Shown here piece by piece: positions 1 to 41,786 of a stretch of 41,786 nt of DNA. The notes under the pieces are model-generated. The model was not told the DNA's origin. It saw nothing but the letters and a program-made list of their open reading frames with translations, and made no database searches. Position numbers and translations under genes: made by a program. Origin of the DNA: Spirochaetota bacterium. Lineage in GTDB: Bacteria; Spirochaetota; Spirochaetia; Treponematales; UBA12059. The DNA is taken from positions 88,626 to 130,411 of the forward strand of contig JAKPPT010000092.1 of the NCBI GenBank assembly GCA_029547205.1, in the 5' to 3' direction. Position 1 is the first letter of the stretch; every line of letters starts with the position of its first letter.

Positions 1-1
1 T

Positions 2-451
2 GAAACTATTGGTTTGTATCCGCAACCAGTCCCCTTTTTCGGTTCCGCACTCATCAGCGGATTCTTTTGTTTACTCTTTGGAGGCGCTCCGCTCGATGCT
101 GTTTGTTCAGCACTCGCGGGAGCATTGCTCAACATCGTGAGACGCTGGCTCGCATCAAAACGCCAGCCCGACTTTATCCTCAATATTGCAGGTGGATTAT
201 ACGCAGCTCTCATTTCAGCACTGCTCGTATATGCTAGCATAGCCAGTCATCTCGATAAAACAAGCATCGGTATTATCATGCTCATGGTACCAGGTGTCAC
301 AATTGTCAATGCAATTCGAGATTTAATTTCTGGCGACCTCGTGGCAGGTATAGCACGAGCAGCAGATGCCTTTATTTCGGCTGCTGGTATTTCCATAGGA
401 GTCGGTATCGGTCTACAGATCTGGTCAGCATGGGTGGGACTTTTGCCATGA
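2..451 (+). CDS. ThrE-type exporter, larger subunit (C-terminal part; 5' end outside window)
   Basis: The frame is open to the left edge, so only the last 149 residues are visible. They form about five hydrophobic helices with small-residue-rich segments, typical of the transmembrane half of the ThrE/DUF1212 threonine-serine exporter family. The motif VPGVTIVNAIRDLISGD, near the middle of the visible part, is characteristic of these proteins. In this family the transporter is either one long protein or a pair of genes. Here the next gene, which overlaps the stop codon, supplies the second half. The likely role is export of small amino acids across the inner membrane, but the substrate is inferred from family membership. 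The missing N-terminal part should hold the cytoplasmic region. Confidence 0.8.
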   Translation, partial: ETIGLYPQPVPFFGSALISGFFCLLFGGAPLDAVCSALAGALLNIVRRWLASKRQPDFILNIAGGLYAALISALLVYASIASHLDKTSIGIIMLMVPGVTIVNAIRDLISGDLVAGIARAADAFISAAGISIGVGIGLQIWSAWVGLLP

Positions 452-903
452 ACTATATCACCGATGCTCTCTGGGCGCTTTTTGCTACCTGCGGTTCTGC
501 GCTACTCTTTCGCGTACCAAAAAAGGAGCTTTTTGCAGCTTCACTTGGAGGCGCAGTCGGATGGGTCGTGTACCTGCTCGTACAAGGATCAGCACATTCA
601 GAAACGGTTGCAGCGCTCATAGCTTCAATTGCTGTTGCTGTCTACGCTGAGGTTATCGGTTTTTTGAAACAAAAACCAGCGACACTCTACAGCACCTGTG
701 CAATTATACCGCTCGTACCAGGTGCTGGGATGTACTATACCATGTTTGAAGCTGTGCAGGGCTCTGCAGAAAAAGCCTGGGCAACAGGTTTTGCCACACT
801 TTCGATAGCTGGAGCAATCGCAGCAGGGCTCGCAATTGTTGCATCATTAACCAGGATTATCAAGCTGGATGGCAGACACTTTAGAAAATCCAGAGGAGAC
901 TAG
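448..903 (+). CDS. ThrE-type exporter, small subunit (DUF3815/ThrE_2-like)
   Basis: This is a 151-residue membrane protein with about five predicted helices and the motif IIPLVPGAGMYYTMFEAVQG in the second half. The same VPG signature occurs in the upstream partner and is typical of ThrE_2 proteins. I start it at the ATG at 448, whose bases overlap the TGA of the upstream gene in an ATGA arrangement, pointing to translational coupling. An in-frame ATG at 430 would add six residues. The pair most likely forms one inner-membrane amino-acid exporter. Alanine racemase follows directly, with its Shine-Dalgarno sequence inside the end of this gene, so the three are probably co-transcribed. Confidence 0.78.
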   Translation: MNYITDALWALFATCGSALLFRVPKKELFAASLGGAVGWVVYLLVQGSAHSETVAALIASIAVAVYAEVIGFLKQKPATLYSTCAIIPLVPGAGMYYTMFEAVQGSAEKAWATGFATLSIAGAIAAGLAIVASLTRIIKLDGRHFRKSRGD

Positions 904-907
904 TCAC

Positions 908-2041
908 ATGAATCTGATAATTCCTATGGATTCAAATAGACCTACCCGTGCAGAAGTCCGGATTAACGCTCTCTACAGAAATTTTTCTATAATTAAAAAT
1001 CTGGCTGGTTCAGCTAAAATTATGGCTATTGTCAAAGCTGATGCATACGGTCACGGGCTTCTCAGAATGGCACAGGAATTCGAAAAACTTGGCGCTGCAT
1101 ATCTCGGTGTGGCACTGGTCGAAGAAGGTGTTTTTCTGAGGAAAAACAATATTTCCCTGCCGATACTAGTCCTCGGACCCCTTGCTCAGCATCAAATCTC
1201 AGATTTTATAACCTACAACCTTGATGTTACCGTGCCATCACTTGAAAAGGCCAGAGCGATTTCCGAAGAAGCCTTGCAGCTTGGTCGTACAGCCCGGATA
1301 CATATCAAAATTGATACCGGTATGGGCAGAATCGGTATGCAATGGAATAGGAATGTTATTGAAACAATAAAAACCATCATAGCATTGCCACAGCTCAGCC
1401 TTGAGGGGATATTTTCTCATTTTGCCTGCGCCGATACTAATCCTGCTGTTACCAATGAGCAAATAGCACGATTTTCCAACATTATTGCTGAGTGCAAACG
1501 TATTATCGACAAACCATTTCTAGCACATATCGCTAATTCTGCCGGGCTCATTCAGTATCCCCATGCCCTATTTGATATGGTACGCCCAGGCATTGCTCTG
1601 TACGGCTACAACCCGGTTCCTGAAAACAGCCTTAAACTTGAACCAGTTCTCAGGCTTATGTCCAGAGTAGCCTACTTTAAAGTTGTTGATGCGGGCATAT
1701 CGATCAGCTACGGGCACACCTACACTGTATCGCAACCAACACGAATTGTAACAATCCCAATTGGTTATGCGGATGGCTACTCGCGCTGTTTTTCTAACAG
1801 AGCCCCTGTCATTATTAGAGGAAAAACCTACACGGTGACAGGTATCGTGTGCATGGATCAACTTATGGTGGATATCGGGCCGGATGGCACTGCGTATAAT
1901 GGAGATGATGTCCTACTATTTGGTATTAAAAACGGTGATGCTATTCAACTCGAAACTTTATGTACAATCGCTCAGACGATTCCCTACGAGCTTCTCTGCC
2001 GAATCAGTTCACGTGTTCCCAGAATTTATGTAGATGAGTAA
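908..2041 (+). CDS. alr: Alanine racemase
   Basis: PLP-dependent interconversion of L- and D-alanine, supplying D-alanine for peptidoglycan. The PLP lysine is K43 in the motif AIVKADAYGHG, and the C-terminal domain carries CMDQLMVDIG, which follows the usual family pattern. The protein is 377 residues, the normal length. I choose the ATG at 908 because GAGGAG at 893-898 lies 9 nt upstream. An in-frame ATG at 869 would overlap the previous gene by 35 bases and has no such site. The gene overlaps nothing downstream, but its last eight or so codons recur as degraded copies near 2079-2105 and 2142-2159 (see findings). Confidence 0.96.
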   Translation: MNLIIPMDSNRPTRAEVRINALYRNFSIIKNLAGSAKIMAIVKADAYGHGLLRMAQEFEKLGAAYLGVALVEEGVFLRKNNISLPILVLGPLAQHQISDFITYNLDVTVPSLEKARAISEEALQLGRTARIHIKIDTGMGRIGMQWNRNVIETIKTIIALPQLSLEGIFSHFACADTNPAVTNEQIARFSNIIAECKRIIDKPFLAHIANSAGLIQYPHALFDMVRPGIALYGYNPVPENSLKLEPVLRLMSRVAYFKVVDAGISISYGHTYTVSQPTRIVTIPIGYADGYSRCFSNRAPVIIRGKTYTVTGIVCMDQLMVDIGPDGTAYNGDDVLLFGIKNGDAIQLETLCTIAQTIPYELLCRISSRVPRIYVDE

Positions 2042-2154
2042 AGGGATGCGCCCAGCGTGTGGCCACATATCTTGTAGGTTCTTAGCATTTATGTTGATGA
2101 ATAAAGCAAAGAGGGGGAAAGAAGGATTATCACAGGCTATGTTTCCCAGCATTT

Positions 2155-2201
2155 ATGTATAGTTAAAAGGGCACCCTGTAGTACCCCTTTTAACTATACA
2201 T
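2155..2201 (+). terminator. Long stem-loop downstream of alr
   Basis: A perfect 17-bp inverted repeat (2155-2171 with 2185-2201) encloses a 13-nt loop and is followed by a short T run at 2201-2205. The stem begins inside the third copy of the alr 3'-end repeat. It fits a rho-independent terminator for the alr transcript, about 110 bases after the stop codon. The low-GC outer stem makes the strength uncertain. Confidence 0.65.
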
Positions 2202-2205
2202 TTTT

Positions 2206-2658
2206 CAATACTTTGTTCATCAAAACTTACTTTTACTTATACACTTATACTAACTAACCTTTTTTTACATCGATTTTACCGTTGTCGTTCTATACTTTTT
2301 TTAATTATACAATTTTTAACTAGAGATTTTGTACTGGCTTATTACATAACTCCAACCACCATATCATATACAGCAAAATGTATGCCAAACACAAAACAAA
2401 AAAAGATGATTCTATTTTATTATAATGTAAATACTTATTAGTTTATTTAATAATATTTCGTTAGTTTCTAAAAAGCTCTGGTGTGCATTTTTATACCATT
2501 TTCAGATACAAAAAAACGTATTTTTTTGCATTATAAACAATTATGCATTTATGCAAATGTGTAACATGTGCAATTTTGCACACCCTTAAACTAAATTTGT
2601 CAACTGGTTCATAGTAATGCTACGAGGTGTTTGCATAGTAGTATTTCATAATGCAGAC
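2206..2658. other. AT-rich convergent intergenic region, no gene seen
   Basis: This stretch lies between the end of alr (+) and the end of the NtrC-type regulator (-). It is very AT-rich, lacks any open frame with a recognisable protein, and has no tRNA-like or repeat-array structure. It contains several short TGCA-centred palindromes at about 2530-2585, including a TGTGCAA/TTTTGCACA type hairpin near 2563-2580. These could act as terminators or protein-binding sites, but nothing more specific can be supported. Confidence 0.6.
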
Positions 2659-4044
2659 TCAGGTTTTATTCACTCGTCGATTGAGAGCACTTCGCGACAG
2701 TCCCAGAACCTGTGCAGCCAAACCTTGATTGTTATTATACCGACGCAATGCCTCAGCAATTAGAGCTTCTTCTGCTTCCTCTATTGTTGGTAACATTTCT
2801 AAAGAAGAAAAAATATCATCGAGTGTATGATTTTGAATGAGTGGAACTGTATTATTTCGAATCTTAGCTGCGATGCTGTCGAGGGTGAGTACCTGTCCCT
2901 CCAGTCTGCTTACAGCATCGGAAATGATTCCTTCAAGTTCTCTGATATTACCAGGAAACGAATAATTATTGAGTAATGTATAAACTTCTTGAGGAATTCG
3001 CGTTATTTTTTTATTGAAGTTTTTGCATGCGCGCATAACAAAATGTTTAACAAGATACGGTATATCCCCTTTTCTTTCTCGTAAAGGAGGAAGAACAATA
3101 TTATGCGCTTCTAATCTGTAGTATAAGTCAGCTCGATAGGTTCCATTTAGCACAGCAGCTTTCAAATCTTTATGTGTTGCAGTAACAATAAGTGCGTCAG
3201 TTGCCTTTTGTGCATCTGACCCGAGCGGATAATATTTTTTTTGCTCAACAAGCCTAAGGAGTTTTACCTGACTCTGCATGCTTAGATCTCCAATTTCATC
3301 AAGGAAGAGTGTCCCTCCTGTTGCTTTTTCAATAAGTCCTGCTCGGTCTGTACCCGCACCCGAATAAGCGCCTTTTTTGTGCCCGAATAAAGTATCACTA
3401 AAAAGCGTATCATCAAGCCCTGCTATATTTACAGTTACTAGTTCACCTTTTCTTCCTGATGCTTTATGAATTGCCTGCGCAATGAGCTCTTTTCCTGTCC
3501 CAGACTCGCCATTTACCAGAATTGCTTTATCTGTTTTTGATACGTTCAATATGTATTGAAATATTTTTAACATTACCGGATCCTGAGTGATAATATATCC
3601 GAAAATTTCAGGATCAATTTCATTTTTACTAAGCAGAGTATCTTTCAGTGCACGATTATCAGAGATAAGTGATTCTATTTGTATTGCATGATTGATACTT
3701 GCAATTAGTCGAGCGCTTTCAGCAGTTTTGGGTACATAATCAAACGCGCCTGTTTGCATGCATCGCACAGCTGTATCAATTTCATCAACAGCCGTAGAAA
3801 CTATTACAAAAACAGATGGATATTCAGTTACCATTTTTTCAAGCACTGTAAATCCATCAACTTTTGGCATTAGAAGATCGAGAATTAAAACAAATACTTT
3901 TTCAGTTTTTAATATTTCCCACAATTCATCAACATTATCTGTTATTTTTATATTATTAAAATTATAAAATTTTAGTGTCCTTTCCGTTCGTTTTAATACA
4001 CCTGTATCATCGTCAAGTATGACAATGAGGTGAGAATCGTGCAT
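2659..4044 (-). CDS. Sigma-54-dependent NtrC-family response regulator
   Basis: A 461-residue bacterial enhancer-binding protein. Residues 1-125 form a receiver domain with the acidic cluster (ILDDDTG), the phospho-acceptor Asp in LILDLLMP, the Thr/Ser in IVSTA and the Lys in YVPK. Residues about 145-370 are a sigma-54 AAA+ domain with Walker A GESGTGKE and Walker B GGTLFLDEIGD. The C-terminus is a Fis-type helix-turn-helix (NNNQGLAAQVLGLSRSALNR). The sigma-54 contact loop reads GAYSGA instead of the usual GAFTGA. The start codon sits 2 nt after the kinase stop, with AGGAG in the end of the kinase gene. It is the obvious partner of that kinase and should activate sigma-54 promoters, none of which I could place in this window. 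Confidence 0.95.
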   Translation of the reverse strand: MHDSHLIVILDDDTGVLKRTERTLKFYNFNNIKITDNVDELWEILKTEKVFVLILDLLMPKVDGFTVLEKMVTEYPSVFVIVSTAVDEIDTAVRCMQTGAFDYVPKTAESARLIASINHAIQIESLISDNRALKDTLLSKNEIDPEIFGYIITQDPVMLKIFQYILNVSKTDKAILVNGESGTGKELIAQAIHKASGRKGELVTVNIAGLDDTLFSDTLFGHKKGAYSGAGTDRAGLIEKATGGTLFLDEIGDLSMQSQVKLLRLVEQKKYYPLGSDAQKATDALIVTATHKDLKAAVLNGTYRADLYYRLEAHNIVLPPLRERKGDIPYLVKHFVMRACKNFNKKITRIPQEVYTLLNNYSFPGNIRELEGIISDAVSRLEGQVLTLDSIAAKIRNNTVPLIQNHTLDDIFSSLEMLPTIEEAEEALIAEALRRYNNNQGLAAQVLGLSRSALNRRVNKT

Positions 4045-4046
4045 AT

Positions 4047-7000
4047 TTATACTCCTTCCTCTATTAGAGCTGGAAATAGTATTTTAAATTTTGTACCGAT
4101 ATCTTTTTTTGTCTCAACATGTATTTCCGCGTTATGTTCTTTAACAATACCATATACTACTGGCAAACCAAGTCCTGTACCGCCCATTTCACGTCTTGTA
4201 GTAAAAAAAGGATCAAAAATAAAAGGTAAAATATCATCCTTAATACCGCATCCTTCATCCTCTACAATCAATACAACACATGACTGATTATTTACTTTTT
4301 CCGCATATGTTTTAACTAATATTTTTTTACTTTTATCAGGCAGTGAATGAATTGCATTTTCAATAAGATTTACTAATATTTGGACTATTTTCATTGCATC
4401 ACCATTTATGTTTGGAATATCTTGTCCTAATTCTAAAACAAAATTAGAGGTCCCATTTTTTATTGTATGATTTAATAAACGTAGTGCATACTCAACAACA
4501 CCATTTATGTTAATTGGCTTTAGCATTTGAGTATTTCCCGTTCGCACATACAACCTTAAATCATCTATTATTTTGCTTATTTGTATTGCACTCATATAAA
4601 TATCGTTAAGCATTTTGGGGAATTCATTTTTTACTTCAGTATACGTAAAACCACCAGAAAATAACTCATCTTGGTTAAATCCAATTTTATCTACTTCTTG
4701 TAATAATCGCTCTCCAACAGCACGAATAATAGGTACATTTCTTAATACTGCATTATTCGGCGTGTTAATTTCATGAGCTATTCCTGCAGTTAGCCATGCA
4801 AGACTTTTTAATTTATCAAGCTCTGATATCCTTTGTTGATTTTCCAATTGGTTTTCTATGCTTTCATTTATTTGAATATGCATTTTTATTCGTGCAATTA
4901 ATTCATAAATATTTATTGGCTTTGTAATAAAATCATCTGCACCAGCTTTAAAAACAGTATCGATATTATCATGCTTCGTTATACTTGTAATAACAATAAT
5001 TGGAATTCTTTTTTTCATTATTTCAAATATTTCTTCAATAAATTCATGCCAATCCATATCGAGCAAGGAATCACTTAAAAGTATAATTTTTGCGTCACCA
5101 TAGTTTTTTAAATAATCAAGCCCTCGATGACCAGAAACAACAGCCTGTACAGTATATCCCATTTTTTCGAGATTTCGTTTTAATGCATATAGAATTATTG
5201 GCTCATCTTCAACAATGAGTACTTTTGTATTTTTATTTTTCATATCTGTTTTTTGATTAAAAGCATAGTCAATTTTATCTTGAGTATATGTATCTGTACT
5301 GGCAGCATCAAAAGACTGTAAAATTTTAATACTAATATTTATAATTTTTTCTTCAATATAAATATCTATTTCCAATTCGGCAAACTTACTTAATGCTAAT
5401 AGCTCCTCTTCATATATTTTTCTGTTTTCTGTATTTTCTAATGATGAATAATTTTTTATATTTTCAGCGGAAATATTAATGATTACATATGGCTTAGATT
5501 CTATTACACTAACAGTTACATCACTCGAACCTGATATTGTATAAACAAATAATATAGCTTTAACAAACAGCCATTCAACTATTTCCTGATCTACCAAAAC
5601 ATCTATATTTATTACTTTTATATCATTTACTTTTATATTGCAATCATAGTATTTAAGATAAGAATTTGCATTGTATAACAACCTGGCTAAATTTATGTAT
5701 TCTCGATTTTTCACTTTATCCAGGACTGCGTACATTTCTGTATATGGCAAATAGTGTCCTAGCTCAATTTTCCATATTGTAGCAAACTTCTTTATATTTT
5801 CTTCATTTGTGCTTCCAACAATATCATCGAGCATTACCATTATTTCTGACACAGGTTTACATAAAAGCCCACGAATTATTTTTAACCTTTGGTGTAATTC
5901 TTTTTCCAACTGATCATATTTTTCAGATAATTTTTCTTCGATATTATTGGCTGAAATCATTATCTTTTTATAGTGAACCCATTCATAATTTTTTAGTATT
6001 AACAATAGAATCGATAACAAAATGCCATAATGTAAAAATCTATGATTAAAAGAAAAGTTTTTATTAAAAAGTGATTCAAGTATATTTACAAATAAAAAAA
6101 CTATACTAGTAATTTGAACTACAAAACCATACTTTTTTGCTATTTCTGTAGTATATTTAAAAGTATTATTATAATATAATACAACTAAAAATAAGATCAT
6201 TATAAATGTAGTAGATAATATTTCAGCTATAAACAGATAACCAGAAAAAATAAGCAGCATAAATATGCTTATCAAAAGCAAACTAGAATGTAACCATTCT
6301 TTATTCATTCGTGATGATATTAATAGTTTTAAAACACAGAATGCAACCCCGCCCGATAAAACCATTATTATTGTTTCAATATAATTCAAATGTAATGAAT
6401 GTATTGAAAAAAAGCCTGTTCTTACAATCAAAATTCCAAAATATGATAATATATAAATAACAATAAAAATATACGCAATAAGTTTTCTATTATCTTTTTT
6501 TTCTAATATTCTTGATATGTTAGAAATTACAATTAATAATATACCCAACCAAATTCCAACTAATAAAAATAGTAATTCCTGCAATTTAACAAAATTATTT
6601 TTATCATATGTAAAGACTCTTATATTACCAGGATCACCTGCAAACTGTAAATATAAGTTATACTCTTTTTCATTTAGTTTTGAAGCAACATCAAGAACTA
6701 TTTTCCTATTGGTATTTTTTAACAACACACTATTATAATCAGATTTTTTTAAAATATTTTTATTGTTTTTATTGATTATATATGCTGATTTTAAAAAGGC
6801 GTTATCAGTATATATCATCAAAACATTGCCTTCAACTTGATCCGATGTCACCTTAATTGAAAGCCAAATATTTTGTGATTTTTTAACAATGTTAAAGTTT
6901 TTAAAGAAAAAATTATCATCTATTCTATTTTTATATAAATATAATGGAATAAAATGTGTAAAATCAGTTTCAAAATTAAGCGAAGCATAAGGTAAATTTA

Positions 7001-7163
7001 TTCCCATTTCCTCATATAGGTATACAGAATATTCTAAATTTTTTCCAATTGTAATCAAATTATCAAAAATCATTAGCAATGAAGCCACTATAATAACAAC
7101 TAGTATTAACAGAAGGTATTTTATTGAAAAAATTACTTCACGATATGATGATTTTTTTTTCAT
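4047..7163 (-). CDS. Hybrid sensor histidine kinase with 7TM-type N-terminus, degenerate kinase-like middle and internal receiver
   Basis: 1038 residues in this apparent order: a membrane helix at about 15-35, an extracytoplasmic segment to about 190, seven or so helices to about 405 (7TMR-DISM-like), a coiled coil, a divergent kinase-like core at about 420-630, a receiver domain at about 645-770, then a canonical HisKA and HATPase module. The catalytic His is H797 in AHEINTP. The N box is NLIENAI near 935 and the G box GGTGLGL near 997. In the receiver the acceptor Asp is replaced by Ser697 (IILLSDSLLDMDW), although the ED pair, Thr and Lys remain. It overlaps the PHP gene by 26 bases and has GAGAGG 6 nt before ATG. 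Base composition is much more AT-rich than the neighbours. It should phosphorylate the regulator encoded just downstream. The signal it senses is unknown. Confidence 0.9.
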   Translation of the reverse strand: MKKKSSYREVIFSIKYLLLILVVIIVASLLMIFDNLITIGKNLEYSVYLYEEMGINLPYASLNFETDFTHFIPLYLYKNRIDDNFFFKNFNIVKKSQNIWLSIKVTSDQVEGNVLMIYTDNAFLKSAYIINKNNKNILKKSDYNSVLLKNTNRKIVLDVASKLNEKEYNLYLQFAGDPGNIRVFTYDKNNFVKLQELLFLLVGIWLGILLIVISNISRILEKKDNRKLIAYIFIVIYILSYFGILIVRTGFFSIHSLHLNYIETIIMVLSGGVAFCVLKLLISSRMNKEWLHSSLLLISIFMLLIFSGYLFIAEILSTTFIMILFLVVLYYNNTFKYTTEIAKKYGFVVQITSIVFLFVNILESLFNKNFSFNHRFLHYGILLSILLLILKNYEWVHYKKIMISANNIEEKLSEKYDQLEKELHQRLKIIRGLLCKPVSEIMVMLDDIVGSTNEENIKKFATIWKIELGHYLPYTEMYAVLDKVKNREYINLARLLYNANSYLKYYDCNIKVNDIKVINIDVLVDQEIVEWLFVKAILFVYTISGSSDVTVSVIESKPYVIINISAENIKNYSSLENTENRKIYEEELLALSKFAELEIDIYIEEKIINISIKILQSFDAASTDTYTQDKIDYAFNQKTDMKNKNTKVLIVEDEPIILYALKRNLEKMGYTVQAVVSGHRGLDYLKNYGDAKIILLSDSLLDMDWHEFIEEIFEIMKKRIPIIVITSITKHDNIDTVFKAGADDFITKPINIYELIARIKMHIQINESIENQLENQQRISELDKLKSLAWLTAGIAHEINTPNNAVLRNVPIIRAVGERLLQEVDKIGFNQDELFSGGFTYTEVKNEFPKMLNDIYMSAIQISKIIDDLRLYVRTGNTQMLKPININGVVEYALRLLNHTIKNGTSNFVLELGQDIPNINGDAMKIVQILVNLIENAIHSLPDKSKKILVKTYAEKVNNQSCVVLIVEDEGCGIKDDILPFIFDPFFTTRREMGGTGLGLPVVYGIVKEHNAEIHVETKKDIGTKFKILFPALIEEGV

Positions 7164-7860
7164 ATAAGACCTCTCTTAAATTTTCAATATTTACATATCC
7201 CTGATTATTTATTAAATTGCATTCTGTATCAATAACAAAATTTCTTCGACCTATTTGTTCTGGATGATGAGCATCAGAATTTTTTATAACTGCAAGCTTC
7301 CCATGATATGATTCTTCTCTGATTACTTCCACAGCATCATAATTACCTTCTGGTAGAAATCCAAGCTGGCTTATTGCACCATAAGCAGGACGATCTATGT
7401 GTGATGGAATAACAATAGCCCCCGCTGCTTTCCCATTTCTGATTACATCATCAAATGACCAATCGGTAGCCATACCAAGATAGTAGTCTAAAATATCAAG
7501 TACATTTTCATGTTCATCAACAACTACTTCTTCTCCAAACATATCAACATTGTATTTTATTTTTGGTTGAACCTTGCTAATTTCATTTGAAAAAATCAAA
7601 GCCTCATCAGGTGTTCCAAAAATACAGAGTATATGTACTTCTTCAATACTGGTCACTTCAATTCCAAAAAGCGGTATTATTCCATATTGTCGAGCATTAA
7701 TATCCCAGGCAGGTGCATTTAATGCAGAATTATGATCAGTCAACGCCATTAAGCCAATACCGCGCGCTTTAGCATGCTCAGCAATAAACCGCGGTGACAT
7801 TTCAAGACTACCACAAGGAGAAAGGCATGAATGATTGTGTAGATCGGCCCGTATTCTCAC
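7138..7860 (-). CDS. PHP-domain metal-dependent phosphoesterase
   Basis: A 240-residue stand-alone PHP protein. The metal-binding residues are intact: DLHNHS near the N-terminus, LTDHN near residue 42, GIEVTSIEEVH, IPSHID and NSDAHH near the C-terminus. The fold hydrolyses phosphoester bonds using two or three metal ions. In the DNA polymerase-associated and YciV-type relatives the substrate is a nucleotide or oligonucleotide, but the substrate here cannot be read from sequence. The gene overlaps the DRTGG gene by four bases (ATGA) and the kinase gene by 26, so the three are translated from one message. PHP proteins of this type are commonly encoded beside DRTGG and ATPase regulators in [FeFe]-hydrogenase loci of anaerobes. 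Confidence 0.9.
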   Translation of the reverse strand: MRIRADLHNHSCLSPCGSLEMSPRFIAEHAKARGIGLMALTDHNSALNAPAWDINARQYGIIPLFGIEVTSIEEVHILCIFGTPDEALIFSNEISKVQPKIKYNVDMFGEEVVVDEHENVLDILDYYLGMATDWSFDDVIRNGKAAGAIVIPSHIDRPAYGAISQLGFLPEGNYDAVEVIREESYHGKLAVIKNSDAHHPEQIGRRNFVIDTECNLINNQGYVNIENLREVLYEKKIIIS

Positions 7861-8192
7861 TTACGCATAAATTCCTGATACAAGATTCCCGAAACCTCAA
7901 ATTGATTTTTTTGAGTCCTAAATAAAGCAATTGATTCTTTTTCTGCTGCTTCAATCATATCTTCAGGAACGGGTCTAGTATTGCAAATTATAATTGCTGG
8001 CATCCCAATTAATGTTGCTACTGCAATACTATTTTTGTGTGCCTGAATAGTAATTAAAACCTGCCCTTCCTGAGCATTCGCCATTACATCGGATAGTAAA
8101 TCTGATGTATATCCACCTGTAATAGTTCTATCAGCGTTTGTAACAACAACCTGTTCAAAATCAAATCGTTCCATGATATCTTTAATCTTCAT
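7857..8192 (-). CDS. DRTGG-domain protein
   Basis: A 111-residue protein consisting almost entirely of one DRTGG domain, the signature appearing as NADRTITGGYTSDLLSD near residues 19-35. The domain also occurs in phosphotransacetylase and in proteins once annotated as HPr serine kinase fragments, and is thought to bind a small ligand or nucleotide. AGAGGAG lies 5 nt before the ATG. It sits between a CBS/ATPase protein and a PHP phosphoesterase, a trio seen repeatedly next to [FeFe] hydrogenase and NADH-dependent redox enzyme genes. No hydrogenase is present in this window. A role in redox or energy signalling is inferred from that context only. Confidence 0.85.
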   Translation of the reverse strand: MKIKDIMERFDFEQVVVTNADRTITGGYTSDLLSDVMANAQEGQVLITIQAHKNSIAVATLIGMPAIIICNTRPVPEDMIEAAEKESIALFRTQKNQFEVSGILYQEFMRK

Positions 8193-8224
8193 AAAACTCC
8201 TCTTACTATTCCATATATAATTAA

Positions 8225-9184
8225 TTAAAGCTCACGAAGTTGAGCAAAGATAAATGCCCTAACAAGCGTACCTCGTGTTGATGAATCAATAGAAAATTCA
8301 TCAGACGATTTTCGCGCATTGGGCAATCCCAGTCCGGCACCAAAACCAATTGAACGAATCCAGTCATTTGCTGTTGAAAAACCTTCACGCAATGCAAGCT
8401 GAATATCCTGTATGCCAGGACCTCTATCCCGTGCAAGTATCTCAACGCCTTTATTTGAAATAGTATATTGCATGTATCCACCATCAGAATGAATAATTTG
8501 ATTTAATTCAAGTTCATAACTTACAATACTTGCACGTCTTATAACAGTATTAGCAAATCCATATTTTTTCAAAGTGTTTTTAAGTTCTGTAGAAGCTGTA
8601 CCTGCATGTTCAAAATCGTATTTTACAGTAGGAAATTGTAACGACTCAAGGATTCCATTTTCATTAACATTTGGTTTATTATCATTTTTAGCAAGTGCTT
8701 CTAACTTAGTAAATTCCGAATTCATTGCAACAAGCAATGCTTTTATTATATCCGTTGCTGTGATAATTCCACTTAACATCCCTGTTTTATTAATAACAGG
8801 ATACCGACGGTACTGATATTTATTTACATACGTTATTGCATAGCTCAAAGGCATATCGTCTTCTAATGTTACTACTGAAGTTGTCATATATGTTTTAACC
8901 GGAGCATCAATTTCTCCAGCATCAAAAGCATCTATGATATCACCAATGGATACTATACCAACCAATCTGCTATCATCAAGCACAGGAAGTCCTGTAATAC
9001 CGCGCTCTCTCATTTTTTTTTGAGCTTCTCGCATAGTTGCATGAATCGATATAGTTTCAGGGTTGCGAGTCATAACATCAGACACTTTGAGCTGGTATAT
9101 AAGTTCTAAAATAGGACCTGCATTCACCGCCTGCTGAATTACATCCATACATGGTATTCTAGCATATTCATTGCTACAAGGCAA
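8225..9184 (-). CDS. CBS-pair protein fused to a serine-kinase-type (anti-sigma-like) ATPase domain
   Basis: 319 residues. Two CBS repeats span about 34-155 (VSDVMTRNPETIS, GIVSIGDIIDAF, VKTYMTTSVVTLEDD, GIITATDIIKAL). Together they form a Bateman module that usually binds adenine nucleotides. Residues about 190-315 form a GHKL ATPase like RsbW/RsbT, with the helix EYELNQIIHSDGG region, the motif ARDRGPGI and the glycine-rich lid GFGAGLGLPNARK. A switch protein reading the adenylate pool is the natural inference. The start is uncertain: the longest frame begins with TTG at 9184, and an ATG lies at 9148. Neither has a good Shine-Dalgarno site, so translation may be coupled to the chemoreceptor gene ending 11 bases upstream. 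Confidence 0.88.
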   Translation of the reverse strand: MPCSNEYARIPCMDVIQQAVNAGPILELIYQLKVSDVMTRNPETISIHATMREAQKKMRERGITGLPVLDDSRLVGIVSIGDIIDAFDAGEIDAPVKTYMTTSVVTLEDDMPLSYAITYVNKYQYRRYPVINKTGMLSGIITATDIIKALLVAMNSEFTKLEALAKNDNKPNVNENGILESLQFPTVKYDFEHAGTASTELKNTLKKYGFANTVIRRASIVSYELELNQIIHSDGGYMQYTISNKGVEILARDRGPGIQDIQLALREGFSTANDWIRSIGFGAGLGLPNARKSSDEFSIDSSTRGTLVRAFIFAQLREL

Positions 9185-9195
9185 AGCAGATAGTA

Positions 9196-11322
9196 TTATA
9201 TTGTTTCTTCACCCTTATCCTCTGTCCGTACTTTAAAACGCTGAACGAGATCTTCTACTTTATATAGATATTTGTTTGTTTTATTATTTGTATCCAATAC
9301 CTTTGACATTGCAAGCGCTATTGCTTCTGCATCCTGAGCATTCTCACGTGATCCTTCTTCAATTTCTGATGTTTCCTTCATGAGCCTGCTCATTTCATCA
9401 TAGATAGTCTTATTACCAATTTTTATTTCATCAGAACCTGAGCGTATCTCCAAAGTAATGTTATTGAGCTCTTTCATTGCAGCAAGAATCTGCTGAGCAC
9501 CTGTACGTTGTTCTTCCATTGAACTCTTTACTTCTTCTTCCTGGTCCTGTACTTTCTTAATGCCGGTAAAGACAGTTTCGAATTTTACCTGAGCATCATC
9601 AATATAATTCACAGTTTTTTGTATTTGAGTAATTACATTTTTCAATACCTGACCTATGGTTTTACTCTGACTGTTTGCATTCTCTGCCAGTTTTCGAATT
9701 TCATCAGCTACAACAGCAAAACCAGCCCCAGCATCCCCGGCATGTGCAGCTTCTATAGCTGCATTCATAGCCAGGAGATTAGTCTGGCTTGCAATGTCAG
9801 AAATTACCTTATTTGCATCAAGCATTCCAGAACTTGAACGTTCTATTTCTTTTATCATTTCTTGAATTTTAATTAGATTTTCCTTACCAACATCACTTGC
9901 TTGCATGAGTGTATCGATGGAATCTTTATTCCGGTCGATAATTTTTGCCACCGATTCAATATTAGCAGCAATTTCTTCCACTGCACTGGAAGCTTCAGAA
10001 ATTTTTTGGGATTGCGTCTCTATCATTTGCAAAAACGAGAGTATGTTTTTATTGATTTCTTCTACAGTTGCCATTGTTTCCGTTACAGATGCGGATTCAG
10101 TTAATAGTTTATTTTTAATTACTTCACTCGTGTCTTTGATTTTTTGAATAGAATTATTTGATTCGTTAATGGCATTAGAAAGCCCTATGCTTTCCGTTCT
10201 CATAGCTTCCACCGTGTTTCGTATAATTGCCACTATATCGTGGATAATGGTAATAAATGCATTGATATTTTGCCCCATTGCTCCAATTTCATCGTTACTT
10301 GAAATATACAGTTGTTTTGTGAGATCACCTTCTCCTCGTGCTAACTCTTCAATCGCCTTAGATGCACTGGTTATCTGACGTGTTACAATTCCACTGATGA
10401 GAATTACTAATATAATCAATATAATTGCCAATCCAGCAAAAATTATCAGTAAAGGCTCTACTATTTTACGGGCAGGTCGTTCGAATTCTTCCTTTATAAT
10501 TGATATTCCAAAAGCCCATCGTGGGGTATATTTTATGGTTCTGTAGTATACTTTTTCGATTTTACCATCAAGACGGACGATTTCTGCATCACCATTATAA
10601 CCACTTAGTATTTCTTCGCTTGCTTTGTCAAAACCTTTATAACCAATTTTATCAATTTCCTGCACTTTTATTTTTTGACGCACATCTGCGAGCGGATGCG
10701 CAAGAAACAACCCTGTACCATCGGTTACCCATCCATAACCCTTGTTAACGCTCTGTATGTTTGCAATTGCAGTCAATGAGTCAATAGCTATTCCTGCACC
10801 CAGGATACCCTTAGGTTTTCCAATACTGTCGAGTATCGGAACGGCTATTACCATTATCAAATTGCCTTTTGCTCGAGAAACAAGTGTATTAGTAATAACA
10901 TAGTCTCGCCCCTCTTCCATTATTTGTTTAAAGTATTCTCTGTCTGCAATATTAGCTGTTGTTCCATACGTATTGGGAGCATTACCTGTCTTATCTCCAA
11001 GAAAGAGAAATTCAATATCAGAATCATAAATTAGTTCAGATTTTAAAAACTCAATTGCCTGATCAACATCCATTGATTTAATAAGAGTATCTCGTGATAT
11101 TGTTTTTAAATATTGTATTTTCTGCAAAAAATGGTTTTCTATTCCGCGAATTGAAACATCAATGAGCTCTTTCGTTTGTGTATGGATGAGTTCGGTTGTT
11201 ACTTTTACTGTAGTTCTATAAATAAATGAACCAATAAGGCCAAATAAAAGAATTATAGGGACTACAAGAAAAAGCATCATGCGCACTCGTATACTTTTTA
11301 TACGATGTTTAGTCTGTTTCAT
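9196..11322 (-). CDS. Methyl-accepting chemotaxis protein with dCache-type sensor
   Basis: 708 residues. A membrane helix at about 13-34 is followed by a periplasmic dCache-like domain (about 40-280, with GAGIAIDSLTAI and WVTDGTGLFLAHP). A second helix lies near 290-312, then HAMP, then a long coiled signalling domain. The conserved hairpin tip (NLLAMNAAIEAAHAG, then GFAVVADEIRKLAE) lies near 505-545. The start is fixed by GAGGAG 8 nt upstream of the ATG, and a good promoter lies at 11372-11400. It should report an extracellular small molecule to CheA/CheW. As the first gene of the signalling operon, its placement suggests swimming behaviour and the kinase pathway respond to related cues. Confidence 0.95.
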   Translation of the reverse strand: MKQTKHRIKSIRVRMMLFLVVPIILLFGLIGSFIYRTTVKVTTELIHTQTKELIDVSIRGIENHFLQKIQYLKTISRDTLIKSMDVDQAIEFLKSELIYDSDIEFLFLGDKTGNAPNTYGTTANIADREYFKQIMEEGRDYVITNTLVSRAKGNLIMVIAVPILDSIGKPKGILGAGIAIDSLTAIANIQSVNKGYGWVTDGTGLFLAHPLADVRQKIKVQEIDKIGYKGFDKASEEILSGYNGDAEIVRLDGKIEKVYYRTIKYTPRWAFGISIIKEEFERPARKIVEPLLIIFAGLAIILIILVILISGIVTRQITSASKAIEELARGEGDLTKQLYISSNDEIGAMGQNINAFITIIHDIVAIIRNTVEAMRTESIGLSNAINESNNSIQKIKDTSEVIKNKLLTESASVTETMATVEEINKNILSFLQMIETQSQKISEASSAVEEIAANIESVAKIIDRNKDSIDTLMQASDVGKENLIKIQEMIKEIERSSSGMLDANKVISDIASQTNLLAMNAAIEAAHAGDAGAGFAVVADEIRKLAENANSQSKTIGQVLKNVITQIQKTVNYIDDAQVKFETVFTGIKKVQDQEEEVKSSMEEQRTGAQQILAAMKELNNITLEIRSGSDEIKIGNKTIYDEMSRLMKETSEIEEGSRENAQDAEAIALAMSKVLDTNNKTNKYLYKVEDLVQRFKVRTEDKGEETI

Positions 11323-11371
11323 GAGAACACTCCTCGCATTGATTCTACCAAACTATGTGTCAACAATAAGA

Positions 11372-11400
11372 AGTATAAACCATAACGCTCGCTATGTAAA
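11372..11400 (-). promoter_or_regulatory. Sigma-70-type promoter of the chemoreceptor/signalling operon
   Basis: On the minus strand a -35 TTTACA (11395-11400) and a -10 TATACT (11372-11377) are separated by exactly 17 bases. Transcription would begin near 11365, giving a leader of about 42 nt before the chemoreceptor ATG at 11322. Nothing resembling a sigma-54 promoter is visible here, so the NtrC-type regulator in this operon probably acts elsewhere. Confidence 0.65.
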
Positions 11401-11502
11401 ATTTATTTTGAAAACAAAAATTAAAGTACCAAAGCCTGTAGCAGCCATTCTTTTGCACATCAATTCCGGTGGGCAAGAAAGACCATACAGAGAAAATCAA
11501 TA

Positions 11503-11531
11503 CTTTCATTCGTAAAATAATATGCTATACT
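11503..11531 (+). promoter_or_regulatory. Probable galK promoter with extended -10
   Basis: A -10 TATACT at 11526-11531 is preceded by TGC, making an extended -10. The -35 region (CTTTCA, 11503-11508, spacing 17) is weak, as is common with extended -10 promoters. Transcription would start near 11538, about 18 nt before the galactokinase ATG, leaving just the AAGGAG at 11545-11550 in the leader. Confidence 0.5.
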
Positions 11532-11555
11532 AATAGAAAATATCAAGGAGTAAAC

Positions 11556-12743
11556 ATGCATGCTGATTTTAAGCACACAGATTTTCTCAATGATTTTATA
11601 GCCAGATTCAAAAACAGTACGGAAAAAATCCATGTATTTCGTTCACCTGCAAGAATCAACCTTATTGGTGAGCATATCGATTACAATGGCGGTAAGGTTT
11701 TCCCTGCTGCAATAGACCGCTACCTCTCGATGGCAATTCGCCTTAGAGATGATGACACTATCAACATACAAAATCAGGATATTCAGGGTTCGTGGTCATT
11801 TACCATCCCTCAATTTCATGAAAAACCTTCTGAAGCTTCCTGGATCTCGTATTTGCGGGGCGTATTTCACTATCTATTCAATGGAAAGTGGCCGGATCGA
11901 GGATTTGATGCACTGTTTACCAGTAATGTACCCATGGGCGCAGGTGTTTCATCATCAGCTGCCCTGGAGCTATGTTTTGCATATGGTCTTTCCTGGCTCT
12001 ACAAACTCGAAATTCCGCGGCTCGACCTTGTGCATATCAGCAGAAAAGCAGAACATGAATATGCTGGTGTCCACTGTGGCATAATGGACCAGTATGCTGT
12101 AGCCTTTGGAAAAGCAGAACACGCACTCCTGCTCGATACGAGTGCATGCACTCATACATATGCTCCAGTAAAATTGGGCGACTATGTAATTATGCTCATT
12201 AACACTAATAAGCCTCGGTCTCTTGCAGATTCAAAATACAATGAACGCCTCGAGGAATGCCAGAAAGCACTTACATTGCTCAGGACAATTCCAACTCTAT
12301 CACAGTGCCAGAACCTCTGCGATATACCACCAGATCAGTTTGAACAGCATAAAGCAATACTCAATAATGCTAACCTCGAAAGACGCGTTAGACACTGTAT
12401 TTATGAGAATCAAAGAGTCCTGGCTTCGGTGGATGTACTCAATAAGGGAGACCTCAAAGCATTTGGCAAACTCCTTATCGAAAGCCATATATCGCTCCGA
12501 GAAAACTACGAAGTAACAGGGCTCCATCTCGACACCATATTTGAATCTGCACGTTCGTATGCAGATTGTATTGGCGTACGCATGACCGGTGCTGGTTTTG
12601 GAGGCTGCGCTATTGCCCTTATTAAGAAAACTGCACTAGATGATTTTGCTAGAACTGTAGGATCAGACTATAAATCTAAAACAGGATTAGAAGCAACATT
12701 CTATCCGGTTACAATAGGAGAAGGTGTCCATGAACTTGAATGA
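11556..12743 (+). CDS. galK: Galactokinase
   Basis: ATP-dependent phosphorylation of galactose at C1, first committed step of the Leloir pathway. The protein is 395 residues and shows all GHMP-kinase hallmarks: RSPARINLIGEHIDYNGG near the N-terminus (the galactokinase signature), the ATP-binding PMGAGVSSSAALE, CGIMDQYAVAFG with the catalytic Asp, and MTGAGFGGCAIAL near the C-terminus. I start it at 11556, five bases after AAGGAG, rather than at the upstream end of the open frame (11469), which would precede the promoter. The alpha-galactosidase gene overlaps its last 14 bases. galT and galE are not in the window. Confidence 0.96.
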   Translation: MHADFKHTDFLNDFIARFKNSTEKIHVFRSPARINLIGEHIDYNGGKVFPAAIDRYLSMAIRLRDDDTINIQNQDIQGSWSFTIPQFHEKPSEASWISYLRGVFHYLFNGKWPDRGFDALFTSNVPMGAGVSSSAALELCFAYGLSWLYKLEIPRLDLVHISRKAEHEYAGVHCGIMDQYAVAFGKAEHALLLDTSACTHTYAPVKLGDYVIMLINTNKPRSLADSKYNERLEECQKALTLLRTIPTLSQCQNLCDIPPDQFEQHKAILNNANLERRVRHCIYENQRVLASVDVLNKGDLKAFGKLLIESHISLRENYEVTGLHLDTIFESARSYADCIGVRMTGAGFGGCAIALIKKTALDDFARTVGSDYKSKTGLEATFYPVTIGEGVHELE

Positions 12744-14856
12744 CACATCGATAATCAGCATGTATATTCCAGAAATTACTCTTTCATACATTGAAGCAGG
12801 AACAGGCACTTCAGATGAGCTCAAAGCAGTAACAACAATAAAAATGCCTGCGCATAAACAAACTATAACACAGAATGGTGTACTCATAGCCTTTAATCAA
12901 ATCAGCGTAAAGAATGGTATGCGGTGGCAGGTGTATGTAGAAAATTCAGTTCCAATACTTATTAAAGAACTTTCTATCAAATTTATCCATGGATTCCAAT
13001 CCGGTGAGTATATCTATCTTAATGGGTACCAATCCTGGACGGATTCAATGGAATACCCCCTCAGCCATCGCATGAAGGATCCTTCCCATGCATTGAAACC
13101 CCTATTAAAAAAATATCAGCTTAGTCGATATGGCGACTATACGTTTGTACCCTATTCACGCAAAAAAGGTGTGCTACATGGTTTTTCCTATGCCTACATC
13201 AGACAATCCGACACATGGGCAATTCTGTTTGCAAGCCTCAATGAGGCAAACGGATTTACCATTATAAAAACAAATACTAAGACCGGTGAAGTTACACTAA
13301 TAAAAGATCTCGAAGGAGTACAGTACCAGCATAGTAGCAAACCTTATGCAAATAAACCCGTTATGGATATCTTTATCCAGGAAGGATCAATCGATGAAGT
13401 TTTTAATACATATTTTTCTGCGCTTAACAAACCGAGACTTGCCGCCGAACCATGCACCGGATGGACAAGCTGGTATAACTATTACCAGAATATTTCAGAA
13501 ACTATAATTTTAGATAATCTTAATTCCTTCAAAAAACACAATATTCCAATAAATATTTTCCAAATCGATGATGGTTACCAGACAGCTGTTGGTGACTGGC
13601 TCTCATTAAAGCCAGAATTTTCCCAGGGCATGCGATACCTGGCAACTGCAATTCGAGAAGCAGGATATACTCCCGGGTTATGGCTTGCTCCGCTTGTATG
13701 TGAAACTAAATCAAAAATCTTTGAGGAGCATCAGGATTGGCTCATGCGAAACAGCCATGGTTCCATAATCTCATGCGGTGGTAACTGGTCTGGTTTTTAC
13801 ACACTCGATTTTTATAAACCAGAAGTACGTGCATATCTTAAAAAAGTATTCGATATAGTACTCAATGATTGGGGCTTTGAGCTCGTTAAATTAGACTTTT
13901 TATACGCCGCATGTATTGAACCTGTTTACGGAAAGAGCCGCGGAGAACTCATGGAAGATGCAATGCTGTTTTTGAGAGAGCTTGTTGGCAATAAAAAGAT
14001 ACTTGGGTGCGGTGTTCCGCTCTGGCATGCATTTGGTAAAGTAGAATTCTGTAGAATTGGTCCTGATATTGATTTACAGTGGGACAATAAGCTTTATAGA
14101 AAAATAGCACACCGCGAACGGCCATCGACCCTTAACGCCATTCAAAATACAATTGGCAGATACCATCTCGATCGGCTTGCATTTATCAATGATCCTGATG
14201 TGTTTTTGCTCCGCAGTACTAATTTAAAATTGAGTAAACACGAAAAATTTACACTGATTCTTGCAAACACAACACTTGGGAATGTCTTATTTACATCGGA
14301 CAATCTTTCTGAGTATACAGAAGATCAATGGAAATTGTATCTTTCCATTTTTCCTCATAGCGCAAAAAAAATTAATGCTATAAGAAAACGCGGTAAAATT
14401 ACAGAAGTGAATTTCTCAATAGACACGAAACAGTATACAGCACTATTCAATACAACCGAACATAAACATGATATATTTATTGATAAACCATGTTTTGTGC
14501 GGACACCCGATGGCTGGTTCTGGATTCATGATACCATGCTGACAATTCCAGCCCACAGCAGTGTTTGCCTCTTCTACCCAAACAATGAACCTGTGAGTGT
14601 AATTGGCACTACTTGCTCACTGTATGCAGGATCAGAAATTACAAACTTCTCCTATACAATTAGAGACAAACAGGCAATACTCACCATAGAAATCAACCCT
14701 AAAACATTAGGAAGCGGTAAACTGTTTATACGGGTACCTCAAGAAATAGAGTCTGTACAGTACAAAAACGAGAACCTCATACCACAAAAGCAAGCATGGT
14801 ACACAGGCAAAGGGAAACTCGTAACAATTGAGATTCCCTCCAAAATCATTTCATGA
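12730..14856 (+). CDS. Alpha-galactosidase, glycoside hydrolase family 36
   Basis: Hydrolyses terminal alpha-1,6-galactose from melibiose, raffinose-type sugars or galactolipids. 708 residues, normal for GH36, with an N-terminal beta domain and a catalytic barrel from about 230. Motifs seen are GWTSWYNYYQN, IFQIDDGYQ, LVKLDFLYAA with the nucleophile D389, and RIGPDIDLQW with the likely acid/base at D446. No signal peptide is evident, so the enzyme is probably cytoplasmic and needs an importer encoded elsewhere. The ATG at 12730 has AGGAG about 9 nt upstream and lies inside the end of galK, so released galactose can be phosphorylated by the product of the overlapping gene. Confidence 0.94.
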   Translation: MNLNDTSIISMYIPEITLSYIEAGTGTSDELKAVTTIKMPAHKQTITQNGVLIAFNQISVKNGMRWQVYVENSVPILIKELSIKFIHGFQSGEYIYLNGYQSWTDSMEYPLSHRMKDPSHALKPLLKKYQLSRYGDYTFVPYSRKKGVLHGFSYAYIRQSDTWAILFASLNEANGFTIIKTNTKTGEVTLIKDLEGVQYQHSSKPYANKPVMDIFIQEGSIDEVFNTYFSALNKPRLAAEPCTGWTSWYNYYQNISETIILDNLNSFKKHNIPINIFQIDDGYQTAVGDWLSLKPEFSQGMRYLATAIREAGYTPGLWLAPLVCETKSKIFEEHQDWLMRNSHGSIISCGGNWSGFYTLDFYKPEVRAYLKKVFDIVLNDWGFELVKLDFLYAACIEPVYGKSRGELMEDAMLFLRELVGNKKILGCGVPLWHAFGKVEFCRIGPDIDLQWDNKLYRKIAHRERPSTLNAIQNTIGRYHLDRLAFINDPDVFLLRSTNLKLSKHEKFTLILANTTLGNVLFTSDNLSEYTEDQWKLYLSIFPHSAKKINAIRKRGKITEVNFSIDTKQYTALFNTTEHKHDIFIDKPCFVRTPDGWFWIHDTMLTIPAHSSVCLFYPNNEPVSVIGTTCSLYAGSEITNFSYTIRDKQAILTIEINPKTLGSGKLFIRVPQEIESVQYKNENLIPQKQAWYTGKGKLVTIEIPSKIIS

Positions 14857-14870
14857 TAAGGAGCGCTATG

Positions 14871-16331
14871 ATGGACAAAACATCAACAATTTTTAACAAT
14901 AAAATTCCTAACAAAACTATCAGGGAAGCTAATAAAAAGCAGCATGCATATCTTAAAGAGTTCGGTGACGACAGGAATACACAGTATACACTTACAGCTG
15001 TAAAAAATCCTATTCTCTACGATGACTTAGCTATCATGAATCTTTTCAACAACACTGATGGTTCGCCTATAGATTCTAAAAAGGGTATCATTGTTGGCAA
15101 CATTCGGATGGGATTTGGCCACTACCGTATTGCCATTGCTGTTGCTTCTGTAGTGAAACATTACGGATTTATTCCCTATTGGTTTGATATCAATGGCTTT
15201 TCAGACACCACTGCTGGGAAAATTGTGGAAAAACTCAATCAGTTATACTCCCTTGGATCGAGATTGTCGCAAAAATATGCTCTTTTTAATAAGTTTTTCT
15301 GGGAACCGCTCAATTACGAAGGTTTTAAAAAATTAACATACAATGCTGTTGATCAAAAAGTCGCAGAGCTTTTTGCTCCTCTTTGTGCATCATTTGAAAA
15401 AACTATGCCGTTTATTGCGACACATGCGTGGCCTGCACAGGCAGCACTACATGCTGGCATGACAAATGTCATTAACATGATTCCCGACAATTGGCCAATG
15501 GCACTCCACCTCGCAGAAGGTGCAATACATACTGTTCAGAGTCCTTCATCATACCTCGGGTATAGGATTCTTCGTGAAATGAAATCGCCTAAAGAGCTTT
15601 CAGTACCGATGCCATCGAACGCTATCAAAATGGTAGGGCATTATATTGATCATGAACTTGTTGCTAATCTGGAACATGACACCGATGCGCGATTTAAACG
15701 TATCACTAAAAAATTACCAAGGCGTGTCCTCATTTCAATTGGAGGAGCGGGAGCACAATTTGAACTCAATGCACGGCTCATTGAAGAAATTGTCCCACTT
15801 ATTAACGAAGGTACGTCAGCTCTCTATGTCAATTGTGGCGATCATGTTGCAGTTTTAGATAAAGTGATGAATCTGCTGGAAAAACTAAATCTTGAAGATA
15901 TAGCTCAGCATCATAAAAACAACTGGCAGGAAACCATACAATTCTGTAAAAAAGCGCTCACCGAAACAGTTACCGGGGTACACATTTTCTATAATGAAAA
16001 TAAATTTGCCGCTGTATATGCAACGAATCTCCTCATGCGCAGCACTGATGTATTGATAACTAAACCAAGCGAACTTGCCTTTTATCCTGTTCCAAAACTC
16101 TTTATTCAGCGAGTCGGAGGACACGAACGGTGGGGAGCAATCCGTGCAGCCGAGCTTGGCGATGCAACCTATGAGCTGGAAAATATTGAATGCGCTGCAC
16201 AGGTACTCAAGTTGATGCTCACTGAAGATGAACTACTGTCGCTATACAATGAACAGATTCTTTTAAACCATAAAGCTGGTATTTATAATGGCTGTTATCG
16301 CATAGGTGACATGGCTTTAGGCAAACGATAG
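14871..16331 (+). CDS. GT-B fold glycosyltransferase-like protein (MGDG synthase/MurG-like)
   Basis: 486 residues, no signal peptide. The N-terminal motif GNIRMGFGHYRIAIAVAS resembles the glycine-rich loop of GT28-type enzymes. A second Rossmann half begins near 275 (RRVLISIGGAGAQFELN). The C-terminal LITKPSELAFYP followed by GGHERWGAIRAAELGD occupies the place of the nucleotide-sugar binding motif of MurG and diacylglycerol glycosyltransferases. It follows the alpha-galactosidase, with AAGGAG at 14858-14863 preceding tandem ATGs at 14868 and 14871. Co-transcription with galactose genes suggests a UDP-sugar transferase for glycolipid or polysaccharide synthesis, but neither donor nor acceptor is known. 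Confidence 0.6.
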   Translation: MDKTSTIFNNKIPNKTIREANKKQHAYLKEFGDDRNTQYTLTAVKNPILYDDLAIMNLFNNTDGSPIDSKKGIIVGNIRMGFGHYRIAIAVASVVKHYGFIPYWFDINGFSDTTAGKIVEKLNQLYSLGSRLSQKYALFNKFFWEPLNYEGFKKLTYNAVDQKVAELFAPLCASFEKTMPFIATHAWPAQAALHAGMTNVINMIPDNWPMALHLAEGAIHTVQSPSSYLGYRILREMKSPKELSVPMPSNAIKMVGHYIDHELVANLEHDTDARFKRITKKLPRRVLISIGGAGAQFELNARLIEEIVPLINEGTSALYVNCGDHVAVLDKVMNLLEKLNLEDIAQHHKNNWQETIQFCKKALTETVTGVHIFYNENKFAAVYATNLLMRSTDVLITKPSELAFYPVPKLFIQRVGGHERWGAIRAAELGDATYELENIECAAQVLKLMLTEDELLSLYNEQILLNHKAGIYNGCYRIGDMALGKR

Positions 16332-16766
16332 GTACACGTATAGGTTACCCAAAGCTGACTTTTCCGGCAGCATCAGAGCAAACTATATGGCAAGCGTGTC
16401 GCAATAATAGGACCTTATAGGTAATAAGGGTGCTGCCCAAAAACATTGATAAAACCTGTTAGAAAACTGGATACTGTCCACAAGCCCTGTATAGTGTCAG
16501 GAAGTTTGTGAATAAATTTAGTTAGTAGAATATATGGTGTATATCGTTGTGATGCACACAATATGTTGCGTCCATTTCTACATATTCGATGATTCAATAC
16601 TTAGAAATCGGCTTTTCACAATTTTCCTGGCACTAAACAAGCCCTGTAAGTACTCTTGAGCCTGTTTTGTTTTTATTGCTATTCCCAGTATATTTCAAAC
16701 ATGAACCAGCCGTTACGAAAGGCATCTAGCATACCATCTTATGAGATAAAGGAGCAAAGTGAATCT
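16332..16766. other. Intergenic region before cysteine synthase, no gene seen
   Basis: About 435 bases with no convincing coding frame and no recognised riboswitch. In particular I see no S-box or T-box core despite the downstream cysteine gene. The words ACAAGCCCTGTA near 16480 and 16637 repeat, and the flanking TCCTG-CACTA blocks form a loose inverted repeat. Function unknown. The cysteine synthase promoter should lie here but cannot be placed with confidence. Confidence 0.5.
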
Positions 16767-17675
16767 ATGGATAGGGACATTATTACGACGATAGGAAATA
16801 CTCCACTCATTGCACTTACTAAAAAACCTGAAGAGTATGCACGCATTCTTGTCAAGCTTGAAAATCGCAACCCTTTTGGCAGTATTAAAGACCGAATAGC
16901 ACTTAGTATGATTGAACAAGCTGAACGAGATGGTTCTTTCAAAGCGGGTGGTATTATCATTGAACCTACGAGTGGAAATACCGGCGTTGCACTTGCAGCA
17001 ATAGGCAGGAAAAAGGGATACAAGGTTATTCTTGTAATGCCTGATACTATGAGTGTTGAACGGCGTCAGCTCCTCACAGCATTCGGAGCAGAATTGGTGC
17101 TCACACCAGGCAAAGAAGGAATGACTGGAGCAATAGCAAAAGCGCGCGAACTCCGTGAATCATTACGGGCTTTTATGCCCATGCAGTTTGAAAATCCTGC
17201 CAATCCGAGAGCACACGAAACGAGCACCGGTCCCGAAATTTGGGAAGCAGCTGGTCATGCTATTGATTACTTTGTAGCTGGTGTGGGGACAGGGGGAACC
17301 ATTACTGGTGTTGGAAGATATCTCAAAAGACAAAATCCTTCCATAAAGCTCGTAGCTGTAGAGCCTGCTGACTCACCGGTTCTCTCTGGTGGGAAACCTG
17401 GTACCCACGCAATTCAAGGCATAGGAGCAGGATTCATTCCGCCAATTCTTGACCGGACAATACTCGATGAAGTGCTTACCGTAACCAATGACGATGCAAA
17501 AGAGACAGCACGAAGCCTTGCGAGAAACGAATCAATTACAGCTGGGATTAGCAGCGGAGCAAATGTATGGGCAGCACGAAAACTTGCATCCTGCTCCGAG
17601 CTAACCAATAAAACAATTGTAACAATTATTTGTGATACTGGTGAACGCTATTTATCTACAGGTCTGTTCGTTTGA
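16767..17675 (+). CDS. cysK: Cysteine synthase (O-acetylserine sulfhydrylase)
   Basis: PLP enzyme that makes cysteine from O-acetylserine and sulfide. The PLP lysine is in NPFGSIKDRIA, the substrate loop is PTSGNTGVALA, the phosphate-binding loop is GVGTGGTITGVGRYL, and the C-terminal SSGANV is typical. From the ATG at 16767 the protein is 302 residues, the usual CysK length. AAAGGAG at 16748-16754 is 12 nt upstream, slightly far. In-frame starts at 16701 or 16656 have no ribosome site and would add non-conserved residues. The last 24 bases overlap, tail to tail, the nitroreductase gene on the other strand. Confidence 0.93.
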   Translation: MDRDIITTIGNTPLIALTKKPEEYARILVKLENRNPFGSIKDRIALSMIEQAERDGSFKAGGIIIEPTSGNTGVALAAIGRKKGYKVILVMPDTMSVERRQLLTAFGAELVLTPGKEGMTGAIAKARELRESLRAFMPMQFENPANPRAHETSTGPEIWEAAGHAIDYFVAGVGTGGTITGVGRYLKRQNPSIKLVAVEPADSPVLSGGKPGTHAIQGIGAGFIPPILDRTILDEVLTVTNDDAKETARSLARNESITAGISSGANVWAARKLASCSELTNKTIVTIICDTGERYLSTGLFV

Positions 17676-18242
17676 GCCGGCATCAGGTTCAATACGGGAG
17701 TATCCATTGTACGACACGATTTCAGAAAGTTCACGGCGTTTTTTTTCAGGAATCTGGAAATTCTCAATAGGATAACCAACTGCTATCAATAACGGAATCT
17801 GCTTTGTTTTTGGAACACCAAGTATTTTTTTCGCTCGTTTTTCATCAAACCAGCCAAGTATGCATGTTCCGATGCCCCGTTCCGCAGCTGCAAGACAAAA
17901 ATTTTCTACAGCCATTCCAATATCGAGATGCTTATAGCCGTGTCCTTTTATAAAGCCACCAATACTGGCAGCCAATTTTGCTGTTTCTTCTACTACTGCG
18001 ATAATGACCGGTGCTTGCCGAACAAAAACATTGATTGGCACGGGATTACCTACTGCAGCTTCACGCATTTCTACGAGTAGCTTTCCTTCATCCACAACAA
18101 TAAAATGCCACGGTTGTGAATTACAAGCCGATGGCGCAAGCCGCGCAGCTTCAAGACAGGCTTCGATTTCTTTTCGAGAAACAGGTTGTACACTGAATTT
18201 TCGCACGCTACAGCGTTTTTTAACCAATTTTAAGAATTCCAT
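17652..18242 (-). CDS. Nitroreductase-family FMN oxidoreductase
   Basis: 196 residues. The N-terminal signature KKRCSVRKFS and the FMN-contacting ARLAPSACNSQPWHF are clear, as is the C-terminal LIAVGYPIE. These flavoproteins reduce nitro compounds, quinones or flavins with NAD(P)H and usually work as dimers in the cytoplasm. The physiological substrate is unknown. The gene starts at an ATG at 18242 without a strong Shine-Dalgarno site. It is convergent with cysteine synthase, overlapping it by 24 bases, and divergent from the glycerate kinase gene with about 45 bases between them, so the two promoters must lie very close together. Confidence 0.9.
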   Translation of the reverse strand: MEFLKLVKKRCSVRKFSVQPVSRKEIEACLEAARLAPSACNSQPWHFIVVDEGKLLVEMREAAVGNPVPINVFVRQAPVIIAVVEETAKLAASIGGFIKGHGYKHLDIGMAVENFCLAAAERGIGTCILGWFDEKRAKKILGVPKTKQIPLLIAVGYPIENFQIPEKKRRELSEIVSYNGYSRIEPDAGSNEQTCR

Positions 18243-18287
18243 ATATGATATAGTATGCCTTAGCTTTCAGAAGGTCAATACATTAAC

Positions 18288-19691
18288 TTGTCCAAAAGAC
18301 AGATTACATTTACAATACTACTAGTGGAACCACAGAAACGAAGAGAACAGGCAGTAGCGATCATAGAAGCTGCTGTGCAGCATGCAAAACCATCAAATCT
18401 CATCCAACAATGTCTCTATGTACAAAATGGTAAACTTTGTGTTTCGACAGAACAACTAACTAAAAATTTTGATTTATCTCGATACCAACGATTACTCGTT
18501 ACAGGTTTTGGAAAAGCCAGTGCCACTTCTGCGAGTGTTATCGAGTCACTGCTCGGTGACTATGTTTCCGGAGGACTTATTGCTGTAAATAAACCAAATG
18601 CCGTTCCGCTAAAAAAAATACAATCCGTGTATGGTTCGCATCCAATTCCTGATCTTTCGAGTATTAACGCTTCAAAAGCATTACTCAATTTTGCACGTCA
18701 ATGCACTGAAGATACACTTGTTATCAATCTTATTTCCGGTGGTGGTTCGTCAATATTATGTGCTCCCTATACCGATGCAATGCACCATATTACACTTGAA
18801 GAAAAAGCTTATATTACAAAAAAATTACTTTCTTGCGGTGCCAGCATTAAAGAAATAAATGCAGTACGCAAACATCTCTCAATGATAAAAGGTGGAAATC
18901 TTGCAAAAGTATTTTACCCAGCAGAAGTGCTCTCGCTCATAATCTCCGATGTTATAGGCGATGATATCAGCACCATTGCATCGGGACCGACAGCACCTGA
19001 TCCTACAACGTGGGTAGATGCATTTGGAATACTGCAAAAGTATGAACTAATACCCGAAACACCTCAATCGATTATCCGGCTCTTCCATCATGGATTGAGG
19101 AATCTTGTTCCAGATACACCCAAAGAAGGTGATATTATTTTCTCAAAAAACACCAATCTCATTATTGGTTCTAACCGACTTGCCTGTACGTATGCCATTG
19201 AAACAGCAAAGCTGCTTGGATACAGAACACTCTACCTTGGTTCAAGAATCGCAGGTGATGTGCATAAAGAAGCACGAGCTTTCTGGCGTATTGTGTTGCA
19301 ATATGCAAAACAGGCAGCACATTCATCACAGCCAATCTGTATTATTGCAGGTGGCGAACCAACTGTTGAAGTAGCGGGGACAGGTAAAGGGGGACGGGCA
19401 CAGGAGTTCGCACTTACATTTCTTAACGAAATGGCCTCGGCACCAAACGAAATCATTTCTAAAATAACCCTGCTCACCGCTGCAACCGATGGAATTGACG
19501 GGATAACTGACGCAGCAGGTGCTTTTGCAGACAGCAGAACTATAGAGAGCATGAAACAGATTGGTCTTGAACCTGTTCAATTTATTAAACATAACGATTC
19601 GTATTCATTTTTTAAGAACTGCAACAGCATATATGTGAGTGGTGCGACAGGAACTAACGTTAATGATATCTATCTTGCACTGATTGGCTGA
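18288..19691 (+). CDS. Glycerate 2-kinase, MOFRL/DUF4147 family
   Basis: Phosphorylates glycerate to 2-phosphoglycerate, linking serine or glyoxylate metabolism to glycolysis. Up to 467 residues. The N-terminal DUF4147 half has VINLISGGGSSIL and VRKHLSMIKGGNLA. The MOFRL half has IAGGEPTVEVAGTGKGGRAQEF and AATDGIDGITDAAGAF. The start is uncertain. The TTG at 18288 gives the longest frame, with AGAAGG about 12 nt upstream. A GTG at 18324 has no ribosome site but begins closer to where homologues start. It stands between the nitroreductase and formyl-THF cyclo-ligase genes and appears monocistronic. Confidence 0.9.
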   Translation: MSKRQITFTILLVEPQKRREQAVAIIEAAVQHAKPSNLIQQCLYVQNGKLCVSTEQLTKNFDLSRYQRLLVTGFGKASATSASVIESLLGDYVSGGLIAVNKPNAVPLKKIQSVYGSHPIPDLSSINASKALLNFARQCTEDTLVINLISGGGSSILCAPYTDAMHHITLEEKAYITKKLLSCGASIKEINAVRKHLSMIKGGNLAKVFYPAEVLSLIISDVIGDDISTIASGPTAPDPTTWVDAFGILQKYELIPETPQSIIRLFHHGLRNLVPDTPKEGDIIFSKNTNLIIGSNRLACTYAIETAKLLGYRTLYLGSRIAGDVHKEARAFWRIVLQYAKQAAHSSQPICIIAGGEPTVEVAGTGKGGRAQEFALTFLNEMASAPNEIISKITLLTAATDGIDGITDAAGAFADSRTIESMKQIGLEPVQFIKHNDSYSFFKNCNSIYVSGATGTNVNDIYLALIG

Positions 19692-19752
19692 TATTTTTTT
19701 AAGTCAAACTATTACAATATGCCCTCTTAGAGAGATACTACGCAGCACCTGA

Positions 19753-20370
19753 TCAAATTACAATTACTGTATCAACCCTAAAATCATGATCATCTGCAGG
19801 AACACTTTCAACAAGCTGAAGTTCTAAACCTACCCCTACTAAAAACGGCATAGGCTTTTGCAACTGTTTTGACACAGCTAAAAGCTTTCCTAAATAACGA
19901 TCATAAAACCCTTTGCCCCGCCCCAGTCTTCGGCCTGTTGTATCGAACGCCAAACCAGGCACCACAATGAGTGATGGTTCCTGTATAAAAAGCTCAGGTT
20001 TTACAGCAGGAAGCTCTCCCGGGGGGACAGGTATGTTCCATGCATCTTTGGTCCAGGAATTCCAATCGGTCTCTAATATAACAAAATCGATATCAGAACC
20101 TTCAATGCGGGGAACATACACATGCTTGTTCTGGTTGAGTGCTGCGGTTATAAGCGGTCCGGTATCAAGCTCGTCCGGCATCGATAAAAATGCGCAAATG
20201 TGAGCACATGAATCCCATGCCGGAACTTTCTTTATTTTTTCTGAAAGCAATACACCAAGGCGATTTTTCTCAGCAGCCGAAGAGGAAGCCCAAAACGATT
20301 TGAGTGAAGTTCGAATAGACTTTCTGAGCTCTTTTTTTGCCTGATATACAATTTCATTATCGTGTACCAT
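19753..20370 (-). CDS. 5-formyltetrahydrofolate cyclo-ligase
   Basis: ATP-dependent conversion of 5-formyl-THF to 5,10-methenyl-THF, which clears an inhibitory folate. 205 residues, the typical length. The N-terminal AKKELRKSIR helix and the C-terminal VVPGLAFDTTGRRLGRGKGFYDRYL motif, which binds ATP and magnesium, are diagnostic. It begins at the ATG at 20370 with only a weak GAGTGA upstream. It lies alone between a convergent glycerate kinase and the ferritin terminator, so it probably has its own promoter in the AT-rich 20371-20520 stretch. I saw no 6S RNA there. Confidence 0.93.
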   Translation of the reverse strand: MVHDNEIVYQAKKELRKSIRTSLKSFWASSSAAEKNRLGVLLSEKIKKVPAWDSCAHICAFLSMPDELDTGPLITAALNQNKHVYVPRIEGSDIDFVILETDWNSWTKDAWNIPVPPGELPAVKPELFIQEPSLIVVPGLAFDTTGRRLGRGKGFYDRYLGKLLAVSKQLQKPMPFLVGVGLELQLVESVPADDHDFRVDTVIVI

Positions 20371-20527
20371 GAGATTATCACTCGCTTATGGATGTTTATA
20401 AAAAAGAATTACATTCCACTCTTACTCTCAAGTAGTCGCTAATAAAAAATTCTTTTAATCTTTGAGCCTATTGTAAGGTACTACATCTAAAAATTCTACT
20501 CATAAAATTATTTCAATTATAAAAAAA

Positions 20528-20553
20528 GGCCATGCAGATTATTCCACATGGCC
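20528..20553 (-). terminator. Rho-independent terminator of the ferritin transcript
   Basis: On the minus strand GGCCATG pairs with CATGGCC across a 12-nt loop, followed immediately by seven T residues (A run 20521-20527 on the plus strand). It lies 45 bases after the ferritin stop codon. Confidence 0.88.
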
Positions 20554-20598
20554 AATCCCCCTTGCCTACAAGAGCTTGGGGTTTAAGGAGGAGGGAGT

Positions 20599-21123
20599 TT
20601 ATGTAAAAGAAACAAAGTTAGAGGCAACACTGAGCTCTCGTTTACCCAGTTCAATATTCAGCATGAATAAACCCTGTTTGTTTTCTCCAAGAAGCTCTAT
20701 ATTTTGTAAAATTTCTTCAGCATTTTTCTCTTCTTCAACTTGTTCGTCAATATACCACCGCACAACATTTTCTGTTGCATAATCCTTTTCAGCGCTTGCT
20801 AGCTCTAAAAGCTCTCTAATGGAAGCAGTAACGGTTTTTTCATGTTTGAGTACTTCTGTAAAAAGCTCTTTAATACCTATACCACTCTTAACCTGAGCTT
20901 CTTTAATTGCAGGTACAGCCGGTTTTGCTCCCTGTTCGATTAAATATTTATAAAACTTCATTGCATGGAACATTTCTTCATGATATTGCACCATGAGCCA
21001 TTTTGCGATTCCGGTATACCCCTGTTTTGACATTTCTGCAGACATAGTCATATACAGAAAAGCTGAGTACATTTCCCTTTCAATCTGAACGTTGATTCTG
21101 TCAATTACTTTCTGTGAAATCAT
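20599..21123 (-). CDS. ftnA: Ferritin (bacterial FTN type)
   Basis: Iron-storage four-helix protein that oxidises Fe(II) and mineralises it inside a 24-mer cage. 174 residues. The ferroxidase ligands are visible: Glu in EREMYSAFLYM near residue 17, Glu and His in YHEEMFHAMKFY near 50, and Glu in later helices (LKHEKTV and the DEQVEEE region). The ATG at 21123 is preferred over that at 21129 because GAGGAG lies 6 nt upstream of the former and abuts the latter. It follows tonB by 66 bases containing a perfect AT palindrome (21149-21175), a probable metal-responsive operator. Location beside TonB/ExbBD fits an iron uptake and storage locus. Confidence 0.94.
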   Translation of the reverse strand: MISQKVIDRINVQIEREMYSAFLYMTMSAEMSKQGYTGIAKWLMVQYHEEMFHAMKFYKYLIEQGAKPAVPAIKEAQVKSGIGIKELFTEVLKHEKTVTASIRELLELASAEKDYATENVVRWYIDEQVEEEKNAEEILQNIELLGENKQGLFMLNIELGKRELSVASNFVSFT

Positions 21124-21148
21124 ATACATCTCCTCTTTCACAATAATA

Positions 21149-21175
21149 TATAAAAAATATACTATATTTTTTATA
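21149..21175. promoter_or_regulatory. 27-bp AT-only palindrome upstream of ferritin
   Basis: Two 13-bp arms (21149-21161 and 21163-21175), each a perfect reverse complement of the other, surround a single C/G base. The arms contain only A and T. The element lies 26 bases upstream of the ferritin start and 15 bases from its Shine-Dalgarno sequence, where a promoter or operator is expected. A Fur-family (Fur, PerR) or other dimeric regulator is plausible. The sequence does not match the standard Fur or PerR consensus closely. A weak tonB terminator is an alternative. Confidence 0.55.
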
Positions 21176-21189
21176 GGAAGCAAAACATT

Positions 21190-22185
21190 TTAGAACCAAT
21201 AGGTAAACACCGCATCAATCTCTCGGTTACTGCTGTTTGAAAATCTTCCTTGCTTAAATCCAAATAAAACCGCCTCGTCAATATCTGAATAACCTGAACT
21301 CTTTATTAGTTTTATATTTACCAGCATGCCACCTTCATTTCCCTTTGGTGGCAAAACAGTAAACCGTATCTGAACAGGTCTCAGATTTTTCCCCATTTTG
21401 TACTCTGCATTGAACATATCATAGCCATTTGCTTCAAGTATCGACCAGATATCGGGTCGTTCAGTAAAATCAGGCTGTGCAAAACCCTTGAGCTGGTACG
21501 TGTCTCCTGTGCGCACATAATACTTTAGCATTATTTTTTTTAACTCATCTGCTGTTGCAAAAATTGTGCCATTGATTACCCTGTCGCGTATTCCATCAAT
21601 AAGCGATGCCGGAAGAACATTGGGGACAGGCATATAAAGCATGATAGGAACAGAAAGTGACCTGCGGACTTCACCGGATGCACCAAGATACTGTATCTCA
21701 TACGAATTGCCTGTCTCTGTTCCTTTAATGCTCGTTACCTGGGGTTCTGATGGTTTTGTTTGTTCCGAAGGTTGTGCCGATGATGGCTGTGCAGCAGAAG
21801 CCTGTGTGCTGGAAGCTTTACTGGTCTGTGATGCTGTTTGCTGCGCAGTTTTACCAGAATTTGTATTTACTGGCTGAGATTGTACTGCTGATGGAGGAGG
21901 CTGCGTCTCTGCTGCTTTTGCTGCTGTATTTGCTGATGTCTCTTGCGGTACAACCTCTCCTGAATTTTCCTGCACAGTTTCAGATTGTGCAGCTTTGAGC
22001 ATATCTTCGTTTGCTATCTCTGAACCTATTCTTATGAGCATTGGACCACTCATTGCGCCAACATCAGAAACACTGCACACTCGCAAAACCATAAAAAATC
22101 CGATGATACACATATGCCCCAAAAGTGAAAGTGCAAAAGCAAAACCAGTGCGGCTATGCCTGTTTTCTATGAGGCCATTTTTCAT
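21190..22185 (-). CDS. tonB: TonB-like energy transducer
   Basis: 331 residues. One N-terminal membrane helix (about 13-36), a periplasmic linker at about 70-150 rich in Gln, Ser, Ala, Thr and Pro, and a C-terminal domain (about 240-331) with the TonB pattern (VLPPKGNEGGMLVNIKLIKS, then SGYSDIDEAVLFGFKQGRF and a final Tyr-Trp-Phe). It passes proton-motive energy from ExbB/ExbD to outer-membrane receptors. It begins one base after the ExbD stop codon, clearly co-transcribed. No TonB-dependent receptor is in the window. Proximity to ferritin favours iron or haem uptake, which is an inference. Confidence 0.85.
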   Translation of the reverse strand: MKNGLIENRHSRTGFAFALSLLGHMCIIGFFMVLRVCSVSDVGAMSGPMLIRIGSEIANEDMLKAAQSETVQENSGEVVPQETSANTAAKAAETQPPPSAVQSQPVNTNSGKTAQQTASQTSKASSTQASAAQPSSAQPSEQTKPSEPQVTSIKGTETGNSYEIQYLGASGEVRRSLSVPIMLYMPVPNVLPASLIDGIRDRVINGTIFATADELKKIMLKYYVRTGDTYQLKGFAQPDFTERPDIWSILEANGYDMFNAEYKMGKNLRPVQIRFTVLPPKGNEGGMLVNIKLIKSSGYSDIDEAVLFGFKQGRFSNSSNREIDAVFTYWF

Positions 22186-22186
22186 A

Positions 22187-22603
22187 TTACTTTTTTCCTT
22201 TTGGCAACGTAGTGTTAAGTGCTATATTACTTATGTTATTTGTCCTACATGCATCCAGTAATGAAATAATAACATCATATGAAACATTTTTTTCAGCAAG
22301 CAAATTTACCTGTTTGACATCCAGCTTTTTGGCATCCATTTCATTTTTAATAACTTTAGCAGCACCGTCTACAGTAGTTCTAATCTCATTGATGTATACT
22401 TCGTCTTTAGAAAGTGCTGTAATGGTAAGCTGATTCAAAATAACTGGTTCCGATGTTCCTGCCTCTGGCAGATCAAGTGCAATTGCAGGATTAGTTTTGA
22501 ATGTTGTAGTAATCATAAAGAAAATTACAAGCTGAAAAATAACATCGATAAGCGGTGTAAGATCAACATTGACATTTGGTTTTAAGCGACGTTCTATAAT
22601 CAT
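22187..22603 (-). CDS. exbD: ExbD/TolR-family proton-channel subunit
   Basis: 138 residues with one membrane helix near 22-42. The critical Asp of the family is in the N-terminal helix (NVDLTPLIDVIFQLVIFFM, D20). The C-terminal periplasmic domain has the usual VNLLAEKNVSYDVIISLLDA segment. The start ATG at 22603 overlaps the ExbB stop by four bases. With ExbB it forms the proton-driven motor that energises TonB. The strict order exbB-exbD-tonB argues against a TolQR system. Confidence 0.93.
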   Translation of the reverse strand: MIIERRLKPNVNVDLTPLIDVIFQLVIFFMITTTFKTNPAIALDLPEAGTSEPVILNQLTITALSKDEVYINEIRTTVDGAAKVIKNEMDAKKLDVKQVNLLAEKNVSYDVIISLLDACRTNNISNIALNTTLPKGKK

Positions 22604-23193
22604 AACCGCTTCTCCTCTCTCTTTGCCTCGAGTTTTGCAGCAAGCGATTTATAAGGTTCCTCTTGTTTTACCTGTGGAGAAAGAATTGCAATAAGTGCAT
22701 TCACCTGGTTTTCCATCTTTATGAGAATGGTATTAACTCTTGTAACAAGATAGTTATAAAATATTACAGCAGGGACAGCGACAATAATTCCTCCCACTGT
22801 AGTAATTAATGCTTCGGAAACACCCTTTGCCAGCACAGACGGATCTGACACTGCACCAAAATTTCCTAAAACACCAAATGCTTTCATGGTTCCAGTAACG
22901 GTACCCAAAAGTCCAAGAAGCGGTGCAATATGAGCAATTGTTCCGAGCGACGAAATATGCTTTTCCAGTTCAGGGATTTCCTGATTTGCAGCATCTCGCA
23001 AAACTTCTTTTTGCATCACTTGAGGATGCTCTCGGTACTCGATACCTACTTTAATGAGCTTTGCAAGCGGAGAAATACTGGTATCACAAATAGCCAGAGC
23101 CTCATCATAGTGCTGTTTCTGTAATGCACCTTTAACCCTATTAAACAATTGTTCTTCATCTACCTGAATTTTTTTGAGATAGAGCAAGCGCAA
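22600..23193 (-). CDS. exbB: ExbB/TolQ-family protein, frame lacking its first membrane helix
   Basis: This frame gives 197 residues from a TTG at 23193 and contains the conserved MotA/TolQ/ExbB core: IAPLLGLLGTVTGTMKAFG, then VSEALITTVGGIIVAVPAVIFYN. The two C-terminal membrane helices are present, but the N-terminal helix is not. That helix is found in another frame just upstream (23156-23272), behind a strong ribosome site. A stop codon at 23203-23205 closes the present frame. The family pattern (a helix, then ERLLYLRRI) continues across the junction if the frame is shifted. The gene is therefore either broken, recoded, or mis-sequenced at about 23190-23205. Confidence 0.85.
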   Translation of the reverse strand: MRLLYLKKIQVDEEQLFNRVKGALQKQHYDEALAICDTSISPLAKLIKVGIEYREHPQVMQKEVLRDAANQEIPELEKHISSLGTIAHIAPLLGLLGTVTGTMKAFGVLGNFGAVSDPSVLAKGVSEALITTVGGIIVAVPAVIFYNYLVTRVNTILIKMENQVNALIAILSPQVKQEEPYKSLAAKLEAKREEKRL

Positions 23194-23272
23194 ATTCCTC
23201 TGCTATGCCAACAATTGACAAACTAAGGATAACCCAGAGAATCACACCGCCCTTAATTAAAAAATCAACCAT
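23156..23272 (-). other. Out-of-frame N-terminal segment of exbB
   Basis: A 38-codon frame starts at the ATG at 23272, with AAGGAG 6 nt upstream (the only good ribosome site for exbB). Its first 24 residues (MVDFLIKGGVILWVILSLSI, then VGIA) are a typical ExbB first transmembrane helix. It then reads non-homologous residues to a TGA at 23156-23158, while the homologous continuation (RLLYLKKIQV) sits in the neighbouring frame. One extra base or two missing bases near 23195 would join the two. Confidence 0.8.
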
Positions 23273-23315
23273 GCATCACTCCTTGTATCTGGCTATCAAG
23301 CCATTTTACTTGATG

Positions 23316-23344
23316 TTTACAAGATAAAGCATATCATTTATAGT
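23316..23344 (+). promoter_or_regulatory. Sigma-70-type promoter of the M48 peptidase gene
   Basis: TTTACA at 23316-23321 and TATAGT at 23339-23344 are separated by 17 bases. Transcription would start near 23351, leaving about 53 nt of leader before the ATG at 23404 and excluding the longer open-frame start at 23350. Confidence 0.65.
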
Positions 23345-23403
23345 GTAAATTGTCTAATTTCAAAGTATTAGAAAAACAAACAACCTACTTGAGAGGTAAC
23401 GCC

Positions 23404-24411
23404 ATGCTGCCAGGCAAAGTAACCACCTTTGAAGCAATCGATTCCCGGTCATGGGAACATCCTGCAGACAGAGCTGCACTTGCTGCACTAAAATCAATTC
23501 CGGGTTTTGATGAATTTATAAAAAAAATTCTCGGTATTATTTCAGACCGCAAATTAGAACTAATGTTCCTGGCTAATTCAATACGCGTTTCGGAAACTCA
23601 GTATTCTAAACTGTGGACTATCATGAATCGCCTCTGTACAACGTTTGACTGGCCTGTACAGCCCACAGTATTTGTCACACAGAGTCCATTTCTCAATGGC
23701 GGCACACTAGGCGTTGATAAACCGATGATTGTTATCAATTCATCGGTACTGCATATGCTCGATGATGATGAGTTAACCTGTCTCCTTGCTCACGAGCTTG
23801 GACATATTATGAGCGGTCATGCAGCGTATAAAACACTACTTTATTTGCTGCTCAATATAACATTTAACCTGCTCCCCGTATCGCAGATGCTTATTGTTCC
23901 CATAATCCTCGCACTCCGTGAGTGGGATCGTAAAAGTGAGCTTTCTGCAGACCGGGTGGAAGTTCTTGCACTCCAGAATCCTGAGCCATCCTACGAACTT
24001 CTCATCAAACTGGCAGGAGGCACAAAACCAGGAGAAGTTAATATTAATGAATTTTTCAAACAGGCACAGGAATACGAAGCCGCTTCTGGACTTATTGATC
24101 AAGTACACAAGTTTACAAATCTGCTCGATGCAACACACCCCTTTGCCGTCATGAGGCTAAAAGAACTCCACGAATGGGTGCAGGGCGGAAGCTACCAATC
24201 AATTATCGATGGTGTGTATCTCCGCCGTGGTATTCATAAAGCCGATACTGGAGAAGAGCTTAAAGGTGGTTTTGATTTTTATAAAGAAGAAACACAAAAG
24301 GCCTCACCTATCATCGAGTCCGCAATTGAGGAAATAGGCGATAAGCTTATTAATGTTACCGTCGAGATTGGTAACGTACTGGGTTCAATTTTTAATCCAG
24401 AGAAAAAATAG
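23404..24411 (+). CDS. M48-family zinc metallopeptidase (HtpX-like)
   Basis: 335 residues. The zinc motif HELGH lies near residue 129 in CLLAHELGHIMSGH, and the third ligand region is ELSAD, matching the M48 ExxxD pattern. Between them lie hydrophobic stretches (LLYLLLNITFNLLPVSQMLI region) that probably insert into the membrane. Members cut misfolded or membrane proteins. Unlike HtpX there is no clear N-terminal pair of membrane helices, so a soluble or peripheral M48 protease is possible. GAGAGG lies 7 nt before the ATG. It is convergent with the DUF4867-like gene, the stop codons being 8 bases apart. Confidence 0.88.
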   Translation: MLPGKVTTFEAIDSRSWEHPADRAALAALKSIPGFDEFIKKILGIISDRKLELMFLANSIRVSETQYSKLWTIMNRLCTTFDWPVQPTVFVTQSPFLNGGTLGVDKPMIVINSSVLHMLDDDELTCLLAHELGHIMSGHAAYKTLLYLLLNITFNLLPVSQMLIVPIILALREWDRKSELSADRVEVLALQNPEPSYELLIKLAGGTKPGEVNINEFFKQAQEYEAASGLIDQVHKFTNLLDATHPFAVMRLKELHEWVQGGSYQSIIDGVYLRRGIHKADTGEELKGGFDFYKEETQKASPIIESAIEEIGDKLINVTVEIGNVLGSIFNPEKK

Positions 24412-24419
24412 GTTAAAGC

Positions 24420-25106
24420 TTAATACCAGACTCTGATATTTTCTCCAACAATCCCGGGATGCGCGCCTTTTTCGATAAGCGGTTTCCGTTCCGGATGAGC
24501 GATAAGCCACTTGTTTTTCATAAACAAAAGACGTTCCTCTGTGACAGTATCGCTTCCAGACTGCTCATATGTAAAACTTTCGAGCGGCAGATTTGTTCCT
24601 TTAGGCAAAATTATCAACGACTTAAACCCTCTATCGTCTGTTTTGCATGGACTTAAATGCAATGTACCGGGCATGAGTTCAAAACATGATCCCCGATTAA
24701 GATAGAGCGCTTTTGCTTTTTTGCTCTCAAACTGATACCTGGCATCAATATCACTCTGTAACCCTAAGAGCAAAACCTGGTCGGTCACTGCTACTATAAT
24801 CTCATTAGACTTGTGATACTCCATGCCATTCATTGTACTATTAGGTCCTGCAACCCATCCAATTTGTATTTCTATTCCACCAAAGTAACTCATAAATAGC
24901 TTTCTATTTTCTGGGGTATCAAGCACAGGGTCGCTCGCAACATACGTATTCTGATCTGAATTGATAACAATCTGACGGTCAGCCTGTTCTATTAACGCAT
25001 CAATACCAGCAATCGTAAGGTGTTTTCCATAGCGCGTCAGTGCGCTATGATTATCATTTAAAAATTCGAGATGACAATTTTTTGCTTTTATTGTTTCGTA
25101 ACTCAT
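24420..25106 (-). CDS. DUF4867-like protein (possible sugar isomerase)
   Basis: 228 residues, no signal peptide or membrane helix. The middle is cupin-like: GMEYHKSNEIIVAV, then the run YLNRGSCFELMPGTLHLSPC with His and Glu that could bind a metal, then GFKSLIILPKGTN. This resembles the DUF4867 family, which I assign from sequence pattern and memory, not from a search. It is the last gene of the GH31/transketolase operon, 46 bases after the exporter gene, with AAGGGG before its ATG. A sugar or sulfo-sugar aldose-ketose isomerase would complete the pathway suggested by its neighbours; that function is inferred. Confidence 0.6.
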   Translation of the reverse strand: MSYETIKAKNCHLEFLNDNHSALTRYGKHLTIAGIDALIEQADRQIVINSDQNTYVASDPVLDTPENRKLFMSYFGGIEIQIGWVAGPNSTMNGMEYHKSNEIIVAVTDQVLLLGLQSDIDARYQFESKKAKALYLNRGSCFELMPGTLHLSPCKTDDRGFKSLIILPKGTNLPLESFTYEQSGSDTVTEERLLFMKNKWLIAHPERKPLIEKGAHPGIVGENIRVWY

Positions 25107-25152
25107 AAAAACCCCTTCATGTTTAATTTTTTATTACACTTTTAATCTATAA

Positions 25153-25878
25153 TTATAAAATCATTATAATTCCAGTTGCGAGCAGCATACTGAACACAAT
25201 GATACTGAAGGTTCTTGCATTTACTTTATGATGCAAAGCTTCACCTATAATAATTCCGCCAATTAAAAAAGGAATTGCAGCACCTAAATCGATAAAGCTC
25301 TGCATTGAAAATCGACCCTTGAGTATATACGTTACAATAATGATTGTATTGAGCGTTGACCATAATACGCAGAGCGATGCTCTAAACTGTGATTTGTCCT
25401 TAATTGCTCCTGATGCATACAGTACAACAAACGGCCCACCCGATGAAAACATGCCATGCACAATACCTCCTGCAAAGAGGAGCAGATACCCTGCCCAGCG
25501 AGGGAGCACTGTCCTGTCGGTTTTAAGCACCAGCAATTTAATTAGCTGAATAGCTGCTGAAACAATTATAAAACTGGCAAGTATTTTTTTTATAACGGCT
25601 GCATCAATTATATTGAAAAGGTAAATACCAAACGGCAGCCCCATCAATACAAAAAGCAATATAACTGCAAGCTCTTTCCATGCAATATGTTTTATGTTTT
25701 TAATCACAATATACAATGCCAGAATCCACGCTAAAATTGTGAGGAGCAGTATACCTCTTGTCATACCCAGTAGCGCTGTAACAAACGGAAGAGCAAGCAC
25801 AGTGCAACCAAACCCGGTAACTGCTTCAAGTGCATGCGTAATGAGTACAACAATACCGCTCAGAATAAGCTCTAGCAT
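25153..25878 (-). CDS. TauE/SafE-family sulfonate/sulfite exporter-like membrane protein
   Basis: 241 residues with about seven or eight predicted membrane helices and two related halves, as in the TauE/SafE family. Recognisable pieces are the N-terminal GFGCTVLALPFV and the second-half GIVHGMFSSGGPFVVLYA repeat motif. Members export organosulfonates or sulfite, or act as general anion exporters. The start overlaps the dehydrogenase gene by 7 bases. In sulfonate-degrading clusters such an exporter removes the C2 or C3 sulfonate end product. Here that would be isethionate or a similar compound, which is inferred from the operon. Confidence 0.87.
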   Translation of the reverse strand: MLELILSGIVVLITHALEAVTGFGCTVLALPFVTALLGMTRGILLLTILAWILALYIVIKNIKHIAWKELAVILLFVLMGLPFGIYLFNIIDAAVIKKILASFIIVSAAIQLIKLLVLKTDRTVLPRWAGYLLLFAGGIVHGMFSSGGPFVVLYASGAIKDKSQFRASLCVLWSTLNTIIIVTYILKGRFSMQSFIDLGAAIPFLIGGIIIGEALHHKVNARTFSIIVFSMLLATGIIMIL

Positions 25879-27065
25879 ATTTTTTTCTCCAGAAGATCGT
25901 ATACCGTTTTTTCATCCGGCAAGGGTAAGGTGTTTTTCATTTTTGGATCATCAAACGAACGCGCAAAAAGTTTTTCGATTTCGTTTCGTGTTATCGTAAT
26001 ATTCATATCCTTAAACGTAAAAGGAAGATTCATCTTTTTCTTTGTTCGTACTATTGTGTCATAGAGCATGGCAAGTGCGCTTTCTCCTTTCGTAACAGGG
26101 AAGATATACTCTGCAAGCGCAATGAGCCGTTCTTTTACTGCTTCATACTGTGATACAAACATAAAACAATCTTCGAGCGTGAACGCACATGCCTTGCCGT
26201 GCGGCACGTGCCATTCTTCACCAAGTATAAATGATATTGCATGTCCCATAGCCGTACCGGTAATACTAAATGCCATGCCAGCCATACATGCTGCTTCTGT
26301 CATGCTAAGCGCACGGTCATACAAAGCTGAAGAATCAAGGTTTATGGTGCCGGTCAATGCATCATAGAGTGGTTCAAAGTTTTCCAGAACTGCACGTGCC
26401 GCACGTGCTGATGCTCTTAGTGTTGCAGGTGTCGCATTTTTATTCCAGACAGATTCAAGCGCATGAGAAAGCGCATCAAATCCTGTTGCTGCACAGAGCG
26501 CTGGCGGCATTCCTGCAGTGAGCTCTCCTATAAGTACTGCTGTATCAGCAAAGAGCGGTGGTGAGCCAACAGTATGCTTTCGATTTCCTGTATCCCTATA
26601 AACACCCACTCTGGTTACTTCAGAACCTGTCCCTGCTGTTGTTGGTATCAACACGAGCGGAAATTTTCGTGCACTTGCTGAACTGCCAGCCTTCCCGGAA
26701 AAAAACTCATCAGGATTAAGCGTATTGCCGTAGAGCATTGATACAGCTTTAGCACTATCGAGCACGCTGCCACCACCAATACCAATGAATATATCGGGAT
26801 TTCCGCACTCTGGCAGCATGCTGATGATATCTTCTGTTAAAGGATCCGGCTGCACTCTCGTTAATACAGTAAGTTCATATTTACTGCGCAATTTTTCTAT
26901 CAGTTTTTCACGTGCAGGAACCTGGTATGGATCACTTATTACACATATTCGTTCTACAGGTTTTTTTGCAGTAAACAATAAAACATCATTCAGTGTATCC
27001 ATATCAATGGTTTTCATAGAAACCACACGAACTGGCGACATGAGATTTTGTACAGAGAGATCCAT
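25872..27065 (-). CDS. Iron-type (group III) alcohol dehydrogenase, candidate sulfoacetaldehyde reductase
   Basis: 397 residues, normal for the family. The nucleotide-binding GGGSVLDSAKA and IPTTAGTGSEVT are in the N-terminal half. The metal site is formed by Asp in GFDALSHALE and His residues in GTAMGHAIS and HVPHGKACAF. Such enzymes reduce aldehydes with NADH. Sulfoacetaldehyde reductases of isethionate-producing anaerobes belong to this family. Placement between an RpiB-type isomerase and a TauE-type exporter supports that role, but other aldehydes (lactaldehyde, glycolaldehyde) are possible. The next gene starts inside its end, indicating tight coupling. Confidence 0.85.
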   Translation of the reverse strand: MDLSVQNLMSPVRVVSMKTIDMDTLNDVLLFTAKKPVERICVISDPYQVPAREKLIEKLRSKYELTVLTRVQPDPLTEDIISMLPECGNPDIFIGIGGGSVLDSAKAVSMLYGNTLNPDEFFSGKAGSSASARKFPLVLIPTTAGTGSEVTRVGVYRDTGNRKHTVGSPPLFADTAVLIGELTAGMPPALCAATGFDALSHALESVWNKNATPATLRASARAARAVLENFEPLYDALTGTINLDSSALYDRALSMTEAACMAGMAFSITGTAMGHAISFILGEEWHVPHGKACAFTLEDCFMFVSQYEAVKERLIALAEYIFPVTKGESALAMLYDTIVRTKKKMNLPFTFKDMNITITRNEIEKLFARSFDDPKMKNTLPLPDEKTVYDLLEKKIC

Positions 27066-27102
27066 ACCGTTTCCCCTTTCTTCAATCTAAAAACAGCATC
27101 GC

Positions 27103-27576
27103 TTATTTAAAATTTTTCTCTTCGAGAGCAACGACCTGGTTAAACGCATTTGTGAGGAATTCCTTCTTAAATTCCATCTTTTGTGTAAATGACATTGCAA
27201 GCCAGGCGTCGACTATTTCTTTTGCAAGGAAAGGAGCTGTCACCCAACCTCCCATGGTGATGACATTGGCATTGTTAATAATTTTTGCACGTTCTCCAGA
27301 AAAAATATCGGTCACTACACATGCATAAATTCCTTTGTGCTTATTGGCAACAATAGCCATTCCCTGACCCGTTCCGCAGATAAGAATACCCTTTTCTGCT
27401 TTTCCTTCCTGAATTGCACGAGCAACAAGTGGTGCCTGCTCAAAATATGGCTTTGGCTGATCCTCTGACGGTATACCAAAATCCAGTACTTCAATACCCG
27501 GTTTTGATTGAAGATGTGCAACGAGTTCCTTTTTAAGTGGAAATCCTGATAAATCTGATGCTATTGCTATTTTCAT
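27103..27576 (-). CDS. RpiB/LacA/LacB-family sugar isomerase
   Basis: 157 residues from the ATG at 27576, set by AAGGAG 8 nt upstream. Motifs include the N-terminal IAIASDLSGFPLKKELV and the anion-hole segment GILICGTGQGMAIVANKHKG with the Cys expected to act as base. The fold isomerises phosphorylated C4-C6 sugars. Ribose-5-phosphate and galactose-6-phosphate are the usual substrates, and in the sulfo-transketolase pathway a relative isomerises 4-sulfoerythrose to sulfoerythrulose. The usual DCA[AG]HAGF-like N-terminal site is replaced by SDLSGF, hinting at a different substrate. It lies between transketolase and dehydrogenase genes. Confidence 0.87.
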   Translation of the reverse strand: MKIAIASDLSGFPLKKELVAHLQSKPGIEVLDFGIPSEDQPKPYFEQAPLVARAIQEGKAEKGILICGTGQGMAIVANKHKGIYACVVTDIFSGERAKIINNANVITMGGWVTAPFLAKEIVDAWLAMSFTQKMEFKKEFLTNAFNQVVALEEKNFK

Positions 27577-27659
27577 AGTATATGCTCCTTTTATGCTCTT
27601 TGTTGCATAAATAGGCAATTCTTAACAGATTGCCTATTTTGTTCAAGTTACTATACTGG

Positions 27660-28595
27660 TTATTTTTTAAGAACTTCTCGTATTCGCTGTACAATATCCT
27701 CGCCACGTAGCTTAAAGCGCTCGAGAAGATATGCCTCTGTCCCAACTTCACCAAACTCATCGTTGATACCGACACGCACCAACCGGGGGCCACCCTGTTC
27801 TGCAATTATTTCTGCAACAGCAGAACCAAGTGCTCCGTTGATCTGGTGGTTCTCTGCTGTCACGACAAGCTTTTTCCCCTGCATCGCCAAAGCAATAGTT
27901 TCGCGGTCAAATGGCTTGAGCGACAACGCATCAACTACTGCAGCATCAATTCCAAATTCTGCGAGCATTGCATGTGCTCGCAGGCTTTCGCGAACCATAA
28001 GACCGCCCAGCGCTACAATACAAATATCGTTTCCGTTTTTAAGCAGCTTTGCTTTGCCGATTTCAAATTGCTCCGATGCATCATAAATTGGTTCAAGTGC
28101 TTTGCGGTGCAATCTGAGATATGCACTGTTTTTTCTTTCTGCAAGTTTTTTAACAAGCGCTTTTAAGGAAACCGGATCCGAAGGCTCAACAATATCAATC
28201 TGCGGTACAGCACGCATGATAGCAAGGTCTTCAAACGGCATGTGCGTTCCGCCATTAAATGCAGCAGATACACCAGGGTCTGTCCCCACCAATTTTACGT
28301 TGAGTTTTGCATAGGCACAGGAAATAAAAAACTGATCGAGCGCTCTTCGTGCTGCGAAACAACCAAAGGTTGCTGCAAACGGTATTTTCCCTTCTGCAGA
28401 TAATCCTCCTGCAACGCTCAGCATGTTTGATTCTGCTACGCCAACATTGATAGCACGATCGGGAAATTTTTCTTTGAATACACCGGTACCGGTAGCCTTC
28501 ATGAGATCAGCCTCAAGAATGACGATATCTGGATTTTTTTCAGCAAGTTCAATAAGTGTCTCTGCATATACTGCGCGCATTTCTGGTGTTGCCAT
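27660..28595 (-). CDS. Transketolase, C-terminal subunit
   Basis: 311 residues covering the pyrimidine-binding and C-terminal domains of transketolase. Glu in INVGVAESNMLSVAGGLS activates thiamine diphosphate, and GTHMPFEDLAIMRAVP and VVTAENHQINGALGSAVAE are characteristic. It pairs with the upstream subunit; the start codon shares one base with that gene's stop, so a 1:1 complex is likely. Split transketolases are widespread in anaerobes and archaea, but this pair belongs to a catabolic operon rather than a pentose-phosphate locus. In the sulfo-transketolase route such a pair (SqwGH) moves two-carbon units from sulfofructose and then sulfoerythrulose to glyceraldehyde 3-phosphate. Confidence 0.93.
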   Translation of the reverse strand: MATPEMRAVYAETLIELAEKNPDIVILEADLMKATGTGVFKEKFPDRAINVGVAESNMLSVAGGLSAEGKIPFAATFGCFAARRALDQFFISCAYAKLNVKLVGTDPGVSAAFNGGTHMPFEDLAIMRAVPQIDIVEPSDPVSLKALVKKLAERKNSAYLRLHRKALEPIYDASEQFEIGKAKLLKNGNDICIVALGGLMVRESLRAHAMLAEFGIDAAVVDALSLKPFDRETIALAMQGKKLVVTAENHQINGALGSAVAEIIAEQGGPRLVRVGINDEFGEVGTEAYLLERFKLRGEDIVQRIREVLKK

Positions 28596-29422
28596 CAGCG
28601 TGCCTCCTTTAGTTTTGCAATAGCTTCTGCTGCTTTTGCAGCATCAAATGTCATATTGTGGCTTCCAAGGCTGCCTTCACAAAAACTTGCGCCTTTACCC
28701 TTAATGGTATCAAGAATTATCATGGTAGGTTTTCCGGTATGCTGCTTTGCTTCTGTAATTGCGTTGTCAATTGCTTCCACATCATGACCATTAACACGGA
28801 GCACATGCCAGCCAAAACTTTTCCATTTTCCCTCAATATCCCCCAGATCGTTTATCTCATGCGTCATACCATCTATTTGCATTTTATTGTAATCGGTGAA
28901 TGCAATGAGCGAATCTAATTTCTGTTGGGCGGCGAACATTGCAGCTTCCCAGACCTGTCCCTCATTCGATTCTCCATCACCGATAATTGCAAAAACTTTT
29001 GCATTATTTTTATTCATACGCAAAGCGAGCGCTATACCAGATGCTGCAGATAGCCCCTGCCCCAATGATCCAGTAGTCATATCAATACCAGGTGTTCGAT
29101 TTCTGTCACAGTGGCTCGGAAGATTAGTTCCACCGCGGTTAAGCGTATATAACATATCTTTGGGGAAAAATCCGCGGTATGCAAGTGTGCTGTACAAAGC
29201 CGGACCAGCATGTCCTTTTGAGAGGACAAGCCTATCCCGTCCGTCCCAGCGTGGCTGCTTTGGATCGTGTCTTAGATGCTTCATATACAGAACAGTGAGC
29301 ACTTCAACAATTGACATTGCACCGCCAATATGTCCCACCCCAAGATTGCCAATTGCGTCGATTGTCAATATTCGTATATCGCACGCAGCATCTTCAAGAT
29401 GCTTTTTTTCTTCTGAAGTCAT
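28595..29422 (-). CDS. Transketolase, N-terminal (thiamine-diphosphate-binding) subunit
   Basis: 275 residues forming the pyrophosphate-binding domain. The motif GDGESNEGQVWEAAMFAAQQ carries the GDG...N signature that holds the magnesium and diphosphate. SKGHAGPALYS near residue 69 and GSLGQGLSAASGIALA are standard transketolase elements. The ATG has AAGGAG 6 nt upstream, and the gene lies 42 bases after the GH31 gene. With the partner subunit it makes a complete enzyme. Chromosomes usually have another transketolase for central metabolism, so a dedicated copy here fits a specialised substrate. Confidence 0.94.
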   Translation of the reverse strand: MTSEEKKHLEDAACDIRILTIDAIGNLGVGHIGGAMSIVEVLTVLYMKHLRHDPKQPRWDGRDRLVLSKGHAGPALYSTLAYRGFFPKDMLYTLNRGGTNLPSHCDRNRTPGIDMTTGSLGQGLSAASGIALALRMNKNNAKVFAIIGDGESNEGQVWEAAMFAAQQKLDSLIAFTDYNKMQIDGMTHEINDLGDIEGKWKSFGWHVLRVNGHDVEAIDNAITEAKQHTGKPTMIILDTIKGKGASFCEGSLGSHNMTFDAAKAAEAIAKLKEAR

Positions 29423-29464
29423 ACAAACTCCTTCTCGTCTATATCTATATTAAACAATACAGTA

Positions 29465-31474
29465 TTATAATTTACTAACCTGTTCAAACAATGTCCTCCA
29501 CGATGTTCCTTCCCGGAAAAATACCGGTGGATACCCTAGCGGAGCATCAACAACCGCTAAACCGCTCTTATAAACTTTTCCTGTCCATAAGTGTACCCAT
29601 GTGTCATCCGGTAACCAGACACGTTTACGCTTTTTCCCTCTCTGTATCACGGGAGCGACAAGGAGATCTCTCCCATAGAGATATTCATAACCATTCTGCC
29701 AATTTTTGTTTTCAAGTGGATAGTGCATAAAGAGTGGCCGGATATAAGGAAGGCCTGTATGCTGATATTCTTCGCGCAAGGCTATTGCATAGGGCTGTAA
29801 TGCTCTGTAGATTTTAGAACATCGAGCGGTAAATGATGCCAAATCATCATCGAGGTATGGCTGTGCATTCACGCCCGGACGATTGCCTTCATGTGACCGC
29901 ATGACCGGCATGAATATGCCAAGTTCTGTCCATCGTTTGAGTAATTCACGAGAACGCTTCACCCAACCAACGGTTGTGTATCCTCCGATATCAGCATGGA
30001 ATTGACCCACACCGCATAGACCAAGCGAAAGCGCTGCAGGAATGATGCTCGGAAGACCATCATCTTTATACCAGTTTACGAGTTGATCCCCTGCCCAAAA
30101 TGCTGGAGCATAACGCTGACTTTCTGAATAACCAGCCCTGCAAAAAAAGAACACTTCATTGGCTTTTCCAGCTTCCTCGACTGCCTCATAGTTTACTTTT
30201 GCCCAGAGTGCAGGATACCTGTTATGGACAAGTTCTGGTGACTCTCCCGAATACAGCACAGCATCGGTTGGCATATACTCACCAAAATCAGCCATCCATC
30301 CAGATAGTCCAATACCAATCATATATTTTTTAATTATTTCCTTAATCCAGGAAACTGCTCCTGGATTTGTTAAATCCAGGAGCGCAGCCGGAAACGTTGT
30401 TATTGTTACTAAATAATCACTTCCATCTTTCTTTTTAACACAATAGCCCTTTAACGATGCTTCTTTATAAAGACTTCCTTCCAGCGCAAGAAATGTATTG
30501 ATATACCCAAGCACACGGATTCCCTTTTGCTTGAGTTCTGCAATTGTTTTTTCAAGGTGCGGATAGAGCTCATCATTCTGCATCCAGTTCCAGAACAGCT
30601 GAGAACCAAAAGAAGTAACACGTTTTCCTTCCCAATCCTGTATCCACAGTCCAGAAAGCGCTGCTTGAGCCTTTTCAAGTTTTGATAGTTTATCGAGAAC
30701 GCTCTCTGTACCGCCCTGAGCACCTAAAATAAATCCATCAAATACCCAATCAGGGAGTTTTGGCTGAATACCCAGATTTTTTACAACTGCAGAAACCAGC
30801 TCGGTCATCTGTTTTTTTGCAATAATCTTTATTGTACGCGGAACCTGCCAGAATTCCAGGCGTGTAAATTTTTTATGACTAAAATCGAACAGGCTATATG
30901 CATCTGTATCTGCAATCACCGCATAATGTCGCGAAGAGATAAAAACCGGCATGGCATAATAGGTAGTAAATTTATTCCCGCCAGCTCCATGTGCTGCAAT
31001 ATCAGCAGCATATTTCATTGCGTTAAAACCTCTCCCAACACCCTGTTCCTGCACCCATATTGGCACCTTTTTCCCACGAAGGTTAAAATAACTATACTGT
31101 TCCCCGCACCCATACACATATTCATCGGGAAGTGCTTCCAGGTTCACTACAACTCGATTGTATGCCCCATTGGAAACAAAGGATATGACAAGCATATCAT
31201 CAATATCTTCAATAATAAGAGTTCCAAATTGCTTTGATACAAGCTCAATTTTATTTTCATTTTTTTTACTTGCTGACCAGTCTGTAATTGGTTTTATCAT
31301 ACGGTTTTGTTCCTGTATTGTGAACATACCATGTGATATTGAATACCGGGCTGCACCAGTACCAGCTGCAAAAAATGGTTTTTTTCGCGTATTATTTATA
31401 AAGGGTAATCCCTTATACACTATAGAAAATGTGCTCTGCTCACTCCCATCATGTACCAGTACCAGGTTGCTCAT
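29465..31474 (-). CDS. yihQ: GH31 glycosidase of the YihQ (sulfoquinovosidase) type, with Arg-to-Gln change in the sulfonate site
   Basis: 669 residues, cytoplasmic. Similarity to E. coli YihQ as I recall it extends along the whole barrel with a constant offset of nine residues: nucleophile D396 (GWMADFGEYMPTD; D405 in YihQ) and acid/base D463 (WAGDQLVNW; D472). Of the five residues that grip the sulfoquinovose sulfonate in YihQ, Q253, Q279, W295 and Y499 match Q262, Q288, W304 and Y508. R301 is replaced by Q292 in the segment TSFGSQLFWNW. The enzyme should cleave an alpha-glycoside; whether the sugar is sulfonated is uncertain. The ATG at 31474 overlaps the upstream gene's TGA and has GGGAG 8 nt before it. 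Confidence 0.85.
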   Translation of the reverse strand: MSNLVLVHDGSEQSTFSIVYKGLPFINNTRKKPFFAAGTGAARYSISHGMFTIQEQNRMIKPITDWSASKKNENKIELVSKQFGTLIIEDIDDMLVISFVSNGAYNRVVVNLEALPDEYVYGCGEQYSYFNLRGKKVPIWVQEQGVGRGFNAMKYAADIAAHGAGGNKFTTYYAMPVFISSRHYAVIADTDAYSLFDFSHKKFTRLEFWQVPRTIKIIAKKQMTELVSAVVKNLGIQPKLPDWVFDGFILGAQGGTESVLDKLSKLEKAQAALSGLWIQDWEGKRVTSFGSQLFWNWMQNDELYPHLEKTIAELKQKGIRVLGYINTFLALEGSLYKEASLKGYCVKKKDGSDYLVTITTFPAALLDLTNPGAVSWIKEIIKKYMIGIGLSGWMADFGEYMPTDAVLYSGESPELVHNRYPALWAKVNYEAVEEAGKANEVFFFCRAGYSESQRYAPAFWAGDQLVNWYKDDGLPSIIPAALSLGLCGVGQFHADIGGYTTVGWVKRSRELLKRWTELGIFMPVMRSHEGNRPGVNAQPYLDDDLASFTARCSKIYRALQPYAIALREEYQHTGLPYIRPLFMHYPLENKNWQNGYEYLYGRDLLVAPVIQRGKKRKRVWLPDDTWVHLWTGKVYKSGLAVVDAPLGYPPVFFREGTSWRTLFEQVSKL

Positions 31475-32787
31475 TCTATAATCTCCCACTTCTTTATTTT
31501 TGCAAGAATTTTGAACGGTTTCATGTAATGTCCATATACCATTGAAGCGTGGTGAGCAATGCCATTATCAATGACTGTTTGCAATACGTCTGCAACTGGC
31601 TTTTTGAAAACAGCTTTAACATATGAACCTTTTAAGAGCTGCTGCATGGGGACAGCTGTGCCTTCCTGTAAAAAGAGCCGCCACTTCCCACGTGCCGCAT
31701 CAAGCCGTGCCACCGAAAAATCACCCGTTCGGAGCACAAAATCTGCAGTGACCCCCTTGCCGCCGGCAAAATAGCTATCCAGCCTGCATTTCGATGTCTT
31801 ATCCCACAGATTGCATGGCGCAACTCCACAGTGCCAGAGCAATGCAGTGTTTTCTTTCAGGTCAACCTGCGAAAAATCAAACAGAAATGGAGTTTCCCCA
31901 CCTACGGCCTGGTGCATGAGCATAGAGATAGCGCCTTCAACATCGCCCTCACATGCTAGTATTCTTCCTTCCGACTGGAGTAATGACATCGCTGCACAGG
32001 GCGATATTCCATAGTCGCGAGCAAATTCCGGCCAGCAGCGTATTGCAAGCGAGTCTGTCCCTGTTCGTGTACAAAACGCATCAATACTGGCAGCAAGGCC
32101 AGCCACCTTATCGAGCTGTGCTTCCGATATATCGCGAACATCAAAGGCTGCTTTGAGCTGTTCCTTTCGTCGTTTTACTTCTTCCAAAGATGCTGGCTCG
32201 TTGTATATTTCTGAAAGCTCATAGTGATCGATTAATATGCCTGTCTGTGCAAAGAGCTGCGGATCAGATACCGTAAGATTAAAGAACCCATGTGCACGGT
32301 ATCCTGCTATACCCAGTCTTGTTTGTTTGAGTCGAGCAATCACGCGAATTGCATCAATCCAATTCTCATCGATTTCGTCTCCAACAATAGCATGATACTC
32401 ATCAACACCCGCTTTGTATAAGTTTGATGCATTTAAGTTTACGCCACACACAGAATTGAGCCGTATTTTCCCACCATCATATGGTAGTTCATTCATTCCC
32501 CAGAGCAGTATTGGAACTCTCACCGCTTTGTAGAGATCAAGTGCCAGGTGTCCAAGATGGAACGTGCCAGAAATACAGACAAGTCCATCTATATTCTCTC
32601 GCGCAAGCATTTCTGCAGCTTTTTTCCCATCTTCAATGCTGATGACGAGATCTGGTACAATTACCCAGGTTACTGCAGGTATCTTTTGTACCTTTTCCTT
32701 TAGCGTTCCATATATCGATTTTGCTGCATTAAAATCAAACGTCTCTCGAGCAAGGCATACAAGACCGAGTTTTACAGGATATTTCAT
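31471..32787 (-). CDS. L-fucose/L-arabinose-isomerase-like protein
   Basis: 438 residues related to the FucI/AraA superfamily. The N-terminal part has Rossmann-like repeats with IDGLVCISGTFHLGHLALDL and VPILLWGMNELPYDG. The C-terminal part has SLLQSEGRILACEGDVEGAISMLMHQAVGG, in which Glu and Asp resemble the metal ligands of the isomerases, and LWHCGVAPCNL with the third ligand His. It is shorter than true FucI (about 590). Aldose-ketose isomerisation of a 6-deoxy or 6-sulfo hexose is plausible. AGGAGGT precedes the ATG at 32787 and a promoter lies at 32815-32843. It is the first catabolic gene after the repressor. Confidence 0.75.
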   Translation of the reverse strand: MKYPVKLGLVCLARETFDFNAAKSIYGTLKEKVQKIPAVTWVIVPDLVISIEDGKKAAEMLARENIDGLVCISGTFHLGHLALDLYKAVRVPILLWGMNELPYDGGKIRLNSVCGVNLNASNLYKAGVDEYHAIVGDEIDENWIDAIRVIARLKQTRLGIAGYRAHGFFNLTVSDPQLFAQTGILIDHYELSEIYNEPASLEEVKRRKEQLKAAFDVRDISEAQLDKVAGLAASIDAFCTRTGTDSLAIRCWPEFARDYGISPCAAMSLLQSEGRILACEGDVEGAISMLMHQAVGGETPFLFDFSQVDLKENTALLWHCGVAPCNLWDKTSKCRLDSYFAGGKGVTADFVLRTGDFSVARLDAARGKWRLFLQEGTAVPMQQLLKGSYVKAVFKKPVADVLQTVIDNGIAHHASMVYGHYMKPFKILAKIKKWEIIE

Positions 32788-32814
32788 GGCACCTCCTATT
32801 ATTTTCACAAAGTA

Positions 32815-32843
32815 AGTAAATACCTATTTTCATGATTAGTCAA
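32815..32843 (-). promoter_or_regulatory. Promoter of the GH31/transketolase operon with candidate operator
   Basis: On the minus strand TTGACT (32838-32843) and TTTACT (32815-32820) are 17 bases apart, with transcription expected near 32808, about 20 nt before the ATG at 32787. The plus-strand word AAGTAAATAC at 32814-32823 covers the -10 element. The same ten bases recur at 34200-34209, inside the palindrome in front of the ROK repressor gene, suggesting a shared repressor site. Confidence 0.6.
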
Positions 32844-32938
32844 GGTGTAATCGTATGATTTACGAGAATTGCTCAACCAACCATGCGTGTTATTGGTTAT
32901 TCCGAAGAGAAAAAGTATATCAGACGATACCTGGTGTA

Positions 32939-34090
32939 TCAGGATAAGAGATGTTCAATTACAAGTTTTGCAGCACCGAGCAGTGCATGTTCAGGATTAT
33001 AGACAGTAGCTTGTAGCGCAAAATCTCCATCATCAAAGATTGATGTACATCCCTCAAGTTTCTTTTGTACTGCATTACAAAGTAGCTCGGAAAATTCTTT
33101 ATTTCCGGTCATCAATAAAAATAAATGCGGATCAAAAAGCCGCCGTATAGATTGCACTGCAGAGGCAAAAACATCGATAAGTTCGTTAAAAAGCTTCGTG
33201 TTTTCCTTAAGCGCTGTTATATCAGCGTAGTACGGTTCAAACAGCCAATCATTACCAGAATGGTTATCGAGCTTACTAATTACTGCTTCCAGACAGCCCT
33301 GTGCACCACAGGAACACCGTTCTGTATTTGAAAAAATTGGAATATGCCCAAACTCAATAGTTTTATTGTTTTTAAATACAAATGGCGTTCGATTTTGAAT
33401 AAATACGCCATTAATACCACGACGTACTATCATAAGAAACAAGGATTCTTGTATTGGATACTGTTCAGCAGCCTGCATACCAAGAACAGCACAGTTGTTA
33501 TGAATAAATGCAGGTATAGAACAAGCTGCTTCAATGTGCTCACAGAGTGGGAAATTATTGATTCCGGTGATTCCAGGGTAGTGCATAATGCTGCGTGATT
33601 CTAAATCAACCTGTCCTGGGGCACCGATACCAACACCCAGTACCTGCTCACTGGCGATACCAGCATCTGCAATGAGCTTTTTTATTGAAGCAATAATAGT
33701 TTCTAATACGTGTTCTACAGTATGTGTTGTAAAATTTTGAGTCAGTACTTGCTTCTGTTCACCCGTTAAATCAAAAAGCCCTGCATAGAGGTGATTCTCC
33801 CAAAAATCAACACCAATCGTAAAAAAAGTATTAGGTCGTATTTGATACAGGACTGGTTTCCGGCCTTTCTTTTTAACAGTTTCAGGTAACTCTTCAGGTT
33901 TACCGCTCATTTCGATATAGTTCAATCGTTCCAGATTATTAAAAATACGAAATACTGTCGGTGCTTTAAGTCCTGTTTTGGTAACAATATCAGACTGCGC
34001 AATGCCTTCAGCACCTGCCATAAGAATCATTCGCAAAACTAACTTCTCGTTATGCTCTCGAATGTCAGAAGATCTAATTGGTGTATACAT
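32939..34090 (-). CDS. ROK-family transcriptional repressor
   Basis: 383 residues. A winged helix at about 1-80 (GIAQSDIVTKTGLKAPTVFRIFNNL) is followed by a ROK sugar-binding domain with VGVGIGAPGQVD, IEFGHIP and the zinc site CSCGAQGCLEA. The usual ATP phosphate loop DxGGT is replaced by GVDFWENHLYAG, so it is a regulator and not a sugar kinase. It heads the minus-strand cluster and probably represses it until a pathway sugar binds. A TTTACA/TACAAT promoter would start transcription within a base or two of the ATG, and no Shine-Dalgarno sequence is seen, so the message may be leaderless. Confidence 0.92.
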   Translation of the reverse strand: MYTPIRSSDIREHNEKLVLRMILMAGAEGIAQSDIVTKTGLKAPTVFRIFNNLERLNYIEMSGKPEELPETVKKKGRKPVLYQIRPNTFFTIGVDFWENHLYAGLFDLTGEQKQVLTQNFTTHTVEHVLETIIASIKKLIADAGIASEQVLGVGIGAPGQVDLESRSIMHYPGITGINNFPLCEHIEAACSIPAFIHNNCAVLGMQAAEQYPIQESLFLMIVRRGINGVFIQNRTPFVFKNNKTIEFGHIPIFSNTERCSCGAQGCLEAVISKLDNHSGNDWLFEPYYADITALKENTKLFNELIDVFASAVQSIRRLFDPHLFLLMTGNKEFSELLCNAVQKKLEGCTSIFDDGDFALQATVYNPEHALLGAAKLVIEHLLS

Positions 34091-34098
34091 AAGTAGTC

Positions 34099-34127
34099 AT
34101 TGTAGGACACTATTTTGTTTTTGTAAA
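34099..34127 (-). promoter_or_regulatory. Promoter of the ROK repressor gene
   Basis: TTTACA (34122-34127) and TACAAT (34099-34104) on the minus strand are 17 bases apart. The expected start, near 34092, almost coincides with the ATG at 34090. Confidence 0.6.
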
Positions 34128-34190
34128 TAATAAAAGCAAAACGCGCAATTTTCGCTATCGAGAAATTTTGTTACGCTAAAATTCCTCGAG

Positions 34191-34243
34191 TTTTCAATAA
34201 AGTAAATACAGTGAAATGTATCACATTACTTTTTTATTGAAAA
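34191..34243. promoter_or_regulatory. Palindromic operator region with an embedded CRP-like site
   Basis: Perfect 11-bp outer arms lie at 34191-34201 (TTTTCAATAAA) and 34233-34243 (TTTATTGAAAA), with further imperfect pairing inside. The centre, 34210-34225, reads AGTGA, six bases, TCACA, nine of ten positions matching the CRP half-site pattern TGTGA-N6-TCACA. The region lies between the divergent ROK and Omp85-type genes and overlaps the -35 of the latter. A site for a CRP/FNR-family activator plus ROK repressor is inferred. Confidence 0.5.
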
Positions 34244-34265
34244 TTTTTAACTTCAATAATACAAT
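34237..34265 (+). promoter_or_regulatory. Promoter of the Omp85-type barrel gene
   Basis: TTGAAA (34237-34242) and TACAAT (34260-34265) with 17-base spacing give a start near 34272 and a leader of about 52 nt. The -35 element overlaps the right arm of the palindrome. Confidence 0.65.
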
Positions 34266-34323
34266 AGAGACAGGTATTGCAAAACGCTGCTGTACCCACA
34301 ATCCATGAAGACGAGGTTGTACC

Positions 34324-35400
34324 ATGAAGAAGTTTTTAGTTGTACTTGTAACTGTACTAACACTGACAGCACTGAGCGCACAGGAATTCACCTTTGGCAT
34401 AGGTGGTTTTGGCATGTGGTACGTCGAACCCTATGTAGGATTTAAAGGCTTATCTATCGTACAGGGTGCCGACAGCCAGGTTTTACTCTATCCTGGTATT
34501 GGTTGGGTAGGAGACGCATACTACCGTGAACCGAACAACACGGTGATGTTTGATCCTACGGGTGACTATTTTGGTGCCGGTTTTAATAAATTTATTGTTA
34601 ACGGTAAACTAGGATTAAATTTAGGTTTAGCCTACGATGACGCACTCAACAAGAACTGGTTGTATTCACTTATTTTTCTTAAAACAACCTATCAAAGGCA
34701 TTACACAACAAACGATATCGATCCTAACTTGTACTTTACAACATATCCAGACAAAGAAGGCCTTTGGCAGAATTCGGTATTTTTGGGATTATACTATGAC
34801 AGGGTACAATATAATAATAACATTCAGACAGCTTCAGGGTTTTATGCTGAAGTAAGCGGCGAATGGGCACCTGGATTTTTTGCAAACAATCTCTTTGGGG
34901 ACAGCGACTATATTCGTGGGAACCTAACTTTGAAAGGCTTCATCACGCTTATCGAAAGTGAAACATTCTCCCTGTACCTTGGTGATCGCATTATTGCGGA
35001 TATTCTCGGAGGGGCAAAAATTCCATCAATCGCTATGCGCCAAATTGGTGGTTTTTCGACATACAGCGGTGCGGGCGGTGCAGTACGAGGTATTGAAGGT
35101 GGACGTTATGACAGCTACATCAAGCTTATCAATAACTTTGATGTCCGCGCTCCATTCCTCCCCCTTTTTGACAACCTTCTCATCCCCGAATTTTTCGCTT
35201 TTTTTGATGCTGGTATAGTTGATGACCTTCACTATACATTAGGAGCAGAGAACACTACATTACTTACTACAGGAGCAGGTTTTGCACTCAATCTTAATCT
35301 TGGTGGTTTCCAGTTTGATGTAGGTGTTTACGTAAGCTTTTCAATTCTTGAAAATCAGTTCAAGCCTTTTAACCTAATGCTTGGCGCACACCAATTCTAA
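34324..35400 (+). CDS. Outer-membrane beta-barrel protein, Omp85-type barrel without POTRA domains
   Basis: 358 residues. A signal peptide is clear (MKKFLVVLVTVLTLTALSA, probable cleavage before QEF), and the chain ends in Phe as outer-membrane barrels do. Alternating aromatic strands fill the rest. Near residue 255 the segment GGAVRGIEGGRYDSYIKLIN, followed by ENFDVRAPF-like and FFAFFDAGIV strands, resembles the VRGY loop and last strands of the BamA/TamA barrel. There are no POTRA domains, so this would be a barrel-only member. Divergence from the ROK repressor across a shared operator region suggests it may serve uptake for the sugar operon, although Omp85 proteins usually insert or secrete proteins. 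Confidence 0.7.
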   Translation: MKKFLVVLVTVLTLTALSAQEFTFGIGGFGMWYVEPYVGFKGLSIVQGADSQVLLYPGIGWVGDAYYREPNNTVMFDPTGDYFGAGFNKFIVNGKLGLNLGLAYDDALNKNWLYSLIFLKTTYQRHYTTNDIDPNLYFTTYPDKEGLWQNSVFLGLYYDRVQYNNNIQTASGFYAEVSGEWAPGFFANNLFGDSDYIRGNLTLKGFITLIESETFSLYLGDRIIADILGGAKIPSIAMRQIGGFSTYSGAGGAVRGIEGGRYDSYIKLINNFDVRAPFLPLFDNLLIPEFFAFFDAGIVDDLHYTLGAENTTLLTTGAGFALNLNLGGFQFDVGVYVSFSILENQFKPFNLMLGAHQF

Positions 35401-35412
35401 CGGTACCATAGC

Positions 35413-35447
35413 GCCCGCTTCACTGTATCGAACCGAACATGGCGGGC
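35413..35447 (+). terminator. Possible terminator after the Omp85-type gene
   Basis: GCCCGC (35413-35418) pairs with GCGGGC (35442-35447) shortly after the stop codon. The loop is long and the following T run poor, so this is a weak candidate. A small GTGCTTG/CAAGCAC hairpin follows at 35460-35476. Confidence 0.4.
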
Positions 35448-35482
35448 TTCCAAAGCAGGGTGCTTGTTTCAAGCACTAAAAA

Positions 35483-35512
35483 GGGGCTGACCGGAAAATT
35501 TTGGTCAGTCCC
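35483..35512 (-). terminator. Rho-independent terminator of the flgG-flgJ transcript
   Basis: On the minus strand GGGACTGACC pairs with GGTCAGCCCC (nine pairs plus one G-T) across a ten-base AT loop, then five T residues (35478-35482). It lies 54 bases beyond the flgJ stop. Confidence 0.85.
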
Positions 35513-35566
35513 TTCTATGCAAGCTATCAATTTAGTAGGCATTAAAAATACTTGTGTCTGGCGATT

Positions 35567-35926
35567 TCAGCAAGAGTGACTTCCAGTTCCGCGAACCAGC
35601 TCCAAATACACTGCATCAGCAAGGCCAAGCTGTGAGTTTTTACTGATACTTTTAGCATATTCAGAGTAGAGCATGTCAGAAAAGATATCCTCTGCCTGTC
35701 CCCCATAGAGGAGATTATCTTCTTTGTTGAGCGTTTCCCGCATCGTCTTCAGCATCATTTCTACAAATAACGATTCAAACTCGATACACTGCTCATACAG
35801 TGCCGATTTTTTATCAATATTTTGTTTGGGGACAATCATAGCAGTAGAGAGTGTCGCTGATTGCTTCTGTTTCATTTGTTCGAGAATGAGCGGTGTCTGC
35901 AATCCTGTAATGTCTGTCACATTCAT
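35567..35926 (-). CDS. flgJ: Flagellar rod-binding protein FlgJ (no muramidase domain)
   Basis: 119 residues corresponding to the rod-binding domain of FlgJ: ECIEFESLFVEMMLKTMRET-like helix (residues about 44-64), then GGQAEDIFSDMLYSEYAKS, then a hydrophobic C-terminal helix. Spirochaetes have this short form without the peptidoglycan hydrolase domain found in enteric FlgJ. It caps the growing rod in the periplasmic space. It follows flgG by 31 bases on the same strand, the arrangement known in treponemes, and the pair ends at a strong terminator. Confidence 0.88.
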   Translation of the reverse strand: MNVTDITGLQTPLILEQMKQKQSATLSTAMIVPKQNIDKKSALYEQCIEFESLFVEMMLKTMRETLNKEDNLLYGGQAEDIFSDMLYSEYAKSISKNSQLGLADAVYLELVRGTGSHSC

Positions 35927-35957
35927 TTTTTACTCCTCATGGTACGACACTTACCGG

Positions 35958-36752
35958 TTACCGTTTCAGGTTAGTTGCAGTTCCAAGCATGTTATCACTT
36001 GTCTGAATTGCCTTAGAGTTGAATTCGTATGCACGCTGGGCTACTATCATATTTACCATTTCCCGCACAACGGACACATTGGACATCTCCAAAAAACGGT
36101 GAATAGTCTGTCCCATTCCATCAAATCCGGGACGCCCTGCAATGGGATTCCCCGATGCATTGCTAATTTTAAAAAGATTTTCACCGATTGCACTTAAACC
36201 CGCTGGATTTGGAAATCGGTAGAGCTCGATCTGACCAACATCAATAGGTTCATCCAAGCCAGGTATTTTGACTGTAATTCTTCCGTCCCTGCTGATTGCA
36301 AGCGTCTCAGGAATAAAACCCTCAGGTAAGATTACTTCTGGTATCACTTTGTACCCCTGGCTGGTAACAAGCTGTCCATTTGCATCAACTTTAAAGGATC
36401 CGTCCCTCGTATAAGCAAATGAGCCATCATACAGCATGACACGGAAAAAGCCATCTCCGGCTATTGCAATATCCGAAAAGTTTTCCGTATTTTGCAGAGC
36501 ACCTTGAGTAAACTGCCGCTGCGTTGCAGCAAGTTTTACACCATGTCCCATCTGAATGGGGACAGGTACTACAGTATCCTCAGTTGCTGGTGTTCCCGCA
36601 ATTTTTACTGTTTGGTAAATAAGATCTTCAAACTCTGCACGCTGGCGTTTATAACCGCTCGTATTTACGTTTGCCAGGTTGTTGGAAATAGTATCAATAT
36701 TGCCTTGCTGACCAATCATGCCGCTTGCCGCTGTCCATAAACTTCGTACCAT
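35958..36752 (-). CDS. flgG: Flagellar distal rod protein FlgG
   Basis: 264 residues, the standard FlgG length. The N-terminal rod signature SLWTAASGMIGQQGNIDTISNN with NLANVNTSGYKRQ, the central DIAIAGDGFFRV, and the C-terminal EMVNMIVAQRAYEFNSKAIQTSD are all typical. It builds the distal rod of the periplasmic flagellum. The ATG has GAGGGAG about 10 nt upstream. In treponemes a second rod-type gene (flhO/flgF-like) normally precedes flgG. Here the region upstream holds only a divergent radC, so any paralogue must be elsewhere. Confidence 0.96.
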   Translation of the reverse strand: MVRSLWTAASGMIGQQGNIDTISNNLANVNTSGYKRQRAEFEDLIYQTVKIAGTPATEDTVVPVPIQMGHGVKLAATQRQFTQGALQNTENFSDIAIAGDGFFRVMLYDGSFAYTRDGSFKVDANGQLVTSQGYKVIPEVILPEGFIPETLAISRDGRITVKIPGLDEPIDVGQIELYRFPNPAGLSAIGENLFKISNASGNPIAGRPGFDGMGQTIHRFLEMSNVSVVREMVNMIVAQRAYEFNSKAIQTSDNMLGTATNLKR

Positions 36753-36953
36753 AGTGTGGATTCTCCCTCACTCTTTTATCGGCATTGATGAAAAAATATT
36801 CAGCAGAAATCGATTATTAGAAATCACCCCGTCATCCCTCTGCGATTTTTGTCTCTATACAATCTGCTTTGTATCATACAACAGTACTATTACATATGGG
36901 ATGAGCATGCAAAATCGCGAGTTGTGCTGTACATACTAGACAAGGAGAGAAAC

Positions 36954-37637
36954 ATGAGTGAGACCGTCATATACAACAAAGATATTCCTTATGGCAAAAT
37001 TACAGTACGAGAAAAAATAGTCGAACAGGGTATCCACATGGTAACAGATATGGAGCTTATTGCAGCCATAATCGGCACAGGAACTAAACGCCAGTCACTA
37101 CAGGATCTTTCATATAAAGTGCTTGAAGTTCTAGACCAGAGCAGAGGTAAACCAAAGATTACGGATATACAGAAAATACAGGGCATGGGTATTGCTCAAA
37201 GCTGTAAGGTTATGGCTGCATATGAACTTGGCAGACGGCTTTTTGGGCAAAACTTAAAGCAAATAACAAATCCAGCAGATATCTGGGATGCAATCAAACA
37301 CCTTGCAGATAGGACAAAAGAACAGTTCATTTGTTGTACGCTCAATGGTGCACAGGCTCTTATTCATATTCATATTGTAACTGTAGGGATTATTAATAAA
37401 ACCATCGTGCATCCTCGTGAAATTTTTGCAGAAGCAATGAATGACCGAGCTTGCTCAATCATTGTCGCCCACAATCATCCTTCGGGAAGGTTAGAGGCAT
37501 CCCATGAGGATATCGAAATAACCAGACGTATCAGCGAAGCTGGAGAGATACTGGGCATTCCGCTGCTTGACCACATTATTTTTTCAGAAACAGGCTTCAT
37601 AAGCCTTAAAGAAAAAGGGTGGGTTATTACCTCTTAA
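36954..37637 (+). CDS. radC: RadC-family JAB/MPN-domain protein
   Basis: 227 residues, the usual RadC length. An N-terminal helix-hairpin-helix region (TDIQKIQGMGIAQSCKVMAAYELGRR) precedes a JAB1/MPN domain with the metal-binding motif IIVAHNHPSG and the Asp of ASHEDIEITRR. Despite its name it is not established as a DNA repair enzyme; a role in DNA metabolism is assumed. AAGGAG at 36942-36947 lies 6 nt before the ATG, which decides the start against the long upstream open frame beginning at 36849. It is divergent from flgG. Confidence 0.93.
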   Translation: MSETVIYNKDIPYGKITVREKIVEQGIHMVTDMELIAAIIGTGTKRQSLQDLSYKVLEVLDQSRGKPKITDIQKIQGMGIAQSCKVMAAYELGRRLFGQNLKQITNPADIWDAIKHLADRTKEQFICCTLNGAQALIHIHIVTVGIINKTIVHPREIFAEAMNDRACSIIVAHNHPSGRLEASHEDIEITRRISEAGEILGIPLLDHIIFSETGFISLKEKGWVITS

Positions 37638-37715
37638 CACCAGTATCACTAAGATAATGGGATTCTCTAACACTATTTTTATAGCTATCTGTAAGCCACT
37701 GCGTTTAATAAAAAA

Positions 37716-37732
37716 GCAGCCCTTAAGGCTGC
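37716..37732 (-). terminator. Rho-independent terminator of the lipoprotein gene (may act both ways)
   Basis: GCAGCC and GGCTGC form a six-pair stem around a short loop, with six T residues following on the minus strand (37710-37715). On the plus strand a weaker CTCTTT follows, so it could also end radC transcription. Confidence 0.8.
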
Positions 37733-37767
37733 CTCTTTGCAAATTACTTTAATACACAGTTTTCAGA

Positions 37768-38070
37768 TTACTTTTTCTTTCTCGTATACTTAATTCCCAT
37801 TGCTCCTGTGAGGGTGTCTGTTCCATCGAATTCTAATTCGGTTACAATACCATTTTGCTCTATAATCGACACTTTTTTATCATGTACAGAATATTTCATT
37901 TCGATAGTAACATCTGCCACTGTCACCACCACCGTATTTCCAGATTTAAAGGTTAGATTTGAATTGCCACTTTCATCGACAAACGTACCACGAATTCCTC
38001 CAGAACTACATGCAGCAAGTAATACTGCCACTACCATCACATTGATAATTTTTTTTATTGCAACCCTCAT
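37768..38070 (-). CDS. Small lipoprotein of unknown function
   Basis: 100 residues. A signal peptide of 20 residues ends in the lipobox LLAAC with Cys at 21, so the mature protein should be lipid-anchored. The remainder (about 80 residues) alternates short beta strands: GIRGTFVDESGNSNLTF, TVVVTVADVTIEMKYSV, then DGTDTLTGAMGIKYTRKKK. This looks like a small beta-sandwich or lipocalin-like fold of the type often annotated as an uncharacterised treponemal lipoprotein. AGGAG lies 8 nt before the ATG. It is followed by a good terminator and preceded by a hairpin, so it is probably transcribed alone or with the upstream SPT-like gene. Confidence 0.75.
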   Translation of the reverse strand: MRVAIKKIINVMVVAVLLAACSSGGIRGTFVDESGNSNLTFKSGNTVVVTVADVTIEMKYSVHDKKVSIIEQNGIVTELEFDGTDTLTGAMGIKYTRKKK

Positions 38071-38106
38071 ATTCGAACTCCTAAAAAGGATTAATTAAAT
38101 TTCATA

Positions 38107-38152
38107 CAGCATTTAGCAGCTACGCATAGGAGTACCCAGTTGCTAAATGCTG
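38107..38152 (-). terminator. Stem-loop between the SPT-like and lipoprotein genes
   Basis: A perfect 12-bp inverted repeat (38107-38118 with 38141-38152) encloses 22 bases just after the SPT-like gene. On the minus strand it is not followed by a clear T run, so it may be a weak terminator or an mRNA stabilising element. Confidence 0.45.
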
Positions 38153-38175
38153 TTATACTATTTAAGCAATAATTA

Positions 38176-39357
38176 TTACTGAATAATCTTAAATTTTCTG
38201 CCAACTTCTTCAAAGATATTGAGCACGCGATCGAGCTGTTCTTTTGTATGTGTTGCCATATAGCTGGTTCGCAAGAGTGCATGACCTGCTGGCGCTGCCG
38301 GAGCGATAACAGGATTTGTATACAAACCTTTTTCAAAAAGCTCTTTCCAAACAAGGAAGCATTTTTCATCTTCCCCAATAAATACAGGTACAATCGGTGT
38401 TTGGGTGTTGCCTATATTAAAACCAAGCTTTTTAAATCCTTCTGTAATATACTTTGTATTTTCCCACAAGCGTTGAACATGTTCTGGTTCAGTTTCCATA
38501 ATATCCAGAGCCGCCATTGCTGCCATAAGATTTGATGCAGGTAATGAAGCCGAAAAAATAAACGATCGAGCAGTATGCTTTATATAGTTGATTACTTCTT
38601 TATCGCCTACAACAAAACCACCCAGTGATGCAAAGCTTTTTGAGAATGTTCCCATTGTGATATCAACATCGTCAACGAGATTAAAGTGATGAGCGGTTCC
38701 TCTTCCTCCACCGAGCACACCAAACGCATGAGCATCATCTACATACAGCCTGGCTTCATATTTTTTGCATACTGATACAAGTTTTGGAAGGTCAATAATG
38801 TCACCACCCATTGAAAAAACACCATCAACAACTACAAGTTTACCCTTGTCTTCTGGGGTTTTTGCGAGCATTCTTTCGAGCTGATCTAAATCTCCATGCA
38901 CAAACCGTTTTATTTCTCCAAGCCCAAGCCTACAGCCATCAACAATCGATGCATGATCATCTTTATCCACAAATACAATGTCATTTCGCGAAATCAATGC
39001 TGAGATTGCACCCAGATTAGCCTGCATGCCTGTAGAAAAAACAAGAGCAGCTTCTTTACCAGCAAAAGCTGCAAGCCGTTCTTCTAATTCCTGGTGTATT
39101 TTTAATGTACCGTTTAAAAATCTGCTTCCTGTGCAGCTTGGTCCATACTTTTCGACTGCATTTTTCGCTGCCTCAACAACCTTTGGATGTGTAGTTAAAC
39201 CAAGATAGTTATTTGAACCAATCATTAAAATTCTTCGCCCGTTCAGGGTCACTTCTGTTCCTTCAGAAGCATCAAGCGGCTGAAAATATGGATAATAGCC
39301 TTTCTCCATAGCCTGCTTGTCGAGATCATACTCATAACATTTCTTAAAAATATCCAT
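38176..39357 (-). CDS. Alpha-oxoamine synthase, serine palmitoyltransferase-like
   Basis: 393 residues, PLP-dependent acyl-CoA (or acyl-ACP) plus amino-acid condensing enzyme. The PLP lysine is in GTFSKSFASLGGF. DDAHAFGVLG and KDDHASIVDGCRLG place the cofactor-binding Asp and His. Family members include BioF, Kbl, HemA and SPT. The N-terminal segment (GYYPYFQPLDASEGTEV, then MIGSNNYLGLTTHPKV) and YGPSCTGSRFLNGT match bacterial serine palmitoyltransferases of the Bacteroides type better than BioF or Kbl as I know them. There are no biotin or threonine genes nearby. GGAGG lies 9 nt before the ATG. The likely product is a sphingoid-base precursor. Confidence 0.72.
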   Translation of the reverse strand: MDIFKKCYEYDLDKQAMEKGYYPYFQPLDASEGTEVTLNGRRILMIGSNNYLGLTTHPKVVEAAKNAVEKYGPSCTGSRFLNGTLKIHQELEERLAAFAGKEAALVFSTGMQANLGAISALISRNDIVFVDKDDHASIVDGCRLGLGEIKRFVHGDLDQLERMLAKTPEDKGKLVVVDGVFSMGGDIIDLPKLVSVCKKYEARLYVDDAHAFGVLGGGRGTAHHFNLVDDVDITMGTFSKSFASLGGFVVGDKEVINYIKHTARSFIFSASLPASNLMAAMAALDIMETEPEHVQRLWENTKYITEGFKKLGFNIGNTQTPIVPVFIGEDEKCFLVWKELFEKGLYTNPVIAPAAPAGHALLRTSYMATHTKEQLDRVLNIFEEVGRKFKIIQ

Positions 39358-39385
39358 GCTCTAAAGCCTCCATGATAAACACACG

Positions 39386-39402
39386 TGAATGATATTCATT
39401 CA
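39386..39402. promoter_or_regulatory. Palindrome upstream of the SPT-like gene
   Basis: TGAATGA and TCATTCA, perfect reverse complements separated by TAT, lie 29-45 bases before the SPT-like start codon. This could be an operator. No regulator can be named. Confidence 0.4.
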
Positions 39403-39449
39403 TCAGTGCTATAGTATTTCAATGAATAAAAAAAATCTAGTACATTGGG

Positions 39450-40166
39450 CTAATTTCTTTTTTTCAGAAAAATATTTAAAAAACTTTCCAGTATATTACG
39501 ATGTGCTGACAGTGAGATTCCCGCAAATTTTTCAATGTTATCTATCATGCCAACGCACAGTATTATATCTTCTTCCTCGAGCTTATAACTGGGATCAAAA
39601 TAAAAATAATTGTCACTTCCATTTTTGCGTATTGCAATGACATTTATTCCATAGAATTGGCGAAAATTTGCTTCAATAAGTGTTTTCCCGATATACCGTT
39701 CAGGTAATTTTATTTCTGCTATTACAAGCGAACCACTGATTGGCGAAAAATTAAGGAGCTTACCTGAAATAAGTAAGGGCACAATTCTTTCTGCAGCTTC
39801 AACAGCAGGAATTACTATTTGAGTTGCTCCAACAATGCTATAAATCTGCCCCTGTTCCTGAGTGTCGCAGCTTACAATAATATTTTTTACATTGAGCTTT
39901 TTTAATGTGCTAATAATTATAACAGCTGCTTCAATATCATTTCCAACATCAATAATTGCCGTATCTACGGTTTCACCAAGCGATTGCTCTATAATATCAC
40001 TGCTTCGTAAATTAACGATATGTGCTTTTCTTGCCCAATTTTTAAACCGTTCTATGACGGAAGCATCTTTATCAATAATAATAATTTCATTCGTGACTGT
40101 ATGGAGTTTTTCTAAAACAGAAATTCCAAATTTTCCCAAACCAATAATTGCAAACTGATTTGCCAT
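39450..40166 (-). CDS. TrkA/KtrA-type potassium channel gating subunit
   Basis: 238 residues. An N-terminal RCK Rossmann domain begins with FAIIGLGKFGISVLEKL and contains IIDKDASVIERF (the Asp that binds the nucleotide ribose) and IIDVGND. A TrkA-C-like domain occupies the C-terminal third (about 145-225). It forms the cytoplasmic ring that opens the TrkH/KtrB channel in response to ATP, NADH or c-di-AMP. The start at 40166 is set by AAAGGAG 6 nt upstream; the longer frame from 40184 would start with TTG. The gene follows the trkH-like gene with 10 bases between. Confidence 0.9.
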   Translation of the reverse strand: MANQFAIIGLGKFGISVLEKLHTVTNEIIIIDKDASVIERFKNWARKAHIVNLRSSDIIEQSLGETVDTAIIDVGNDIEAAVIIISTLKKLNVKNIIVSCDTQEQGQIYSIVGATQIVIPAVEAAERIVPLLISGKLLNFSPISGSLVIAEIKLPERYIGKTLIEANFRQFYGINVIAIRKNGSDNYFYFDPSYKLEEEDIILCVGMIDNIEKFAGISLSAHRNILESFLNIFLKKRN

Positions 40167-40176
40167 AGCCGCTCCT

Positions 40177-41493
40177 TTACCCAATTAATATATTGGCATC
40201 AGGCACATCATAAATTTTTGCCGGATGATCCTTTGCATTATTAACTATCATGGTGAATATGCCAATTCTTCCGATAAACATCGTACATATAATGATGATT
40301 TTACCCATTGAGGACAATAAACTTGTTGTATTTAATGACAATCCAACTGTACCAAATGCTGAAACTACTTCAAAAAATAGCTGAACTATACTTAGACCAT
40401 GTTTATGTTCAATAAATACAAGCAGTATAAAACTTACACAAATTATTAGCAATGCACGTAAAAAGAGCACAAAAACACGCGCTAACATTTCAGCACTTAC
40501 TTTTCGGTTTCCCACATTGAGCGAACCGTCGGCATAAGTGCGACGGAGCAAAATGAGTACGAGCATGAAAAATGTCGTTGTTTTAATTCCACCACCTGTC
40601 GATCCAGGAGAGGCTCCAATAAACATTAACAAAATTGATACAAGTATAGAAGGTGTTGAAAAACTTGCGATTGGAATGGTATCGAATCCTGCTGTTCTAC
40701 AAGTAACAGATTGAAATAGTGCAGCCAGTATCTTTTGAGAAAATGTTAAATTCTTAAACGCACCATTTCTTTCTTCAATAAAAAAGAATATCGCGCCACC
40801 TACGATTAGTAGAACGGTCATGAGCAAAGCAATTTTTGTGTGCATGGTAGCGAGATGTATTCTGTTTTTTAATCGCTGTTTAACATCTTGAATTACTACA
40901 AATCCGATCCCACCTAAAACAATAAGGAACATTATAATAATGTTTACAGAAATTACTCCAGCAAATTGTTCAAGGCTCGTAGAAAACGTTGAAAATCCTG
41001 CATTGCAAAATGCGGATACTGCATGAAAAACCGAAGTTAAGAGCAAATGATCTTTTATACCAGAATTTTTGAATGCAAAAAATAAGAGAAGTGCTCCAGA
41101 AGCTTCAATAATAATTGCTGTTACTACTATATTACGTATTATTGTGGAAGGTTTTGTACCTAAATCGATTATAAATAAATCTTTAATAATGGAACTGCTT
41201 ACAATCGAAAATTTTCGTATTGGTGTTGCTAGAAAGAAAGCAAAAAAGGTAACTAAACCTAAACCACCTGCCTCAATGAGTAGCATCAAGACTATTTTAC
41301 CAAAGATCGAAAATTGTGCTGTATCCACCACTATGAGTCCAGTCACACAAACTGCACTTGTTGCAGTAAAAAGTGCATCTATAACTGTTAGCTGGTTTGT
41401 TCCTTGCCAGACACCTGGCATCAAGAGCAGTACTGTACCCGTAAGTATTAAAAAAGAAAAATAACTGATGACAACAGTTCGTTCAGTAAGCAT
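40177..41493 (-). CDS. TrkH/KtrB-family potassium transporter subunit
   Basis: About 438 residues in the form given here (454 if started at 41541), with eight or more membrane helices arranged as four repeated pore motifs. Selectivity-filter-like segments include VTGL near 60, FCNAGFST near 185, CRTAGFDT near 295 and FGTVGLSLN near 415. The gating intramembrane loop TGGGIKTTTF lies near 330. It imports K+ (often with Na+ or H+) together with the RCK subunit encoded next. No Shine-Dalgarno site marks the start. A TATAAT at 41540-41545 overlaps the first ATG, so the second (41493, MLTERT) is preferred. Confidence 0.88.
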   Translation of the reverse strand: MLTERTVVISYFSFLILTGTVLLLMPGVWQGTNQLTVIDALFTATSAVCVTGLIVVDTAQFSIFGKIVLMLLIEAGGLGLVTFFAFFLATPIRKFSIVSSSIIKDLFIIDLGTKPSTIIRNIVVTAIIIEASGALLLFFAFKNSGIKDHLLLTSVFHAVSAFCNAGFSTFSTSLEQFAGVISVNIIIMFLIVLGGIGFVVIQDVKQRLKNRIHLATMHTKIALLMTVLLIVGGAIFFFIEERNGAFKNLTFSQKILAALFQSVTCRTAGFDTIPIASFSTPSILVSILLMFIGASPGSTGGGIKTTTFFMLVLILLRRTYADGSLNVGNRKVSAEMLARVFVLFLRALLIICVSFILLVFIEHKHGLSIVQLFFEVVSAFGTVGLSLNTTSLLSSMGKIIIICTMFIGRIGIFTMIVNNAKDHPAKIYDVPDANILIG

Positions 41494-41696
41494 ATAATTG
41501 CATTTAGTATATGTAAAATAATTTATTTTGAAAAGTATCATTATATGCCATGTTTTAATTGAAATATTTTGTAAATTGCAAAAACTTTTTACTCAATATT
41601 TATTAACTTTCTTATAAACACGTTTTATAATATTTAGAATTCTAGTAATTATCGTTTTAAGATCATTTCACTTTCTACCTTATTGCAATAAAAAAA

Positions 41697-41786
<90 letters not shown>

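Follow-up and report, generated by a model that had tools for sequence, protein, structure and literature searches.

A YihQ-type GH31 glycosidase with glutamine at the position of the sulfonate-site arginine in a spirochaete sulfo-transketolase operon

A sulfo-transketolase operon with a YihQ-type glycosidase

The window, a 41,786-nucleotide stretch of contig JAKPPT010000092.1 from a Spirochaetota bacterium, holds an operon whose genes, from a ROK regulator to a DUF4867 protein, all lie on one strand:

32939..34090, minus strand: ROK/NagC-type transcriptional regulator (domain/profile search)
31471..32808, minus strand: predicted SQ isomerase from a divergent, second subfamily of SftI-like proteins (NF048012, 206.7 bits, cut-off 700)
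29465..31474, minus strand: GH31 YihQ-type glycosidase gene (ATG start; the ORF extends to a GTG at 31489)
28595..29422, minus strand: SqwG-like transketolase N-terminal subunit (PF00456)
27660..28595, minus strand: SqwH-like transketolase C-terminal subunit (PF02779 and PF02780)
27103..27618, minus strand: SqwI-like RpiB-family isomerase, 4-deoxy-4-sulfoerythrose isomerase (PF02502)
25872..27065, minus strand: SqwF-like iron alcohol dehydrogenase, sulfoacetaldehyde reductase (PF00465)
25153..25878, minus strand: SqwE-like TauE/SafE exporter, isethionate (PF01925)
24420..25106, minus strand: SftX/SqvB-like DUF4867 protein (PF16161)

With a split transketolase (SqwG and SqwH), SqwI, SqwF and SqwE, the operon contains the full sulfo-transketolase (sulfo-TK) gene set. 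In this pathway isethionate is formed via SqwGH, SqwI and SqwF (PMC9594981), SqwE is the isethionate exporter (PMC11659671), and DUF4867 is known from sulfo-TK clusters (PMC11968277). The split transketolase, RpiB-family isomerase, iron alcohol dehydrogenase, TauE exporter, DUF4867 and GH31, united in one operon, are common to the window and the sulfo-TK system of Clostridium sp. MSTE9 and rumen bacteria (PMC9594981, PMC13219744). The window differs from that system in its divergent isomerase subfamily, in a GH31 with glutamine at the position of YihQ Arg301 (Gln-type, as opposed to Arg-type) and in the lack of an SQ importer gene in the operon, so that uptake would have to be encoded elsewhere. 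A Faecalispora jeddahensis cluster (L085) has a counterpart for every gene of the window operon and an Arg-type GH31, and L216, from another spirochaete that belongs to the same order, combines the sulfo-TK set with a Gln-type GH31 and an MFS transporter. Full sulfo-TK sets were found with either residue (Gln in the window and L216, Arg in L030 and L085). The sulfoglycolytic character assigned to the operon in the initial annotation is hence upheld by a complete gene set that recurs elsewhere.

The ATG of the GH31 gene at 31474 overlaps the stop codon of the upstream gene as ATGA. The protein carries the Pfam domains PF01055 and PF21365 and scored 826 bits against the NCBIfam YihQ model PRK10426.1 (cut-off 553). 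Its AlphaFold model (mean pLDDT 91.7) matched the structures of the E. coli, A. tumefaciens and E. rectale enzymes and BmSQase with TM-scores of 0.94–0.97, and the next-best GH31 structure was the xylosidase YicI (0.72), in good agreement with the original assignment as a YihQ-type enzyme. Fold and catalytic Asp pair are shared with the sulfoquinovosidases (SQases) YihQ (5AED), AtSQase (5OHS/5OHY), SftG (6PNR) and BmSQase (8R56), at 40–43% identity. The window genome encodes only one GH31 of the YihQ kind, and a search of viral contigs returned a single distant relative.

Residue 301 and the coupled position 366

Residues are numbered from the ATG at 31474; from the GTG at 31489, the start given by ORF prediction, Gln292 becomes Gln297. 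The following sites were placed by alignment with YihQ:

30716..30718, minus strand: Gln253 (YihQ Q262), sulfonate-site residue kept (sequence alignment)
30638..30640, minus strand: Gln279 (YihQ Q288), sulfonate-site residue kept (sequence alignment)
30599..30601, minus strand: Gln292 codon, aligned with YihQ Arg301 (phmmer alignment)
30590..30592, minus strand: Trp295 (YihQ W304), sulfonate-site residue kept (sequence alignment)
30383..30406, minus strand: loop TITTFPAA (T357-A364), aligned with YihQ EFGEFYGG (366-373) (alignment)
30287..30289, minus strand: Asp396, nucleophile (YihQ D405) (sequence alignment)
30086..30088, minus strand: Asp463, acid/base (YihQ D472) (sequence alignment)
29978..29980, minus strand: Tyr499 (YihQ Y508), sulfonate-site residue kept (sequence alignment)

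The triplet at 30599-30601 reads CTG on the plus strand and CAG, encoding glutamine, on the minus strand, where 30584-30610 translates as FGSQLFWNW. The phmmer alignments of the window GH31 with 5AED, 6PNR, 8R56 and 5OHY are gap-free around the site and show arginine in all four structures; together with the occurrence of the same residue in relatives, this rules out that the site is misaligned or that the reading frame is locally wrong. Nor does the residue stem from chance or faulty sequencing, because the same column is glutamine in 58 of 157 non-redundant relatives. The initial annotation was therefore correct in placing Gln292 at the position of Arg301 with a constant offset of nine residues, and in reporting the nucleophile, the acid/base and four of the five sulfonate-contact residues as preserved.

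The 157 relatives are those that keep the other sulfonate-site residues, drawn from a sample of 100 first loci that was then extended to 166 non-redundant sequences plus references. They comprise 99 Arg-types (98 QQRWY, 1 KERWY) and 58 Gln-types (QQQWY). The sulfonate-site signature of SQases is QQRWY or KERWY, with residues read from the sequences of solved structures, and YihQ Q262, Q288, R301, W304 and Y508 reportedly take part in sulfonate binding (SQase papers of 2016 and 2018). Mutation of YihQ R301 reportedly causes a strong drop in activity. The window GH31, reading QQQWY, retains four of the five signature residues; at positions 262/288 it has Gln/Gln like the other solved SQases, in contrast to Lys/Glu in AtSQase. 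It differs from the solved SQases in Gln for Arg301, a neutral residue for Asp/Glu366 and TITTFPAA for EFGEFYGG. As one sequence feature of the characterised SQases is lacking, we call the protein YihQ-type with predicted SQase activity.

The possibility raised at the outset that a neighbouring residue supplies the arginine found no support in the alignment, in which no column was basic in all Gln-types yet absent from the Arg-types; the best candidate for a compensating basic residue, column 145, reached 0.78 in Gln-types vs 0.32 in Arg-types. However, 17 of the 58 Gln-types carry Lys at position 366, where the window has Thr (T357).

Nor is the exchange at 301 a single change, as had been assumed, since Asp/Glu at YihQ 366 goes with Arg301. 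Position 366 is acidic in all 99 Arg-types but in only one of the 58 Gln-types (L148), the sharpest acid/non-acid split between the two types outside 301. The surrounding loop, 366-374, changes as a block, and the segment reads [DE]FGEF in most Arg-types vs xITTFP in most Gln-types. A spirochaete Arg lineage (L127, L129, L130, L131 and L027) sits beside the Gln-types, separate from other Arg-types; it has Arg301 and Asp366, yet keeps Thr-Thr at 367-368. Its sister, L125, is a Gln-type with Val366. Fixed differences between L125 and this lineage occupy 72 of 666 columns, six of which gain an acid, 366 included, and the probability of a chance gain exactly at 366 is therefore about 1%. A tree inferred with these columns excluded shows a minimum of two changes at residue 301, each accompanied by the matching change at 366; two independent changes at 301 are too few for a coupling test on the tree to reach significance. 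The sequence pattern suggests that an Arg301-Asp/Glu366 salt bridge has been exchanged as a unit, with Gln in place of the arginine and an uncharged residue or Lys in place of the acid, and Lys366 in the 17 Gln-types could offer a positive charge from the other side.

Distribution and gene neighbourhoods of the two types

Gln-types come from spirochaetes and Bacillota, and in the tree a supported, Clostridia-rich Gln clade (26 rows) includes the sampled Clostridia loci that carry a ruminant label. A study of the cow rumen detected transcripts of sulfo-TK genes while SQ was being degraded by Ca. Limivicinus and a Sphaerochaetaceae species, both of which encode YihQ, and it links YihQ proteins of Ca. 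Limivicinus, Neosphaerochaeta and Mariniplasma to the breakdown of SQ there (PMC13219744). Some genomes carry both types: they lie side by side in L029 (3767-5773 and 7953-9974) and occur together in G011 (L122 Gln, L123 Arg), G407 (L132 Gln, L133 Arg) and G280 (L151 Gln, L152 Arg), a co-residence that could hint at divided labour.

Neighbourhoods were compared at loci whose flanks add up to 8 kb or more and scored by the presence of two or more specific sulfoglycolysis genes. Of the Arg-types, 64 of 75 had such genes beside them; of the Gln-types, 26 of 39 did, a modestly lower frequency (Fisher p = 0.03, relatedness ignored), and at least one carbon-skeleton enzyme was encoded near 66/75 and 31/39, respectively. 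The neighbours of Gln-types are sulfo-TK and sulfo-transaldolase genes, and those of Arg-types are these plus sulfo-EMP genes. Relatives that have lost other sulfonate-site residues were beside sulfoglycolysis genes in none of 11 cases (QQQWF 0/5; ERRWD, KELWY, EQQWY, QQQWN and others 0/6). Hence, absence of the pathway tracks the loss of, for example, Tyr508 and not the exchange of Arg301 for Gln.

These counts lend no support to two earlier expectations, namely that the glutamine alone decides how the operon is read and that it indicates a glucoside, whether plain, 6-deoxy or 6-O-substituted: both types share pathway neighbours, and both occur with full sulfo-TK sets. Most Gln-types have sulfoglycolytic neighbours (the 26 of 39 above). 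One Gln subclade (L153, L154, L155, L156, L157 and L161) has extended N-termini and hardly any sulfoglycolysis genes in its vicinity, and it contributes to the neighbourhood difference between the types. Transporters and a chemotaxis gene surround L154. At L200, two QQQWF GH31 genes (5163-7172 and 11548-13557, Phe at Tyr508) flank ABC transporter genes; no sulfoglycolysis enzymes were found around them, and they probably act on another substrate. A characterised Gln clade with a different substrate was not found, all SQases in the PDB being Arg-type. Our searches likewise returned no assayed Gln-type enzyme, and no report on R301 variants in the literature searched.

The isomerase encoded next to the window GH31 aligns with the SftI family over its whole length, and its close members score 186-232 bits against the same NCBIfam model with its cut-off of 700. 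This subfamily shares about 25% identity with the SftI type, and a PDB search with the window protein gave no match. Residues E287, D289, D311, H326, H420, R257, R368 and R377 are kept in both subfamilies, which never occur in one locus (26 loci for the window subfamily vs 48). The group, which takes the place of SftI at 26 sulfoglycolytic loci, may represent a second subfamily of SQ isomerases that is as yet undescribed. The window subfamily accompanies 14 Arg-type and 11 Gln-type loci, the SftI type 31 and 18, with no association between isomerase subfamily and residue 301 (p = 0.62), the pattern predicted if the two GH31 types release one and the same sugar.

Probable function of the glutamine-type pocket

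We consider it likely (probability roughly 0.78) that the window GH31 is an SQase with an alternative sulfonate pocket, which cleaves SQ-glycerol inside the cell and feeds the sulfo-TK operon, with isethionate as predicted end product. SQ would stem from plant or algal sulfolipid; sulfoquinovosyl glycerol would be cleaved intracellularly by the window GH31, and the freed SQ would enter the pathway of the operon. In the characterised SQases Arg301 would be held by Asp/Glu366, whereas the window GH31 and about a third of its relatives combine Gln301 with Lys or an uncharged residue at 366, and the Gln amide would join Trp304 and Tyr508 in neutral hydrogen bonds to the sulfonate. The initial annotation had already allowed that a glutamine might hydrogen-bond a sulfonate, and we agree. 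A comparable case is an unrelated enzyme family in which a subgroup with sulfosugar gene clusters also has a natural variant at a sulfonate-contact position; a backbone contact is kept there, whereas the GH31 Gln-types lose a charged side chain.

A shifted preference among SQases, for other SQ glycosides or a broader range, is a tentative alternative, in which Gln-types would share the work with Arg-types in some genomes. The genomes that hold both types and the block-wise change of loop 366-374 fit this idea; on the other hand, the window genome, like many Gln-type genomes, has a sole GH31 of the YihQ kind, which must therefore be a general SQase there, if it is an SQase. That the enzyme has ceased to be an SQase and acts on glucosides or another 6-substituted alpha-glycoside appears unlikely to us. 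The only ionic contact to the sulfonate is lost and some Gln-types are without pathway neighbours, but a complete sulfo-TK operon surrounds the window GH31, Trp304, Tyr508, Gln262 and Gln288 are all kept, and Gln-types retain pathway neighbours where lineages without Tyr508 or other site residues do not. Slightly less probable still is an operon for a different sulfosugar, such as an SQ stereoisomer, to which the glutamine would be matched: the distance of the window isomerase from the characterised-type SftI would agree with it, but the presence of that same isomerase subfamily beside both Arg- and Gln-types argues against it.

The glutamine of the window SQase candidate thus recurs in nature as a variant coupled to a second, co-varying residue, and the sulfoglycolytic reading of the operon stands. 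We lean, by a narrow margin, towards regarding enzymes with Gln301 and a non-acidic residue 366 as a second natural class of GH31 SQases with arginine-free sulfonate recognition, comprising about a third of the sampled family, in which 301 and 366 are exchanged as a unit. The paired 301/366 exchange makes it easy to probe by mutation how a sulfonate can be bound in a neutral pocket. Arginine at 301 serves as a hallmark in the annotation of GH31 SQases; if the Gln-types are active, a call based on this motif would overlook roughly a third of the family as sampled here, among them the genes from ruminant-labelled Clostridia.
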